Source: Halobacterium rubrum
GTDB taxonomy: Archaea > Halobacteriota > Halobacteria > Halobacteriales > Halobacteriaceae
Reading direction: 5' to 3'
Length of the DNA stretch: 64,000 nucleotides
Assembly (NCBI RefSeq): GCF_021729015.1
Contig: NZ_JAJQQZ010000001.1
Span: 124,001 to 188,000, forward strand
The position numbers were made by a program, and so were the translations under genes. Numbering within the stretch: position 1 is the stretch's first letter; each line of letters opens with the position of its first letter. The notes under the pieces are model-generated. The model saw nothing but the letters and a program-made list of their open reading frames with translations. It ran no database searches and was not told the origin of the DNA. Positions 1 through 64,000 of this stretch are shown one piece after another.

Positions 1-23
1 GCCGACCGGCTGTCCGGTCGCGA

Positions 24-293
24 CTACACGCCCTCGACGCCCGACCGGTACTCGCGCAGCTCCGCGAGCGCGTGCTCGACTGTGTCGGCCGTATCGTCGT
101 CGACGCCCTCGCTCACGTCCGTGAGCACGTGCTCGATGCGTGCGAGTCGGCCGTGGTCGGGGCCGCGGTCCCGGGCGGCCAGCGCCGCCACGGCATCGGA
201 CTGTTCACGGAGTCGGTCGCCGGCGTCTCCGGACGCGCGCTCGGCGGCGTCGTCGAGCAGTTCCGCTGCGGTCGCGAGGTGGTCGCTGGGCAT
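24..293 (-). CDS. Small conserved haloarchaeal protein (DUF7553-like)
   Basis: An 89-residue acidic, Ala/Arg-rich, helical protein with no membrane segment and no cysteine. I chose the internal ATG at 293 (MPSDHLATAAELL) rather than the upstream start at 392, because the extra N-terminal stretch is Arg/Ser-rich and looks like read-through of non-coding DNA. The pattern of two long amphipathic helices resembles the haloarchaeal DUF7553 proteins, but this assignment is from memory and the function is unknown. It is divergent from uvrB and does not look part of an operon. Confidence 0.6.
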   Translation of the reverse strand: MPSDHLATAAELLDDAAERASGDAGDRLREQSDAVAALAARDRGPDHGRLARIEHVLTDVSEGVDDDTADTVEHALAELREYRSGVEGV

Positions 294-411
294 AGTCGAA
301 CGTCTGACCGCGAGGGACAAATAGCTACGCGAGCGCGAGCGCCGCCGCGGGCTGTTGGTCGAGTCTCGTCGGGCACGCGCTCCTCGGCTCACTCCGTTCG
401 CCGCTCCGCCT

Positions 412-436
412 CGTGCCCGCGCCGAGCGCGGGCACG
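412..436. repeat. Perfect GC-rich hairpin upstream of uvrB
   Basis: CGTGCCCGCGC (412-422) is followed by a 3-nt loop and its exact complement (426-436), giving an 11-bp stem. The heptamer GGGCACG or its complement recurs at about 371, 475 and 491, so the 240-bp gap between the small reverse gene and uvrB holds several short inverted repeats. No poly-T tract follows. Its role is unknown; it could shape the uvrB 5' region or be a degenerate intergenic repeat. Confidence 0.5.
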
Positions 437-531
437 CTGCTCGCGGCTCCCGCTGGTCACCGCTCGCTGTCCCGTGCCCTCCCTTCGGTCGGGCACGCTC
501 CTGAAGTACGCTGCGCCCCTACCCCGGCGCA

Positions 532-2604
<2,073 letters not shown>

Positions 2605-2710
2605 CGGGTCCGCCGGCTCAGGTGGTTGCGGTGGTGGCTCTCTCGCGGGCGTCTCAGTCGCTGCAACCAGTGGGGGCTTTGATACGGCTAGTTACCCGAA
2701 CAGGTGACAC

Positions 2711-3688
2711 ATGCCTGCAATCGAGACCGACGGCCTGACGAGGCGCTTCGGCGACCTCACGGCCGTCGACACCCTGGACCTCACAGTCGAGGACGGCGAG
2801 GTGTTCGGCTTCCTCGGGCCGAACGGCGCCGGCAAGTCCACGACCATCAACATGCTGCTGGGGTTCCTCAAGCCGACCGACGGCGCCGCGACGGTGCTGG
2901 GCCACGACGCCGCGGGCCAGTCCCGCGCGGTCCGCCAGCGCACCGGCCTGCTCCCGGAGGGATTCGAACTGTACGAGAACCTCACCGGCCGCGAGCACGT
3001 CGTCTCCGCAATCGACACGAAGAACGCCGACGACGACCCGGACCACCTCATCGAGCGCGTCGGCCTCGACCCCGAGGCCGCCCAGCGGCGCGCCGGCGGC
3101 TACTCGAAGGGGATGACCCAGCGGCTCGCGCTCGCCGTCGCGCTCGTCGGCGAGCCGGACCTCCTCATCCTCGACGAGCCGTCGTCCGGTCTCGACCCGA
3201 AGGGCGCCAAGCTCCTCCGGGAGATCGTCCGCGAGGAGGCCGACCGCGGCGCGACCGTCTTCTTCTCCAGTCACATCCTCGGGCAGGTCGAGCAGGTCTG
3301 CGACCGCGTCGGCATCATGAACCAGGGAGAGATGGTGGCCGTCGACACCATCGACGCGCTCCGCGACCAGATGGGCGCCGAGTCCCTCGTCGCGGCCGAG
3401 GTCGCAGCGAGCCCCGACCCGGACGCGGTCGCGGCGGTCGACGGCGTCCGCGAGGTCACCGTCGACGGCAATCACGTCGAAATCGCGTGCACGCAGCCCC
3501 GGGCGAAGATGCCGGCGCTGCGCGCGCTCGACGACGCGGCCACCGTCACCGACATCGCCGTCGAGGACGCCGACCTCGAGGCGCTGTTCGAGCGGTACAC
3601 CGGCGACGACCCGGGCGACGGCAGCGGCGCAGAGGAGGCCGAAAAAGCGCCCGAGTCCGCCGCGACAGCCGGAGGTGAGGACGTGTGA
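2711..3688 (+). CDS. ABC transporter ATP-binding protein (ABC-2 type exporter)
   Basis: A cytoplasmic ATPase of 325 residues for an ABC-2 type exporter. Visible motifs are Walker A GPNGAGKST (about residues 37-45), a diverged signature YSKGMTQRLALA, Walker B LLILDEPSSGLDP and a switch histidine in FFSSHILGQVEQVCDRVG. The C-terminal 100 residues are a substrate-unspecific extension. GGTGA just upstream (2703-2707) is a good ribosome binding site for the ATG at 2711. The stop overlaps the GTG start of the permease by 4 nt, so the two are translationally coupled. It closely resembles the ATPase at 13286, suggesting duplicated exporters. The substrate is unknown; related pairs are often labelled NosF/NosY, Cu-processing or antibiotic exporters without proof. 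Confidence 0.93.
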   Translation: MPAIETDGLTRRFGDLTAVDTLDLTVEDGEVFGFLGPNGAGKSTTINMLLGFLKPTDGAATVLGHDAAGQSRAVRQRTGLLPEGFELYENLTGREHVVSAIDTKNADDDPDHLIERVGLDPEAAQRRAGGYSKGMTQRLALAVALVGEPDLLILDEPSSGLDPKGAKLLREIVREEADRGATVFFSSHILGQVEQVCDRVGIMNQGEMVAVDTIDALRDQMGAESLVAAEVAASPDPDAVAAVDGVREVTVDGNHVEIACTQPRAKMPALRALDDAATVTDIAVEDADLEALFERYTGDDPGDGSGAEEAEKAPESAATAGGEDV

Positions 3689-4539
3689 GCCTGCTGACGG
3701 TCGCCCGCGACGACTTCACGAACGCCCGCCGGTCGTACGCCGTCCTCGGCGTCGTCGGCGTGCTCACGAGCATCGTCGCGCTCATCTTCGTCTCCGAGAT
3801 CGGCGTCTACGACGACCCCTTCCGGACGCTGTTCGACGTCTCCTTCTTCCTGTTCCTCGTGTTCCCCATCGTGCTCGCGCCGCTGACGTACCTCGCCATC
3901 GCCGGCGACCGCGACGGCGGCGCCATCAAGTACGCGATGGGGCTGCCGAACTCGCGGGCCGAGTACGTCTTCGGGAAACTGCTGTCCCGGCTCGGCGTCA
4001 CGCTGTTCGCAGTCCTGTTCGCCGTCGGCGTCGGGTTCCTCGTCGCGCTCGCGACGTTCGTGAACGCCCCCGACGTCGTCATGTTCGCGACGTTCGCGGG
4101 CGTCTCCCTGCTGTTCGCGTTCGCGTTCGTCGGCGTCTACGTCGGCATCTCCGCGGTGACAGCGAGCCGGTCTCGGGCGATGCTGGGGGTGTTCGGCGCG
4201 TACTTCGTGCTCGTGCCGTTCTGGTTCGGCTTCCTGCCCGTCATCTCGCTGACCGAACTCCTGCGGACGGCCGCCGACCTGCTCGGCGTCACGCTCTCCC
4301 AGAACACCGTCCAGTTCGTGCAGGCGCTCTCGCCGGCCACCGCCTACCTGTACAGCACCGAGGTCGTCTACCAGAGCGTCCTGCCGAGCGCGACCTATCA
4401 GAACATGACGGCGACGTTCACCGAGGTCCCCGACGAGATCTACCGCGAGTTCTGGTTCAACGCCGCGACGATGCTGGTCTGGGGCGCCGGGTCGATGCTC
4501 GTCGGCTACCTCTCCTTCCGCCGGTCGGAGCTCGGCTGA
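3685..4539 (+). CDS. ABC-2 type transporter permease
   Basis: A 284-residue integral membrane protein with about six hydrophobic segments, the first near residues 18-40. The N-terminal MSLLTVARDDFTNARRS is typical of NosY-like ABC-2 permeases. The GTG start lies inside the stop region of the ATPase gene (GTGA overlap), so it is the membrane half of that exporter. The substrate cannot be told from sequence. Confidence 0.9.
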   Translation: MSLLTVARDDFTNARRSYAVLGVVGVLTSIVALIFVSEIGVYDDPFRTLFDVSFFLFLVFPIVLAPLTYLAIAGDRDGGAIKYAMGLPNSRAEYVFGKLLSRLGVTLFAVLFAVGVGFLVALATFVNAPDVVMFATFAGVSLLFAFAFVGVYVGISAVTASRSRAMLGVFGAYFVLVPFWFGFLPVISLTELLRTAADLLGVTLSQNTVQFVQALSPATAYLYSTEVVYQSVLPSATYQNMTATFTEVPDEIYREFWFNAATMLVWGAGSMLVGYLSFRRSELG

Positions 4540-4641
4540 CCGGCCTGCGGCCCGCTCGCCGGTTTCTGCGGCAGTGTTCGCCGCTTCGCTCGTCGAAGAA
4601 ATCAACGCTTTTCAGGCCTCGACTAATTAGCCGGCGGCACT

Positions 4642-4722
4642 ATGTCGACTGTCGCCGCGACCGAGCGTAGCCGCCCTGGACACCCGATTCAGCCGCCCAC
4701 AGCGGAGGGGTCCGCGGCGTGA
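4642..4722 (+). CDS. 26-residue leader ORF overlapping the TSUP permease start
   Basis: ATG at 4642 opens a 26-codon frame (MSTVAATERSRPGHPIQP...) ending in a TGA that overlaps the GTG start of the permease gene by 4 nt (GTGA). An AT-rich stretch (CTTTTCA at 4609-4615) lies about 27-30 bp before the ATG, which would suit a leaderless transcript beginning at this ORF. The 4-nt overlap is the arrangement seen between translationally coupled genes. The product has no recognisable domain. It could be a regulatory leader peptide, a real microprotein, or the true N-terminus of the permease lost by a frameshift. Confidence 0.5.
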   Translation: MSTVAATERSRPGHPIQPPTAEGSAA

Positions 4723-5816
4723 CCGACCCCGGCGCTCCCTCCAGCCGAGAACGAGCGACGAAGCTCTTCCTGAAGTACCAGCACGTCTTCGTGTTCCTGG
4801 CGCCCGCCGTCTTCGTCGTCGGCGTCTTCTTCGGGCCGCTGGCGCCCGCCGACCCGGCGCCGGGCTACTGGACGAACTACTGGTGGCTGTTCCCCGTGTT
4901 CCTCACGGGTGCGACCATCGTGAACACCGTCGGCATCAGCGGGTCGGCGCTGTTCGTGCCGTTCCTCATCTTCGTGTTCCCGCTGTTCGCGGAGCCACTG
5001 GAAGCCGAGACGCTCGTGAAGATCGGACTCATCAGCGAGTCCTTCGGCCTCTCCAGTTCCTCCATCGCGTTCGTCCAGTACGGGCTCGTCGACCGGAAGC
5101 TCGCGCTGTCGCTGGTCGCCGGCGGGCTGCCGTTCGTCGTCGGCGGCGCGCTGCTGTCGTTCGTCATCCCCGAGCCCGTGTTCCACGCGTTGCTCGGTAT
5201 CGCACTGCTCGCGGCGTCCTATCTCCTCTTCAGGGCCGACCTCGGGCACGGCGACACCGCCGACAGCGACAACGACCAGCCGACGGCGGCCGCCGACGGC
5301 GGCTCGAACCTCCCGGACGACCCCGGCAAGCTCGGACCGGCCGGCGTGCGCGTCGACGACGACGGCGCCGTCACGCGCGTCGACCGCGACGGCGACACCT
5401 ACGAGTACGACCGCGGCGGCTACCTCCGGCGGTTCGCGAACTACAGCGTCGGCGGCACCTTCCAGGGACTGGCCGGGTTCGGCATCGGCGAACTCGGCAT
5501 CATCTCGATGCTGTCCTCGAAGATTCCCGTGCGGGTCGCCATCGGCACGAACCACATCGTCGTCGCGAGCACCGCCATCATCGCGTCGCTCGTCCACGTC
5601 TTCGGTGGCGGGCTGGTCGGCGCCGGGCACTCGATGGACCTCACGACGACGCCGTGGAACATGGTCGTGTGGACGGTGCCGGCGACCGTCACCGGCGGTC
5701 AGGTCGCGCCGTACGTCTCCGCCGCGCTGGACACGGAAACCATCAAACAGGGCGTCGGTGGACTGTTCGCCATCATCGCGACGGCGCTGTTCCTGATGGC
5801 CACGGGGGGAATCTGA
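4719..5816 (+). CDS. Sulfite exporter TauE/SafE (TSUP) family permease
   Basis: A 365-residue membrane protein with two repeats of hydrophobic helices separated by a soluble acidic loop (about residues 180-240). The first half contains GLSSSSIAFVQYGLVDRKLAL, the second GLAGFGIGELGIISML, matching the duplicated TSUP fold. Family members move sulfite, organosulfonates or other small anions across the membrane; the substrate here is unknown. GTG at 4719 is favoured because it overlaps the preceding 26-codon ORF and because the protein then has the usual cytoplasmic N-terminus. A universal stress protein gene begins 2 nt after its stop, so the two are probably co-transcribed. Confidence 0.9.
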   Translation: MTDPGAPSSRERATKLFLKYQHVFVFLAPAVFVVGVFFGPLAPADPAPGYWTNYWWLFPVFLTGATIVNTVGISGSALFVPFLIFVFPLFAEPLEAETLVKIGLISESFGLSSSSIAFVQYGLVDRKLALSLVAGGLPFVVGGALLSFVIPEPVFHALLGIALLAASYLLFRADLGHGDTADSDNDQPTAAADGGSNLPDDPGKLGPAGVRVDDDGAVTRVDRDGDTYEYDRGGYLRRFANYSVGGTFQGLAGFGIGELGIISMLSSKIPVRVAIGTNHIVVASTAIIASLVHVFGGGLVGAGHSMDLTTTPWNMVVWTVPATVTGGQVAPYVSAALDTETIKQGVGGLFAIIATALFLMATGGI

Positions 5817-5817
5817 C

Positions 5818-6279
5818 GTGTACGAGACGATTCTCCTCCCGACCGACGGCAGCGAGGGAACGGCGGCCGCGGCCGAGCACGCCGCGACCGTCGCGGCGGC
5901 GTTCGACGCGACCGTCCACGTCGTCTCGGTGGCCGACGAACGCAACCGCTTCGAGTCGCCGAGCGCCGGGCTCGCCGGCGAGGCGTGGGCGGAACGCGAG
6001 CACGAGCGCGCCGAGACCGCGGCGCGCGAGACGGCAGCCGCGCTCCCCGATGATGTCCCCACCGAAACGGCTGTCGTCGAGGGCATCCCTCACGAGGCCA
6101 TCGTGGAGTACGCCGACGACGCCGGCGTCGACGTGGTCGTGATGGGCACCCACGGCCGCACGGGGCTGGACCACTACCTCGTCGGGAGCGTCGCGGAGAA
6201 GGTCGTTCGCACGTCGCCCGCCCCGGTGTTGACGGTGGGTCTGGACGACGACCCGGCGGACGGGACGGACGGCGAGTAA
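5818..6279 (+). CDS. Universal stress protein (UspA family)
   Basis: A 153-residue single-domain UspA protein. It starts with the beta strand YETILLPTDGSEG, and the ATP-binding signature GTHGRTGLDHYLVGS sits near residues 108-122. The GTG at 5818 is one base after the permease stop, implying a shared transcript. Haloarchaeal Usp genes are often fused or coupled to transporters and are thought to sense nucleotide or stress state; a regulatory link to the TSUP permease is inference. Confidence 0.92.
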   Translation: MYETILLPTDGSEGTAAAAEHAATVAAAFDATVHVVSVADERNRFESPSAGLAGEAWAEREHERAETAARETAAALPDDVPTETAVVEGIPHEAIVEYADDAGVDVVVMGTHGRTGLDHYLVGSVAEKVVRTSPAPVLTVGLDDDPADGTDGE

Positions 6280-6288
6280 CTGTCGGCG

Positions 6289-6465
6289 CTACTGCTCGTA
6301 CAGTTCGGCCTGCTGGTCGACGTAGCGGCCGGGCCACTCACGGACGTGGCGCTGCAGGCGAGCGACGACGCGGGAGAACGGGCGTGCGAGACGCCAGCCG
6401 AGGCTCTCGTCGGACCGTCCGCCGTCGCCGTCGATGCGGCCGCGAGACCCGCCGTCGTAACTCAT
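6289..6465 (-). CDS. Small hypothetical protein, 58 residues
   Basis: A short protein with an N-terminal Gly/Asp/Ser-rich stretch and a basic, aromatic C-terminal half (WRLARPFSRVVARLQRHVREWPGRYVDQQAELYEQ region). ATG at 6465 is chosen because a clear TATA-like sequence (TATTTATTGG on the reverse strand, 6491-6500) lies about 27-30 bp upstream, the spacing of a leaderless haloarchaeal promoter. The function is unknown. Confidence 0.6.
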   Translation of the reverse strand: MSYDGGSRGRIDGDGGRSDESLGWRLARPFSRVVARLQRHVREWPGRYVDQQAELYEQ

Positions 6466-6490
6466 TACACGTGGGCATACGCCACCCCTG

Positions 6491-6500
6491 CCAATAAATA
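6491..6500 (-). promoter_or_regulatory. TATA-like box for the 58-residue gene
   Basis: TATTTATTGG on the reverse strand is AT-rich within a GC-rich region and is centred about 30 bp before the ATG at 6465, consistent with a leaderless archaeal promoter. Confidence 0.55.
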
Positions 6501-6543
6501 TCATGGTCGTTCCTGCAGGCTGGGGCGGCGTGCGCTCCGCGAC

Positions 6544-8373
6544 CTACAGCCGGCTCGCGATGGTCTCGGCGGTCGCCTCGCCGACGCCGTCGACGTCCCG
6601 GAGGTCGTCGACGGAGGCCTGCCGGACGCTCTCCACGCTCCCGAACCGGCGCAGCAGCCGCTTCCGGAGCTCCGGCCCGACGCCCTCGACGCCGTCCAGC
6701 GCCGTCGACACGTCGTCCCGCAGCGTCTGGTGGTACGCGACCGCGAACCGGTGGGCTTCGTCGCGCACGCGCTGCAGGACGTGCAACTGTGGCGCGTCGT
6801 CGTCCCAGTCGTACGTGCGGTCGGGCGTCACCACGACCTCCTCGTCTTTCGCGAGCGCGACCACCGCCTCCGGACCGTCCCAGCCAGTCGCCTCGACGGC
6901 GTCCAGCGCGGCGTCCAGCTGGCCTCGTCCGCCGTCTATCAGGAGGAGATCGGGGTCCGGACGGTCGTCTCTCCCGTCGACGGCGCGCTCGGCGCGCCAC
7001 CGCACCAGCCGGCGCATGTTCGCGTAGTCGTCGTTCTCGTCGTCGAGTTTCTTCCGGCGGTAGTCGGCCGTCTCCGCGCTCCCGTCCACGAAGCAGACGT
7101 CGCTGCCGACGACCGCCTTCCCCTGCGCGTGGCTCACGTCGAACCCCTCGATGCGCTCGGGCCGCGGGACGCCCAGTGTGTCCGCGAGCGCGCCGAGCTC
7201 GTCCTCGCCGCCGGACCGCCGGTGAGCGTTCTTCAGCGCGAGGTCCACCAGCGTCGCCTCACGGCCGGCGCCCGGTACTGTGACCTCCACGCCCGCCGCC
7301 TCCAGCCACGCCGCCACCTCGTCGTCGCCGTGGGGCTCCGGCAGCAGGATTCGGTCCGGCAGCTCGCGCTCGGCGTAGTACTGCGTGAGGAACGCCGCCA
7401 GCACGGCAGCCACGCGGTCCTCTCCCTCGGGCGCGTCCAGCCGGTGCTGGTCCCGCTCGACGAGCTGGCCGTACTCGGCGTGCAACCGCGCCACGGTCGC
7501 CGAGTCCCCCTCCACGGCGACGCCGAGGACGTCCGTCGTCGCGGCGCCATCGTCCTCGTCGCCAGCGGCGACCGCCGCGCCCGCGCCGTCGTGGAACCCC
7601 TCGACGACGGCCAGCCGGTCCCGGAGATTCGCCGCGCGCTCGAACTCCTGGGCCTGGGCGGCCTGCTCCATCTCGCGGCGAACCGGGTCCGCGAGCGCAC
7701 CCGTCTCCCCCTCGAAGAACCGCCGCGCGCTCTCCACGTCCGCCCGGTACTGCTCGGCGCCTATCTCGCCCGTGCAGGGCGCCGTGCACAGCCCCATCTC
7801 GTAGTCGAGACACGGCCGGTCACGGTTCCGGTACTTGTGTTCGGAGCACCCCCGGAGGCCGTACACCTCCCGAATCGCCTTCAGGACCGTCTCCACGCGG
7901 CCCTTGTCGGTGTACGGCCCGAAGGCCACCGCACCCGGGTCCGGGTCGCGGGTCACCTCGATGCGGGGCGCGTCGTGGTCCGTGAACTGCACCAGCGGGT
8001 AGGACTTGTCGTCTTTCAGGCGGACGTTGTACCGCGGCTGGTGGCGCTTCACGAGGTTCGCCTCCAGCAACAGCGCCTGCGTCTCGGTATCCGTCACCGC
8101 GAACGCGAGGTCGTCCGCGCGCTCGACCATCCGCGCGATGCGCTCGCTTCGCGCGTCCGCGTACGACCGCACCCGGTCCCGGATGTCCACGGCCTTCCCG
8201 ACGTAGAGGACGGTGCCGTCGCCGCCCCGCAGGTCGCTCTCGCTGCCCGCGTCGCTGGCAGCTTCGCCGCTCGCGCGTTCGTCGTCGCTGCGCGCCGACC
8301 GCTCCACGAACTGGTAGACGCCGGGCTCCGCCGGCAGGTCGCTGGCTCGCCCCCTGACCTCGTCGGCGTCCAT
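6544..8373 (-). CDS. uvrC: Excinuclease ABC subunit C (UvrC)
   Basis: UvrC makes both incisions in nucleotide excision repair. The 609-residue protein has an N-terminal GIY-YIG nuclease (PGVYQF... then [17 protein letters not shown]). This domain is interrupted by an acidic insert of about 28 residues between the two halves of the motif, a haloarchaeal trait. A UVR segment ([21 protein letters not shown]) lies near residues 215-240 and the RNase H-like nuclease ([19 protein letters not shown]) near 410. Two helix-hairpin-helix motifs end the protein ([16 protein letters not shown] and [17 protein letters not shown]). The reading frame is intact. It shares the neighbourhood with uvrB but lies on the opposite strand, so it is separately transcribed. 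Confidence 0.97.
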
Positions 8374-8482
8374 CGCGTCGACGTAGGTGCGTCCCGGCTT
8401 TCAACCACGCGGTCGCCGCCGCCGTCGCTGGCGCTGCGAACCGTCGCCACCCTTACGAGCGCTCCCGGAGTTTCATCGGCCG

Positions 8483-9175
8483 ATGACCTCCGCTCCCACC
8501 CCGAACCCCGACACAGCCGACTCGTCGCCGTCGTCGTCGTCGCTGTTCTACGACACGTGGCTGGACTACCTCCTCGTGGCGTTGCTCGCCGTCGAGGGCG
8601 TCGTCGGCGCGTGGCTCGGCGTCCTCCTCGCCGGACGCGTCGACCGGTCGCTCGCCGACGACGTCGCCGCCGAGTTCCTCGCGGACCCCGAGGCGGCGTC
8701 GTTTCCGCTGTCGGAACCCGAACTCGCCGACACCCTCTACACGCTGCTCACGTGGGTGAGCGGCGCCCTCGTCGGCGCCGGCGTCCTCACCGTGCTCGTC
8801 GCCGTCCTGTTCTACCGGTACCGCGGCGACGTCCGCGACCGGCTCGCCGACGGGCGGCGACCGCCGCGGTGGCACGCGCCCCTCCTCGGCGGCCTGCTCG
8901 CGACCGCACTGGTGTTCGTTCCGCCGGCCCCACAGGCCCTCGGCGGCGCCGTCGCGGGCTACGTCTCCGACCGCAGCGCCACCGTCGACGGCGCGCTCGC
9001 CGGCCTCGTGTTCGGCGCGCCCGCCTACCTCCTCTGGCTGGCCGTGCTGGCCGCCGCGGTCGTCGCCGGCGTCCCGGCGCTCGCCGGCATCGCCGCCATC
9101 GCGATGGCGCTGTACCTCGCCTTCGACGTCGTGCTGTCTGCGGTCGGGGGACTGGTCGGCGGGTTGCTGTCCTGA
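8483..9175 (+). CDS. Multi-pass membrane protein of unknown function
   Basis: A 230-residue protein with a Ser/Pro-rich N-terminus and about five hydrophobic segments, the first at residues 25-50 (LLVALLAVEGVVGAWLGVLLA region). ATG at 8483 follows CGGCCG and avoids a long Arg-rich extension that would arise from an upstream start. Similar unnamed membrane proteins are common in haloarchaea; I cannot assign a function. It stands alone between uvrC (divergent) and the etf operon. Confidence 0.8.
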   Translation: MTSAPTPNPDTADSSPSSSSLFYDTWLDYLLVALLAVEGVVGAWLGVLLAGRVDRSLADDVAAEFLADPEAASFPLSEPELADTLYTLLTWVSGALVGAGVLTVLVAVLFYRYRGDVRDRLADGRRPPRWHAPLLGGLLATALVFVPPAPQALGGAVAGYVSDRSATVDGALAGLVFGAPAYLLWLAVLAAAVVAGVPALAGIAAIAMALYLAFDVVLSAVGGLVGGLLS

Positions 9176-9267
9176 CGCGGCGATTCTCGGAATCTTAGAA
9201 CGTGTATCAGCTTTTCTGTGGGTGTTCGGGGTAGGTTCACGTGGAGCGCTGCCTGCCAGCGCGCCCA

Positions 9268-9273
9268 GGAGGG
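9268..9273 (+). promoter_or_regulatory. Shine-Dalgarno site fixing the etfB start
   Basis: GGAGGG lies 7 nt before the GTG at 9281. It supports that codon as the etfB start over a possible start at 9218, which would add 21 residues unlike the family. Confidence 0.75.
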
Positions 9274-9280
9274 ACCCACA

Positions 9281-10075
9281 GTGACAGTAGACGCCGACTG
9301 GACCATCGTCGTCCCCGTCAAGCAGGTGCCCGACGCGGACGACGTCACGATCGACCCCGAGACCGGGACGCTGAACAGGTCGGACGCGCCCGCGGTGCTG
9401 AACGCCCCCGACTACAACGCCGTGGAGGCCGCGCTCTCGCTGCGGGAGCGCGCCGGCGGCGAGGTTGTCGCGGTGACGATGGGGCCGCCGTTCGCCCGGG
9501 CCGTCCTCGAGACAGCCGTCGCGCTCGGCGCCGACGACGCCGTGCTGTTGACCGACCGCGCGTTCGGCGGCAGCGACACGTGGCCGACGAGTCTCGCGCT
9601 CGCTCGCGCCGCCGACGAACTGGACGCCGACGTCGTCGTCTGCGGCGAGGAGTCGACGGACTCCTCGACGGGCCAGGTGCCGCCGGGCATCGCCGCGCAC
9701 AACGGCTGGGCGCAGCTCACGTACGCCGAAGAGCTCGAACCCCGGCCCGACGACGACGAGCTGGTCGCCGTCCGCGACGTGGAGGGCGGCCACGAGCGCG
9801 TCGCCGCCGAGACGCCCGTCGTCGTCGCCTTCGAGTACGGCGAGAACGAGCCGCGTGCGGCCGGCCTGCACCGGAAGATCTACGCCGAGACGGAGTTCGA
9901 GCCCGAGGAGTGGTCCGCCGAGGACCTCGGCATCAGCGAGCAGGTCGGGCTCGTGAACTCCCCGACGAAGGTCGGCGGGATGGACACCGCCGACCCCGTC
10001 GAACGCGAACAGGCGGTCGTCGACGACGTGGACGCGCTCTCCGACCGCATCACGGAGGTGACTGCCGATGACTGA
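9281..10075 (+). CDS. etfB: Electron transfer flavoprotein beta subunit (EtfB/FixA)
   Basis: EtfB (264 residues from GTG 9281) forms a heterodimer with EtfA. The N-terminus reads WTIVVPVKQVPDADDVTIDP, the usual start of the family, and the centre has GEESTDSSTGQVPPGIAAHNGWAQLTY, the nucleotide-binding loop. In FixAB/EtfAB complexes this subunit holds the bifurcating FAD or an AMP. It is the first gene of etfB-etfA-fixC-fixX. The stop overlaps etfA by 8 nt. The gene set points to an EtfABCX complex that passes electrons to the quinone pool and to ferredoxin; whether it bifurcates here is inference. Confidence 0.95.
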   Translation: MTVDADWTIVVPVKQVPDADDVTIDPETGTLNRSDAPAVLNAPDYNAVEAALSLRERAGGEVVAVTMGPPFARAVLETAVALGADDAVLLTDRAFGGSDTWPTSLALARAADELDADVVVCGEESTDSSTGQVPPGIAAHNGWAQLTYAEELEPRPDDDELVAVRDVEGGHERVAAETPVVVAFEYGENEPRAAGLHRKIYAETEFEPEEWSAEDLGISEQVGLVNSPTKVGGMDTADPVEREQAVVDDVDALSDRITEVTADD

Positions 10076-11078
10076 CGACGACACCGTCCACGAGGACGTC
10101 TGGGTGTTCGTCGAGGAGCACGGCGGCGACGTCGCCGGGGTCTCCTGGGAGCTGCTCGCGAAGGGCCGCGAGCTCGCAGACGAGACCGGCGAGGACCTCG
10201 TCGCGCTCGTCGTCGGCGAGGGCGTCGACGACGTCGGCGCCGAGGCCGTCGAGCGGGGCGCCGACCGCGCGCTCGTCGCCGACGACCCCGTGTTCGAGCC
10301 GTACCGCGCCGGCCCGTACGGCGACCAGTTCCGGGCGCTGGTCGAGGAGCGCCGGCCGTCCATCGTGCTCATCGGCGGAACGACCACCGGTCGGGACTTC
10401 GCCGGCCGGGTCGCGGTGCCCGCCGACGCCGGCCTCACCGCCGACTGCACCGAACTGGACGTCGACGACGAGGGGCTGTTGCTCGCCCGCCGGCCGACGT
10501 TCGGCGGGGACGCGATGGCGACCATCAAGTGCCCCGACCACCGGCCGCAGATGGCGACCGTGCGGGCCGGCGTCTTCGACGCCGCCGAGCGCGACCCGGA
10601 CCGAGACGGCGACGTCGAAGCCGTCGACGTGGTCGTCGAGGCAGACGACGCGCTCTCTCGCGTCCTCGAACGCGAGGTCGGCGACGTGGCGGACATCACG
10701 GACGCCGACGTCGTGGTCGCGGGCGGCGGCGGCACGGAGGGCGACTTCGCGCCCGTCGAGGCGCTGGCGGACGCCCTCGACGGCGAGGTTGCGGCGTCCC
10801 GGAAGGCCGTCGACGAGGGCTGGGTCGAACCCGCCCGGCAGGTCGGCCAGACCGGAAAGACGGTGCGGCCGGACCTCTACGTGGCGGCCGGCATCAGCGG
10901 CGCCGTCCAGCACGTCGAGGGCATGAACGACGCCGAGACGGTCGTCGCCGTCAACACCGACCCGAACGCGCCCATCTTCGAGCACGCCGACTACGGCATC
11001 GTCGGGGACCTCCACGAGGTTCTCCCAGAACTGACCGACCGACTCGGGGGCCGAAGCCCCCCGGAACCCACTGCCTGA
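10068..11078 (+). CDS. etfA: Electron transfer flavoprotein alpha subunit (EtfA/FixB)
   Basis: A 336-residue EtfA with an N-terminal domain (VWVFVEEHGGDVAGVSWELL) and the conserved C-terminal FAD-binding domain. The latter includes GQTGKTVRPDLYVAAGISG and AVNTDPNAPIFEHADYGIVGDL. The start overlaps the end of etfB and fixC begins 10 nt after the stop. It carries electrons from EtfB to FixC. Confidence 0.95.
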   Translation: MTDDDTVHEDVWVFVEEHGGDVAGVSWELLAKGRELADETGEDLVALVVGEGVDDVGAEAVERGADRALVADDPVFEPYRAGPYGDQFRALVEERRPSIVLIGGTTTGRDFAGRVAVPADAGLTADCTELDVDDEGLLLARRPTFGGDAMATIKCPDHRPQMATVRAGVFDAAERDPDRDGDVEAVDVVVEADDALSRVLEREVGDVADITDADVVVAGGGGTEGDFAPVEALADALDGEVAASRKAVDEGWVEPARQVGQTGKTVRPDLYVAAGISGAVQHVEGMNDAETVVAVNTDPNAPIFEHADYGIVGDLHEVLPELTDRLGGRSPPEPTA

Positions 11079-11088
11079 GGTGACACAC

Positions 11089-12435
11089 ATGGAGACACCA
11101 GACTACGACAACGAGTTCGACGCCATCGTCGTCGGCGCCGGGCTGGCTGGCAGCGCCGCCGCGCTCGCGATGGCGAACCAGGACCTCGACGTCCTCGTCC
11201 TCGAGCGCGGCCAGTCACCCGGCACGAAGAACGTCTTCGGCGGCGTCCTGTACACGCCGACCGTCCGCGAACTGGTCGACATCGACGACGCGCCCCTCGA
11301 GCGGTACGTCGCCGAGAAGCGCTACGGGGTGCTCACCGAGACCGACGAGACCGCCGTGACGATGCGGCCCGGCGAGTGGCTGGAGGAGCCACACAACGAT
11401 TCGTACACCGTCCTCCGCGGGAGCTTCGACGAGTGGTTCGCCGAGCAGGCCGTCGACGCTGGCGCCACGCTCCTGACCGAGACGACCGTCACCGGTCTCG
11501 TGCGCGAGCCCGGCGGCGGGGCGGCCGAGGGTCGCGTCGTCGGCGTCGAGACGGACCGCCCCGACGGCACCATCCGCGCACCCGTCGTGGTCGTCGCCGA
11601 GGGCGCCAACTCCCTCGTCAGCGAGGGCGCCGGGCTCCGCGACCACCACGACCGCGAGGACGTCGCCGTCGCCGCCAAGGAAGTCCTCAAGTTCGACCGC
11701 GAGACCATCGAACAGCGCTTCCGCCTCAACGGCGACCAGGGCGTCGCGTACAACTACTTCGGCGAGGGCGCCGTCGGCGACGCCGTCGGCGGCGGCTTCA
11801 TCTACACGAACAAGCGCACCGTCAGCGTCGGCGTCGCCTACAGCATCGAGGACGCCGTCGCCAGCGACCAGAACCCCGAGGAGACGCTGAACGACTTCAA
11901 GCAGCACCCGGCGGTCGCGCCGCTCGTCCGGGGCGGCCGCACCGTCGAGTACTCCGCGCACGCCATCCCCGAGGGCGGCATCGACGCCGTTCCGGACCTC
12001 GTGAGCGACGGCGCGCTGCTGGCCGGTGACGCCGCCGGCCTCGTCCTCAACAACGGCGTCCACCTCGAGGGCACGAACATGGCCGTCGAGTCCGGCTATC
12101 AGGCCGGGCGCGCCGTCGCGGCGGCGGTAGACGGCGACGACGGCAGCGTCGACGACCGTGCGCTCGCGACCTACCCCGAGGAGCTGGCCGACTCGTTCGT
12201 CGTCCAGAACCTCCAGCACTACGACTTCTTCCAGGAGCTGGCCGTCGAGGACCGCGAGTTCCTGTTCTCGGAGCTGCCGCGCGCGCTCGCCGACGCGGAG
12301 ACCGAGTACTTCGCCGTCGACCGCGACCCGAAGGAAGCCCACGCCGAAGCCGCCAAAGACCGGCTGCTTGACGCCGCCGGCGGCTACGTCGGCGCGGCGA
12401 AACGAGCCTGGAAGTACCGGAAGCTGCTGTCGTGA
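11089..12435 (+). CDS. fixC: FixC-type flavoprotein dehydrogenase (ETF:quinone oxidoreductase)
   Basis: A 448-residue flavoprotein with an N-terminal Rossmann FAD motif (DAIVVGAGLAGSAAALAMA, about residues 9-27) followed by VLVLERGQSPGTKNVFGG. A later FAD block reads GALLAGDAAGLVLNNGVHLEGTN (about 305-330). It belongs to the geranylgeranyl reductase/FixC family and, next to etfA and fixX, is the membrane-associated quinone oxidoreductase subunit of the Fix/EtfABCX complex. ATG at 11089 is preferred over GTG 11080, because GAGGTGA at 11077-11083 then serves as its ribosome binding site. Confidence 0.93.
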   Translation: METPDYDNEFDAIVVGAGLAGSAAALAMANQDLDVLVLERGQSPGTKNVFGGVLYTPTVRELVDIDDAPLERYVAEKRYGVLTETDETAVTMRPGEWLEEPHNDSYTVLRGSFDEWFAEQAVDAGATLLTETTVTGLVREPGGGAAEGRVVGVETDRPDGTIRAPVVVVAEGANSLVSEGAGLRDHHDREDVAVAAKEVLKFDRETIEQRFRLNGDQGVAYNYFGEGAVGDAVGGGFIYTNKRTVSVGVAYSIEDAVASDQNPEETLNDFKQHPAVAPLVRGGRTVEYSAHAIPEGGIDAVPDLVSDGALLAGDAAGLVLNNGVHLEGTNMAVESGYQAGRAVAAAVDGDDGSVDDRALATYPEELADSFVVQNLQHYDFFQELAVEDREFLFSELPRALADAETEYFAVDRDPKEAHAEAAKDRLLDAAGGYVGAAKRAWKYRKLLS

Positions 12436-12448
12436 CCACTACCAGACA

Positions 12449-12793
12449 ATGAGCACCACGTCACCCACCACTGACCGCGACGCGCTGCCCGACGTGCCGG
12501 ACGTCGAGAACGCCTCGACGGAGGACCGGCTGTACGCGGACAAGTACACCGACCACGAGGACTCACACCTCGGCGTGAAGGTCGCCGGGTTCTGCACCGA
12601 CAAGTGCGACACCGACGACTGCGTCGCCGTCTGTCCCGCCGACGTCTGGCGGGTCGAGGGCGACGACGAGGTGCCGACCATCGCCTACGAGAACTGCCTC
12701 GAGTGCGGGTCGTGTCGGTTCGCGTGCCCGCACAACAACGTCGCCTGGGAGTACCCGGAGCGCGGCGCGGGCGTCTCCTACAAGTACGGGTAG
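12449..12793 (+). CDS. fixX: Ferredoxin-like protein FixX
   Basis: A 114-residue ferredoxin with a long acidic N-terminal extension and Cys clusters in two groups: GFCTDKCDTDDCVAVCPADVW and NCLECGSCRFACPHNN. This is the FixX-type ferredoxin that works with FixC (an ETF-QO split into two genes). It begins 13 nt after the fixC stop, in the same operon. It would carry electrons between FixC and the quinone pool. Confidence 0.93.
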   Translation: MSTTSPTTDRDALPDVPDVENASTEDRLYADKYTDHEDSHLGVKVAGFCTDKCDTDDCVAVCPADVWRVEGDDEVPTIAYENCLECGSCRFACPHNNVAWEYPERGAGVSYKYG

Positions 12794-12852
12794 GAGTGAC
12801 AGGCCCGCGTCACGACGAACGCTTCAAGGACACCCTCGGCGAACGGTTACAC

Positions 12853-13107
12853 ATGAGCGACACCGAGCGGGTCTGGCTGGTCTTCCGCGAGTACACCGAC
12901 AAGGGCCTCCTGAGCCTGACGTACGCCACGCCGGACGGCGAGTACGTCCACCACAAGCAGCGCTCGCTGAACGCCGGCGACCCGACCGCAGCCATCGACG
13001 TCGACGCCGACGACCTCGACCCGGTCGAGGACGCCGAGGACGTCGAACGGTACGGCCACGAGGCCGCCCGGATGGCCGAGGAACACGACCCCGACGACAC
13101 GGTCTGA
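12853..13107 (+). CDS. Conserved small haloarchaeal protein, 84 residues
   Basis: An acidic protein starting MSDTERVWLVFREYTDKGLLSLTYATPDG and ending in a Glu/Asp/His-rich tail. It has no Cys and no membrane segment. The ATG at 12853 is preceded by GGTTACAC, a weak ribosome site. It follows fixX by 59 nt on the same strand and may be read with the operon or separately. I do not recognise a named domain and give no function. Confidence 0.75.
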   Translation: MSDTERVWLVFREYTDKGLLSLTYATPDGEYVHHKQRSLNAGDPTAAIDVDADDLDPVEDAEDVERYGHEAARMAEEHDPDDTV

Positions 13108-13256
13108 GGCCCGAACCGAGCGACAGCCACGCCTCCTTCTCGCGCCGCCGCCGCGCTGGCGGTCGGCTGCAGGCCGCTCGCTGCCCGACGCTTCGACCGC
13201 CTCGGGCGCTGAAACACCGACTCGCGGTCGCTGCGTCTGAGAACCACCACAACCAC

Positions 13257-13264
13257 TTTATAAA
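13257..13264 (+). promoter_or_regulatory. TATA box of the second ABC exporter
   Basis: TTTATAAA lies 22-29 bp before the ATG at 13286, the usual spacing for a leaderless haloarchaeal transcript, within otherwise GC-rich DNA. Confidence 0.75.
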
Positions 13265-13285
13265 CGGATACAGACGTTCCCACGT

Positions 13286-14197
13286 ATGCCAGCCATCGAA
13301 CTGCACGGCGTCACCAAGCGCTACGGTGACGTCACCGCCCTCCACGACCTCGACCTCACGGTCGAGGACGGGGAGATATACGGCTTCCTCGGCCCGAACG
13401 GCGCCGGGAAGTCGACGACCATCGACATCCTCCTGGACTTCGTGCGACCGACCAGCGGCACGGCCAGCGTGCTCGGGATGGACGCCCAGACCGACTCGCA
13501 GGCCATCCGCCGGCGCATCGGCGTGTTGCCCGAGGGCTTCCACGTCTACGAGCGGCTGACCGCCCGCCAGCACCTGAACTTCGCCATCGAGTCGAAGGGC
13601 GCCAGCGACGACCCCGAAGCGCTCCTGGAGCGCGTCGGCATCCCGGACGCCGTCGACCGCAAGGCGGGCGGCTTCTCGAAGGGGATGCAACAGCGGCTCG
13701 CGCTCGCCATCTCGCTCGTCGGCGAGCCCGACCTCCTGATTCTGGACGAGCCGTCGACGGGGCTGGACCCGAACGGCGCCCGCGAGATGCGCGCCATCAT
13801 CACGGAGGAGGCCGACCGCGGCGCGACCGTCTTCTTCTCCAGTCACATCCTCGAACAGGTCGAAGCGGTCTGTGACCGCGTCGGCATCCTGAAGAGCGGC
13901 GAACTGGTCGCCGAGGACTCCATCGAGGCGCTGCGGTCGGCCGCCGACACCGGCACCACGCTGACCGTCACGCTGGACGCCGTCACCGACGCCGCCGCCG
14001 ACGCCGCCCGCGACGTCCCCGGCGTCTCCGAGGTGTCCGTCGACGGCGACCGGCTGGTCGTCCGCACGGACAGCGCCGCGAAGACCGACGTGCTCGACGC
14101 CGTCGAGTCGACCGGCGCCGACGTCCGCGACTTCTCCACCGAGCAGGCGTCGCTGGACGACGTCTTCGCCGCCTACACCGAGGAGGTGATGGCGTGA
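13286..14197 (+). CDS. ABC transporter ATP-binding protein (second ABC-2 exporter)
   Basis: A 303-residue ATPase very similar in layout to the one at 2711. It shows Walker A GPNGAGKST, signature FSKGMQQRLALAISL, Walker B LLILDEPSTGLDPNG and the H-loop block FFSSHILEQVEAVCDRVG. A good TATA box precedes the ATG. The stop overlaps the permease GTG by 4 nt. The substrate is unknown. Confidence 0.93.
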   Translation: MPAIELHGVTKRYGDVTALHDLDLTVEDGEIYGFLGPNGAGKSTTIDILLDFVRPTSGTASVLGMDAQTDSQAIRRRIGVLPEGFHVYERLTARQHLNFAIESKGASDDPEALLERVGIPDAVDRKAGGFSKGMQQRLALAISLVGEPDLLILDEPSTGLDPNGAREMRAIITEEADRGATVFFSSHILEQVEAVCDRVGILKSGELVAEDSIEALRSAADTGTTLTVTLDAVTDAAADAARDVPGVSEVSVDGDRLVVRTDSAAKTDVLDAVESTGADVRDFSTEQASLDDVFAAYTEEVMA

Positions 14198-15045
14198 GCT
14201 GGCTCGCCGTCGCGCGCAAGGACTTCCAGGACGCCGGCCGGTCGAAAGCGCTCTGGGGGCTCACCGCCCTGTTCGTGCTGTTCATGGCCGGGATGGCGTA
14301 CGTGTTCACGCTGCTCGGCAACAGCGGCGGTCAGGCCGCCCCCGAACTGGAGAGCGTCGGCCTGCTGTTCTTCCTCATCAGCCCCGTGACACTGCTCATC
14401 CCCATCACCGGCCTCGTCATCGCGCACAAGGCCGTCGCCGGCGAGGTCGAGTCCGGCTCCGCGAAGTTCCTGCTGTCGCTGCCCCACACCCGCCGGGACG
14501 CCGTCGTCGGGAAGGTCGTCGGCCGCAGCGCCGTCATGTGCGTCGCCGTGCTCGTCGGACTCGTCGTCGCGGCCGCCGTCGTCCTCGGCCTCTACGACTC
14601 TTTCGACGGGATGGCGTACGCCGGCTTCTCGCTGCTCGCGTTGCTGCTGGCGGCGCTGTACACCGCCATCGGCGTCGGCCTCTCCGCTGCCACGAAGGAC
14701 AGCGGCCGGGCGACCATCCTCGCCGCCGCCTTCTTCGTCGTCTTCGAGGTCGCGTGGGGACTGGTGTCCCGCGGCATCTACTACCTCCTCAACGGCTCGT
14801 TCAGTCCGCCGATGGGCGCCACGCCCCCCGACTGGTTCCTGCTGCTGGACCGCATCCCGCCGTCGGCGGCGTTCTCCAGCGCAGTCTTCGGCTTCCTCCC
14901 CGGGAACGCCGGCACTGTGGCGCAGTACTTCCCGCAGGACGTCCCCCTGTACCTCTCGAAGTGGGCGGCCGTCGCGACGATGCTGCTGTGGTTCGTCGTC
15001 GTGCCCGCGCTCGGCTACCTGCGCTTCGAGGGCGCCGACCTCTAG
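14194..15045 (+). CDS. ABC-2 type transporter permease (second exporter)
   Basis: A 283-residue integral membrane protein with about six hydrophobic segments and an N-terminus MSWLAVARKDFQDAGRSKALWG matching the permease at 3685 in style. The GTG start overlaps the ATPase stop. The stop lies one base from the stop of the convergent acetyltransferase gene. Confidence 0.9.
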   Translation: MSWLAVARKDFQDAGRSKALWGLTALFVLFMAGMAYVFTLLGNSGGQAAPELESVGLLFFLISPVTLLIPITGLVIAHKAVAGEVESGSAKFLLSLPHTRRDAVVGKVVGRSAVMCVAVLVGLVVAAAVVLGLYDSFDGMAYAGFSLLALLLAALYTAIGVGLSAATKDSGRATILAAAFFVVFEVAWGLVSRGIYYLLNGSFSPPMGATPPDWFLLLDRIPPSAAFSSAVFGFLPGNAGTVAQYFPQDVPLYLSKWAAVATMLLWFVVVPALGYLRFEGADL

Positions 15046-15046
15046 G

Positions 15047-15427
15047 TTAGGGCGCCCACCGGAACCGCATCGTTCGTTCCCCGTCGAACACCGGTCCCGG
15101 CCCCGTCTCCTCGAACCCCTCCTCGGTGAGGAGGCCGGCCACGCCGTCGTCGCTCTCCGGCACCACCATCTCGACGGGCAGCGACTCCCGGGTGGCGAAC
15201 TCCCGGGGGGCTGCCAGCAGCTCCGCGACGGCGTCGCCGTCGCCGCCGAACCGCGTGACGTGGACCGCGCCACGCCACGTGTCGTAGGCGAGGAAGCCGA
15301 CCACTTCGTCGTCGACGCACGCCACCCGAACGGTGCGGTCCCGGACGAGGCGGTCGGCGTCGACGTCGGTCGCCGCCAGCCGCGTCACCGCGTCGGCGTC
15401 GTCGGCTGTCGCGTCCCGGACGTGCAT
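15047..15427 (-). CDS. GNAT family N-acetyltransferase
   Basis: A 126-residue protein from ATG 15427 (MHVRDATADDADAVTRLA) with GNAT-like strand order and VDDEVVGFLAYDTWRGAVHVTRFGG in the middle. The acetyl-CoA P-loop is not a clean Q/RxxGxG/A, so this is a diverged member and its acceptor is unknown. An upstream in-frame start would add a Pro/Arg-rich stretch unlike the family. It is convergent with the ABC permease. Confidence 0.7.
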   Translation of the reverse strand: MHVRDATADDADAVTRLAATDVDADRLVRDRTVRVACVDDEVVGFLAYDTWRGAVHVTRFGGDGDAVAELLAAPREFATRESLPVEMVVPESDDGVAGLLTEEGFEETGPGPVFDGERTMRFRWAP

Positions 15428-15581
15428 GTCCCCACGTACGCCTCCAACCCTCTTGAAGCCCGCGCGGCGACCACGGCTGGCTCGCGGCACGGCTGGGGGC
15501 GGCTGCGGCTGCTCGCCGTGCGCTGGCAACCTTCTCACCCATGCAAGCAGTTATCTAGGCTGGCTCTCCTAGACGCGGGCA

Positions 15582-15623
15582 ATGAACACGGTACGTCGTA
15601 CCGGTGAGTGCCGGTGCGCGTAG
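15582..15623 (+). CDS. Possible 13-residue leader ORF before aspartate kinase
   Basis: ATG at 15582 opens MNTVRRTGECRCA and stops at 15621-15623, overlapping the start of the aspartate kinase gene in another frame. An AT-richer stretch (GTTATCTA at about 15549) lies some 30 bp before it. It could be a translated leader that affects kinase translation, or chance. It is reported only as a possibility. Confidence 0.25.
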   Translation: MNTVRRTGECRCA

Positions 15624-16798
15624 TCGCGAAGTTCGGGGGGACGAGTCTCGGCAGCGGCGACCGCGTCGAGCGGGCTGCCGACTCCATCGCCGCCGCCGTC
15701 GACGCCGGCCACGAGATCGTCGTGGTCGCGTCGGCGATGGGGAACACGACCGACGAACTCCTCGACGAGATCACGTTCGACGCCGACGAGACGGACCGCG
15801 CGGAGATCGTCTCGATGGGCGAACGCACATCGGTCCGGATGCTGAAGGCGGCGCTGGCCGCCCGCGGCGTCGACGCCGACTTCCTCGAACCCGGGGTCGG
15901 CGACTGGCCCATCGTCACGAACGACCGCGGCGAGGTCGACGCAGACGCGACGAAGGGCCGCGTGGACGACCTCGTGGACCGCCTCGACGACACCGTCCCC
16001 GTCGTCACGGGCTTCCTCGCCGAGGACGACGAGGGCAACGTCACGACGCTCGGCCGCGGCGGCTCCGACACGTCGGCGGTGATGCTCGGCCGCTACCTCG
16101 ACGCCGACGAGGTCGTCATCGTCACCGACGTCGAGGGCATCATGACCGGCGACCCCCACGTCGTCGAGGGCGCCCGGAACGTCGGCGAGATCACGGTCGA
16201 CGAGCTCCGGAACCTCTCCTTCCGGGGCGCCGAAGTCGTCGCGCCGTCGGCGCTCTCGTTCAAGGACGACGAGCTCGACGTCCGCGTCATCCACTACCAG
16301 CACGGCGACCTGCTGTCGGGCGGCACGCGCGTCGAGGGCACCTTCGAGAACATGGTCGACATGCGGGAGTCGCCGCTGGCCTGCTTGACGGTCGCTGGAC
16401 GCGCCATCCGGAACCGCCCCGGCATCATGTCCACGCTGTCCACGGCGCTGTACGAGAGCGACATCAACGTCGACGCGGTCGCCTCGGGCATGGACTCGAT
16501 GACGTTCTACGTCGACGAGTCCGTCGCCGAGCGCGCCGAGAACGTCCTCCACCAGGAGGTCATCGAGGTCGGTGAGCTGTCCTCGGTGACGGTCACCGAC
16601 GACATCGCCGTCATCCGCGTGCTCGGCGGCGAACTCCCGAACCGGCCCGGCGTCCTCCGGCGCATCGTCGACCCGCTTGCCGACCGCAACATCAACGTCA
16701 TCGACATCGTCTCCTCGGCCACCTCGGTCGCGGTGTTCGTCGCGTGGGACGACCGCGAGGCCGCCCTCGACGTCGTCCAGAACGGCTTCCAGTCCTGA
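15608..16798 (+). CDS. lysC: Aspartate kinase
   Basis: Phosphorylates aspartate, the first step to lysine, threonine and methionine. The 396-residue protein begins with the substrate-binding motif KFGGTSLGSGDRVERAA, has GRGGSDTSAVMLGRYL near residues 145-160, and carries two C-terminal ACT domains (LTVAGRAIRNRPGIMSTLS and IRVLGGELPNRPGVLRRIV) for allosteric control by end products. GTG at 15608 and GTG at 15614 are both possible; GGTGAG at 15603-15608 is better placed as a ribosome site for 15614. No fused homoserine dehydrogenase is present. Confidence 0.95.
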   Translation: MPVRVVAKFGGTSLGSGDRVERAADSIAAAVDAGHEIVVVASAMGNTTDELLDEITFDADETDRAEIVSMGERTSVRMLKAALAARGVDADFLEPGVGDWPIVTNDRGEVDADATKGRVDDLVDRLDDTVPVVTGFLAEDDEGNVTTLGRGGSDTSAVMLGRYLDADEVVIVTDVEGIMTGDPHVVEGARNVGEITVDELRNLSFRGAEVVAPSALSFKDDELDVRVIHYQHGDLLSGGTRVEGTFENMVDMRESPLACLTVAGRAIRNRPGIMSTLSTALYESDINVDAVASGMDSMTFYVDESVAERAENVLHQEVIEVGELSSVTVTDDIAVIRVLGGELPNRPGVLRRIVDPLADRNINVIDIVSSATSVAVFVAWDDREAALDVVQNGFQS

Positions 16799-16932
16799 CC
16801 GGCCGCGAGACAGACGACGGCCCCCGGTCCTGACCGCCGCGCCCCGACTCCGGGCAGCGTCGTACAGTCCTGTACGCCGCCGAACAGCCCTCTCACGCCG
16901 GAACTAAGCCGCTCGGCACCCGTCTCTGTGCC

Positions 16933-18279
16933 ATGCGTTCCTACACGGCCACGATGGTCGACGACGTCGAACTCCTCCCCCGGGCGGACCGCGAGGCCGC
17001 GCTCGCGGACGCGGGCTACAACGTCTTCGAGCTCGCCAGCGACGCCGTCGCCGTCGACCTGCTGACCGACTCCGGCACCGGCACGATGAGCAACGACCAG
17101 TGGGCCGCCATGCTGACTGGCGACGAGGCCTACGCCGGCAGCTCCAGCTTCGCCGACCTCGAGACCGCCGCCGCGGACGTGATGGGCTTCGAGCACATCG
17201 TCCCCGCCCACCAGGGCCGGGGCGCCGAGAACGTCCTCTACGGCGCGCTCGTCGACGAGGGCGACACCGTCCTCAACAACGCCCACTTCGACACCACGCG
17301 GGCGCACGTCGCCGCCAACGGCGCCGACCCCGTCGACTGTCCGGTCGACGGCGCCCGCGACCCCGACAGCGACGACCCATTCAAGGGCGACTTCTCCGTC
17401 GAGACCGCCCGCCGCGTCGTCGACGACGTCGGCGCCGACAACGTCCCCGCCGTCGTCCTCACCGTCACGAACAACTCCATGGCCGGCCAGCCGGTCAGCG
17501 TCGCCAACACCCGCGAGGTCGCCGCGTTCGCCCACGACATCGACGCCACGTTCGTGGTCGACGCCTGCCGGTTCGCCGAGAACGCGTACTTCGTCCAGCA
17601 GCGCGAACCCGAGTTCGCCGACGACGCCGTCGCCGACATCGCCCGCGAACAGCTCTCGTACGCCGACGCCTGCGTCATGAGTGGGAAGAAAGACGGCCTC
17701 GTCAACGTCGGCGGGTTCGTCGGCCTCCGCGAGGAGGGGGAGCTGTTCGAGCAGTGCCGCCAGCGCGGCATTCTCTACGAGGGATTCTCCACGTACGGCG
17801 GCATGTCCGGTCGGGACATGGCGGCGTTCGCAGTCGGCCTCCGCGAGGCCGTCGACCCGCCGTACGTCGCCGAACGCGTCGAGCAGGTCCAGCGCCTCGC
17901 CGCCCTGCTCGACGACCGCGGCGTCCCCGTCTACGAGCCGGCCGGCGGCCACGCCGTCTACGTCGACGCCAACGAAGCACTCCCCCACCTCGCGCGCGAG
18001 GCGTTCCCGGGCCAGGCGTTCGTCTGCGAACTCTACCTGGAGGGCGGCGTCCGCGGCGTCGAACTCGGCCGGTTCGCCTTCCCCGGCACGGACCGGCGGG
18101 ACCTCGTCCGCCTCGCGCTCCCTCGCCGCACCTACGGCCCCGACCACCTCGAACACGTCGCCGACACCGCCGCGGCGGTCTGCGAGCGCGGCGACGATGT
18201 GACTGGCTACGAGATCGTCGACGAACCCGAGATGCAGGAGCTCCGGCACTTCTCCGCACAGCTCCGGCCGCTAGCGTAG
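16933..18279 (+). CDS. tnaA: Tryptophanase / beta-eliminating lyase
   Basis: A PLP enzyme of 448 residues of the tryptophanase/tyrosine phenol-lyase family, which cleaves tryptophan to indole, pyruvate and ammonia. The lysine pair in SGKKDGLVNVGG (Lys252-Lys253) holds the PLP Schiff base. The conserved blocks AHQGRGAENVLYG, NAHFDTTRAHV and VVDACRFAENAYF are present. Length fits the family. Which substrate is preferred cannot be settled from sequence, although the SGKKD context fits tryptophanase. It is monocistronic. Confidence 0.92.
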   Translation: MRSYTATMVDDVELLPRADREAALADAGYNVFELASDAVAVDLLTDSGTGTMSNDQWAAMLTGDEAYAGSSSFADLETAAADVMGFEHIVPAHQGRGAENVLYGALVDEGDTVLNNAHFDTTRAHVAANGADPVDCPVDGARDPDSDDPFKGDFSVETARRVVDDVGADNVPAVVLTVTNNSMAGQPVSVANTREVAAFAHDIDATFVVDACRFAENAYFVQQREPEFADDAVADIAREQLSYADACVMSGKKDGLVNVGGFVGLREEGELFEQCRQRGILYEGFSTYGGMSGRDMAAFAVGLREAVDPPYVAERVEQVQRLAALLDDRGVPVYEPAGGHAVYVDANEALPHLAREAFPGQAFVCELYLEGGVRGVELGRFAFPGTDRRDLVRLALPRRTYGPDHLEHVADTAAAVCERGDDVTGYEIVDEPEMQELRHFSAQLRPLA

Positions 18280-18403
18280 GACGCTGCTGATCCCGACGGC
18301 CACGCTCGAAAGCCCTCGGCCGGCTCGCGTACGTTCGTCGGTATATCGCTCCCGAGGGTCGCGATAGGGACCGACGAGCCCACGAGGCCTCCGGCCGCGA
18401 GCT

Positions 18404-18454
18404 GGGCGGTCGGCTCTGCCGACCGCCCCATTCCGTGGCGGCGTAGCCGCCACG
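18404..18454. repeat. Two strong tandem hairpins between convergent genes
   Basis: GGGCGGTCGGC at 18404-18414 pairs through a TCT loop with its exact complement at 18418-18428 (11 bp). CGTGGCGGC at 18434-18442 pairs through GTA with GCCGCCACG at 18446-18454 (9 bp). They sit in the 247-bp gap between the tryptophanase and phosphodiesterase stops. A 68-codon reverse frame crosses them (18271-18477) but has no convincing coding character. They may act as a two-way RNA 3' end structure; there is no T-run. Confidence 0.6.
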
Positions 18455-18526
18455 CGCGCCTCGCCCTTTCGGTCCACCAGGCTACTGGCTGTCGAATCGG
18501 CAGCCTCCGCCGGCCGGCTGGTCGGG

Positions 18527-19225
18527 CTACCGCCCTTCGGTCAGCCGGTCGGCCGTCCGCGGCGGCAGGCCGGCGTCCCGGACCGCCTCCTGGACGGCCT
18601 CGACGTCGTACTCGACGCGGTGCTCGGTCACCGACAGGTCGTCGAGGTCGACGACAGCGTAGGCAGCCCGGGGATCGCGGTCCCGGGGCTGGCCGACGCT
18701 GCCCGGGTTCAGGACGACGCCCTCGCCGTACACCTCGTGGTGCTGGACGTGCGTGTGCCCGAGAATCAGGACCTCCTCCTGCTCCTCCTCCTGGTCGCCG
18801 CTGGAGCCGTCCTCGCCGCGACCGAGCAGGTGTGGCCCGAACTCCTCGGGGTACGTGTACTTGTCCGTCACCTCGGGGTGGTCGTGGACGACCTTCACGC
18901 GGCCGTCCGCCAGCCGGCGCTCCCGGGGAAGGTTCTCGACCCACGTCCGCTGGACGTCGTTCAGCGCCTCGCTGGCGTGGTCGACGCCGGCCTGGGCCAT
19001 CCCGTTCCCGCGGAAGTTCCGGCCGGCCGCCACCATTCGGTCGTGGTTCCCCATCACCGTCGGGACGCCGCGCTCGCGGAGTTCGTCGACGCACTCGGCG
19101 GGCCACGGATTGTACCCGACGACGTCGCCCGCACACACCAGCCGGTCGACGGCCGGCATGTCCGCGAGCACGGCCTCCAGCGCGACGAGATTCGAGTGGA
19201 TGTCGGAGACAACGCCGAGTTGCAT
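18527..19225 (-). CDS. Metallophosphoesterase (MJ0936/YfcE-type phosphodiesterase)
   Basis: A 232-residue calcineurin-like phosphoesterase. The metal-binding motifs run in order: D-x-H in GVVSDIHSNLVALEAV at the N-terminus, GDVVGYNPWP, GNHD in VMGNHDRMVAAG, then GHTHVQ near residue 150. An acidic Gln/Glu insert precedes the last motif. ATG at 19225 (MQLGVVSDIHSN) gives the canonical N-terminus; a longer frame upstream overlaps the PurO gene. The family hydrolyses phosphodiester bonds, often in cyclic nucleotides; the substrate here is unknown. Confidence 0.92.
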   Translation of the reverse strand: MQLGVVSDIHSNLVALEAVLADMPAVDRLVCAGDVVGYNPWPAECVDELRERGVPTVMGNHDRMVAAGRNFRGNGMAQAGVDHASEALNDVQRTWVENLPRERRLADGRVKVVHDHPEVTDKYTYPEEFGPHLLGRGEDGSSGDQEEEQEEVLILGHTHVQHHEVYGEGVVLNPGSVGQPRDRDPRAAYAVVDLDDLSVTEHRVEYDVEAVQEAVRDAGLPPRTADRLTEGR

Positions 19226-19278
19226 GCCCGGCACTCGGGCGCCCTCGGCCTTAGTTCTCCGCCCCGCTCTCGGTCCGG

Positions 19279-19863
19279 CTACTCGCCGTTCTCGATGGCG
19301 GTCTCGTAGCCGTCGTCCTCGCCGTCGCGGACGACGCCGACTGCGCAGACGGCGTGCTCGAACGCCGCGCTGTACGCCTCGCCGGCCGCCGCGTCGGCCG
19401 TCTCGGCGTCGAACCCGATGGGCTCGGGCGCGTCCTTCTCGTAGGTCGCGACGAGCGTCGGCTCCTCGACCTCCCTGACGAGGAGTGCGTCCCTCCGGAC
19501 GGTCCCGACGAACGCACGCCCGTCGGCCGCCAGCACGCCCGCGACCCGGGGCGTGTCGTAGTCGTCTTTCTCGTAGTCCAGCGCGAGCAGCGCCTCGGCG
19601 AGCGCGTCGCGGGGCGGATACCCCAGCTCGAGCTTCTCCGCGATGGGGTCGACGTGGCTGCCGTTCCCGACGACCGCGTGTCCGCCGCCCGTCCGGTAGC
19701 AGTTGTACGATACGTAGGGGTTGTCCGTGTCGGGAGCGTCCGGCGTCGGCGCGACGGTCAGCGCACCCTCGCGCTCGACGACCTGCCGGTTCGGGAACGA
19801 CCGCGACGACACCCGGTAAGCCGCGACGTCCGGCCCCACGACGACGAATCGTCCGACGTACAT
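19279..19863 (-). CDS. purO: Archaeal IMP cyclohydrolase (PurO)
   Basis: Catalyses the last step of IMP synthesis (FAICAR to IMP), replacing the PurH cyclohydrolase domain in archaea. The 194-residue protein begins [10 protein letters not shown] and contains [13 protein letters not shown] and [20 protein letters not shown], both characteristic of PurO. ATG at 19863 is chosen to match this N-terminus. It lies 53 nt upstream of the phosphodiesterase on the same strand and could share a transcript. Confidence 0.93.
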
Positions 19864-19930
19864 ACGCGAACGTGCATCCTCGCCGGGCAAATAGCCGTCG
19901 GTGTGTGCACGAACGAGTGTTGGCCACACG

Positions 19931-19936
19931 TTTATA
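19931..19936 (+). promoter_or_regulatory. TATA box of the HNH gene
   Basis: TTTATA, in an AT-richer context, lies 25-30 bp before the GTG at 19961, implying a leaderless transcript of the HNH gene. Confidence 0.55.
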
Positions 19937-19960
19937 CAGGAACGCGACGCCAGCCCACCC

Positions 19961-20857
19961 GTGGCGACGAGAGAGGACTGTCTCAGCGCGCTCGAAGATG
20001 CTGCGAGCCGTCTCGACGAGTCACCGACGAAAGCTCAGTACGAGAGACTCGACATTACGCCCGCTGCGTCGACGATTCTCAGACACTGCGGCAGCTGGAA
20101 CGACGCGAAAGCACAGGCCGGGCTGTCGACGAACCGGTCCACGGGGCCGCGCGTCGAACCCAAGCCCGACGACGTCTCGGTTCCCGACGGCGAGACGTGG
20201 TCGTCACTCAGCCAGGACCAGCGGTGGCACTACCGCAACCGAGACCTGAACGCGCAGCGGTCACGGGACCGGTGACGGCGGCTCCGCGAGTGGCTCCACC
20301 AGTACAGAACCGACCGGTCCGGGTGCGTTCGGTGTGCGGAATCGTCGCCGTTCTGCCTCGACTTCCACCACGTCGACGACACACGAAAACGGCTGAGCGT
20401 CAACGAGATGGTGGCGTCCGGATACTCGCGAGAAACAATCCGCACGGAAATCGAGGACTGTCAACTGCTCTGCGCGAACTGTCACTGGCGGGAACACAAC
20501 GATGCACCGGTAGTGTTGTCCGAACTCGATACGGCCGAACTCGCCGACAGCCCTGGGGACGCGCTGGAAGCACGTCTGCTCGGCGAACGACCCGGGTCGG
20601 TCGACAAGGAGTCGTGGGTTCGCGCCTGGACCTACGCCTACCAGCAGGTCCGTGGCTGTCAGCGCTGCGGTGAAGGAGACCCGGTGTGTCTGCAGCTCCA
20701 TCACCCAGACGACGAAAAGACGGCGGCCGTCGGCGAGATGATTACGAACAGCCGTCCGGTCGAGGCGGTTCACGCCGAAATCGAGAAGACGGCGGTCCTC
20801 TGTGCGAACTGCCACCGGACGGAACACCACCCAGCAACGCCCGCTGCCCTGGACTGA
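19961..20857 (+). pseudogene. HNH endonuclease gene interrupted by a nonsense codon
   Basis: One continuous frame of 299 codons broken only by TGA at 20273-20275 (codon 105). The N-terminal part ([15 protein letters not shown]... ILRHCGSWNDAKAQAGL) resembles the HNH_repeat module that accompanies homing-type endonucleases. After the stop come two successive HNH-like zinc modules: CVRC...DFHHVDD...LLCANCHWREH and CQRCGEGD...QLHHPDD...VLCANCHRTEHH. A CGA-to-TGA change would restore Arg in an Arg-rich run. Either the gene is dead, or the second part (for example from ATG 20408) is translated alone but lacks half of the first module. It sits beside tRNA-Gln in a patch with other mobile-element signs. 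Confidence 0.75.
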
Positions 20858-20902
20858 AACGACAACGTTTAGTGAACCAACCTCGTTTCGTGAGATGCGA
20901 GC

Positions 20903-20975
20903 AGTCCCGTGGGGTAGCGGCCAATCCTGAAGCCTTCTGGGGGCTTCGACGGAAGTTCGAATCTTCCCGGGACTA
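20903..20975 (+). tRNA. tRNA-Gln (CTG anticodon)
   Basis: The acceptor stem AGTCCCG (20903-20909) pairs with CGGGACT (20968-20974), and the discriminator is A. The D arm is GGGT/ATCC. The anticodon stem AAGCC/GGCTT has loop TTCTGGG, with anticodon CTG at 20937-20939. The T arm is GGAAG-TTCGAAT-CTTCC. CCA is not encoded. A TTTAG stretch lies about 33 bp upstream. Confidence 0.9.
20955..20975 (+). repeat. Putative att site, copy 1 (3' end of tRNA-Gln)
   Basis: The 21-nt sequence beginning GTTCGAATCTTCCCGGGACT is repeated exactly at 21076-21096. It covers the T-loop to discriminator of the tRNA, the usual target of archaeal tyrosine-recombinase integration. Confidence 0.65.
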
Positions 20976-21075
20976 CTTCTGGCGACGAGTTGAGCGAGGA
21001 GCCGATAATCCAGATTCGAGCCCTGCGAGTCGCGCGCAGCGAGACGAGAAGCGACAGCGAGCACGTCTCGCTCCG

Positions 21076-21096
21076 GTTCGAATCTTCCCGGGACTA
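21076..21096 (+). repeat. Putative att site, copy 2 (tRNA-Gln 3' end remnant)
   Basis: An exact 21-nt copy of the tRNA-Gln 3' end, 121 bp downstream of the first. Sequence after each copy is also similar (TACTTCTGGCGA after the first, TATTCTCCTGGCGA after the second). The 100 bp between them hold no gene. It looks like the scar of an integrated element or nested insertions. Confidence 0.65.
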
Positions 21097-21271
21097 TTCT
21101 CCTGGCGATCCACGACGAACAGTGTTCCGTCCGTTCGTGTGATTGCTAGCGGTGGTTCCTGCTCGCTCCCGAAGCGGGGGTACCGGGGACTCGCCCGACT
21201 ACTTTCACTTTCACTGCGCGGCAGGATTCGGTACTTGTGGCGGCGGCGCCTCAGACGCTGGCAGGTGACCG
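21097..21271. other. Non-coding spacer after the att repeat
   Basis: No gene is supported here. Together with 20976-21075 the non-coding stretch after tRNA-Gln is about 300 bp. The only local feature seen is a short CTTTCA tandem repeat at about 21202-21214. Confidence 0.4.
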
Positions 21272-21409
21272 ATGGATGGCGAGCACACGGACGCCGGCTG
21301 GCGCGTCAAGTGCCCGCGGGGGCACACGCGGCTGCGCCGGCTCTGCGACGGCCGGTACTACTGCCGGAGCTGCGAGCAGCACTACGACCGCGGCGACCTC
21401 CGGGGGTGA
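21272..21409 (+). CDS. 45-residue zinc-binding microprotein
   Basis: ATG at 21272 encodes a small protein with C-x3-H in KCPRGHTRLRR followed by LCDGRYYCRSCEQHY, enough Cys/His ligands for one zinc. The ligand pattern resembles the C-terminal part of the next gene (PCGHGGLRNRRDEDGYTCGYGGC), which begins 6 nt after its stop. The function is unknown; such mini zinc fingers are common on haloarchaeal plasmids and proviruses. Confidence 0.6.
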   Translation: MDGEHTDAGWRVKCPRGHTRLRRLCDGRYYCRSCEQHYDRGDLRG

Positions 21410-21415
21410 CCGGGG

Positions 21416-21799
21416 GTGGCCGTAGACCCGCGGTCGAACAGCGTCCCGAACGGCGCGCGCAGCGTCCTGCGCGGGAACCCGGACGCGACAGCCCGGCTCC
21501 CGCCGCCCGGCGAGCCGTTCCGGCTCGCGGAGGCGCCCGGTGAAGTCCGGCGGGTCTTCCGGCAGTTCCGCGCGCACGGCGTCCTCGACGTCGTCGAGAA
21601 TCCCAGGGACGAGCCGAAACGCTACCGCACGAATCCGGCCGCCTTCGAGGCCGCCCGCGAGATTCGGGCGAGTCGCGACACGCTGCCCTGCGGCCACGGC
21701 GGACTGCGGAACCGCCGCGACGAGGACGGCTACACGTGTGGGTACGGCGGCTGTGACGCTCGGTTCGACCGGCGGACGGTGCTCGACTGTATCGGGTAG
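21416..21799 (+). CDS. Hypothetical protein with zinc-finger C-terminus
   Basis: A 127-residue protein from GTG 21416. The centre (PGEVRRVFRQFRAHGVLDVVENPRDEPKRYRTNP) looks like a winged-helix segment. The C-terminus has Cys/His ligands in PCGHGG and TCGYGGCDARFDR. This suggests a small DNA-binding regulator, but no named family is recognised. It is paired with the preceding 45-residue gene next to the att repeats, consistent with element cargo. Confidence 0.6.
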   Translation: MAVDPRSNSVPNGARSVLRGNPDATARLPPPGEPFRLAEAPGEVRRVFRQFRAHGVLDVVENPRDEPKRYRTNPAAFEAAREIRASRDTLPCGHGGLRNRRDEDGYTCGYGGCDARFDRRTVLDCIG

Positions 21800-21926
21800 C
21801 GTCTGACGGCCGTCCGCTCTCCGCGGGCGGCGTTTCGGGTGCAACTCACTCACACACGCCACCGGTCGTGATACGGGGTGGACTACATTCTCCCGGAGAG
21901 AACCGCAAGACGAAGAGACGACCACA

Positions 21927-21946
21927 CCCCTTCGTTTCGACTGGAA
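21927..21946 (-). promoter_or_regulatory. ORB-like origin recognition motif
   Basis: The reverse strand reads TTCCAGTCGAAACGAAGGGG. This closely matches the haloarchaeal origin recognition box as I remember it (TTCCA-x-x-x-GAAACGAAGGGG type), the site bound by Orc1/Cdc6. It is set inside an outer inverted repeat CACACCCC...GGGGTGTG (21924-21955). Only one copy is seen and no orc1 gene is in the window, so it may be an origin remnant rather than an active origin. Confidence 0.5.
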
Positions 21947-21963
21947 CGGGGTGTGCTAGCGCG

Positions 21964-22485
21964 TCACTTCTCGACGTCGAGCAGCGCGACGCGCTCGCGC
22001 ACCACGCCGGCGAGGTCGCCGCCCGCCGCAGCCACCTCCGCCGCGCTCACGTCGAAGAACTCCCGGAGCGTCGCCTCGTCGCGTTCCTCCCCCAGCGTCG
22101 GGCGCACTTCGGCGAGCAGGTCGCCCACCGCGTCGGCAGCCGCCGCCTCGCGCTCGTCGGCGTCGGCTGCGCCGTCCGTGTCGGCGGCGACCACGACGAC
22201 GACCGGCTGCTCGCCCTCGCCGACGCCCATCGCCAGCGCCTGCCGGATCTGGCGGCGGCCAGCGGCGTACAGCAGAATCTCGACGGCGCGCTCGCTGGCG
22301 ACGTTCTCCCCGCGCTCGAACGCCCGGCTGGCGTGCGCCACCGCGCTCACGAGGTGCTCGCGGTCCGCGACGTAGCCGGCGTCGAACGCCTGCACCGCCA
22401 CGCCGTGCTCGTCGCCGACCGCGCCGAGGTCGGCGACGAACGCGTCGACGTCCTCGACCGCGGCGACGCCCTCGACGACCCTCAC
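21964..22485 (-). CDS. KEOPS complex subunit Cgi121
   Basis: A 173-residue protein matching the Cgi121 (TPRKB-like) subunit of KEOPS, which with Kae1, Bud32 and Pcc1 makes N6-threonylcarbamoyladenosine at position 37 of ANN-decoding tRNAs. The family segment [25 protein letters not shown] is clear. An acidic insert ([13 protein letters not shown] region) is haloarchaeal. It overlaps the end of hel308 by 4 nt and is transcribed after it. Confidence 0.88.
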
Positions 22486-24896
22486 GAGAAGTCACCCAGG
22501 TTCGCCTGGTTCTCGCCGGTGTCGGCGCCCCCACCGGCGCCGCTGCCGCTGCCCTCGGGGTCGGGGGTCGCGTCCGCGTCGGCGTCCACGCCGTCCATCC
22601 CCGGATTCGGGTGGCCGACGTTCTCCAGGATGCGCTCTGCCGTCGCCTCGCGGCCCCGGACGGCGCCGAGCACGAGGCTCTTGTCGGCGTCCCGGAGGTC
22701 GGCCCGCGACTCGATGCCGGCGTCGTACAGCCGGCGGGCGCGCTTCCGGCCGACGTCCCGCACGCCAGCGAGGTCCAGCAGTTCCTCCCGGACGCCGTAC
22801 TCCACACGCTTGCGGGCCTCGCGGACGGCGGTCGCGCAGTTCACGTCGAGTTCGCCGGCGAGCCGCTCGGCCGCGTTCAGCAGCCACTCCGCCGTCTCCA
22901 CTTTCCCCCGGATGTCGCCCGGGCCGACGTCGTAGCGCTCGGCGATTCGGTCCTCGTCGAGCTCCGACGCCCAGTCCTCCATGAGCTTCGCCGTCTTCAG
23001 CGCCGACAGCCAGTCCTCGAACTCCGCCTGCTCCTCGCGGGGCGTCGACCCGAGCAGTTCGTCCTCGCGCTCGTAGGCGAGTTCGGTGTACTGCTCGCGG
23101 TCCCCGGACCGGAGGTAGAGCTCGTACATGTCCGGCGTCCGGCTCACGAGGTGGTAGAGCCCGAGCGGCGACGGGTCTACGGTCGCGTCCTCCGGGAGGT
23201 CGCTGTCGGCCTCCATCTCGCTGGCCGGCTGGAAGCCCGCGGGCCCGTCGCTGTCTGCGGTTCCTGCGTCGTCGCTCGCTCCAGACGCGGCCCCGCTTCG
23301 CGCGGCCGCGCGCAACCCGTCGATGACGGTCGCCGCGCTCATCGGGTCGACGTACAGCTGGCTCACGAGGTGGCCGGTGGCGGTCGCGCGCAGCGCGCCG
23401 CCGTCCTCGCGCTCGACGAACCCGTTCCGGTCGAGGTAGACGAGCACGTCCCGCGTGACGGACTGCAGCCGGCCGGGGTCGTCGGTCTGCGTGGCGTACA
23501 GCGTCTCCCCGAGGAACTCGTGGAGGCTGTCCTCGGTCGTCGTGAACCCGGTCGCGATGGCGGCCAGCACGTGGGTGCGGAGCGCGGGCTCGGCCGCGAG
23601 CTTCGAGCGCACGGGCTCCGGGTCGGCGTACACGTACCGGTCGAACAGCTCCTCCAGCTCGTCGTGGCTGTTCGCGAGCAGCACGGCCTCCCCGTAGGGG
23701 TCCAGTCCGGGGCGCCCCGCACGCCCGAACATCTGGTGGACCTCCAGGACGTCGAGGGGCTGCATCCCGCCGGCGGTGCCGTCGTAGCGCTGCCAGTCCC
23801 GCACGACGACCCGGCGGGAGGGCGTGTTCACGCCCGCCGCGAGCGTCGGCGTCGCGGAGACGACCTTCACGAGGCGGTCTCTGAAGGCTTCCTCGACGAG
23901 TTCGCGGTGCTCGCGCGCGAGGCCGGCGTGGTGGAACGCCGCGCCCTTCGCGACGGCGTCCGCGAGGTCGTCGCTGGTCTCGGTGTCGCTGACGCCCCGT
24001 ATCTCCTCGGCGACGTCGGCCAGCCGGTCGCGCTCCTCGGGCGACAGCGTGTCGCCGGTGACGTCCGCGAGCCGGCGCGCCGACGCCTCGGCGTTCCGGC
24101 GGGAGTTCACGAACACGAGCGTCGACCCGTCGTCCTTGAGGGTGTCCGCGACCACGGCGGCCGTCTGGCTCCCCGAGCCGACCGAGAGTTCGGCCTGTGT
24201 GCCGTCGTCGTAGTGCAGCGCCTGTCCGTAGTGGACGCCGGTCTTCAGGTCGATGGGCCGCCAGTCCGAGTCCACGAGCTCGGCGTCCAGCCAGTCCGCG
24301 AGTTCGTCGGCGTTCCCGATGGTCGCCGACAGCGCGACGACCTGGAGACCGTCGACGCGCTGGCGGAGCTTCGCCAGTGTCACCTCCAGCGTGGGGCCGC
24401 GGTGGTCGTCGTCCACCAGGTGGACCTCGTCGGCGACCACGCAGGACAGGTCGTCGATCCAGTCGGCGCCGTTGCGAACCAGCGAGTCGACTTTCTCCGA
24501 GGTGGCGACGACGATGTCGTTGTCCGACAGCCGGGAGCCATCGCTCTCGTAGTTCCCCGTCGAGACGCCGACGGAGAGGCCGAACTGCTCGAAGGCCTCG
24601 AACTCGCTGGCCTTCTCCCCCGCGAGCGCACGCAGCGGCACGATGTAGAGGGCGGTGCCGTCGCCGTCGAACCCGAATTTGTCGTCCCCGTCCTCGTCCG
24701 CGATGGCCGACAGCATCGCCAGCTGGGCGACCAGCGTCTTCCCGCTGGCCGTCGGGACGCTCGCCACGAGGTTCGAGCCCTCGGTGACTCCCTTCTCGAC
24801 GGCCTCACCCTGCGGCGGGTACAGCTCCTCGATGCCCTCCCCCTCGAAGTACTCGGCGACGCCGCCGGGGAGGCCCGGCACGTCCGCGACTCTCAT
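22482..24896 (-). CDS. hel308: Hel308 family ATP-dependent DNA helicase
   Basis: A superfamily 2 3'-5' helicase (804 residues) acting at stalled replication forks. Motifs: Q-motif region [13 protein letters not shown], Walker [10 protein letters not shown] (about residues 45-53), DEVH box [19 protein letters not shown], motif [18 protein letters not shown] winged helix follows, then the ratchet domain, and a C-terminal helix-hairpin-helix ([22 protein letters not shown]). An Ala/Ser/Asp-rich insert near 530-560 and a Gly/Asp tail are halophilic additions. It shares an operon with Cgi121, an order I recall from other haloarchaea. Confidence 0.96.
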
Positions 24897-25060
24897 TGGG
24901 CCGGGATAGGCTCGTCCCGCGGTTTAAACTGTCGGGCGGGGCCACCTGCCGTCTCTCTCGCGGGCGCTCGCCGTCGGGCCGCCAGACGGCGTCGGCCAGC
25001 CGGCGGTCGCGCCGTGACTGGCCCGGCAACGATATACGCCGGGCGCCACCACGTGGCGGT

Positions 25061-25309
25061 ATGCGAGTCGAGTTCGACCGGGACACCTGCATCGGGATGT
25101 TCCAGTGCGTCGCGGAGTGGGGCGACGGCTTCGAGGAGGACACGGACGCCGGGAAGGCGGTGCTCGTCGACGGCGAGGAGGTCGAGGAGGACCTCTTCGC
25201 CGTCGAGGTACCGGACGGCGACGAACTGGACGCGAAGTTCGCGGCGAGAGCCTGTCCCGTCGACGCCATCACCGTCTACGACGACGACGGCGAACAGCTC
25301 GTTCCCTGA
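25061..25309 (+). CDS. Ferredoxin (single-cluster, 82 residues)
   Basis: An acidic small ferredoxin, MRVEFDRDTCIGMFQCVAEW...CPVDAITVYDDDG. Only three cysteines (Cys10, Cys16, and the one in ARACPVDAI) are placed to bind iron, which suggests a [3Fe-4S] or incomplete cluster. ATG at 25061 follows CGGT and gives the usual N-terminus; an upstream in-frame start would add an Arg-rich stretch. It is monocistronic. Confidence 0.85.
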   Translation: MRVEFDRDTCIGMFQCVAEWGDGFEEDTDAGKAVLVDGEEVEEDLFAVEVPDGDELDAKFAARACPVDAITVYDDDGEQLVP

Positions 25310-25342
25310 CTGTCGGTAGCGTCGCTGCACCGCCCGGGATAG

Positions 25343-25352
25343 TTTTATGATA
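25343..25352 (+). promoter_or_regulatory. TATA box of the 34-residue gene
   Basis: TTTTATGATA is centred about 30 bp before ATG 25377, the spacing of a leaderless haloarchaeal promoter. Confidence 0.65.
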
Positions 25353-25376
25353 ACACGACACATACCATCGGGTGCG

Positions 25377-25481
25377 ATGTGCCACCACTGGGAGGAGCTT
25401 CCGATCGAACAACTCGAAGCGGAGGCCGAACGCGACGCCGAGGACGCCGACGACGTCGAACAGGAAGTCGCACCCGCGTAG
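25377..25481 (+). CDS. 34-residue acidic microprotein
   Basis: ATG at 25377 encodes MCHHWEELPIEQLEAEAERD followed by an acidic tail ending EVAPA and a TAG stop. The Cys-His-His start could bind a metal. The well-placed TATA box argues that it is expressed. The function is unknown. The 188 bp between it and the mdh stop show no further gene. Confidence 0.55.
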   Translation: MCHHWEELPIEQLEAEAERDAEDADDVEQEVAPA

Positions 25482-25669
25482 TCGCACTGCCGGCCGGCGC
25501 ACCGCCTGCGAACCACCGAACAGCGACGCACAGCCGCCCGTCCTCCCCGCCTCGTTCCTCGTCGGCGCACAAACCGCCAGCAGCAGGGAGCACAGCAGGC
25601 TACTCGCTCGCTCGGGCCCCGACGCTTACACAGCAGTGACCGCACCAGAAGAAACCGCTTGCCGCGGCG

Positions 25670-26584
25670 TTACGCGATCTCGTCGTACTGCTCGGAGAGC
25701 TTCTCTGCGGCCTCGCCGAGCTGGTCGCGCTCGTACTCGGTGAGGTCCCACTCGACGACCTCCTCGACGCCGTTCGACCCGAGCTTCACCGGAACGCCGA
25801 GGCCGACGTCGTCGAGGCCGTACTCGCCGTCGAGCACGACGCTACCGGGCAGCACTTCGCCCGTGTCGTTGAGGATGGCTTCGACCATGTGGGCGACGCC
25901 GGTCGCCGGCCCCCACTGGGTCGCGCCCTTCTTCTCGATGACGTTCATCGCGGACGCCTGGAGGTCCGAGAGGATCTCCTCCTTCTCGTCGTCGCTGAAC
26001 TCGGGGTCCGCGCCGTTCACGCGGACCTTCGAGAACACGGGCACCTGGGCGTCGCCGTGCTCGCCGAGGATTGTCGCGTCGACGTTCTGGACGGGCGCGT
26101 CGAAGCGCTGGCCGAGCACGTACCGGAAGCGCGCGCTGTCCAGACGGCCGCCGAACCCGACGACCTTGTGGCGGTCGCGGTCGCCGCTCTCGTAGAGGTG
26201 GCGGTTCAGGAGGTCGACGGGGTTCGACGTCGTGACGGTGACGAAGTCGTCGTTGTGCTCGGCCAGCGAGGAGCCGATGTCCTCCATGATGGGCGCGTTG
26301 TCGCCCGCGAGGTCGATGCGGGTCTGGCCGGGCTGGCGCGGGATGCCGGCCGTGATGACGACGACGTCGGAGCCGGCGGTGTCCTCGTAGTCGCCCTGGT
26401 AGACGTCGGTGTTGGCGTCGTAGGCGACGCCGTGGTTGGCGTCCGCGGCCTGCCCGATAGTCTCCTCCTCCTTGTCCGGGATGTCCACGAATACGAGCTC
26501 GTCGACCACGTCACGGAGCGCGAGGTTGTAGCCTGCGGCGGCGCCGACCGTCCCGGCGGCCCCCACGATGCTGACTTTCGTCAT
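25670..26584 (-). CDS. mdh: Malate dehydrogenase
   Basis: Interconverts malate and oxaloacetate with NAD(P) in the TCA cycle. The 304-residue protein has the N-terminal dinucleotide motif [19 protein letters not shown], the acidic residue after strand 2 (LVFVDIPD), and the catalytic His in [15 protein letters not shown]. Halophilic malate dehydrogenases are close to lactate dehydrogenases in sequence; the substrate loop segment [13 protein letters not shown], with Arg residues for malate, supports Mdh. It is monocistronic, with GGAGGTG upstream of the ATG. Confidence 0.94.
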
Positions 26585-26768
26585 ATCACGTCAAACACCT
26601 CCGGGCAAGCCGTTAAGCGCTTCGATACCCCCGCCCCAGCGCCCCGAAACCGCCCTACAGCGGCCGACAGCCGCCGAACGACCCTTCGACTATCGACGAA
26701 CTTCTGTCGGGGTCGTGGGGTCACGCTCCCCCGCAGCCTTTTCGACGCTCGCCGCCGTCCCACCGACC

Positions 26769-27467
26769 ATGAGCGACAGCGACGACGGATTCGACGAGGA
26801 AGCCGTGCGCGAGGAACTCCGAGAGAAGTACGAGAACGAACAGGAAGACCGCGAGGCGACCGCGCGTATGAGCGAGTTGCTCCTGCAGGGCGCGACGATG
26901 ACCAACGACCACTGCGACCGCTGTGGCAGCCCGCTGTTCCGCTACGAGGGCCAGACGTTCTGTCCGACCTGCCAGCACGAGGCCCAGCGCCAGCAGGCGG
27001 ACGCCAGCCAGCCCGACGCACAGCAGGCGCAGGCCGGCCAGCCAGAGACTCAGCAGGCCGACTCCGGCCCGACCGGGGGCCAGCAAGCCTCGCCCAATCA
27101 GTCCGAATCCGGGGTCGCGGGCGGCGACAGCCAGCAGCCCGCCTCCGGCGACGCCGGCCGAGACACTGACACCCGACGAGCACCGCCGTCCCGGAGCGGC
27201 GGCGAGCACGCACCCGACACTGGCCGGAGCGGCGAGCGCAGCCGCGACGTCGTCGAGGACGCCCCCGCTCGCGACGACCCCTCGACGCGCGACCTCCCCG
27301 AGCACGCGCCGACGGCCACCGCCAGCGGTCCGGCCGCCGACGCGCTCGAATCGACCATCGCCGCGCTCGCGCGCCGCGCCGGCAGCGCCGACGACCCCCG
27401 GACCGCCCGCGAGTACCTCGAAGCCGCCCGGGAGGCCGCCGAAGCCCTCGCCGCGCTCCGCCAGTAG
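26769..27467 (+). CDS. Sjogren's/scleroderma autoantigen 1 family zinc-ribbon protein
   Basis: A 232-residue protein with an acidic helical N-terminus (DEEAVREELREKYENEQ) and MSELLLQGATMTNDHCDRCGSPLFR. A zinc ribbon CDRCGSPL...FCPTCQHE lies at about residues 49-67. This is the Sjogren's syndrome/scleroderma autoantigen 1 (SSSCA1) family. A long Gln/Ala/Ser/Asp-rich, probably disordered linker then leads to a C-terminal helical segment (ALESTIAALARRAGSADDP). The role in archaea is unknown. Confidence 0.88.
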   Translation: MSDSDDGFDEEAVREELREKYENEQEDREATARMSELLLQGATMTNDHCDRCGSPLFRYEGQTFCPTCQHEAQRQQADASQPDAQQAQAGQPETQQADSGPTGGQQASPNQSESGVAGGDSQQPASGDAGRDTDTRRAPPSRSGGEHAPDTGRSGERSRDVVEDAPARDDPSTRDLPEHAPTATASGPAADALESTIAALARRAGSADDPRTAREYLEAAREAAEALAALRQ

Positions 27468-27504
27468 CCGGAACCGACTTTTCCCCGCGTTCCCACCGGC
27501 ACGT

Positions 27505-27891
27505 ATGGACGTCCTCGTGCCCGTCGACGACTCGGACTGTAGCTTCCGCGCGCTGGACTTCGGCGCGGACATGGCAGCCCGCTACGACGCCACGCTGCAC
27601 GTCGTCCACTTCGCCGACGAGTCGACCACCACGACCGACGCCGTTCTCGAGCGCGCCCAGCGCGTGCTCGACGCTCGCGGGGTCGACGCCGACCCGGAAG
27701 TGAACGCGGACGTCGACGTCCGGTCGGCCGGCCGCGTCGGCAGCGACATCCTCGACCTCGTCGACGAGCGCGGCTACGACCACGTCGTCATGGGCCACCA
27801 CGGCGCCGGCACGATCGAGCGCGCAATCCTCGGTAGCGCCGCCGAGACGGTGCTTCGCGCCGAGAAAGTTCCGGTGACGGTGATTCCGTAG
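27505..27891 (+). CDS. Universal stress protein (UspA family)
   Basis: A 128-residue single UspA domain: MDVLVPVDDSDCSFRALDFG at the start and the nucleotide-binding loop GHHGAGTIERAILGSAAETV near residues 96-115. It begins 37 nt after the zinc-ribbon gene, on the same strand, and ends 2 nt from the convergent hef stop. Confidence 0.9.
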   Translation: MDVLVPVDDSDCSFRALDFGADMAARYDATLHVVHFADESTTTTDAVLERAQRVLDARGVDADPEVNADVDVRSAGRVGSDILDLVDERGYDHVVMGHHGAGTIERAILGSAAETVLRAEKVPVTVIP

Positions 27892-27893
27892 CC

Positions 27894-30365
27894 TCAGTCG
27901 GGCTGGTAGGCCGTCCCGACGACCTCCCGGATGCGTTCGGCGGTGACGCCGCCGACGCCGTCCGCGTCGGTGAGGTCGTCCTCGCTGGCGGTCATCACCG
28001 CCTCGACGCTCCCGAACGCCTCGAGTAACGAGCGCGCCGTCACCGGCCCGATGTCCGCAATCGAGGAGACGACGTACTCCTGCTGTTCACCGAGGGTCTT
28101 CGCGGCCTTCTCGCCGTGCGCACTCACCTCGCGGTCGCTGACCGTCTGCTCGCGCTCGGCGATGGTCTCGACCATCTCGGCGGTGTCGTCCTCGCTTCTG
28201 GTGTGGACGACGCTGACGCCCCAGTCGACCGCAAGCGACGCCAGCGCCGCCCGAATCGCGTTCGGGTGGACGTTCCGCTCGGCGTAGAGGTCGCCGTCGC
28301 CCTCCAGCAACAGGACGGGCCGCGTGTAGTGGCGTGTGAGGTCTCTGGCCTGCTCGAAGATGGAGCGGTCGCCGCCCAGCAGGGTGTCCATGAAGTCGCC
28401 GTGGGACTTCCGCTCGACGGCCACGCGGTCCGAGAGCACGTAGTCCCCGACGGCAAGCGTCTCCAGACGGGTCTCGACGCCGTCGCGCTTCGAGAGCTCG
28501 CGGGCGATGTTCGAGTCCAGCTCGCGCTGGTCGACGACCACCTCGACTGCATCCTCGTCGTCCGGGTCGCTGCTCGCGCGCGCCGCCACACCGTCGTCGT
28601 CGCCGTCCTCGGTGCTTCCCGCCACGTCCTCGGGGTCCGGCGCGTCGAAGTCGTCCAGGCCGACCTGCCCGTCGTCGGCGCTGGCCGTACTCTCCTCGCC
28701 GCTCCCGTTCGCGGCGGTCGGCTGCTCCACGTCGCCGTCGGGGGACTGGGCTGTCGACGCCTCGCCGTCCTCGTCGGCGAACTCGTCGAGGGCCTGCTGG
28801 TCGCCGCCGCCGAGCTCGGTCTCCAGCTCGTCGGCGAGCCCCTTCAGCTTCTGGAGCTCCTCGGTCATCTCCTGTTCGCGGCGCCGCGAGATCCAGAAGT
28901 ACGCCTCGTCGCGGGTGTCCTCGGCCATCAACACGACGACCCGGCCCTCCGTCTGGCGGCCGGTCCGGCCCTTCCGCTGGACCGACCGGATGGCGGTGGG
29001 GACGGGCTCGAAGAACAACACGAGGTCCACCTCCGGGACGTCGAGTCCCTCCTCGGCGACGCTCGTCGACACCAGCACCTCGAATTCGCCGCTCCGGAAG
29101 TCCTCCAGCGTCTCGCGCTGTTCGGTCTGGGTCATGCCGTCCGAGCCGTCGGCGTCGCCCTGCCCGACGAACCGCCGGGTGTCGAAGTGCTCGCCGAGGA
29201 AGTCGGTCAGCGCCTCGGCGGTGTCTCTGGACTCGGTGAACACGATGACGCGGTCGCCGCCCTCGATGCCCAGCGTCTCCGCCAGCAGCATCCGGGCCTT
29301 CCGGAACTTCGGGTGGAGGCCGTCGAAGTCGTCAGCGGTCCGCATCGCCTGCTTGACCTTCGCCTCGCTCACGAGCCGCTGGCTGGCCTTCGACGCGCTC
29401 GCGGAGTTCGCGGCGTTCCGCTGGCGCTCGAAGTACCGCCGCACCGATTCCACGCTCTGCGTCTCGACGAGCTCGACGGCGCGCTTGAGCTTCATCACCT
29501 CGGCGTGGACGCTCATGCCCTGGTAGCCGTCGCTGTCGTCGTTGTCGATGAGCTGCTGGAGGCGCGCGCGGATCTTGTTCAGGTCCTTCTGGCTGATGTC
29601 CGGGCTGGACGCCTTCGTCACGCCGAGGTCCCGGAGCTGCTCCAGGCGGTCCTCGATGACCTCGTTGATGGCGTCCCGTATCTCCAGAATCTCGTCGGGG
29701 AGCGTGATGCGCTCCCACTGGACGTCCGTGTCGTACGTGTGCTCGCCGACGTCCGCGTCGTCCTCGGTCATCACCTCGACGTTCCCGACGCCGAGGTTCT
29801 CGCAGACCGTCCGAATCTCCTCCTCGTTGCCGCCCGGAGAGGCGGACATCGCCGTCACCAGCGGGTCGGCGGCGTCGGCGTGGTAGCGCTCAGCGATGTA
29901 CGTGTACGCGTAGTCGCCGGTCGCCCGGTGGCACTCGTCGAACGTGCAGTGGACGACGTCCCGCAGGCTGATGCGACCGCCGACGAGGTCGTTCTCCACG
30001 ACCTGCGGGGTGGCGACCACGACGCGGGCGTCGTTCCAGGCGTCCTCGCGGTCGTCGGGCCGCGTCTCGCCCGTGAACACGACCACCTCGTCGTCGGGCA
30101 CTGTCAGCGCCTCCCGGTAGAAGGCGGCGTGCTGTTCGACCAGCGGCTTCGTCGGCGCCAGCAGCAGGGACTTCCCGGCGAGGTCCTCGTCGAGGCGGTA
30201 CGCGGTCACCAGCAGGCTCACCGTCGTCTTCCCGAGGCCCGTCGGCAGGCAGACGAGCGTGTGGCCCTGCCGTGCTGACGCCGCCAGCTGCAGCTGGTAC
30301 TGGCGCGCCTCGATGACGCCATCTGTGAGCATCGGGTGGTCGACGTAGCCCGTCTCCTCCGGCAT
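27894..30365 (-). CDS. hef: Hef helicase/nuclease (XPF/FANCM family)
   Basis: An 823-residue protein joining an SF2 helicase to an XPF-type nuclease; it processes stalled forks. Motifs in order: Walker A LPTGLGKT (about residue 42), DECH box CTFDECHRATGDYAYTY, and motif VI QRKGRTGRQTEGRVV. An acidic, probably disordered linker (about 535-610) is where haloarchaeal Hef binds partners. The ERCC4 nuclease follows (VVVDQRELDSNIARELSKRDGV, VERKSHGDFMDTLLGG), then a helix-hairpin-helix pair (SIADIGPVTARSLLEAFGS, DADGVGGVTAERIREVV). All catalytic motifs are intact. It is a single transcription unit. Confidence 0.97.
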   Translation of the reverse strand: MPEETGYVDHPMLTDGVIEARQYQLQLAASARQGHTLVCLPTGLGKTTVSLLVTAYRLDEDLAGKSLLLAPTKPLVEQHAAFYREALTVPDDEVVVFTGETRPDDREDAWNDARVVVATPQVVENDLVGGRISLRDVVHCTFDECHRATGDYAYTYIAERYHADAADPLVTAMSASPGGNEEEIRTVCENLGVGNVEVMTEDDADVGEHTYDTDVQWERITLPDEILEIRDAINEVIEDRLEQLRDLGVTKASSPDISQKDLNKIRARLQQLIDNDDSDGYQGMSVHAEVMKLKRAVELVETQSVESVRRYFERQRNAANSASASKASQRLVSEAKVKQAMRTADDFDGLHPKFRKARMLLAETLGIEGGDRVIVFTESRDTAEALTDFLGEHFDTRRFVGQGDADGSDGMTQTEQRETLEDFRSGEFEVLVSTSVAEEGLDVPEVDLVLFFEPVPTAIRSVQRKGRTGRQTEGRVVVLMAEDTRDEAYFWISRRREQEMTEELQKLKGLADELETELGGGDQQALDEFADEDGEASTAQSPDGDVEQPTAANGSGEESTASADDGQVGLDDFDAPDPEDVAGSTEDGDDDGVAARASSDPDDEDAVEVVVDQRELDSNIARELSKRDGVETRLETLAVGDYVLSDRVAVERKSHGDFMDTLLGGDRSIFEQARDLTRHYTRPVLLLEGDGDLYAERNVHPNAIRAALASLAVDWGVSVVHTRSEDDTAEMVETIAEREQTVSDREVSAHGEKAAKTLGEQQEYVVSSIADIGPVTARSLLEAFGSVEAVMTASEDDLTDADGVGGVTAERIREVVGTAYQPD

Positions 30366-30463
30366 TCACCGCCGGATACGTCGCTCTCGCGGTTAAGCGT
30401 TCGCGTACCGCGGTGGAAGTGGAGACGCGGCCAGACCCCTCCTACTTCCAACACGTATAGTTA

Positions 30464-30486
30464 CACACGAAATGGTGTGATATTTA
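30464..30486 (+). promoter_or_regulatory. Possible promoter/operator of the MEDS regulator
   Basis: In an AT-rich 80-bp island the inverted repeat CACAC-GAAATG-GTGTG (30464-30479) overlaps an ATATTTA stretch (30480-30486). The start codon lies about 100 bp downstream, so the transcript would have a leader. The operator role is inference. Confidence 0.35.
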
Positions 30487-30587
30487 GCATTGTGCTACTA
30501 TGTACCAAACAACACCGTTCGGTCGGCCGGCTCGCGCGCCCCCACCCCGCCACTGGTGCGAGCGGCCGACCGTCGGCACACTCCCAC

Positions 30588-32921
30588 ATGACTGACCTCG
30601 AGCGCAGCCCCGGCCACGACCACTTCACCCACGTCTACAGCAGCCGCCGCGAGCAGTTCGAGACGGTCGTCCCGTACCTCCAGGCAGGCCTCGAAGCGGG
30701 CGACAAGTGCGTGTACGTCGCCAGCCAGAACACGCGCCGGGAGGTGCTCGACGCGCTCGAAGACGGCGGCATCGACGTCGAGACCGCGCTTGCGGCCGGG
30801 GACCTCGCCGTCTACGACAGCCACGAGGTCTTCCCCGAGGGCCGCGACGTCACGGCCGCCGAGCTCCTGGACATCCTCCAGGCCGCCGTCGAGGACGCGC
30901 TCGCAGACGGCTACGACCGCGTCCGCTCCACCGGGGAGATGTCGTGGCTGCGCGACCACGACCTCGACGCGGCGGCCGCCGCGGCGTTCGAGGACCACCT
31001 GAACGACATCGCACCCGACTACCCCTGGGTCATTCTCTGCCAGTACCACCGCGACCGGTTCTCGCCGTCGTTCCTCGACGAAGTGCTTCGCACCCACCCC
31101 CAGATTCTCCGGGCGGGCACCGAGTGCCACAACGAGTACTACCGGGGGCCGGACGCGCCAGTCCCGACCGAGGCGACCATCGACCGGAAGCTGCAGGCGG
31201 CGTTCGACCGCGAGGGCCTCGCCACCGCCCCCGGCGACACCGCGCCGCCGCTGGTGGCGCTGGCGAACGCATCGAGACAGCTCGTCGACGCCGACCGCCC
31301 GGCGGCCCGCCAGCTCCTCGTCGACGCGGCGGCCGACGTCCTGTCGGCTGCGTACGTCGCCGTCTGGACGTTCGACGCCGGCAACCTCGAACCCGCCGTC
31401 TCCCGGACGACGACCGCAGTGGCGCACGCGGACCCCGCCCGGGCACTGGCCGACGTCGCGTGGACCGCCTTCGAGGACGACGAACCCCGGGAGTTCTCCG
31501 CCGGCGCGCCGACCGGGGTCGCGGACGCCACGCTCTCGGCCGGCGTCGCCCACCCGGTCGGGCCGGAGACCGTCCTGCTGGTCGCGACCGAGGACGGCGC
31601 TCCCGGGCTCTCGGACGCCGAACGGACGTTCCTCGACGCGCTCGCGGCGACCGCCCGGACCGCACTGGCGCGGCGCGCCGCCGAGACGGAACTGGACGAA
31701 CACCGCGCGAAGCTGTCGACGCGGACGGAGCGCGCGGACCGGCTGCGCCGCATCACCGCCGCGTTCCGCCGCATCAGTCGCGCGGTCGTCGACGCCACCA
31801 CGACGGACGAGGTGCTTGCGTCGACCTGCGAGGCGCTCGTCGACGTCGGCGACGCCACCTTCGCGTGGGTCGGGACGTTCGACGCCGCGGCCGGGACGCT
31901 CACGCCAGCCTACTCCGCTGGCGACGAACGGGGCTACCTCGACGCCGTCTCGGTCCCGGCCGACTGGGTCGACCGCGAGCCCACCGGGCGGGCCGCCCAG
32001 ACCACGACCGTCCAGCGCGAGGCGACCATCCGCGACGGCCCGGCGCTGGCTCACTGGCAGAAACACGCACTCCGCCGCGGGTTCCAGTCGGTCGTCAGCC
32101 TCCCGCTGGCCTACGACGAGTATCGGTACGGCGCCCTCTCGGTGTACAGCGACGCCCCCGGGACGTTCGACGAGGAGGTGACGGAGGTCCTCGACGAGGT
32201 CACGGACCTGGTCGCGTACGTGCTCTCGGCGGTCGAACAGAAGCGGGCGCTCGTCGACGACGCGGTCACGGAACTGGACGTCCGTGTGCGCCACGGGGGG
32301 AGTCTCGCAGTCTCGCTCGCCGAGCGCACCGACTGCGAGCTGTCGATGGACGGCGTCACGTCCGACGGGGACAGTGCAGCGCGCCTGTTCCTGACCGTCC
32401 GGGGGATGTCGCCCGAGGCGGTCGACGAGGTGGCGAAGCGAGCCCGGGACGTCGAGTCGGCCGAGCTCGTCGCCGAGGGCGCGGACCACGCGCGCTACGA
32501 GTGCGTCCTCGTGGACGAGAGTCTGGTCGCGACGCTGCTCGACCACGGGGCCTCCCCCACGGAACTGACGGCTCGGGACGACGCCGCACGGTTTACCGTC
32601 CAGTTACCCCGCGAGCGCTCGGTCCGCAAGCTCCTGGACGTGCTCACGGAACAGTACCCGGAGACGGAACTGCTCGCGCGCCGCGACCGCAACCGCTCGC
32701 CGACGGCGACCCGCGACTTCCCCAGTCGGTTCGAGGACGAGCTCTCGGAGCGCCAGCTCGAGATTCTGGAGGCGGCGTACTTCGGCGGCTACTTCGAGTG
32801 GCCTCGCGAACAGACCGGTGAGGACGTCGCCGACTCCATGGGCGTCACTCAACCCACGGTCAACCGCCACCTCCGTGCGGTCCAGCGGACGCTGTTCGCG
32901 GAGCTCCTCGAGGACGGCTGA
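30588..32921 (+). CDS. MEDS-GAF-HTH_10 sensor/transcription regulator
   Basis: A 777-residue soluble protein. Residues about 10-180 form a MEDS domain (HFTHVYSSRREQFETVVPYLQAGL...KCVYVASQNT), known from methanogen and haloarchaeal sensors. Two GAF-like regions follow (about 220-360 and 400-545). Next comes the bacterio-opsin-activator-associated region, and a C-terminal HTH_10 helix-turn-helix (LSERQLEILEAAYFGGYFEWPR...ADSMGVTQPTVNRHLR). This is the Bat-like layout, so it probably binds DNA in response to a redox, light or small-molecule signal. ATG at 30588 removes a long unlikely extension. The signal and targets are unknown. Confidence 0.9.
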   Translation: MTDLERSPGHDHFTHVYSSRREQFETVVPYLQAGLEAGDKCVYVASQNTRREVLDALEDGGIDVETALAAGDLAVYDSHEVFPEGRDVTAAELLDILQAAVEDALADGYDRVRSTGEMSWLRDHDLDAAAAAAFEDHLNDIAPDYPWVILCQYHRDRFSPSFLDEVLRTHPQILRAGTECHNEYYRGPDAPVPTEATIDRKLQAAFDREGLATAPGDTAPPLVALANASRQLVDADRPAARQLLVDAAADVLSAAYVAVWTFDAGNLEPAVSRTTTAVAHADPARALADVAWTAFEDDEPREFSAGAPTGVADATLSAGVAHPVGPETVLLVATEDGAPGLSDAERTFLDALAATARTALARRAAETELDEHRAKLSTRTERADRLRRITAAFRRISRAVVDATTTDEVLASTCEALVDVGDATFAWVGTFDAAAGTLTPAYSAGDERGYLDAVSVPADWVDREPTGRAAQTTTVQREATIRDGPALAHWQKHALRRGFQSVVSLPLAYDEYRYGALSVYSDAPGTFDEEVTEVLDEVTDLVAYVLSAVEQKRALVDDAVTELDVRVRHGGSLAVSLAERTDCELSMDGVTSDGDSAARLFLTVRGMSPEAVDEVAKRARDVESAELVAEGADHARYECVLVDESLVATLLDHGASPTELTARDDAARFTVQLPRERSVRKLLDVLTEQYPETELLARRDRNRSPTATRDFPSRFEDELSERQLEILEAAYFGGYFEWPREQTGEDVADSMGVTQPTVNRHLRAVQRTLFAELLEDG

Positions 32922-33017
32922 GACGCATCGTTTAGGTGTATAAACGCAGCCGGGCGGCGGCAGTAATGCATCTAGCGACAACGGGTATCTGGTGACCAGT
33001 CCCTGCTTGAAAGTGGC

Positions 33018-33296
33018 ATGGCAAAGCATCCAGGAGCGGCCGTCGAGCGACGCGCGCCAGAAGGCGACGTCTGTGCCTCCGTCGTGGCTGCCGTCTCGGA
33101 GGCCACCGGCGCCGAGAACGACTCTCTGGATCCGCTGTACACCGTGGTCGAACCCGGCGTACTGCGGTCGCTATGCCAGACGCGACCCGGTGTCGAGGGG
33201 CACGTCACGTTCACCTGGGCTGGTTGCGAGGTCACGGTCCACAGCGACCGCCGCGTCCTCGTTCGAGAGCGGACTGCCGGCCGCCCCGCCGACTGA
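33018..33296 (+). CDS. HalOD1 output-domain protein
   Basis: A 92-residue protein with the haloarchaeal HalOD1 layout: VCASVVAAVSEATGAENDSLDPLYTVVEPGVLRSL followed by HVTFTWAGCEVTVHSDRRVLV. HalOD1 proteins are thought to be output modules of haloarchaeal signalling. It lies 96 nt after the MEDS/HTH regulator on the same strand, with a TTTAGGTGTATAAAC stretch between them that could be its own promoter. Functional pairing with the regulator is inference. Confidence 0.85.
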   Translation: MAKHPGAAVERRAPEGDVCASVVAAVSEATGAENDSLDPLYTVVEPGVLRSLCQTRPGVEGHVTFTWAGCEVTVHSDRRVLVRERTAGRPAD

Positions 33297-33344
33297 CGCC
33301 ACGGCGGGCCGGCGGCAGTCGACACGGCGACCGACAGCCGACAC

Positions 33345-33902
33345 TCAGACCGCGAGCACCAGCCACATCGCGGCCGCCGACCCGAGTGGGATCGTCGCGT
33401 TGTCGTCGAGGACGTACCCCCGAACCACGGGCGTCGTGCCGTCGGCGAGCGTCGCGGCCAGCGCGCCCGCCACTGCTGCCGGCAGCGGCACCGCCAGCAG
33501 GCTCGCGATGGCGAGACAGACGCCGAACGTCGCCAGCAGCACCCAGCCCGCCTTCAGCCCGGTGCCGCCCGAGGACAGCAGGCCGCTGACCGGGTCGCCC
33601 AGCGACAGCATCAACAGCGCCGGCACCGCGATGGGCGGCGCGAACACGAGCACCGTCGCCGCCGCTGCGAGCATGTACAGCGCGTACCCAGCGGGGTTGT
33701 CCTGTTCGTACTCGCGCGTCAGCGCGTCGTAAATCCACCAGCTCACGCGCCCCGACAGCCGCAGGGCCTCGAGGACGACGGCGACGCCGGCGCCGACGAC
33801 GAACACCGCCTGCACGACCGGCCACCCGACGACGCTCGCGAGGAACGCACCGGGGACGAGCGCGCCGCTGGCGTGCACGAGCCGGCGGCTGAGCTCGCTC
33901 AC
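33345..33902 (-). CDS. Dolichol/polyprenol kinase-like membrane protein
   Basis: A 185-residue integral membrane protein with about six hydrophobic segments. It shows RRLVHASGALVPGAF at the N-terminus and SLGDPVSGLL in the middle, the hallmark of the SEC59/dolichol kinase and phosphatidate cytidylyltransferase-like family, ending GSAAAMWLVLAV. The expected role is CTP-dependent phosphorylation of a polyprenol lipid carrier. The start overlaps the glyS stop by 4 nt, so it is coupled to glyS. Confidence 0.85.
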   Translation of the reverse strand: MSELSRRLVHASGALVPGAFLASVVGWPVVQAVFVVGAGVAVVLEALRLSGRVSWWIYDALTREYEQDNPAGYALYMLAAAATVLVFAPPIAVPALLMLSLGDPVSGLLSSGGTGLKAGWVLLATFGVCLAIASLLAVPLPAAVAGALAATLADGTTPVVRGYVLDDNATIPLGSAAAMWLVLAV

Positions 33903-35629
33903 AGCTCCTCGAAGCTGGCGTCGCCGTCCCGGAGCCGCGTCAGGACGGTCGGCAGGTCCTCGACGGGGACCCGGGTCTGCTCGGTGGTGTCGCGGTCCCG
34001 CACTGTCACCGCGCCCTCCTCGAGGGCCTCGTAGTCGACAGTGACGCAGTACGGCGTGCCGACCTCGTCCTGCCGGCGGTACCGCCGGCCGATGTTCCCG
34101 GAGTCGTCGTACGTCACCGACAGGCCGGCCTCCCGGAGGTCGGCGGCGAGCTCGCGGGCGCGCTCGCCGAGCCCGTCCTTGTCCATCAGCGGGAACACGC
34201 CGACGGTCGTCGGCGCGACCTCCGCGGGCAGCCGCAACACGTCCCGGCTCTCGCCGTCGACCTCGTCGGTCTCGTAGGAGTGGGCCAGCGCCGTGTAGAC
34301 GGCGCGGCCGACGCCGAACGCCGGCTCCACGACGTGCGGGACGATGTGGCGGCCGGACTCGGTCTCCTCGGCGACCTCGAAGCCGGTCTGCTCGGTCGGG
34401 ACGGTGTACTCGGTGCCGTCGACCTCGACGGTCACCTCCTCGCCGTCGAACGCCGACCGGTCGCGGGCGGCGAGGTCGGCGAGCGCGTCCGCCACCTCGC
34501 CGGCGTCACCGCCGAACTCGGGCCCGAGGTACGACATCTCGGGGTCGACGGTCGCGCGCTCGACGGTCTTCGGCTCGTCGTACGCCTGGAACACGGTGAA
34601 GCTGTCGTCGGCGTGCTCGTCGTGCTTCGTGAGGTCGTAGTTCGTCCGCGACGCCACGCCCTCCAGCTCCACCCAGTCGCCGCCGACCTCGCCCTCGGCG
34701 TCCCAGCAGTCCGAAGCGTAGTGTGCGAGCTCGCCGGGCAGGTGCTGGCGGAACCGGAACCGGTCCATGTCCACGCCGACGCGCTCGAACCACTGCTTCG
34801 ACCGCGCGAGGAAGTACGCCACCCACTCGCCCGCCACGACGCCCTCCGCGAGGGCCTCCTGTGGCGTCAGTCGCAGGTACTCCTCGCCGTCCGCCTGCTG
34901 TGCCTCGACGGGGTACAGCGGCAACTCTACGTCGGCCACCCGGTCGAGGTTCGGGCCGTCGTCCTCGGGGTCCACGAAGAACTCAAGCTCCGCCATCGTG
35001 AACTCCCGCGTCCGCAGCAGAGCGTTGCGCGGCGAGATCTCGTTGCGGTAGCCGGCGCCGATCTGCGCGACGCCGAACGGCAGCTGGTTGCGGGCGTACT
35101 CCTTGAGCCGCGGGAACTCCGTGAACATCCCCTGGGCCGTCTCCGGCCGCAGGTAGCCCGGGTCGCCGTCGCCCGGCCCGATGGTCGTCTCGAACATCAG
35201 GTTGAAGCCCTCCACGGGCTGGCCGACCAGCGACACGCCACACTCCGGACAGACGAGGTCGTGCTCGGCGATGAGCGCCTCGACCTCGTCGGTCGGCACG
35301 GACTCCGCGTCCTCCACGTCCGTGTTGTCCTCGACGACGTGGTCGGCGCGGTGGCTCTCCCCGCAGTCCGGGCACTCCACGAGCATGTCGTCGAAGTCGT
35401 CGAGGTGGCCCGACGCCCGGAACACGGGCTCCGGCGTCACCGTCGGCGAGTCGATCTCCATGTTGCCCTCGCGGGTGACGAAGCGGTCGCGCCACGCGTC
35501 CTCGACGTTCCGTTTCAGCGCCGCGCCCTCCGGGCCGTACGTGTAGAAGCCCGCGACGCCGCCGTAGGCCTCGTTCGCCTGGAAGAAGAACCCGCGGCGG
35601 CGCGCGAGCTCGCTCAGCTCCTCACTCAT
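33899..35629 (-). CDS. glyS: Glycine--tRNA ligase
   Basis: A 576-residue class II synthetase of the alpha2 (archaeal/eukaryotic) type. The N-terminal motif 1 region is RRGFFFQANEAYGGVAGFYTYGPEG. It has a zinc-binding-like region (VECPDCGESH...LVCPECGVSL), YLRPETAQGMFTEFPRL as motif 2 surroundings, VAQIGAGYRNEISPRNALLRTREF, and the C-terminal anticodon-binding domain (APTTVGVFPLMDKDGL). It is the middle gene of the CBS-glyS-polyprenol kinase operon. Confidence 0.97.
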   Translation of the reverse strand: MSEELSELARRRGFFFQANEAYGGVAGFYTYGPEGAALKRNVEDAWRDRFVTREGNMEIDSPTVTPEPVFRASGHLDDFDDMLVECPDCGESHRADHVVEDNTDVEDAESVPTDEVEALIAEHDLVCPECGVSLVGQPVEGFNLMFETTIGPGDGDPGYLRPETAQGMFTEFPRLKEYARNQLPFGVAQIGAGYRNEISPRNALLRTREFTMAELEFFVDPEDDGPNLDRVADVELPLYPVEAQQADGEEYLRLTPQEALAEGVVAGEWVAYFLARSKQWFERVGVDMDRFRFRQHLPGELAHYASDCWDAEGEVGGDWVELEGVASRTNYDLTKHDEHADDSFTVFQAYDEPKTVERATVDPEMSYLGPEFGGDAGEVADALADLAARDRSAFDGEEVTVEVDGTEYTVPTEQTGFEVAEETESGRHIVPHVVEPAFGVGRAVYTALAHSYETDEVDGESRDVLRLPAEVAPTTVGVFPLMDKDGLGERARELAADLREAGLSVTYDDSGNIGRRYRRQDEVGTPYCVTVDYEALEEGAVTVRDRDTTEQTRVPVEDLPTVLTRLRDGDASFEEL

Positions 35630-36491
35630 CGCTGTGGCCGTCGACGAGTGCGGACAGCAAGTCGACGTCCCGCACGATGCCGGCGAGCTCGTCGCCGGAC
35701 ACCAGCGGAATCTGCTCGATGTCCTTGTTCAGCATCGTCTGTGCGGCGTCGCGGGCCGTCCGCTTCCCGGTCACAGTCACGACGTCGTCGGTCATGAACT
35801 CCCGGACCGGCTCCGCGGGAATCTGGACGTTCCGCGTCGGCAGGTACCGGCTGCCGACGGCCTTGATGGACTCCCACTTCCAGTCGTCGTCGTCGGCCGC
35901 CATCGAGTCGCCGGTGTTGTCCTCGCCCTCGACGACCCGCGCCACCTCGATTACGTCGACCTCGGTCAGCACGCCGACCATGTCGCCGCTGTCGCCGAGC
36001 ACGACCGAGTACGGCACCTTCGCGTACGAAATCTGGCGCTCGGCGACCGTCAGCGGCGTCCCCTCGTAGGTGGTGTTCACGTCACGTCGCGCGAGCCCGC
36101 CGACCTCCGTGTCGCCGTTGGCCTGCCCGTCGGCGATGGCTCGCACCACGTCTGTCACCGTCACGATGCCCTCGAGGTGGCCGTCGTCGACGACCGGCAC
36201 CCGCCGCGTCCCCGACTCCACCATCAGCGCCGCGACCTCGGGGATGGTCGTATCCTTGCTGGTGGTCGGGACGTCCCGCATCAGAATCGCCAGCTGGTCC
36301 TCCTCGGGGCGCTCGATGAGGTCGTCCCGCGAGATGAGTCCGCGGTACTGCTCGCCGTCCTCGTCGGACTTCACGACGGGCACGGAGGAGAATGCCCGCT
36401 CCTGGAGGTACTCGAGGATGTCGTCCCGCGTCCCCGGCAGTTCGACCGTCACGACGTCAGCCCGGGGTGTCATCGCGTCAGCGACGTTCAT
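35622..36491 (-). CDS. Four-CBS-domain protein
   Basis: A 289-residue cytoplasmic protein made of four CBS motifs in tandem (about residues 1-60, 65-125, 130-190 and 225-285), for example ALMVESGTRRVPVVDDGHLEGIVTVTDVVRAI. CBS pairs bind adenosine nucleotides and often sense energy state. Its 3' end overlaps the glyS start by 8 nt, so it is co-transcribed with glycyl-tRNA synthetase. Its target is unknown. Confidence 0.93.
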   Translation of the reverse strand: MNVADAMTPRADVVTVELPGTRDDILEYLQERAFSSVPVVKSDEDGEQYRGLISRDDLIERPEEDQLAILMRDVPTTSKDTTIPEVAALMVESGTRRVPVVDDGHLEGIVTVTDVVRAIADGQANGDTEVGGLARRDVNTTYEGTPLTVAERQISYAKVPYSVVLGDSGDMVGVLTEVDVIEVARVVEGEDNTGDSMAADDDDWKWESIKAVGSRYLPTRNVQIPAEPVREFMTDDVVTVTGKRTARDAAQTMLNKDIEQIPLVSGDELAGIVRDVDLLSALVDGHSDE

Positions 36492-36557
36492 GTAGCCGTC
36501 GTAGTCTCCCCACCCATTTGTAGGCTACGACACCGCGTGACACCGACTCAGGGCCGT

Positions 36558-37178
36558 CTACACCAGCTCGAAGTCCATCGGGTCCTCGGGCAGGTCGTCG
36601 GCGCGCGGGAAGAACTTCTCGTAGCCCTCGTGGCGGAACGTCCCCAGCCGCGTCTTGTCCAGCGTCCGCACGAACGTGAACGTCTCGCCCTCCTCGCGGG
36701 CCGCCCACGCCGCCATCTTGGTGTCCCGGAGGTGGTACGCGCCCGCCAGCAGGATGACGCGCTCGACCTCGTGGTCGACGAGCTCCTCGACGATGAACGC
36801 GTCCGCCTGTACCTCGCCGCGGTAGACGTCGTACTGGCCGTACTCGCCGGCCTCGAACGCCTCGACGAACTCGTCGGCGTCGTCGTCCGGGATGACGAAC
36901 TCCATGCCGTACTCGCCGTCCTCGTCGTTCGAGTCCCGGCCGATAGGACCGGCGTCGACCGCGACGATGTCAGTGACCTCGTAGCCCTCCTCGCGCCACT
37001 CCTCGGCGATGGCGCGCATGTCCGCGATGGTGTCCTCCCAGGCGGCCTTCAGCTCGCCGGCGGTGTCCTTGAGCTCTGCTGCGCGTCGCTCGTGCTCCTC
37101 GACTGCGGCCGCCGTCTCGGTGACGGCGTCGTCGGACACGTCCGGGTCGTCCTCGGCGTGACCGGGTGCTTCAACCAT
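36558..37178 (-). CDS. Conserved haloarchaeal protein (DUF7529-like)
   Basis: A 206-residue very acidic soluble protein. A coiled-coil-like N-terminus (AVEEHERRAAELKDTAGELKAAWEDT) is followed by an alpha/beta domain (YEVTDIVAVDAGPIG, VERVILLAGAYHLRD, FTFVRTLDKTRLGTFRHEGYEKFFPR). I believe this matches DUF7529 from memory. The function is unknown. It has no close operon partner. Confidence 0.7.
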   Translation of the reverse strand: MVEAPGHAEDDPDVSDDAVTETAAAVEEHERRAAELKDTAGELKAAWEDTIADMRAIAEEWREEGYEVTDIVAVDAGPIGRDSNDEDGEYGMEFVIPDDDADEFVEAFEAGEYGQYDVYRGEVQADAFIVEELVDHEVERVILLAGAYHLRDTKMAAWAAREEGETFTFVRTLDKTRLGTFRHEGYEKFFPRADDLPEDPMDFELV

Positions 37179-37329
37179 ACCGCTGGGTTAGCGAGTCACA
37201 CTCAAGTATCCTTTCGTGACAGCTGTACCGTGCGTGTCGCCGAGTACGCGGCGCTACCGATTCGGAGAGCACTCCCGTGAAAACGTACCGCGAACTGGGC
37301 CCGGCCGACTCGGACTCGGCGTCGGCCAG

Positions 37330-37794
37330 CTACGGCCCGATGCCGAACAGCTGCTCCATAGCCAGCGACACCAGCAGCGTCACCAGCGCGCCGAGGAACA
37401 CGCGAGCGCCCGTCGGCAGCCGCCCCGACGGCGGCAGCGGCCGGAACCGGGCCGGCGGTACCCGCTGGACGAGGTGCTGGAACTTCGTCTCCGGGTCGTC
37501 GGCCGCCGTCTCACCGAACGCCAGCAGGCCGCTGTCGTCGTCGTCTTTCCACGCGGCCGTCGGCCGCAGCATCATCGTCCCGGCGAACAGCGTCAGCCAC
37601 CCGAACGCGAACAGCCCGAACTTCACGCCCGGCGCGACCGCACTACCGACTGCTAGCGCCGCCAGCGCCGAAATTGCCACGAACACGGCCACGAGCACGA
37701 CCACGTACGACACGAGGTCGAACAGCTGCGCGACCCGGTCGGGGTCGACGTCGGCCACACCGGACTGTCCCGAATCGCTGGAGGGCGCAGACAT
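37330..37794 (-). CDS. Small membrane protein (DUF7555-like)
   Basis: A 154-residue protein with two N-terminal transmembrane helices (LVSYVVVLVAVFVAISALAAL and GLFAFGWLTLFAGTMML), a cytoplasmic loop with an acidic patch, and a C-terminal helix (VFLGALVTLLVSLAMEQLFG). Similar proteins are annotated DUF7555 in haloarchaea, from memory. It lies 3 nt downstream of the peptide transporter ATPase on the same strand, so it may be the last gene of that operon. Confidence 0.7.
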   Translation of the reverse strand: MSAPSSDSGQSGVADVDPDRVAQLFDLVSYVVVLVAVFVAISALAALAVGSAVAPGVKFGLFAFGWLTLFAGTMMLRPTAAWKDDDDSGLLAFGETAADDPETKFQHLVQRVPPARFRPLPPSGRLPTGARVFLGALVTLLVSLAMEQLFGIGP

Positions 37795-37797
37795 CGC

Positions 37798-39147
37798 TTA
37801 CGAGAAGTCGTGGACGTCCTGGTACGTTTGCGTGCCCATGTACTCCTCTCGGTGGCGGTGACACCGGCTCACGCGGCCCGTGTCACCGACTGCGAGCTGC
37901 TCGGGCTCCTCGTTCTCGCAGACGCTCCCGAACTCCTCGTGGAGCACTTCCTGTGCGGAGACCAGGTCGTCGCGCTCGACGTGCTCGACTGCCTCGTCGA
38001 TGTACTGCTGGACGTCGCTGGGTACGTCCAGCTGGTCGAAGGTGTCCGCGACGACCTCCTCGACGTCCATGCCAGTCGTCTCCATGCCGAGCAGCCCCCG
38101 GAGCCGATCGCGGACGGACTTCGTCACGTCGCCGCGCTCCCGGAGCACCTCGCGGAACACCTCGATGCCCTCCCAGACGTCGTCGTCGAGGTTCTCGTAG
38201 GCGTCGGGCCGAATCTTGTACGGGCACCGCGTGCTGAACACGCAGCCCGACGGCGGGTCCCGCGGGCTCGGCGGCGTCCCGCGCAGCGTGATGCGGCTCT
38301 TCTCCGCGTTCGGCTTGGGTTCGGGAATCGCCGACAGCAGCGAGTTCGTGTACGGGTTCGCGGGCTCGTCGAAGATCGCGTCGACCGGCCCGATCTCCAT
38401 GATGTTCCCGAGGTACATCACGGCCACCCGGTCACAGATGTGCTCGACCACGGAGAGGTCGTGGGCGATCAGCAGGTACGTCAGCCCGAACTCGTCCTGG
38501 AGGTCGTCCAGGAGGTTCAGGATCTTCGCCTGCACGGAGACGTCCAGCGCCGACACCGGCTCGTCCAGCACCAGGAAGTCCGGCTCCAGCGCGAGCGCGC
38601 GAGCGATACCGATGCGCTGCTTCTGGCCGCCGGAGAACTGGAACGGGTACCGGTAGTAGTGCTCCTCGGACAGCCCGACGACGTCCAGCAGCTCGCGGAC
38701 GCGCTCGCGGCGCTTCTGTGGCGTCTTCCAGCTGTGGACGTTCAGGGGCTCCATGACGAGCTCCCCGACGGTCATCCGCGTGTTCAGGCTGGAGTCGGGG
38801 TCCTGGAACACCATCTGGACGTTCTGGCGCCACTCCTTGAGCTTCTTTCCGGAGAGCGTCGTGATGTCCGTGCCGTCGTACTCGACGGAGCCAGCCGTCG
38901 CGGTCTCCAGTTGCATCAGCGTCCGGCCGAGCGTCGACTTCCCGCAGCCGGACTCGCCGACGAGCCCGAGAGTCTCCCCGCGGTGGACGTCGAACGTCAC
39001 GCCGTCGACCGCCTTCACGGGCTTCCCGCCGAGCAGGCCGCCCTCCTCGCCGTAGTACGTCTTCAGGCCGTCGACCTCGACGAGCCGCTCGCCGGACTGT
39101 GCCCCCATCGCCTCGTCTTCGCGTCGCTCCTGGTACAGTGACGTCAT
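37798..39147 (-). CDS. dppF: Oligopeptide/dipeptide ABC transporter ATPase (DppF/OppF)
   Basis: A 449-residue ATPase with Walker A GESGCGKST (about residues 62-70), signature FSGGQKQRIGIARALALEP, Walker B FLVLDEPVSALDVSVQ and the C-terminal oligopeptide transporter domain. The Cys-rich element that ends this domain (GCVFSTRCPYK ... EEPEQLAVGD...SRCHRHREEY) is split by an insert of about 95 residues. The protein is therefore about 100 residues longer than bacterial DppF. It overlaps dppD by 4 nt. Confidence 0.95.
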   Translation of the reverse strand: MTSLYQERREDEAMGAQSGERLVEVDGLKTYYGEEGGLLGGKPVKAVDGVTFDVHRGETLGLVGESGCGKSTLGRTLMQLETATAGSVEYDGTDITTLSGKKLKEWRQNVQMVFQDPDSSLNTRMTVGELVMEPLNVHSWKTPQKRRERVRELLDVVGLSEEHYYRYPFQFSGGQKQRIGIARALALEPDFLVLDEPVSALDVSVQAKILNLLDDLQDEFGLTYLLIAHDLSVVEHICDRVAVMYLGNIMEIGPVDAIFDEPANPYTNSLLSAIPEPKPNAEKSRITLRGTPPSPRDPPSGCVFSTRCPYKIRPDAYENLDDDVWEGIEVFREVLRERGDVTKSVRDRLRGLLGMETTGMDVEEVVADTFDQLDVPSDVQQYIDEAVEHVERDDLVSAQEVLHEEFGSVCENEEPEQLAVGDTGRVSRCHRHREEYMGTQTYQDVHDFS

Positions 39148-40232
39148 TCGGTCACCTCCTGTTCGGTCGCGTCCTCACGCGACTGGTGTAGTTCCACGGC
39201 CTCGGTCTGCCCGACGTCGTCGGGGTACAGCAGGCACGCCGCCTCGTGGTCGTCCGTCTCGTCGTCGACCTCGACGGGCACCGGATGCACCTGTTCGCAG
39301 TCGTCGAACGCCTTCGGGCACCGCGGCGCGAACCGGCAGTACGTCGCCGGCTCGTTCGGCGTGGGCACCTCGCCCTCGATAGTCGTCAGCGCCGACCCGC
39401 GCTCGTTCCGGCTCGGGATGGACTCCAGCAGCCCCTGCGTGTAGGGGTGCTTGGGGTTGTTGAACAGCTCCTCGACCGGCGCCGACTCCACGACCTCGCC
39501 CGCGTACATCACGTTCACGCGGTCGGACACCTCGGCGATGACGCCCATGTCGTGCGTGATGAACATGATGCCGAGGTCGTGTTCGTCTTTCAGCTCGTGC
39601 AGCAGGTCCAGAATCTGGGCCTGAATCGTGACGTCGAGTGCCGTCGTCGGCTCGTCACAGATCAGGAGGTCGGGGTCGCAGGCCAGCGCAACCGCGATGA
39701 CGGCGCGCTGGCGCATCCCGCCCGAGAACTGGTGTGGGTACTCCTTGATGCGGCGGGGCGCGTCGGGAATCCCGACGTCTTCCAGCAGCTGGATGGCTTT
39801 CTCGGTGGCCTCCCGGCCACGCATCCCCTGGTGGAGCCGCAGCGACTCCTTGATCTGGTTCCCGACTGTGTAGACGGGGTTCAGCGACGACAGGGGGTCC
39901 TGGAACACCATCGCGATTTCGCCGCCGCGCATCCGCTGCCACTCCTTCTCGGAGTTACCGACGAGCTCCTGGCCCTTGTACTGGATGGACCCGCCGACCA
40001 CGCGGCCCGGCGAGTCGATGAGACCCATGATGGACCGCGCCGTCACGGACTTCCCGGAGCCGGACTCGCCGACGATACCGACGGACTCGCCGGCCCGGAT
40101 GTCGAAGCTCACGCCGTCGACGGCGCGAATCGTCTCCTTGTCGGTGAAGAACGCCGTCTGGAGGTTGTCGACCGACAGCAGCGGCTCTTCCTCGGCGCGA
40201 CCCTCGGGTGCGTACGCGCTGTCGCTCATCAC
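39144..40232 (-). CDS. dppD: Oligopeptide/dipeptide ABC transporter ATPase (DppD/OppD)
   Basis: A 362-residue ATPase: Walker A GESGSGKSV, signature FSGGMRQRAVIAVALACDP, Walker B LLICDEPTTALDVTIQ and H-loop MFITHDMGVIAEV. The C-terminal Cys-rich oligopeptide domain is intact (CRFAPRCPKAFDDCEQ). It overlaps both neighbours by 4 nt and pairs with DppF to power peptide uptake. Confidence 0.96.
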   Translation of the reverse strand: MMSDSAYAPEGRAEEEPLLSVDNLQTAFFTDKETIRAVDGVSFDIRAGESVGIVGESGSGKSVTARSIMGLIDSPGRVVGGSIQYKGQELVGNSEKEWQRMRGGEIAMVFQDPLSSLNPVYTVGNQIKESLRLHQGMRGREATEKAIQLLEDVGIPDAPRRIKEYPHQFSGGMRQRAVIAVALACDPDLLICDEPTTALDVTIQAQILDLLHELKDEHDLGIMFITHDMGVIAEVSDRVNVMYAGEVVESAPVEELFNNPKHPYTQGLLESIPSRNERGSALTTIEGEVPTPNEPATYCRFAPRCPKAFDDCEQVHPVPVEVDDETDDHEAACLLYPDDVGQTEAVELHQSREDATEQEVTE

Positions 40233-41719
40233 GCACCACCCCCTGCGGCAGCGGCCTCACCGGACGAGTCGCCGCTGCTGCTCTGCGGGTCGATCGCGTC
40301 ACGGATGCCGTCCCCGAGCGCGTTGAACCCGAGGACGAGCAGCGTGATCATCACGCCCGGCAGCACGGAGATGTGCCAGGACTTCGTCGTGATGAGGTCC
40401 TGTCCGCCCGCGATGGCGCGGCCGAGTTCGGGGGTCGGCGCGGTGACGCCGAGCCCGAGGTACGACAGGCCGGCGGCGCCGATGATGTAGCCACCGAGGC
40501 TCATCGAGAGGTAGATGAGCAGGTAGCCGATGACGTACGGCGCCACGTGTTTCTTCACGATGCTCCACGGCCGGTCACCGAAGCCTTTCGCGGCGGTCAC
40601 CCACTCGTTCTCGACGATCTGGAACGAGGGTCCACGGATGGCGCGCCACAGCCCCATCCACCCCCATATGCCGAAGAGGAACGCGAGGAGGAACGCGCCA
40701 CTGTAGATGTCTGAGATCCAGTGTTCCTGTAGTACTGTAACCAACATGATGAGCACCAGCAGCCGGGGCATCGCGGAGAACGCGTCGCTGGTCAACACGG
40801 TCGCGAGGTCTACCAGCCCCTTGTAGTACGATGTCAGTAGCGCCAGCGACAGCGCGATGCCGCCGGCCAGTGCGGACGCGAACAGCCCGATGAACAGCGA
40901 GATGCGTCCGCCGAACGCCATGAACGTGAACAGGTCTTTCCCCGTCGTCAGTGTCCCGAACGGATGGAATCGGTCGTACTTGTCGTACGTCCACAGGCCG
41001 AAGTTCTGCCGGTCACCCCGGGATTTCGACGCGAGGTTCGCGCTCCCGGCGGTCACTTCCTGCACCTCGCCGGCGTTCTCGTTGTAGTATTTGACCATGC
41101 TGTTCTCCGTGTCGTACGGATTGGTCATGTTCTGGGACTCCGTCGTCGGGCTCACCGCCGGCGCGAACAGCGCCATGACGAGGAATGCGGCGACGATGAT
41201 CAGTCCGAAGCGGCCCCAGTTGTGGCTGCGGAACCGGTCGATCATGTCGTCGGCGGGCGTCCAGTCCGCGTACCGGTAGTGCCGCCGGAACGTCATGTAG
41301 CCGCGCCACGCCCAGTACGCCGTCACTGCCGCGTAGACGTAGACGAGCGTGAGCCGAATCAGCCACGCGTACGCGGGCTCGAGGCCGAGGAACGTCCCCT
41401 GCCAGCCCTCGCCCGGCACGTGGTAGCCCCGGTTCGGAATCCACTGTCGCTCGAGCAGCGTCGGCACTTCGGCGAACGCGTTCCCGACGTCGGCGAACAC
41501 GCTGCCGATGCCCGTGACGACGCCGCCGATTGCCGCCGGCAGGACGTCTGCGAGACCCTTGACCGGCACGTCCCACGGGATGGACATGATGCCGCCCCAG
41601 ATGGCGCCGAACTCGAGCAGGAGCAGGAACGCCATGACGGCACCCCAGCGGGCGGCGGGGCCGGGGTTCTCCTTCACTCGCTCGACGATGCTGTCGTTCT
41701 TGTTCTCAGTCATTGACAT
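40229..41719 (-). CDS. dppC: Oligopeptide/dipeptide ABC transporter permease (DppC/OppC)
   Basis: A 496-residue membrane subunit. The C-terminal half is the usual permease domain, with the ATPase-coupling loop EWVTAAKGFGDRPWSIVKKHVAPYV. The N-terminal 180 residues add further transmembrane helices and an extracytoplasmic segment, making it about 200 residues longer than bacterial DppC. The loop before the permease domain (SPTTESQNMTNPYDTENSMVKYY) is extracytoplasmic. Confidence 0.93.
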   Translation of the reverse strand: MSMTENKNDSIVERVKENPGPAARWGAVMAFLLLLEFGAIWGGIMSIPWDVPVKGLADVLPAAIGGVVTGIGSVFADVGNAFAEVPTLLERQWIPNRGYHVPGEGWQGTFLGLEPAYAWLIRLTLVYVYAAVTAYWAWRGYMTFRRHYRYADWTPADDMIDRFRSHNWGRFGLIIVAAFLVMALFAPAVSPTTESQNMTNPYDTENSMVKYYNENAGEVQEVTAGSANLASKSRGDRQNFGLWTYDKYDRFHPFGTLTTGKDLFTFMAFGGRISLFIGLFASALAGGIALSLALLTSYYKGLVDLATVLTSDAFSAMPRLLVLIMLVTVLQEHWISDIYSGAFLLAFLFGIWGWMGLWRAIRGPSFQIVENEWVTAAKGFGDRPWSIVKKHVAPYVIGYLLIYLSMSLGGYIIGAAGLSYLGLGVTAPTPELGRAIAGGQDLITTKSWHISVLPGVMITLLVLGFNALGDGIRDAIDPQSSSGDSSGEAAAAGGGA

Positions 41720-41722
41720 AGT

Positions 41723-42736
41723 TCACTCACCTTCGAAGCCGACGCGGGGGTCGACGATCGTGTACAGGAAGTCCTGGAGGATGTTCAGCCCGACGATGAG
41801 CAGGATGATGAGGTACATCATCGCGACTGCGAGGGGGAGGTCGCCCCGCGCCATCGCGTTGAAGAACAGCCAGCCGATGCCGTTGATTCCGAAGACGCTC
41901 TCGATGAGCACGGACCCGCCGACGAGCACGCCGGCCTCCGCGGTGATGACGGGAATCAGCGGGATGAGGGCGTTCCGGAAGATGTGCTTCCAGACGATGC
42001 TGCGGCCGGGGACGCCCTTCGCGCGCGCCATCTCGACGTAGTTGGAGTTCTTCGCCTCGAGGAACGCTGTCCGCCCGATGCGCATCTCATTGCCCATCGA
42101 CGCGGATCCGAGCACGAGCGCGCCCGGGAGCACGACCTTCACCGCGGCGATGAAGTTCAGCGGCTGGAGGAGGTTGTCCATCTCCGGCGTGCCTGCGACG
42201 TTCGTGGACACGATCCAGGTCTCCCAGTTGAATCCGAACAGCCAGTACTCCGAACTGGACAGGACCATCAGCATGATGACCGCCAGCCAGAAGTTCGGCA
42301 TCGCACGCCACACGATACCGGTGAACGACGCCGTGTAGTCACCGAGCGTGTTCGGCCGCAGTCCCGCGTAGAACCCCAGCGGGATGCCGACGAACAGCGG
42401 GAGGATGACCGCCAGCGCACCCATCAGCACGGTCCGGGGTGCGTAGGAGAGAATCACCTCGTTGGCGGCGACGTCGGGCCGGATGACCCACGACTCCCCG
42501 AGGCTGAAGGTGAACATGTCTACCATGTACTGGAAGTACTGCTCCCAGAGCGGCTGGTTCAGCCCCAGCTGCTGTTCGAGGTTCTGGATCTGCTCCGAGG
42601 TTGCTCCCATTCCCAGGATGGACGTCACCGGGTCTATCGGTCCGGCGTAGATGATGAAGAACGTCAGTGACGTCCCGAAGATTATCACTGGAATTGACAG
42701 TACGAGTCGTTTCGCGAAGTATGTCCACCGGCTCAT
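41723..42736 (-). CDS. dppB: Oligopeptide/dipeptide ABC transporter permease (DppB/OppB)
   Basis: A 337-residue permease with six transmembrane helices and the coupling loop NSNYVEMARAKGVPGRSIVWKHIFRNALIP. The N-terminus MSRWTYFAKRLVLSIPVIIFGTSLTFF is typical of DppB. It is separated from dppC by 3 nt and is the first gene of the dppBCDF block, 180 bp after the substrate-binding protein gene. Confidence 0.96.
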   Translation of the reverse strand: MSRWTYFAKRLVLSIPVIIFGTSLTFFIIYAGPIDPVTSILGMGATSEQIQNLEQQLGLNQPLWEQYFQYMVDMFTFSLGESWVIRPDVAANEVILSYAPRTVLMGALAVILPLFVGIPLGFYAGLRPNTLGDYTASFTGIVWRAMPNFWLAVIMLMVLSSSEYWLFGFNWETWIVSTNVAGTPEMDNLLQPLNFIAAVKVVLPGALVLGSASMGNEMRIGRTAFLEAKNSNYVEMARAKGVPGRSIVWKHIFRNALIPLIPVITAEAGVLVGGSVLIESVFGINGIGWLFFNAMARGDLPLAVAMMYLIILLIVGLNILQDFLYTIVDPRVGFEGE

Positions 42737-42873
42737 ATGTGCATGCCTCGGGTTGTGCGACTGGTTTGCATTCTTCTCTGTCTCATATTCGCGTTTAGGT
42801 CTTGTGCTTCGGAGGGTTCGGGGCGCACTGACGGCTTTCGTACCGAAATACGACTACGTCGTTGCCGCGTTCG

Positions 42874-42907
42874 AAAAAACGGGGGACGGTTCGGTCGGCT
42901 GGCCGAC
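42874..42907 (-). terminator. Hairpin plus T-run between dppA-type gene and dppB
   Basis: On the reverse strand GTCGGC-CA-GCCGAC (42907-42894) is followed 14 nt later by TTTTTT (42879-42874), just after the binding-protein stop. This resembles an intrinsic-type terminator or 3' end and could make the binding protein mRNA more abundant than the dppBCDF part. Confidence 0.5.
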
Positions 42908-42915
42908 TGACTCGA

Positions 42916-44814
42916 TTACTCGTACTCGCCGCGGTCCATGATGCCCGTGGTGTTGGACTTCGAGCGGGAGCCGCCCATCGCACCGACGCGCGGGGAGTCG
43001 ACCCACTGGTAGCTGTAGCCCTGCGTGATGCCGTGGTACAGCGGAATGTAGACGGCGTCCTCCTCGATGGCTGCTTCCATCGTCTGGCCGCCTTCCGCAC
43101 GGGCCTCCTGCATGCCGGTCCCGTAGTTGCTCTGGATCTGTTCCCAGCCTTCCTTGGCCTGCTCGGCAGCGGTGGCGTTCTCGCCCCGCCAGTTGATGTA
43201 GCCGGTGAAGCTCTCGGAGGAGGTGTTCGTTGCCGGCGGGTACGCGAGGTTCAGGAAGTTGTCGGCACCCGGGTAGTCGGCGATCCAGCCGAGGAAGTAC
43301 ATGTCGAAGTCGCCCTGACGGCCGGTGTTGAGGAACGCGTTCCAGTCGGCCGACTGGAGCTCGATGTCGATGTACGCCTCGGTGAGCTGGTCGCGGAGCA
43401 GCGTGAACAGGTCGCTACCCCACGAGGACGCGGTGCCCGACGGCATGTTGAAGCTCATCGAGAAGCGGTTGTCCGGCCCGTAGCCGGCGTCCTCCATGAC
43501 CTGAGTCGCCTTGCCGAGCTGCGGCCCCATCTGGTAGCCGTACTCGTATTCCTGCGCGAGGCTCTCGTACTCCGAGGGGCCGCCCGGGAAGATGGACGGC
43601 GGCGTGAAGTGGTAGGCCTGCTTCGCGGGCCGCGGGTAAATCTCGTTGACGAACGTCTGCTGGCTGAACGTGTACGCGACGGCCTGGCGGACCGGCTTCG
43701 GAACGTTCTGGACGTTGAACCCGATGTAGAAGGTCGACAGCGTCGCGACCTCGTAGTAGTCGGCCGTCAGGTCGTTGTCCATCGGGCCGTAGGTACCGTA
43801 GCGGCGGCCACGGTCGTCAGTACCCTCGAAGTTGCGGAGCTCGGGGTCGTACTGCGAGCTCGGGATGTACGGCGAGTCCGCGTTGACGTTGACGGTCGCG
43901 TACGTGTACCGCGGGTTCGACTCGTTGAAGATGGCCTTGTTGATGCCGGCGTTCCGCGGGTCCATCCCGTGGTAGTCGTCGCGGGCGTCGAGGCTGACCT
44001 CGGACGCCTGCTCCCAGGTGTTCAGGACGTACGGACCGGCGCCGATGGGGTTCTCGGTCGCGAACGTCTGGTAGTCCATCTCGCCCTCGTAGCCCTCGAC
44101 GTCGCCGAGGAGGCCCTCGGGGACGGCGGAGAACGAGGTGTACGCGAGCATGCTCGTCGCCGCGTAGAACGGCTGCTCGAGTTCGATGCGCAGCGTGTAG
44201 TCGTCCTCGGCCTCGACGGCGAGGGTGCCGGGCTCGTAGACCTCGACTTCCTCCTCTTCGCCGTCGTCGTTCTCCCGAGTCTCCGTCGTCGTCTCGTGTG
44301 CGATGGCGAGAGTGCTCAGGATGAAGCTCTTGCGGCGGGAGTTGTCGGAGGCAGCGAGTCGCTCGAAGGAGTAGACGAAGTCCTGTGCCGTGACCTCGTC
44401 ACCGTTGCTGTACGTGGCGCCCTCCTTGAGCGTGAACGTCAGCACCGCACCGTCCTCTTCGGTCTCGAGGTTCGTCGCGAGGAGGTTCTCGACGTTGGTC
44501 TGACCGTTCGGGTAGTTGGTCAGGGCGTCGAAGATGTTCTGGATGTTCGCGCCGGACGTGGTGTCCGTCGCCTTGATCGGGTCGAGGGTGTCCATCGTCC
44601 CGATGTTGAGCGCGCGAACGCGCTTGCTCGGGTCGACTTCGCCCTCGCCCATTCCTTCCTCGGTCGTTCCGTCGTCTTCGGGGGCAGTCGTCGTCTCGTC
44701 TTCGCCGTCGTCACCGTCTCCGCCGCCGGTACAACCGGCCAGGGCGGCTGCGGTCGCAGCGGCACCAGTTCCCTGCAGGAACCGACGCCGGGAGAGGTTG
44801 TCAGTATCTGTCAT
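42916..44814 (-). CDS. dppA: Peptide ABC transporter substrate-binding lipoprotein
   Basis: A 632-residue SBP family 5 protein. It begins with a twin-arginine lipoprotein signal, SRRRFLQGTGAAATAAALAGC, with the lipobox Cys at residue 28, followed by a Gly/Asp/Thr linker. It should be exported folded by Tat and anchored by a lipid. The family 5 motifs (GTMDTLDPIKATD..., FTLKEGATYSNGDEVTAQDFVYSFER) are clear. ATG at 44814 is preferred over 44820; a TATA-like site (44841-44850) lies about 30 bp before it. It heads the peptide importer cluster. Confidence 0.95.
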   Translation of the reverse strand: MTDTDNLSRRRFLQGTGAAATAAALAGCTGGGDGDDGEDETTTAPEDDGTTEEGMGEGEVDPSKRVRALNIGTMDTLDPIKATDTTSGANIQNIFDALTNYPNGQTNVENLLATNLETEEDGAVLTFTLKEGATYSNGDEVTAQDFVYSFERLAASDNSRRKSFILSTLAIAHETTTETRENDDGEEEEVEVYEPGTLAVEAEDDYTLRIELEQPFYAATSMLAYTSFSAVPEGLLGDVEGYEGEMDYQTFATENPIGAGPYVLNTWEQASEVSLDARDDYHGMDPRNAGINKAIFNESNPRYTYATVNVNADSPYIPSSQYDPELRNFEGTDDRGRRYGTYGPMDNDLTADYYEVATLSTFYIGFNVQNVPKPVRQAVAYTFSQQTFVNEIYPRPAKQAYHFTPPSIFPGGPSEYESLAQEYEYGYQMGPQLGKATQVMEDAGYGPDNRFSMSFNMPSGTASSWGSDLFTLLRDQLTEAYIDIELQSADWNAFLNTGRQGDFDMYFLGWIADYPGADNFLNLAYPPATNTSSESFTGYINWRGENATAAEQAKEGWEQIQSNYGTGMQEARAEGGQTMEAAIEEDAVYIPLYHGITQGYSYQWVDSPRVGAMGGSRSKSNTTGIMDRGEYE

Positions 44815-44840
44815 CCACACGCGGATTACTAATCTATATT

Positions 44841-44850
44841 CATAAACTTA
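44841..44850 (-). promoter_or_regulatory. TATA box of the substrate-binding protein gene
   Basis: TAAGTTTATG on the reverse strand, in an AT-rich context (further ATATAG downstream), is centred about 30 bp before ATG 44814, consistent with a short or absent leader. Confidence 0.6.
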
Positions 44851-44998
44851 CCGCTTCTGTGGGGGTCTTCGGTGACAAATTCCGCGCGATGGCGGCAGAA
44901 ACGCCGCTGTGTCGGCGTCAACACGGTACCATGTGACAATGTAACTTTCGGACGCTTCGACGCGCTTAAGTATCGTCTGTGACGTTGTAGCACACGTC

Positions 44999-45163
44999 AT
45001 GTCGACTGACGCCGCCAACTCGGCACACTGCGGGACCGACGTGATGGCCTCACTGGACGACGACGGCCCCGAGTCCCGACTCGTCATCGCGGACATCTCC
45101 ACGGACGACGCGTGGGTGTCCGTCACCGAAGCCGACGCCACACCGCTCTCGGCGTGGCGATAA
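44999..45163 (+). CDS. Small acidic protein (DUF7556-like), 54 residues
   Basis: ATG at 44999 encodes MSTDAANSAHCGTDVMASLD, then ESRLVIADISTDDAWVSVTEADATPLSAWR. The ESRLVIADIS...AW-S block ending in W-R matches my recollection of haloarchaeal DUF7556. CTTAAGTATC about 27-30 bp upstream is a plausible TATA box for a leaderless transcript. The function is unknown. Confidence 0.7.
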   Translation: MSTDAANSAHCGTDVMASLDDDGPESRLVIADISTDDAWVSVTEADATPLSAWR

Positions 45164-45235
45164 GCGCAGCGTCGTCGACCACCACCACACCCCGGAACGC
45201 GAGGACTTTTCCTCACCCGCGTCCTTGTCGCGGCC

Positions 45236-45655
45236 ATGAACGTCCGCGAAGTCACGGGCGGCCGCGAGTTCGTCGTCAGCCTCGACCACGGCGCCGAGTG
45301 GCGCTCCGAACTCGAGACGCTAGCCGCCGACGAGGACATCGACGCCGCCTGGTTCGTCGGACTGGGCGCCGTCCAGGACGCGGAACTCTGGTACTACGAC
45401 CAGGACGACTTCGAGTACAAGTCCGCCGAGTTCGACGAGCCACTAGAGGTCGCCAGCTGCGTCGGGAACGTCTCCGACCTCGACGGCGAGCCGTTCGCAC
45501 ACACGCACGTCACACTGTCTAGACGGTCGGGGCAGGCGCTGGCCGGCCACCTCGAGCGAGCGACCGTGTTCGCCGGCGAGGTGTACGTCCGGGAGCTCGA
45601 CACGGAACTGGTCCGCGAGCACGACGCGGCGACCGACCTCGACCTCTGGCTTTGA
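45236..45655 (+). CDS. PPC domain (DUF296) DNA-binding protein
   Basis: A 139-residue single PPC/DUF296 domain as in archaeal and AT-hook proteins: REFVVSLDHGAEWRSELETLAADEDI, AAWFVGLGAVQDAELWYYD, AHTHVTLSRRSGQALAGHL and a C-terminus DLDLWL. The domain forms trimers, and the His residues of AHTHV may bind metal. The length is complete, but its TGA stop (45653-45655) coincides with the end of the TnpB element, so the stop may be supplied by the insertion. Confidence 0.9.
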   Translation: MNVREVTGGREFVVSLDHGAEWRSELETLAADEDIDAAWFVGLGAVQDAELWYYDQDDFEYKSAEFDEPLEVASCVGNVSDLDGEPFAHTHVTLSRRSGQALAGHLERATVFAGEVYVRELDTELVREHDAATDLDLWL

Positions 45656-45895
45656 CATCCTCCCCGCCCTAAGGGGCGAGGATTCCCCGAAGGGGATATT
45701 CAGGTTGCGCGTTTCCTCGGTTCTCAAGTACGCTTTCGCGTGGAACGTCGACGGTCGCCACCGAGTTGTGACCAACGGTGTGCGTTACAGCGCGTACAGC
45801 CGTGTCAAAGCGGCCTTCCTCCCCGGTCACGCCGGGCGTCGAAGACGGCGGGTTCTTCAGCCCGCGAGGCCGCACGGTTCGCGTCAGCCGAACTG
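45652..45895 (-). ncRNA. Putative omega-RNA region at the right end of the tnpB element
   Basis: In IS200/IS605 elements the guide (omega) RNA is made from the 3' part of tnpB through the right end, with the guide taken from flanking DNA. Here 240 nt downstream of the tnpB stop hold two hairpins at the extreme end: TCCCC-GAA-GGGGA at 45684-45696 and CGCCC-TAAG-GGGCG at 45665-45678. The guide would read into the end of the DUF296 gene. The RNA itself is inferred, not seen. Confidence 0.5.
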
Positions 45896-46945
<1,050 letters not shown>

Positions 46946-47047
46946 GATTACAGTTGTATATCTCTGCAGATATTGAAAAGGCTTTCGTAGAACCGGTGGG
47001 AATGCCGGGCTATGCCACCGACTCCGGTTGTGGAATCGGGCTTACGG

Positions 47048-47054
47048 ATTTATT
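47048..47054 (+). promoter_or_regulatory. Possible polC promoter inside the tnpB element end
   Basis: ATTTATT on the plus strand lies about 40-45 bp before the polC ATG. A start site about 27 bp downstream would give a leader of roughly 17 nt. Because the element ends near 47080, the native promoter may have been displaced and replaced by this one. Confidence 0.35.
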
Positions 47055-47094
47055 CCCGCTCTGAAGCGCGGGGCTTTCTCCTGCGGTCCACGTA

Positions 47095-50000
47095 ATGCGG
47101 CCGGAAGACGAGTCGTACTTCGCGTCGCTGGAAGCCGACCTCGACGACGCCTTCGACGTCGCGGAAGCCGCGAAGCGACGCGGGGCCGACCCCGAGCCCG
47201 AGGTCGAGATTCCGGTCGCGAAGGACATGGCCGACCGTGTCGAGAACATCCTCGGCATCGACGGGGTCGCCGAGCGGGTGCGAGAACTGGAGGGCGAGAT
47301 GAGCCGCGAGGAGGCCGCCCTCGAACTCGTCGAGGACTTCGTCGACGAGCGCGTCGGCGACTACGAGACGGACGCCGGCAAGGTCGAGGGCGCGGTGCGG
47401 ACGGCGGTCGCGCTCCTCACGGAGGGCGTGGTCGCGGCGCCCATCGAGGGCATCGACCGCGTCGAGGTCAACGCCAACGACGACGGCACGGAGTACGTCG
47501 CCGTCTACTACGCCGGCCCCATCCGGTCTGCGGGCGGCACCGCGCAGGCGCTCTCGGTACTGGTCGCCGACTACGCCCGGTCGCTGCTGGACATCGACGA
47601 GTTCGAGCCCCGGGACGACGAGATCGAGCGCTACGCCGAGGAGGTCGGCCTCTACGACTCCGAGACCGGCCTCCAGTACTCGCCGAAGGACAAGGAGACG
47701 AAGTTCATCACGGAAAACTGTCCGGTGATGCTGGACGGCGAGGCCACCGGCAACGAGGAGGTCGACGGCTTCCGGGACCTCGAACGCATCGCGACGAACT
47801 CCCCGCGGGGCGGGATGTGTCTCGTGCTCGCGGAGGGCATCGCGCTGAAGGCGCCGAAGATCCAGCGCTACACCCGGAACCTCGACGAGGTCGAGTGGCC
47901 GTGGCTCCAGGACCTCATCGACGGCACCATCGGGGAGAACGAGGCCGACCAGGGGGAGGCCTCGGAGGACGCGAGCGGCGAAGCCGCGAGCGGTGCAGAA
48001 GACCAGTCCGACGCCGACGACGAGCCCGAGGGCCCGCCGCGCGCGGAGCCCTCCGACAAATTCCTCCGCGACCTCATCGCCGGCCGACCGGTCTTCGGCC
48101 ACCCATCCAAAGAGGGCGGCTTCCGGCTGCGGTACGGCCGCGCCCGCAACCACGGGAACGCGACGGCGGGCGTCCACCCGGCGACGATGCACCTGCTGGA
48201 CGACTTCCTCGCGACCGGCACCCAGATCAAGACCGAGCTCCCGGGGAAGGCGGCGGGCGTCGTGCCCGTCGACACCATCGAGGGACCGACCGTGAAGCTC
48301 GCGAACGGCGACGTCCGCCACATCGAGGACCCCGCCGAAGCCCTCGAGGTCCGGAACGGCGTCGAGGAGATTCTGGACGTCGGCGAGTACCTCGTGAACT
48401 ACGGCGAGTTCGTGGAGAACAACCACGAGCTCGTCCCCGCGTCGTACGCGCCCGAGTGGTGGATTCAGGACTTCGAGGCCGCCGGCGCCGACGTGCAGGC
48501 GCTCCGGGACTCGCCGTACGTCGACCTCGAGGACCCGGACGCCGACCAGGCCATCGAGTGGGCGACCGAGTACGACGCTCCGCTGCACCCCGCCTACACG
48601 TACCTCTGGCACGACATCGACGTCGAGCACTTCGAGATTCTGGCCGACGCAGTCGCCGACGGCCGCATCGAGGCACGGGACGGCAGCGAGACCGGCGACG
48701 GCGCCGACAGCGACCACGGCGTGCTCGTCCTCGACCACACCGACGCCGTCCGAGAGTCCCTCGAGGCGCTGCTCGTCACCCACAACCAGGGCGACGACGT
48801 CCTCCGCGTGGACGACTGGCTGCCGCTCGCGCGCTCGCTGGGCGTCGGCGGAGCGCGAAACGCCTCGGAACCGCCGAGCGGAGCGTCGCTCCACGAGGCC
48901 GAGTCCCTGGAGCGCGAGTGGGAGGACCTCTCCGCGGACGCGCGCGAGTGGCCGAACGCCGTCCGCGCCGTCAACGACGTCGCCCCCTTCGAGGTCCAGG
49001 AGCGCGCCCCCACCCGCATCGGGAACCGCATGGGCCGCCCGGAGAAGTCCGAGTCCCGCGACCTCTCCCCCGCCGTCCACACCCTCTTCCCCATCGGGGA
49101 GGCCGGCGGCAGCCAGCGCGACGTGGGCGACGCCGCCCGCTACGCGCCCGACATGGCCGACACCCCCGGCGAGATTCCCGTTCAGGTCGGCGACCGCGTC
49201 TGCCCGGACTGCGGTGACCACACCTACGAGGCCCGCTGTCCGGACTGCGGCGAGTGGACCGACCCACACTACGAGTGCGACGACTGCGGCGCCGTCGCCG
49301 AACCCGACGAGTCCGGCCGCGTCCAGTGCCCGCGCTGCGAGCGCGACCTCGACAACGTCACCACGCAGGTCGTCGACGTCGGCGACGAGTACCGCTCCGC
49401 GCTCCAGGCTGTCGGCGAACGCGAGAACGCCTTCGACCAGCTCAAGGGCGTCGAGGGGCTGATGTCCGCGGAGAAAGTCCCCGAACCGATGGAGAAGGGC
49501 GTCCTCCGCGCGAAACACGGCGTCACCGCGTTCAAGGACGGCACCGTCCGCTACGACATGACCGACCTCCCGGTCACCGCCGTCCGTCCCCGTGAACTCG
49601 ACGTCACGGCCGACCACTTCCGCGAACTCGGCTACACCGAGGACGTCCACGGCGACCCACTCGAACACGACGACCAGCTCGTCGAACTCCGCGTGCAGGA
49701 CGTCGTGCTCTCGGACGGCGCCGCCGAGCACATGCTCAAGACCGCCGACTTCGTCGACGACCTCCTCACCCAGTACTACGGTTTAGAGCCCTTCTACGAG
49801 GTCGAGGAGCGCGGCGACCTCGTTGGCGAACTCGTCTTCGGCATGGCGCCACACACCTCCGCCGCCGTCGTCGGCAGGGTCATCGGCTTCACGTCGGCGT
49901 CGGTCGGATACGCCCATCCGTACTTCCACGCCGCGAAACGCCGTAACTGCTTCCACCCGGACACGAACGTCTGGTTCGAGAACGAAGCTGGCGAGTGGCA

Positions 50001-51240
50001 CCACGACCACATCGAGACACTGGTCGAGGACCGAATCGACCCGGATACGGCCGACGAGGACGACTTCGGGGCGCTCGTGCAGGAACTCGACGGCGACGTG
50101 TTCGTCCCGTCGGTGACCGAGGACGGCGACATCGTCCAGAAGCCGGTCGAAGCTGTCTCGAAGCACGTCGCTCCGGACCACATGGTCGAAATCGAGACGG
50201 ACGGTGGGCGCGAGCTCACCGTCACGCCGGACCACGAAGTGCTCTGTTGGACTGGGAGCGGATCCGAGCGGGTCGAAGCGCGCGAACTCGAGGGAAGTGA
50301 AACGCTGCTGACGAGCCCACGGAAACAGCCGACCTCGGAGGCGTCTGGTCTGGCCGCCGTTGACGGCGGCACGACGCTCGACGATGTCGCGTCTGTGGAG
50401 TTCGTCGCTTCTGACACCGCCCACACCTACTGTCTCACCGTTGCCGACACACACTCCCTGTTTGCCGACGGCTTAGCTGTCGGGCAGTGCGACGGTGACG
50501 AGGACTGCGTGATGCTCCTGATGGACGGACTCGTGAACTTCTCGAAGTCCTACCTCCCGGACAAGCGCGGCGGGCGGATGGACGCGCCGCTGGTGATGTC
50601 CTCCCGAATCGACCCGTCGGAGATCGACGACGAGGCGCACAACGTCGACATCGACCGCGAGTACCCCCGAGAGTTCTACGAGGCGACCCGGGAGCTCGCG
50701 GACCCCGAGGACGTCGAAGACCTCGTGACCATCGCGGAGTCGACGCTCGGCACCGACGAGGAGTACACGGGCTTCGGGCACACCCACGACACGTCGAACA
50801 TCCACCTGGGGCCGGAGCTGTCGGCGTACAAGACGCTGGGGTCGATGATGGACAAGATGGACGCCCAGCTGGAGCTCTCCCGGAAGCTCCGGTCCGTGGA
50901 CGAGACGGACGTCGCCGAGCGCGTCATCGAGTACCACTTCCTCCCGGACCTCATCGGGAACCTCCGGGCCTTCAGCCGCCAGGAGACGCGGTGTCTGGAC
51001 TGCGGGGAGAAGTACCGCCGGATGCCGCTCACCGGCGACTGCCGGGAGTGCGGCGGCCGCGTGAACCTCACCGTCCACGAGGGCTCCGTGAACAAGTACA
51101 TGGACACCGCCATCCAGGTCGCCGAGGACTACGACTGCCGCGAGTACACGAAACAGCGCCTCGAGATCATGGACCGCCGGCTGGAGTCAATCTTCGAGAA
51201 CGACAAGAACCGCCCCTCGACCATCGGGGACTTCATGTGA
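47095..51240 (+). CDS. polC: DNA polymerase D large subunit DP2, with intein
   Basis: Catalytic subunit of the archaeal replicative family D polymerase; the precursor is 1381 residues. The N-terminal block is RPEDESYFASLEADLDDAFDVAE and IRSAGGTAQALSVLVADYAR is present. Zinc-finger pairs sit in VCPDCGDHTYEARCPDCGEW and YECDDCGA. The catalytic region HPYFHAAKRRN-C is interrupted by an intein (codons 952-1131) and resumes CDGDEDCVMLLMDGLVNFS with the active-site acids. A C-terminal zinc finger (RCLDCGEKYRRMPLTGDCRECGG) is present. The mature protein after splicing is 1201 residues. An Asp/Glu/Ala-rich insert near residue 285 is halophilic. Confidence 0.97.
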   Translation: MRPEDESYFASLEADLDDAFDVAEAAKRRGADPEPEVEIPVAKDMADRVENILGIDGVAERVRELEGEMSREEAALELVEDFVDERVGDYETDAGKVEGAVRTAVALLTEGVVAAPIEGIDRVEVNANDDGTEYVAVYYAGPIRSAGGTAQALSVLVADYARSLLDIDEFEPRDDEIERYAEEVGLYDSETGLQYSPKDKETKFITENCPVMLDGEATGNEEVDGFRDLERIATNSPRGGMCLVLAEGIALKAPKIQRYTRNLDEVEWPWLQDLIDGTIGENEADQGEASEDASGEAASGAEDQSDADDEPEGPPRAEPSDKFLRDLIAGRPVFGHPSKEGGFRLRYGRARNHGNATAGVHPATMHLLDDFLATGTQIKTELPGKAAGVVPVDTIEGPTVKLANGDVRHIEDPAEALEVRNGVEEILDVGEYLVNYGEFVENNHELVPASYAPEWWIQDFEAAGADVQALRDSPYVDLEDPDADQAIEWATEYDAPLHPAYTYLWHDIDVEHFEILADAVADGRIEARDGSETGDGADSDHGVLVLDHTDAVRESLEALLVTHNQGDDVLRVDDWLPLARSLGVGGARNASEPPSGASLHEAESLEREWEDLSADAREWPNAVRAVNDVAPFEVQERAPTRIGNRMGRPEKSESRDLSPAVHTLFPIGEAGGSQRDVGDAARYAPDMADTPGEIPVQVGDRVCPDCGDHTYEARCPDCGEWTDPHYECDDCGAVAEPDESGRVQCPRCERDLDNVTTQVVDVGDEYRSALQAVGERENAFDQLKGVEGLMSAEKVPEPMEKGVLRAKHGVTAFKDGTVRYDMTDLPVTAVRPRELDVTADHFRELGYTEDVHGDPLEHDDQLVELRVQDVVLSDGAAEHMLKTADFVDDLLTQYYGLEPFYEVEERGDLVGELVFGMAPHTSAAVVGRVIGFTSASVGYAHPYFHAAKRRNCFHPDTNVWFENEAGEWHHDHIETLVEDRIDPDTADEDDFGALVQELDGDVFVPSVTEDGDIVQKPVEAVSKHVAPDHMVEIETDGGRELTVTPDHEVLCWTGSGSERVEARELEGSETLLTSPRKQPTSEASGLAAVDGGTTLDDVASVEFVASDTAHTYCLTVADTHSLFADGLAVGQCDGDEDCVMLLMDGLVNFSKSYLPDKRGGRMDAPLVMSSRIDPSEIDDEAHNVDIDREYPREFYEATRELADPEDVEDLVTIAESTLGTDEEYTGFGHTHDTSNIHLGPELSAYKTLGSMMDKMDAQLELSRKLRSVDETDVAERVIEYHFLPDLIGNLRAFSRQETRCLDCGEKYRRMPLTGDCRECGGRVNLTVHEGSVNKYMDTAIQVAEDYDCREYTKQRLEIMDRRLESIFENDKNRPSTIGDFM
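49948..50487 (+). other. Mini-intein in PolD large subunit (180 residues)
   Basis: Codons 952-1131. It starts with Cys1 (CFHPDTNVWFENEAGEW, block A). Block B has GRELTVTPDHEVL, with the conserved T-x-x-H. It ends with block F/G HTYCLTVADTHSLFADGLAVGQ followed by Cys+1 of the extein. The last residue is Gln instead of the usual Asn, a variant known from the Pyrococcus PolII intein. Only about 60 residues separate blocks B and F, so no homing endonuclease is present. The extein halves join as AKRRN-CDGDEDC, which is the conserved active site. Confidence 0.93.
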
Positions 51241-51481
51241 CGAACGCTCCCCGCAGACGGATTCTCGTGGGGGTTCGGGCGAGCACGTCCCTGCGAGGAC
51301 ACCTCCGGACGCTCTATTTGACCGGGCCAAATCGACACGATTCACCGACGTGCGCACGTCGCCCCTCGATGTATCCCCCTGTCGGCGGGGGCCTTCGGTT
51401 TCGAATCCACAGCAGCGCCGCGTCGAAAGTGGTGGAATCTGAAGGAAAACTGCAATAGCCGATTCCTGCGATGGTACACGT

Positions 51482-52867
51482 ATGCAGGGGACGATGGCCG
51501 GCGGCGTTCTCGAAGCCCTCCGCATCGGCGTCGGATTCCTCTGGACGGCGGCGTGGGCGATCATCATGGGGCTCACGGTCACGAGTCTCGTCCAGGTCTA
51601 CGTCTCCAAGGAGCGGATGGCGCAGCTCCTGGGGGACGGCGACCTGCGTGGCCTCACCCGGGCGACGGCGTTCGGAGCAGCGAGCAGTGGCTGCAGTTTC
51701 GGCGCCGTCGCCATCGGCAAGGGGCTGTTCAAAAAAGGCGCCCACGTCGTGAACTTCCTGGCGTTCATGTTCGCCTCGACGAACCTCATCGTCGAACTCG
51801 GGTTGATGATTCTGCTGTTGCTGGGCTGGGAGTTCCTCGTCGCCGAGCTGCTGGGCGGCCTCGTCCTCATCGCCGTCATGGCCGTCATCGTCCACCTCAC
51901 GCTCCCCGAGACCCTCTTCGACGAGGTCCGGGAGACACTCAACGAGCGCGACCGCGAATCGGGCGTCACCGAGGACCCCACCTGCGGGATGGCGGGCACA
52001 GACGAGTACACGCTCACGACCGACAGCGGGGAGACGCTGCAGTTCTGCTCGGCGGGCTGCATGGAGACCTACCGCCAGCAGGCGGCGAGCCGCGGCGGGT
52101 GGCGCGAGGAGCTGCTGTCCTGGGGTGGCTGGTACAGGGTCGGGAACCAGTACCGCAAAGAGTGGTCGATGATCTGGACAGACGTCGTCGCCGGCTTCCT
52201 CGTCTCCGGGTTCGTCATCGTCTTCGTCCCGCAGTGGGTGTGGAACGCCCTGTTCCTCCAGGGCGACGGAGTGCTCGTGACCGCCGAGAACGCCGTCATG
52301 GGCGTCGCAATCGCCGTGCTCAGCTTCGTCGGCAGCATGGGCAACGTCCCGTTCGCCGTCGCCCTCTGGGGCGGCGGCATCAGCTTCGCCGGCGTCATCG
52401 CGTTCGTCTACGCCGACCTCATCACGGTTCCCGTGCTGAACGTCTACCGGAAGTACTACGGCTGGCAGGTCATGCTGTACATCCTCGGCGTCTTCTTCGT
52501 CACGATGGCGTTCACCGGATTCCTCATGGAGTTGCTGTTCGACGCCCTCGGCATCGTCCCGGACCTGGCCGGCGGGGAGACGGCGACCGAACAGACGTAC
52601 TTCGAACTCAACTACACGTTCTACCTCAACCTCGTCGCTTTCGCGCTCTCGGGCTTCCTCCTGTACGTGTACCGCCGCGGCCTCGGTGCGCCCGGCCAGT
52701 ACCGGGATCCGGTCTGCGGGATGCGGACCGACGACAGCGAGCCCGCAGCTACACACGACGGCGAGACGTACTACTTCTGCTCGCAGACCTGCAGGCAGGC
52801 CTTCGAGGAGAACCCCGACGAGTACGCCAACGGACACCCGATGGTGATGGACGGCCACGACCACTGA
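51482..52867 (+). CDS. Permease (UPF0718/ArsP-like) with two YHS metal-binding modules
   Basis: A 461-residue membrane protein of the DUF318 permease type. One permease half has SSGCSFGAVAIGKGLFKKGAHVVNFLAFMFASTNLI, and the other half GSMGNVPFAVALWGGGISFAGVIAF. Between the halves is a YHS-like module (DPTCGMAGTDEYTLT...LQFCSAGCMETYRQ), and a second closes the protein (DPVCGMRTDDSEPA...YYFCSQTCRQAFEE). YHS modules bind metals such as copper, and the C-terminus ends His-rich (MVMDGHDH). A metal or metalloid efflux role is likely; the substrate is unknown. Confidence 0.88.
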   Translation: MQGTMAGGVLEALRIGVGFLWTAAWAIIMGLTVTSLVQVYVSKERMAQLLGDGDLRGLTRATAFGAASSGCSFGAVAIGKGLFKKGAHVVNFLAFMFASTNLIVELGLMILLLLGWEFLVAELLGGLVLIAVMAVIVHLTLPETLFDEVRETLNERDRESGVTEDPTCGMAGTDEYTLTTDSGETLQFCSAGCMETYRQQAASRGGWREELLSWGGWYRVGNQYRKEWSMIWTDVVAGFLVSGFVIVFVPQWVWNALFLQGDGVLVTAENAVMGVAIAVLSFVGSMGNVPFAVALWGGGISFAGVIAFVYADLITVPVLNVYRKYYGWQVMLYILGVFFVTMAFTGFLMELLFDALGIVPDLAGGETATEQTYFELNYTFYLNLVAFALSGFLLYVYRRGLGAPGQYRDPVCGMRTDDSEPAATHDGETYYFCSQTCRQAFEENPDEYANGHPMVMDGHDH

Positions 52868-52992
52868 ACGCACACCGAGCGAATGCCACGCGCCCGCCGG
52901 GCGTGTCACCGATCCGGTCCGTTCCACACGGGTCGGAAACTGGCTCCGAACTGGATACTACGCTTATTCTCTCGCACGTCGAACCGCCACAC

Positions 52993-53286
52993 GTGTCCGA
53001 CAACCAGCCCCAAATCGGTCCTGGCGCTACAGTCTACACCGACGACGGCGACCCGCTCGGCACGGTCCGTGGCTTCGACGGCGACGGCTACTACGTCACC
53101 ACGAAGGACGGCATCGAGGCACTGTCAGTCGAACACGAGCGCTCCGGCCACAAGTTCGGGGAGGCGGAACTCGTCTGGCGGTGCTCGCAGTGCGGCGAAG
53201 TCGGTGAAATCGGGGACGCACTCCCGGCTGCGTGCCCGAGCTGCGGCACCGAGAGAGAAGACATCTACTACTGGACGGAGGACTAG
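52993..53286 (+). CDS. Rubredoxin-like zinc-ribbon protein (DUF7130-like)
   Basis: A 97-residue protein from GTG 52993 (SDNQPQIGPGATVYTDDGDPLG). The first half is a small beta-barrel-like domain (LGTVRGFDGDGYYVTTKDG). The second half is a zinc or iron ribbon, WRCSQCGEVG...ACPSCGTEREDIYYWTED, as in rubredoxin-like proteins. I believe it is DUF7130. The function is unknown. Its stop is 4 nt from the convergent NifU-like gene. Confidence 0.8.
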   Translation: MSDNQPQIGPGATVYTDDGDPLGTVRGFDGDGYYVTTKDGIEALSVEHERSGHKFGEAELVWRCSQCGEVGEIGDALPAACPSCGTEREDIYYWTED

Positions 53287-53290
53287 CCGG

Positions 53291-53644
53291 TCAGAACGGC
53301 GCCTGGGGGCCTTCGTCCTCTTCGCCGTCCTCGGCGTCGCCTTCCTCGCCCGGGAACGACGGGCTCATGCCGCTGCTGTCGCCGCCCATGCCGGTGTCGG
53401 CGTGGACGGTGTCGATCTCGGGGATCTCCTTGGTCATCCGGGACTTGATGGCCTGAATCGTCATCGGCGAGATGCCGCAGCCCGAACACGCGCCGCCGAG
53501 CTGGAGGTCGACGATGCCCTCCTCGCGGTCGATGTTCTGAATCGCGGCCGTGCCGCCGTGCATCTGGATCTGCGGGAAGTTCCGGCGGAGGAAGTTGTTG
53601 ACGCGCTCCTCCAGGTCACTCCCGTCCTGACTCTCTGTGCTCAT
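53291..53644 (-). CDS. NifU C-terminal domain Fe-S scaffold protein
   Basis: A 117-residue NifU-like protein. The domain runs DLEERVNNFLRRNFPQIQMHGGTAAIQNI and carries the scaffold cysteines in GACSGCGISPMTIQAI, followed by an acidic flexible tail. It assembles or carries Fe-S clusters for transfer to apoproteins. It is the second gene of a two-gene unit after the DUF5783 gene (25 nt apart). Confidence 0.92.
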   Translation of the reverse strand: MSTESQDGSDLEERVNNFLRRNFPQIQMHGGTAAIQNIDREEGIVDLQLGGACSGCGISPMTIQAIKSRMTKEIPEIDTVHADTGMGGDSSGMSPSFPGEEGDAEDGEEDEGPQAPF

Positions 53645-53669
53645 GGCTCCGGGTTGGCGCTCACCCCGC

Positions 53670-54002
53670 TTAGGCCTTTTCGTCCCCGAGGTCGAACTGG
53701 TCGCGGAGGTGCGCGCAGATCCGGTCGGTGTGTTCGTCGATGACGTCGCGAGCGTGGTCGTCCTCGAACTGAACGGCGGCGAGCCGGTCGAGGGGGTCGT
53801 CGGGGAGTTCGACGGTGAACTCGCCGTCGCCCTCGTAGAACGGCTCGCTCTCCGAGAGCACCTGCTGGTCGATGGCGTGGACGAGTTCGCGGTCGTACGT
53901 CCCGTTCATCTCGTCGAACGCCCGCTTGTAGGCGGTCTCGAGCTTCGGGAAGTAGTCGACGTACTTCTGTTCCTCGAACTCGTCGGGCGTCAGGTCGCTC
54001 AT
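53670..54002 (-). CDS. DUF5783 family protein
   Basis: A 110-residue acidic protein: FEEQKYVDYFPKLETAYKRAFDEMN, ELVHAIDQQVLSESEPFYEGDGEFTVELPDDPLDRL. This is the DUF5783 family of haloarchaea. ATG at 54002 matches the family start; an upstream start would extend into the inverted-repeat element. The function is unknown; its position before a NifU-type gene is consistent but not telling. Confidence 0.82.
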   Translation of the reverse strand: MSDLTPDEFEEQKYVDYFPKLETAYKRAFDEMNGTYDRELVHAIDQQVLSESEPFYEGDGEFTVELPDDPLDRLAAVQFEDDHARDVIDEHTDRICAHLRDQFDLGDEKA

Positions 54003-54050
54003 TGCCGGCGCTTGGGCGTCCCGGTGCAAGTGCCCGTCGGAAGGCACACA

Positions 54051-54626
54051 CCGGCCCCGATTCGATATCTCACTATGTAGTTTATGACGCTCTCCGCAGG
54101 GGCGTCTGCTCGCGGTCCTCGTGACCCTCGAGTCTCTCCCTCAGTCGGACGCTCGCTCGCCTGGGTCGCTGTTGGCTCCCATCGACGCGAAGCAGCAGCC
54201 TCCGTCAAGAACTCCGCCACACGCTCTCCGTCCTCGGGGGCTCTCCGCCCGCACGTGGTGGCCTTCGTCGTTGCCTCGTTGGTAACTCTCCCACTGGCTC
54301 AGTCGCTGCCGGGTTTGTCCCGGTCGGACACGATGACTGTCTCGACCACTGGACCGGGCCCGGTAGCCGGACACTCACGGTGGCCACGTCCGGTTCGATA
54401 CACGCGCTGTCGGTTTACCGACTGGCGGCGCAGCTGCTACGCGGAACCGTGTCAGTCTGTAGCGAACGGTGGGTGTCCGATCGCGGACAGCCCCCGGTAC
54501 TCGGCGTCACCTGCGGGATCGCAGCCGGTCCGGTAGCTCGGCCCTGTCTGTGGCCGGCTGTCGGCTGATGTCACCGCGCGTTCCAGGGAATATAAATTAC
54601 ATAGTGCGATATAAAATTAGGGCGGG
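54051..54626. mobile_element. MITE-like element with imperfect terminal inverted repeats
   Basis: The 35-nt ends at 54051-54085 and 54592-54626 are inverted copies of each other. The core 26 nt (54060-54085 and 54592-54617) match at 22 of 26 positions, and the rest of the end is a looser match around CCGCCC. The roughly 500 bp between them have no credible gene and a different look from the neighbours (less GC-biased third positions, many stops). Size, ends and lack of coding fit a miniature inverted-repeat element. No clear target duplication was found. Confidence 0.55.
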
Positions 54627-54676
54627 ACGGCCGCTTAGCCACATCCTTGATACCCCTATGGCGCGTACCCGTCAGG

Positions 54677-57600
54677 GTGACTCCGCTGGATTCCGGTACG
54701 GCCAGCCCGATTCACGTCCTGTACGTGAACGACGACGCCGACTTCGCCGAACTCGCGCGCCAGAAGCTCTTGACCGCATCCTCGACGCTCGACGTCACGA
54801 CTGCAGCGACCGCAGACGCCGCACTCGACCGCCTCGACGAGTTGGCCGTCGACTGCGTCGTGACGTCGTACTCGCTGCCCGACGGCACGGGAATCGACCT
54901 CCTCGAACGAATCCAGTCGGAGGCGTACAGCCCTCCGACGATACTGTTCACCGGGCGCGGGAGCGAGCAGATCGCCAGTGAAGCCACGCAGGCCGGCGTC
55001 TCTGACTACCTCCCGATTCACACAGACCAGAACAGCTTCGAGTTGCTCGCGAGCCGCATCCAGACGCTCGTCGGGGCGTCCCGGAAGGAAGCGGCCGCCG
55101 AGCAGATGGCCGACCGCTTCCGACGGACGCTCGAGCGCACGGCAGACGCGGTGTACGCCGTCGACGACGAGTGGCGCATCGAGTACATGAACGAGCGGAT
55201 GGCCGCGCGCATCGACCGCGACCGAGACGCCGTCGTCGGCACGACGCTCTGGGACGAGTTCCCCTCGATCGTCGGGACGCAACTCGAAGACCGCTACCGG
55301 ACGGCGATGGAGACCGGGGAGCCGGTGTCGTTCGAGCAGCGCCTCGGGCCGCCGTTCGACTACTGGGTCGATGTCCGGGCGTTCCCGGACGACGACGGAC
55401 TCACGGTGTTCTCGCGCGAAATCACGGCGGAGCGCGAGCGGGAACTGGAGCTGGAGCGCAGCGAGACCATCCTGCAGCACATCCACGACGTGGTGTTCGT
55501 CGTCGACGGCGACGGCGTCCTCGAGTTCGCGAACGCTGCTGCGAAGCGCCTGACTGCCGCCGGCCAGTCGACGGAGCTCGCGGGCCAGCAGCTGGCGACA
55601 GTCATCGGTGATCAGGTCAGCTCGTCCGACGCCACGGCGTTCTCGAACGCTGTCGAGTCGACGCTGGCAGAGATGGAGAGCGACGGCGGGACCACCGGCC
55701 TGTACGACGTGGACTTGACGATAGACTTCGAGACCGGCAGCGGCGAGCGGACGTTCGACGTTCGGTTCACGCCCTTCCAGAGTGCGGCCGACCGACAGGT
55801 GCTGGTGGTCGCTCGGGACATCACCGAGCAGAGCGAGGCGAAGCGACAGCTCGAGCGGGAACGGGACGTGCTCCGGGAACTACAGCGCGTCGTGGCCAAA
55901 AGCAGCGTGTCAGCCGACGACCGCCTCCGGGAACTGCTGGCGGTCGGCTGCGAGGCGCTGGGACTGGAAATCGGTATTGTCTCTCGCATCCGAGACGACG
56001 AGTACACCGTCAGGACCGCACACGCGCCCGACACCGACATCGACGCCGGCGACGAGTTCGACCTGGCGTCGACGTACTGCGAGGCGGTCGTGGGCAGCGA
56101 CGCGGTCTGCTCGTTCACGGACGCTGTCGCCGACGGGCGAGAGACGCATCCAGCCTACCAGGAGACGGGCCTCGAGTCGTACATCGGCGCGCCACTCGTC
56201 GTGGACGGCGACCGTTACGGGACCGTCAACTTCTCGAGTCCGACGACGCGGGTCGCCCCGTTCGGGGCCATCGAGCAGACGCTCGTCGAGTTGCTGGCGG
56301 AGCTCGTGAGCGCCGAACTGGCGCGGGCCAGCGACCGCGCCGAACTCGAGCGCCGGGAGTTCCTCTTCGAGCGGGTCCAGGAGACTGCGGACGTCGGAAT
56401 CTTCGAGTACGCCCCGTCGACCGGGTCGCTGGACTGGTCGGAGGGCGTCCGCCGTATCCACGGCGTCGACCCGGACTACGAGCCGTCGCTGGACGACGCC
56501 ATCGGGTTCTACCACCCCGACGACAGGCCGGCGGTGGCCGCGGCGGTGGACCGGGCACTCGAGGACGGGGAGCCCTACGACCTCGACCTCCGAATCGTGC
56601 GGCCCGACGGCGACGTCCGTGACGTCCGCGCCTGGGGCGAGCGGGTCGACAGCCCGCAGGGTGACGGGCCGGTGCTCCGCGGGGTGTTCCAGGACATCAC
56701 CGCCCGGAAGCGCCAGGAGCGAGAACACCGGGAGCTCGCCGAGGAGTACGAGGCGCTGCTCGAGACGTCCGGCGACGCGATATTCCTGCTCGACGTCGAC
56801 ACCACTGGTGACGACCCCCGCTTCGAGTTCGCGCGTCTCAGTCCCGGCTACGAGACCCAGACCGGGCTCACGACCGATGAGGTCCGTGGACGGACGCCGG
56901 CCGACGTGTTCGGCGAGGAACGCGGCGCGGAGCTCGCCGCGAACTACACTCGCTGCGTCGAGGCGGGCGGCCCGATCTCGTACCGGGAGGAGCTGGCCAT
57001 CGGTGACGACGCCCGGTTCTGGGACACGAGTCTGGCGCCGGTGGTCGTCGACGGCGAGGTCGTCCGGGTCGTCGGTATCGCGCGGAACGTGACCGAGCAG
57101 GTCCAGCGGGAACGCAGCCTCGAGACGACGAACGAGCGCCTCGAGTCGCTCATCGAGGCGACGCCGCTGACCGTGATGGAGATCGACCGCGACGGTACCG
57201 TCACGCGCTGGAACGACGAGGCCGAGAAGATGTTCGGGTGGTCGCGCGAGGAGGTGCTCGGCGAGTTCAACCCGATGGTCCCGGCCGACCAGCAGACCGA
57301 GTTCGATGACCACCGGCAGCGGGCACTCGACGGTGAGCGAATCCGCGGGAAAGAGATTCGCCGGCAGACGAAGTCGGGCGAGGAACTGGACCTGCTGCTG
57401 TCGGTCGCCCCGATTACGGACCCTGACGGGGAGACGACCAGCATCCTCGCCGTCCTCGAGGACATCACCGAGCAGAAGCGACTCGAGACGAAGCTCCGGT
57501 CGCTGCAGGAGACTGCACGGCGGCTGACCGGCGCGCAGTCGGCCGAAGCCGTCGGCGACATCGCTGTCGAAGCGGCTGCCGAGGTTCTCGGATACGAACT

Positions 57601-58582
57601 CACTGGCATCTGGGAGTACGACGAGCACGAGGACGTTTTGGTCCCGCTCGCGTCGACGTCCGCCACCCGTGCGTTACTCGGAGAACTGCCGGAACTGGAA
57701 CCCGGTGAGAGCCTCGCGTGGGAGGGATTCGAAACCGGAGAGCTGCGCGTGTACGACGACCTCCAGAGCCGGTCGGACCTCGCGGAGTCCGAGACGCCGG
57801 TCAAGAGCGGCCTGTTCGTGCCGCTGGGCGACGTCGGCGTCGTCGGCGTCGGCACGACCTCCGAACAGACGTTCTCCGACACCGACGTCGACCTGTTCCG
57901 GATTCTGGGCGCGACCGTCGAGGCGGCGTTCGTGCGAGCGAGCCGCGAGGTGGAACTGCAGCGCCAGAACGAGCGACTCGACGAGTTTGCGAGCGTCGTG
58001 GCTCACGACCTCAGGAACCCCCTGCAGGTCGCCACGGGGTTCCTCGACATCGTCGAAGACACCGGCGATCTGGCACACCTCGACCGGGTCGAGTCAGCCC
58101 ACGACCGGATGGGGCGCCTCATCGACGACCTCCTGACGCTGGCCAGCGGCGAGTCGACGGTCACCGACGCGGAGCGCGTCGACCTCCACGCCGTGACGAC
58201 GGAGTCGTGGGGGTACGTCGACACGGCCGAAGCGACGCTGACGGTCGCCGACGACCTCCAGAGCGTGGACGGCGACGGCGGCCGCCTGACACAGCTGTTC
58301 GAGAACCTGTTCCGGAACGCCGTCGAACACGGTGGGGCCGGTGTCGCGGTCGCCGTCGGGCCGCTCGACGACCGCGCCGGCTTCTACGTCGCGGACGACG
58401 GAGCCGGGATTCCGCCCGAGAAGCGGTCCGAGGTCCTCGAGCACGGCGTGACGTCGAACGACGGCGGCACCGGGTTCGGGCTCTCCATCGTGGTCGACAT
58501 CGCGAAGGCTCACGGCTGGACGGTCGACGTGACCGAGAGCGCCGACGGCGGGGCGCGATTCGAGTTCGTCACCGCTCCGTGA
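54677..58582 (+). CDS. Large multi-PAS/GAF sensor histidine kinase
   Basis: A soluble 1301-residue protein. It opens with a response-regulator receiver domain (about 10-125) whose phospho-acceptor position is Ser64, not Asp (CVVTSYSLPDG). Then come PAS (about 140-260), PAS (265-400), GAF (405-560), three more PAS domains (about 575-940) and a second GAF (945-1090). The HisKA domain has His1110 in VVAHDLRNPLQ. The ATPase domain shows the N box FENLFRNAVEHGG and G boxes ADDGAGIPPEK and GTGFGLSIV. GTG 54677 is the likely start. Its promoter may lie in the end of the upstream element. The signal is unknown. Confidence 0.92.
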   Translation: MTPLDSGTASPIHVLYVNDDADFAELARQKLLTASSTLDVTTAATADAALDRLDELAVDCVVTSYSLPDGTGIDLLERIQSEAYSPPTILFTGRGSEQIASEATQAGVSDYLPIHTDQNSFELLASRIQTLVGASRKEAAAEQMADRFRRTLERTADAVYAVDDEWRIEYMNERMAARIDRDRDAVVGTTLWDEFPSIVGTQLEDRYRTAMETGEPVSFEQRLGPPFDYWVDVRAFPDDDGLTVFSREITAERERELELERSETILQHIHDVVFVVDGDGVLEFANAAAKRLTAAGQSTELAGQQLATVIGDQVSSSDATAFSNAVESTLAEMESDGGTTGLYDVDLTIDFETGSGERTFDVRFTPFQSAADRQVLVVARDITEQSEAKRQLERERDVLRELQRVVAKSSVSADDRLRELLAVGCEALGLEIGIVSRIRDDEYTVRTAHAPDTDIDAGDEFDLASTYCEAVVGSDAVCSFTDAVADGRETHPAYQETGLESYIGAPLVVDGDRYGTVNFSSPTTRVAPFGAIEQTLVELLAELVSAELARASDRAELERREFLFERVQETADVGIFEYAPSTGSLDWSEGVRRIHGVDPDYEPSLDDAIGFYHPDDRPAVAAAVDRALEDGEPYDLDLRIVRPDGDVRDVRAWGERVDSPQGDGPVLRGVFQDITARKRQEREHRELAEEYEALLETSGDAIFLLDVDTTGDDPRFEFARLSPGYETQTGLTTDEVRGRTPADVFGEERGAELAANYTRCVEAGGPISYREELAIGDDARFWDTSLAPVVVDGEVVRVVGIARNVTEQVQRERSLETTNERLESLIEATPLTVMEIDRDGTVTRWNDEAEKMFGWSREEVLGEFNPMVPADQQTEFDDHRQRALDGERIRGKEIRRQTKSGEELDLLLSVAPITDPDGETTSILAVLEDITEQKRLETKLRSLQETARRLTGAQSAEAVGDIAVEAAAEVLGYELTGIWEYDEHEDVLVPLASTSATRALLGELPELEPGESLAWEGFETGELRVYDDLQSRSDLAESETPVKSGLFVPLGDVGVVGVGTTSEQTFSDTDVDLFRILGATVEAAFVRASREVELQRQNERLDEFASVVAHDLRNPLQVATGFLDIVEDTGDLAHLDRVESAHDRMGRLIDDLLTLASGESTVTDAERVDLHAVTTESWGYVDTAEATLTVADDLQSVDGDGGRLTQLFENLFRNAVEHGGAGVAVAVGPLDDRAGFYVADDGAGIPPEKRSEVLEHGVTSNDGGTGFGLSIVVDIAKAHGWTVDVTESADGGARFEFVTAP

Positions 58583-58711
58583 CGACACCCGGGACGGGGA
58601 CTGCTCGGAACGGTCGCCGAGCCCAACTGCGGCGGCTCCCGGTCGGTCGCTCCAGTCACGTAGTGCGGTCCGTCGGCCAACGCTTTTCCCGCAGCCAGTG
58701 GACGTGAGCGT

Positions 58712-59767
58712 GTGTCAGCACTCCCGCCCGTCGTCGACGGACACAACGACAGTCTGCTCGCGCTCCGCCGGGCCAGCGCCGACCCGGCGGCGTTCCGGGA
58801 CGGCCATCCGGGGGGCGACCTGGACCTGCCCCGGGCTCGCGACGCCGGGCTCGCGGCTGGGCTGTTCGCCGTGTTCGTCCCGTCGGAGGACTGCTTCGGC
58901 CCGGAGGCGGCTCGCACCGAGACTGCGGACGGCTACCGCGTGCAGCGGCCGCCGCCGCTCGCGCCGAGTGCTGCACGCCGCGTCACCGACGAGCTGCTCG
59001 AGGCGTTCGACGTGGTCACCGGCTTCGACGGCGTCCGGAAGTGCACCACGGTCGAGGACCTGCGGGCGTGCGTCGAGGGTGACGAACTCGGTGCCGTCCT
59101 GCACTTCGAGGGCGCGGAGGCCATCGCACCGGATCTCTCGAACTTCGCGGACTACTACGACCGGGGGCTGCGGTCGCTCGGGCCGGCGTGGTCGCGGCCG
59201 ACCCAGTTCGCCGACGGCGTCCCGTTCCGGTACCCGAGCACGCCGGACTGCGGCGGCGGCCTGACCGACGCCGGCCGCCGGCTGGTCGAGCGCTGCGACG
59301 ACCGCGGCGTCCTCGTCGACTGTGCGCATCTCACCGCCCGGGGTTTCTGGGACGTCCACGACGCGTCGACGAATCCGCTGGTCGTCTCCCACTCGGCCGC
59401 CCACGGCGTCTGTCCGCTGTCCCGCAACCTCACGGACGACCAGCTGGACGCCGTCGCCGACACGGGTGGTGTCGTCGGGCTGACGTTCGCGGCGAACGCG
59501 CTCCGGCCGGACGGCGACAGCAACCCGGACGTGGAGCTGTCGGTGGTCGTCGACCACGTCGACTACCTCGTCGACCGGATGGGCGTCGACCACGTCGCGC
59601 TCGGCTCGGACTTCGACGGCGCGACCGTCGTCGACGGCGTCGGTGACGCCACGGGGCTCCCGGACCTGCTCGCGGTGCTCCGCGAATCAGGGTACTCGCA
59701 GGCCGACCTGCGGAAGCTCGCGCACGAGAACTGGCTGCGCGTGCTCGGCGAGGTCTGGGGGTCGTAG
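58712..59767 (+). CDS. Membrane dipeptidase-type (renal dipeptidase family) peptidase
   Basis: A 351-residue metallo-dipeptidase (peptidase M19). The zinc ligand motif near the start is VVDGHNDSLLALRR. The catalytic Glu is in AVLHFEGAEAI, further ligands lie in LVDCAHLTARGFWD and VVSHSAAHGVCPLSRNL, and SDFDGA is near the end. No signal peptide is seen, so despite the family name it is probably cytoplasmic. GTG at 58712 is the start. It could act on dipeptides brought in by the Dpp importer, which is inference. Confidence 0.93.
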   Translation: MSALPPVVDGHNDSLLALRRASADPAAFRDGHPGGDLDLPRARDAGLAAGLFAVFVPSEDCFGPEAARTETADGYRVQRPPPLAPSAARRVTDELLEAFDVVTGFDGVRKCTTVEDLRACVEGDELGAVLHFEGAEAIAPDLSNFADYYDRGLRSLGPAWSRPTQFADGVPFRYPSTPDCGGGLTDAGRRLVERCDDRGVLVDCAHLTARGFWDVHDASTNPLVVSHSAAHGVCPLSRNLTDDQLDAVADTGGVVGLTFAANALRPDGDSNPDVELSVVVDHVDYLVDRMGVDHVALGSDFDGATVVDGVGDATGLPDLLAVLRESGYSQADLRKLAHENWLRVLGEVWGS

Positions 59768-60232
59768 TCAGTCGTCGTCCCGGCGCACGTACACCGTCTT
59801 CTCCACCTCGGCGTGGCACTCGCCGTCGCCGTCCACCAGCTCGACGTCGTAGACGCGGTCGGTCGACTCACCGGGTGTGAGCTCCCGGAGGGTGTCGACC
59901 TCGTCGTCGGACAGGTGGACGTCAGCGTACAGCGTCGACTCGCCGGGTTTCCGGAAGCGGACCTCGGCGGCCCTGTCCCAGACGGTGAAGGCGTCGCCGA
60001 GCCGGTGGCGCAGCAACACCACGTAGATAGGGTCGACGGCGCCGTAGATGCTGCCCCCGAAGGTGACCCCGAGGGGGTTTTTCGTCCGCCAGTTGTGCGG
60101 GAGTTTCACACGGATGTGCGAGAAGTCGTTCGCCAGCGAGACGACCCGGGCGCCCGTCGACCAGTACGAGGGGTAGTAGGAGAACCCGAGCCGGTAGAGT
60201 TCGGTCCGCAGGTCGGAGAGCGTCGGCAACAC
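59768..60232 (-). CDS. DUF4442 hotdog-fold thioesterase-like protein
   Basis: A 154-residue protein with the DUF4442 pattern: LYRLGFSYYPSYWSTGARVVSLANDFSHIRVKLPHNWRTKNPLGVTFGGSIYGAVDPIY. The family is related to acyl-CoA thioesterases. The reverse-strand GTG at 60232 removes a long Ser/Thr/Arg-rich extension that has no family counterpart. The stop abuts the convergent dipeptidase gene. Its substrate is unknown. Confidence 0.87.
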   Translation of the reverse strand: MLPTLSDLRTELYRLGFSYYPSYWSTGARVVSLANDFSHIRVKLPHNWRTKNPLGVTFGGSIYGAVDPIYVVLLRHRLGDAFTVWDRAAEVRFRKPGESTLYADVHLSDDEVDTLRELTPGESTDRVYDVELVDGDGECHAEVEKTVYVRRDDD

Positions 60233-60269
60233 GCTACGGGGTTGGCGGGCGGCCGGAATAGGCGTTCCG

Positions 60270-61745
60270 TCAGTCGTCGGCCCGTCGCTGCTCGGCGAGG
60301 ATGTCGCTGGCGGCGTCGAGGAACGCCCGCTCGTCGCCCGCCGGGACGGTCGCACCCGCGGCGACCTCGTGGCCGCCGCCGTCACCACCGACCGCCTGCG
60401 AGGCGTCCCGCAGCACGACCGAGAGGTCGACGCCGTCCTCGACGAGTCCGGGAGTGGCACGAGCCGACACCTTGACCTCTTCCTCGCCGTCCGGGTCGTC
60501 GCCGTCCTTGGTCCCGAACGCGACGATGGGGCGGTCGCTCTCGGTGGCGTCGCTGCCGAGCGCCATCCCGGCGACGATGCCGACGATGGTCTCCCGGATG
60601 CGGTCCTCGGCGTGGAACCACTGGAGGTCGTCCTCGACCGTGACGCCCTCGCGTTTCACCCACTCCAGACCCTCCGAGAGGTTCCGCCGGTGCTGCCGGA
60701 GGAGCTCTCGAGCGGCCTCGAGGGGCTCGCCGCGCTCGCCGAGGCAGACCGCGAGCCCGACGTCCGCGCGCTCGTATCGCGCCGTGGCGTTCAGCAGCGT
60801 GGAGAACTCGCTGGCGTCCCGCAGTTCGGTGCCCGGCGCTTCGTCGGTGAGCGTGTACGTCGTGCCGACGAGCTTCGTCACCTCGTCGCCGGAGACGCCG
60901 TTCCGGACGGCGCGCTGGACGAGCGCGCTGACGACCGTCTGGCGCTCGTCGTGGGTCAGGTCGGCCCACGTCCGCCAGTCGCCGCCGTCGTGGAGGTCCA
61001 CGTCGAGGCCGTCGAGGAACCGAATCGCCCCCTGCTGGTCGTTCGTGATGCCGGGGACGTACACCTCGCTTGCGTACTCCAGGAGCTTCGGCAGCGGCCG
61101 GGTCTGGGTGCCGTACAGCGCGAGGTCCTTCGCGGTGTCGAGCACGCCCGCCGCGACGCCCTCGACGGCGATTCGGGTGTTCGCGCCGACGAGCTCGCCG
61201 TCGACGGTCTGGCGGTCACCGACCGCGCCGACGACCGCCAGCGCGGCGAGGTCCGTCGCGTCCTCGCCGAGCAGGGCTCGCGCGAGCACGTAGCTCGCGC
61301 CAGCGCCGGAGAGCTCCTTGCCGCCGTCCACGCCCTCCAGCAGCGGGTTCAGGTGGAACTCCGTGTCGGCGTCCTCGGCGGGCTGGTGGTGGTCCGCGAC
61401 GACCGGCGTGAAGTCCCCGTGGTCCTCGTGGTCGGTGATGGCGTCCAGTTGTCCGCTCCCGAAGTCCGTGAACAGCACCGTCTCGTGGTCGTGGGCGGCG
61501 ATGCCGGCGATCTCCTCGTCGTCGAGTTGCTTCGAGAAGACCACGTCGTGCGGAATGTTGGCGCGCTCGAGGGCCGTCGACGCGATACCGGCGCTCGTCA
61601 GGCCGTCGGCGTCGATGTGGGAGGCCAGCAGGACGCTGTCGGCGTCCCGCAGGGCGTCCGCGCAGGCCGCCGCGCGCTCTGCGAGCGCCGGTACGGGAGG
61701 CCCGTCGCCGGCGCCGTCGACGTCCGCCTCGTCGTCGTCCATCAC
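60270..61745 (-). CDS. DHH-family RecJ-like nuclease
   Basis: A 491-residue DHH phosphoesterase of the archaeal RecJ-like group. Motif I is SHIDADGLTSAGIA, motif II FTDFGSGQLDAI, the DHH motif VVADHHQP, motif IV LSGAGASYVLARAL. The C-terminal DHHA1 region has GGDGGGHEVAAGATVPAG. Such proteins act on ssDNA or short oligonucleotides and some bind GINS/PCNA in archaea. It is 37 nt upstream of the thioesterase on the same strand. Confidence 0.9.
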   Translation of the reverse strand: MMDDDEADVDGAGDGPPVPALAERAAACADALRDADSVLLASHIDADGLTSAGIASTALERANIPHDVVFSKQLDDEEIAGIAAHDHETVLFTDFGSGQLDAITDHEDHGDFTPVVADHHQPAEDADTEFHLNPLLEGVDGGKELSGAGASYVLARALLGEDATDLAALAVVGAVGDRQTVDGELVGANTRIAVEGVAAGVLDTAKDLALYGTQTRPLPKLLEYASEVYVPGITNDQQGAIRFLDGLDVDLHDGGDWRTWADLTHDERQTVVSALVQRAVRNGVSGDEVTKLVGTTYTLTDEAPGTELRDASEFSTLLNATARYERADVGLAVCLGERGEPLEAARELLRQHRRNLSEGLEWVKREGVTVEDDLQWFHAEDRIRETIVGIVAGMALGSDATESDRPIVAFGTKDGDDPDGEEEVKVSARATPGLVEDGVDLSVVLRDASQAVGGDGGGHEVAAGATVPAGDERAFLDAASDILAEQRRADD

Positions 61746-61780
61746 TCCGGGGTAGCGCGCACTCGGGTAAAAAGTCCCGC

Positions 61781-62494
61781 CTACCTGTCGAGGGCGGCGC
61801 GTGCGAGCTCCTCGAAGCCGGCGTCGTCGGGCACGACGTCGACATCGATGCCGTGCTCGACGGCGGTGTCGGCCGTCGGCGGCCCGATGACGCCGACCGT
61901 GGCGTCGGCCAGCCCCTCGCGCGCTTCCGGTTCGACGCCGCGCTCGCGGGCGGCCGCCAGCCAGTTCTCGACGGTCAGCGAGGACGTGAACAGCGCGGCG
62001 TCGAGGTCGCCCTCGGCCGCGAGTTCGACGGACTCGCCCGCGCCGGCCGGCCGCACGAGCTCGTACAGCACCGTCTCGTGGACGTAGGCGCCGGCGTCGT
62101 CGAGGCCGTCGGTGAGCACCGCCGAGCCGTGGTCTGAGCGCGCCACCTCGACGCGCGCGCCGTCGACGTCGTCGTCGAGCGCCGCGACGAGGCCGGCGCT
62201 CGTGTACTCGTCGGGAACCACGTCGACGTCGTAGCCCGCCTCCCGGCAGGCGTCGGCGGTCGCCGGACCGATGGCGACGAGCGTCGCGTCCCCGGGCGTC
62301 CAGCCGTCGGCTGCGGCGAGTTCGACGCCGGTCTTGCTCGTGACGACGACGTACCCGGCGTCCTCTCGGGGGGTTTTTCCAGTGGGTTCGACGGCGAGCA
62401 TCGGGTCCGGGACGGGCTCGACGCCGAGGTCCGCCAGCAGGGCGACGGCGTCCGCGAGGCGCTCGTCGTCCGGCCGGAACACGGCGACGTTCAC
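61781..62494 (-). CDS. hemD: Uroporphyrinogen-III synthase
   Basis: HemD cyclises hydroxymethylbilane to uroporphyrinogen III. The 237-residue protein has the two-lobed family layout (NVAVFRPDDERLADAVALL, VVVTSKTGVELAAADG, LFTSSLTVENWLAAARE, GVIGPPTADTAVEHGIDVDVVP). The GTG at 62494 overlaps the cobA stop (GTGA), showing coupling. It is the third gene of hemC-cobA-hemD. Confidence 0.93.
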   Translation of the reverse strand: MNVAVFRPDDERLADAVALLADLGVEPVPDPMLAVEPTGKTPREDAGYVVVTSKTGVELAAADGWTPGDATLVAIGPATADACREAGYDVDVVPDEYTSAGLVAALDDDVDGARVEVARSDHGSAVLTDGLDDAGAYVHETVLYELVRPAGAGESVELAAEGDLDAALFTSSLTVENWLAAARERGVEPEAREGLADATVGVIGPPTADTAVEHGIDVDVVPDDAGFEELARAALDR

Positions 62495-63246
62495 GACTGG
62501 CCCTCCGGCTCGTCGCCTCTCTCGTCGGCCCACAGGCCGGCGACGCCGCCGACGACGGTGACGGCGGGCGGCGAGATGCCCACCTCGTCCCGGGCGTCCA
62601 CGATGGTGTCGAGGGTGCCGGTGGCGACCTGCTGGCCGGGCCGCGTCCCCTTCTCGACGAGCGCGACCGGCGTCTCGGGGTCCATCCCGGCGTCGCGCAG
62701 CACGTCGGTGTACTCCGGGAGCTTGCCGACGCCCATCAGCACGACGATGGTGCCACCGGTGTCGGCCAGCGCCGCCCAGTCGACGGCGGACTCGTCCTTC
62801 TCGGGGTCCTCGTGGCCCGTGACGAACGAGACGCTGGAGGCGTGGTCGCGGTGCGTCACCGGGATGTCGGCCGCCGCGGGCGCCGCAACCGCCGACGTGA
62901 TGCCGGGCACGACCTCGAAGTCCACGCCGTGCTCGGCGAGGTACAGCATCTCCTCGCCGCCCCGGCCGAACACGAACGGGTCGCCGCCCTTCAGCCGCAC
63001 CACGTCGTTCCCGGCTTCGGCGAGTTCGACCAGCCGGGCGTTCGTCTCGGACTGCGGCGTGCGCTCGCCGCCCGCGCGCTTCCCGACGTCCTCGCGCTTC
63101 TCGGCGGGAATCGACTCCAGAATCTCAGGCCCGGGGAGCTTGTCGTGGAGCACCACGTCGGCCGCCTCGAGCAGCCGCTTCGCCTTCACCGTCAACAGCT
63201 CGGGGTCCCCGGGGCCGCTCCCGACGAGGTAGACGGTTCCCGTCAT
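62491..63246 (-). CDS. cobA: Uroporphyrinogen-III C-methyltransferase
   Basis: SAM-dependent enzyme making precorrin-2 from uroporphyrinogen III, the branch to sirohaem, cobalamin and the archaeal haem route. The 251-residue protein starts TGTVYLVGSGPGDPELLTVKA, has LKGGDPFVFGRGGEE and FEVVPGITSAVAAPA, all family signatures. It begins 1 nt after the hemC stop. Its place between hemC and hemD fits the sirohaem-based haem pathway of archaea. Confidence 0.96.
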   Translation of the reverse strand: MTGTVYLVGSGPGDPELLTVKAKRLLEAADVVLHDKLPGPEILESIPAEKREDVGKRAGGERTPQSETNARLVELAEAGNDVVRLKGGDPFVFGRGGEEMLYLAEHGVDFEVVPGITSAVAAPAAADIPVTHRDHASSVSFVTGHEDPEKDESAVDWAALADTGGTIVVLMGVGKLPEYTDVLRDAGMDPETPVALVEKGTRPGQQVATGTLDTIVDARDEVGISPPAVTVVGGVAGLWADERGDEPEGQS

Positions 63247-63247
63247 C

Positions 63248-64000
63248 TCAGGCCTCCCTGCGCGCGTTCTCGATGAGGTCGGCAGCGCCACGGTCGCGGA
63301 GGTCGTCGGCGAGCTCGCGGGCCTCCTCGGCGTACCGCTCGGCGTCCAGCTCGCGGGTCTCCCCGACCTGCTCGCTGCCGTCCTGACTGAACACCTGGAC
63401 CGCCGTCCGGACGGTCTCGCCCTGCACGAGGGCGTGCACGCCGATTGGGGCGATGCAGCCGCCACCGAGCTCCTCGAGGACGACGCGCTCGGTCGTCACT
63501 TCCACGCGAGTGCGGACGTGTTCGAGCGCGTCGCGGAGCTCGTCGACCACGTCGCTGTCGCGGCGCGCCGTCACGCAGAGCGCGCCCTGTCCGGTCGCCG
63601 GCACGTGCGTCCCCGTCGACAGCTCTTCGATGCCGACGTGGTGCAGCAGGCCGGTGCGTTCGAGGCCGACGCGCGCCATCACGAGCGCGTCGTACTCGGT
63701 GTCGGGGTCGCGCTCCATCGCGGACTGCTGGAGCGGCGTCAGCGAGTCGAACCACTCCTCGACCGACTGGTCGAACTCGCTGTCCGACTCCTCCTCGTCG
63801 TCGTCATCGTCGTCCTCGCCGTCGAGGTTCTCGACGCCAGCCTCGACGTCGTCGCTGTAGTCGCCCCGGCGCTGCTCACGGGCCGCCTCGGACTGGGCAT
63901 CCTTCTCCGCCTCGGTGCGGCGCTCGTGCTCGCGGTGGAGCGCGGGCGCCAGCAGCTTCTCCACCCGAGTGTCGACGTTCCCCCGGATGGGTTCGACCTC
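63248..64000 (-). CDS. hemC: Hydroxymethylbilane synthase (partial, runs off right edge)
   Basis: HemC (porphobilinogen deaminase) joins four porphobilinogen units. Only the C-terminal part is in the window; the frame is open to 64000, where it reads EVEPIRGNVDTRVEKLL, the conserved RGNVDTR motif. An acidic insert of about 70 residues (EHERRTEAEKDAQSEAAREQ ... DGEDDDDDDEEESD) follows the motif and precedes the conserved YDALVMARVGLERTGL. The cofactor-binding Cys lies in LEELGGGCIAPIGVHA. The insert is typical of haloarchaeal HemC. The 5' end is missing. Confidence 0.95.
   Translation of the reverse strand, partial: EVEPIRGNVDTRVEKLLAPALHREHERRTEAEKDAQSEAAREQRRGDYSDDVEAGVENLDGEDDDDDDEEESDSEFDQSVEEWFDSLTPLQQSAMERDPDTEYDALVMARVGLERTGLLHHVGIEELSTGTHVPATGQGALCVTARRDSDVVDELRDALEHVRTRVEVTTERVVLEELGGGCIAPIGVHALVQGETVRTAVQVFSQDGSEQVGETRELDAERYAEEARELADDLRDRGAADLIENARREA

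Follow-up and report, generated by a model that had tools for sequence, protein, structure and literature searches.

The 100 bp that separate two copies of the 3' end of tRNA-Gln(CTG) in the window, a stretch of 64,000 nucleotides (C1:124001-188000) from a 3.07 Mb haloarchaeal genome (G000), are a unit of a recurring family that follows tRNAs. The account that we tentatively favour, with a little less than even confidence, is that such units are protein-free hairpin insertions of about 90-215 bp which occupy tRNA genes of the Halobacteria at the T-loop junction 53/54.

A duplicated tRNA end and its spacer

An earlier note on this DNA had described an exact 21-bp repeat of the tRNA-Gln(CTG) 3' end, with similar sequence after both copies and no integrase between them. 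All of this is borne out. The copies agree at 21 of 21 positions, the second lying 121 bp downstream of the first, which is followed by CTTCTGGCGA as the second is by TTCTCCTGGCGA; the gap of 100 bp leaves no room for an integrase gene. The window's features are as follows.

20903..20976, + strand: intact tRNA-Gln(CTG) gene (ARAGORN; Rfam RF00005, 49.1 bits at 20903-20975)
20955..20975, + strand: A, the first repeat copy GTTCGAATCTTCCCGGGACTA, tRNA 3' end from G53/T54 to the discriminator
20976..21011, + strand: trailer t, with TTCT directly after the tRNA and no internal pairing in the window's unit
21012..21022, + strand: A', a partial antisense copy of the T arm, AGATTCGAGCC against the reverse complement of GGTTCGAATCT
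21023..21075, + strand: H2, the core hairpin GCGAGTCGC...GCACGTCTCGC, which stops just ahead of the second copy
21076..21096, + strand: A'', the exact second copy GTTCGAATCTTCCCGGGACTA of the tRNA 3' end
21097..21110, + strand: TTCTCCTGGCGA, which resembles the sequence after the first copy and runs into the downstream flank

In a relative without the copy (G018, L121), CTTCTGGCG is found in place of the window's TTCTCCTGGCGA. The covariance model R1, built from 17 sequences of which the window's unit is one, matches this unit at C1:145006-145097 (window 21006-21097; 65.3 bits, E 2.7e-13). As an example of the family the unit is poor, for it folds no better than its shuffles (z -0.46) and its trailer is unpaired. 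A scan of window positions 20000-22000 against Rfam 15 returned the tRNA itself and two chance-level matches elsewhere (E 3.3 and 3.8), leaving the unit unmatched.

Distribution of the units

When the genome was searched with the tRNA and its downstream DNA, the spacer itself was matched behind tRNA-Gly(CCC) and tRNA-His. This genome has 43 RF00005 matches and 44 ARAGORN entries. A copy of the tRNA's own 3' end, matching at 20-24 of 24 bases, lies 63-178 nt downstream of 18 tRNAs, and three further tRNAs have a degraded copy together with the same hairpin; units thus stand behind up to about 40 % of a genome's tRNA genes (18 of 44 entries here). If a near-exact copy is defined by at most 3 mismatches in 21, the four genus genomes hold 18 in 44 (the present genome), 10 in 41, 14 in 41 and 7 in 48 tRNA entries. 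The 3' end therefore recurs in its own 850-nt flank for 49 of 174 tRNA entries, as against 10 of 5640 pairs in a control in which the 3' end was sought in the 850-nt flank of another tRNA of the same four genomes, which places the repeat beyond chance. The earlier note had proposed a comparison of the tRNA-Gln(CTG) flank among relatives. Thirteen genus genomes were compared, the 13th being left out because its flank is cut by a contig edge, and 5 of the 12 with a readable flank have the copy, so that the repeat is not one conserved in all relatives.

At the level of the class, the 17-unit model has matches in 141 of 145 Halobacteria genomes and in 55 of 58 genera, with from one to at least 30 per positive genome (30 candidates were scored). 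In a draw from the phylum it matches 51 of 53 class members versus 1 of 241 genomes outside the class, and this sole outside match is marginal (E 7.8e-4). The four model-negative Halobacteria genomes are of low GC (0.44-0.58 in the loci examined) and have a copy at 1 of 30 tRNA loci examined, there with a different hairpin.

A search with the core only, which contains no tRNA letters, yielded 118 stretches or more from the genome collection, and the 80 loci examined among them hold 82 matches. In 70 of these 82 the core lies behind a tRNA of the same strand situated 47-506 nt upstream; the tRNA copy that then comes agrees at 17-22 of 22 bases in 62 cases and at 11-16 in 8. Seven of the other 12 matches are less than 200 nt from the edge of the locus and five are interior. 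As judged by eye, three interior cores stand behind displaced tRNA 3' halves and one behind a short 3'-end piece, while the fifth is 1.8 kb behind tRNA-Ala.

Two isolated cases may be mentioned. One core hairpin of the present genome (G000:C1:608040-608125, L148; 44.8 bits) is away from the listed tRNAs, between purS and purQ according to gene names read from the translated flanks. A metagenome-assembled genome labelled Bacteroidetes (L203) has a tRNA-Val followed by a unit with a 22/22 copy; its contig is probably a mislabelled haloarchaeal one.

Anatomy and folding

The units share a set order, in which the tRNA 3' end (A) is followed by a trailer, a partial antisense arm (A'), a covarying core hairpin and a sense copy (A''). 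The antisense arm resembles the reverse complement of the same tRNA's 3' end. The usual core hairpin is of the type NNAGTCGC...CGTCTNN, and a few units, e.g., that of Leu-caa, have another hairpin instead. Sizes range from 87 to 216 bp (146 units), and the T-loop start TTCRA/TTCRC comes 8 nt past the core in 72 of 82 core matches. The sense copy is exact in 101 of 140 units, these having been selected at 3 mismatches or fewer. Among 49 first copies the 5' edge is sharp, identity stopping at G53 or one base earlier in 39, and the 3' edge is fuzzy.

The consensus of the 17 aligned units of the genome has 19 pairs, in 12 of which both partners have changed in one sequence or more. Two stem positions that lie beside the core, outside the search pattern, are complementary in 81 of 82 matches each, compared to means of 51 and 55 and maxima of 62 and 61 in shuffles; at a distance of four to six bases from the core, stem pairing does not exceed that of shuffles. 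Folded as circles, most units form two hairpins, one of the 3' end with its antisense and the other of the core, with a mean z of -4.4 and 128 of 146 units below -2 (20 shuffles each). At least 12 of the 21 A bases are paired in 143 of 146 such folds, and the antisense T-loop anchor agrees at 6-8 of 8 bases in 134 of 140 units, two counts that lack a chance baseline and should be given little weight.

Another type of double hairpin, with ..GCTCA at its end, connects tRNA copies at around position 59/60 (L154, L155, L005, L058 and further loci of the present genome). Several 3'-end copies (Ala, Gly, Arg) have it nested within them, and a similar insert is found in Glu.

Fit of the units to their tRNAs

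Sense copies fit their own tRNA, even where the species has another tRNA-Gln allele. For the antisense arm the fit is partial. Free local alignment of the 13-nt variable part of A' reveals no tRNA-specificity (own mean 11.8, others 11.0), and the own tRNA beats 95 % of the others in just 7 of 140 units. In an anchored test of the three antisense bases beside the T-loop, the own tRNA scores 1.98 versus 1.13 for permuted tRNAs (134 units), a value that none of 2000 permutations reaches, although these permutations ignore relatedness. Since the free test is negative and the anchored one positive, if partial, the arm appears to be tailored mainly close to the T-loop.

Within the genus, orthologous tRNAs across species have units that are more alike than those of different tRNAs in one genome, both for the core (38.1 vs 22.2) and for the trailer (23.3 vs 12.3). 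This points to tRNA-specific lineages of units, and jumps between tRNAs must be rare. Between genera the ortholog excess is small (trailer 14.4 vs 11.9, core 35.7 vs 31.4). In the case of tRNA-Phe, trailer sequence is common to the units of Natrinema ejinorense and those of the genus.

Filled and empty sites, arrays and decay

Where the flank that follows a copy is aligned with the tRNA flank of a relative without the copy, agreement can begin at base 1-2. This is so for Arg-cct (87 nt, 88.5 %), Arg-gcg (78 nt, 91 %) and Leu-caa (62 nt, 98.4 %); as these flanks align almost from the first base, the difference amounts to one whole unit. The Gln pair agrees in the same register over 23 nt (95.7 %), with further agreement seen by eye. 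Other pairs, e.g., Asn, His and Ser-gga, align trailer to trailer, as expected of decayed units. In the four-genome count "empty" means no copy at 3 mismatches or fewer, and core-like sequence without a near-exact copy occurs at least at Met in G147 and at Gly-ccc in G034, where trailer and antisense arm are kept and the near-exact copy is absent. Part of the variation is therefore decay, and the count mixes absence with decay. For Met, the relative has core-like sequence farther down, which makes this pair a one-unit difference within an array and not an empty site.

In 2 of the 49 cases, one of them Arg-gcg, identity extends 116 and 135 bases beyond the first copy, meaning that neighbouring tandem units are identical. 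In Haloarchaeobius sp. FL176 (L165), a displaced tRNA-His 3' half is followed by four more 3'-end copies at successive spacings of 116, 111, 111 and 111 bp. A swap of antisense-core blocks between two Ser-cga units distinguishes Haloferax elongans (L195) from H. larsenii (L210). Whole-unit differences, arrays and swapped blocks together argue that units are gained or lost whole, and that they recombine. Precise deletion between A copies could equally account for the clean empty sites; a passage of PMC3119063 reports deletions between short direct repeats in Haloquadratum.

Interrupted tRNAs on a plasmid

The core occurs in two plasmid records, in one of them as part of an ordinary unit behind tRNA-Val. 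The other, Haloarcula halophila plasmid NZ_CP119561.1 (L423), has a tRNA cluster that adjoins a TROVE-domain gene and includes a tRNA-Cys that a core unit (64 bits) splits at the G53/T54 junction, without any duplicate of the tRNA end. In another tRNA of this cluster the break comes after T-loop base 58 (by eye) and holds a double hairpin of a different kind, one also nested in chromosomal copies. The interrupted tRNAs of this plasmid were recognised by eye and not by ARAGORN. The tRNA-Cys case speaks for a junction at 53/54. It also suggests that chromosomal events survive only if they preserve the tRNA. In nine other haloarchaeal plasmid tRNA clusters, the sole model match (23.5 bits, L433) overlaps tRNA-Glu and there is no clear orthologue of the interrupted tRNA-Cys, which leaves the interruption a single case without empty counterpart. 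No bulge-helix-bulge is evident in the minimum-energy fold of this one tRNA-Cys, a fold that is not unusual (z -1.66). In all, three tRNA genes of the plasmid look, by eye, as if broken by hairpin sequence, at 2929-3066 (T-loop 53/54), 3336-3450 (near T-loop 58) and 2053-2182 (anticodon loop).

Possible origins

We infer that the units are mobile and, by analogy, that they integrate through a putative folded or circular form. According to the reading that we favour, a unit would be gained by insertion at 53/54, duplicating its target. Insertion would probably proceed via a folded single-stranded or circular form, A pairing with A' to make a double-stranded attachment site, and the recombinase would probably be supplied in trans. 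Recombination between A copies might then multiply and remove units, and the chromosome would keep just the insertions that leave the tRNA intact. More speculatively, and with confidence that falls well below even, the units could represent minimal mobile elements made of two hairpins, gene-free, tailored to the 3' end of the host tRNA, inserting into the T-loop as folded DNA and present class-wide; dispensable plasmid or viral tRNAs would then be interrupted, and the chromosomal survivors would be those that restore the tRNA.

The main rival, which we regard as rather unlikely, is a functional RNA trailer, i.e., co-transcribed hairpins, the antisense arm pairing with the 3'-end copy around the core, that act in tRNA maturation, in termination or as a decoy of some tRNA-binding enzyme, with the copy under selection. 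The fixed order on the same strand behind tRNAs, the compensatory stem changes, the many exact copies (101 of 140 units selected at 3 mismatches or fewer), the partly tRNA-specific antisense arm and the class-wide spread would all suit such a role, but 125 of 174 tRNA entries are without a near-exact copy, relatives differ tRNA by tRNA with some units decayed, the model-negative genomes have a copy at just 1 of the 30 tRNA loci examined and the window's unit is without an Rfam match. Unlikelier still is a mutational by-product with neither element nor function, whereby the replication machinery switches templates and slips at tRNA 3' ends, generating tandem and in part inverted copies (sense-antisense-sense) whose arms stay complementary through quasi-palindrome correction. 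Sense and antisense copies do alternate, trailers are palindromic and tandem units identical, and quasi-palindrome correction can produce compensatory stems. Nevertheless, a core AGTCGC...CGTCT at a set spacing to T54, common across tRNAs and to 55 of 58 genera, is not expected from random switching, and one core of the present genome lies away from tRNAs, between purS and purQ.

An intron-like RNA that inserts in the T-loops of tRNA transcripts, at 53/54 (type I) or about 58-60 (type II), and is copied back to DNA appears improbable. It would explain the plasmid tRNAs interrupted directly at 53/54 and near 58 (the second by eye), which we take to be known positions of noncanonical archaeal introns; on chromosomes, however, the tRNAs are intact with the units behind them, and no bulge-helix-bulge is evident in the fold of the tRNA-Cys (z -1.66; one core-unit case). 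Least probable is that the repeats are attL and attR, left as a scar by a larger integrative plasmid or virus whose body has been lost. The earlier note had read the repeat as the scar of an integrative element and the locus as a decayed integration hotspot. A duplicated tRNA 3' end does flank inserted DNA and relatives do vary, but a remnant of a larger element is unsupported, as mostly is the hotspot, the 100-bp spacer belonging to a family of recurring units whose hairpin covaries. In favour of the scar, tRNA 3' ends are a standard attachment site. Passages of PMC7911831, PMC3119063 and PMC3293823 report archaeal elements with tRNA repeats of 13, 22, 43 and 44 bp. As a general account the larger-element scar was rejected: the same core recurs at similar size at dozens of tRNAs, is absent from the viral contigs and phage records searched, and displaced halves lie otherwise. 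A larger element seems by eye to have displaced the tRNA 3' half at L165, L199 and L228, where the displaced halves are longer and upstream of the units; three of the five interior cores without a nearby tRNA follow such a longer half and one a short piece (by eye).

Three exact core patterns had no match in viral contigs, the phage records searched had no core match, and no free virus or plasmid with this attachment structure came out of the virus and plasmid searches. Phage_integrase (PF00589) is present in 12 of 12 genomes searched, including the four model-negative ones (4-8 matches each of these), and no enzyme is thereby singled out. No excision product, circle or recombinase was seen, and no protein could be linked to the units. 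The searches of open-licence literature turned up no account of the units, which does not establish their absence from print.

Relation to known elements

Integrative elements at tRNA sites (those with integrases of the SSV, pNOB8 and SNJ2 type, and pleolipovirus proviruses) share with the units a direct repeat of the 3' end, an intact tRNA and filled and empty sites. In contrast to these elements, the units measure 90-215 bp, lack integrase and cargo, have an inverted antisense arm, occur at many tRNAs per genome and are not in the virus records searched. MITEs, REP sequences and the PATEs of Haloquadratum are likewise short, protein-free, non-coding, hairpin-rich and present many times per genome, but nearly all units lie in tRNA flanks (70 of 82 core matches follow a tRNA); they stand in tandem arrays and derive their arms and flanking repeat from the tRNA ahead. 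With the noncanonical tRNA introns of archaea the units have in common the 53/54 T-loop junction, and one plasmid tRNA is itself interrupted by a unit; chromosomal units, however, are behind a complete tRNA, and the one case folded has no evident bulge-helix-bulge. CTXphi attP and integron attC each contain the attachment sequence twice, in inverted orientation, and the two can pair to give a double-stranded site. The units also have pairable inverted copies, but they are far smaller, target a tRNA end and have no identified recombinase.

If mobile, the units would be among the smallest site-specific insertions known, and would show that a protein-less element can stay matched to dozens of differing target genes. 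Should they be functional RNA, a sizeable share of haloarchaeal tRNA transcripts would have a structured trailer not described before. In both cases, partial tRNA copies in haloarchaeal genomes should not be taken by default for provirus scars, and T-loop junctions offer a testable path to tRNA gene disruption and intron gain.

Neighbouring genes

The HNH pseudogene that the earlier note had placed next to the repeat is real. It is an HNH endonuclease gene with one in-frame stop at window 19901-20857, directly upstream of tRNA-Gln(CTG), with HNH_repeat and HNH Pfam matches in one frame; a link between it and the repeat, such as the note had made, was not shown. An HNH-like frame (by eye) also lies directly upstream of tRNA-Gln(TTG) elsewhere in the genome (L007 1-290). 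As to the mini zinc fingers of the note, a Pfam scan of three ORFs in 21237-21799 had no match at E 0.01. Close to the tRNA, at window 21964-22485 on the - strand, is a gene that matches Pfam CGI-121 (KEOPS-type kinase binding protein).
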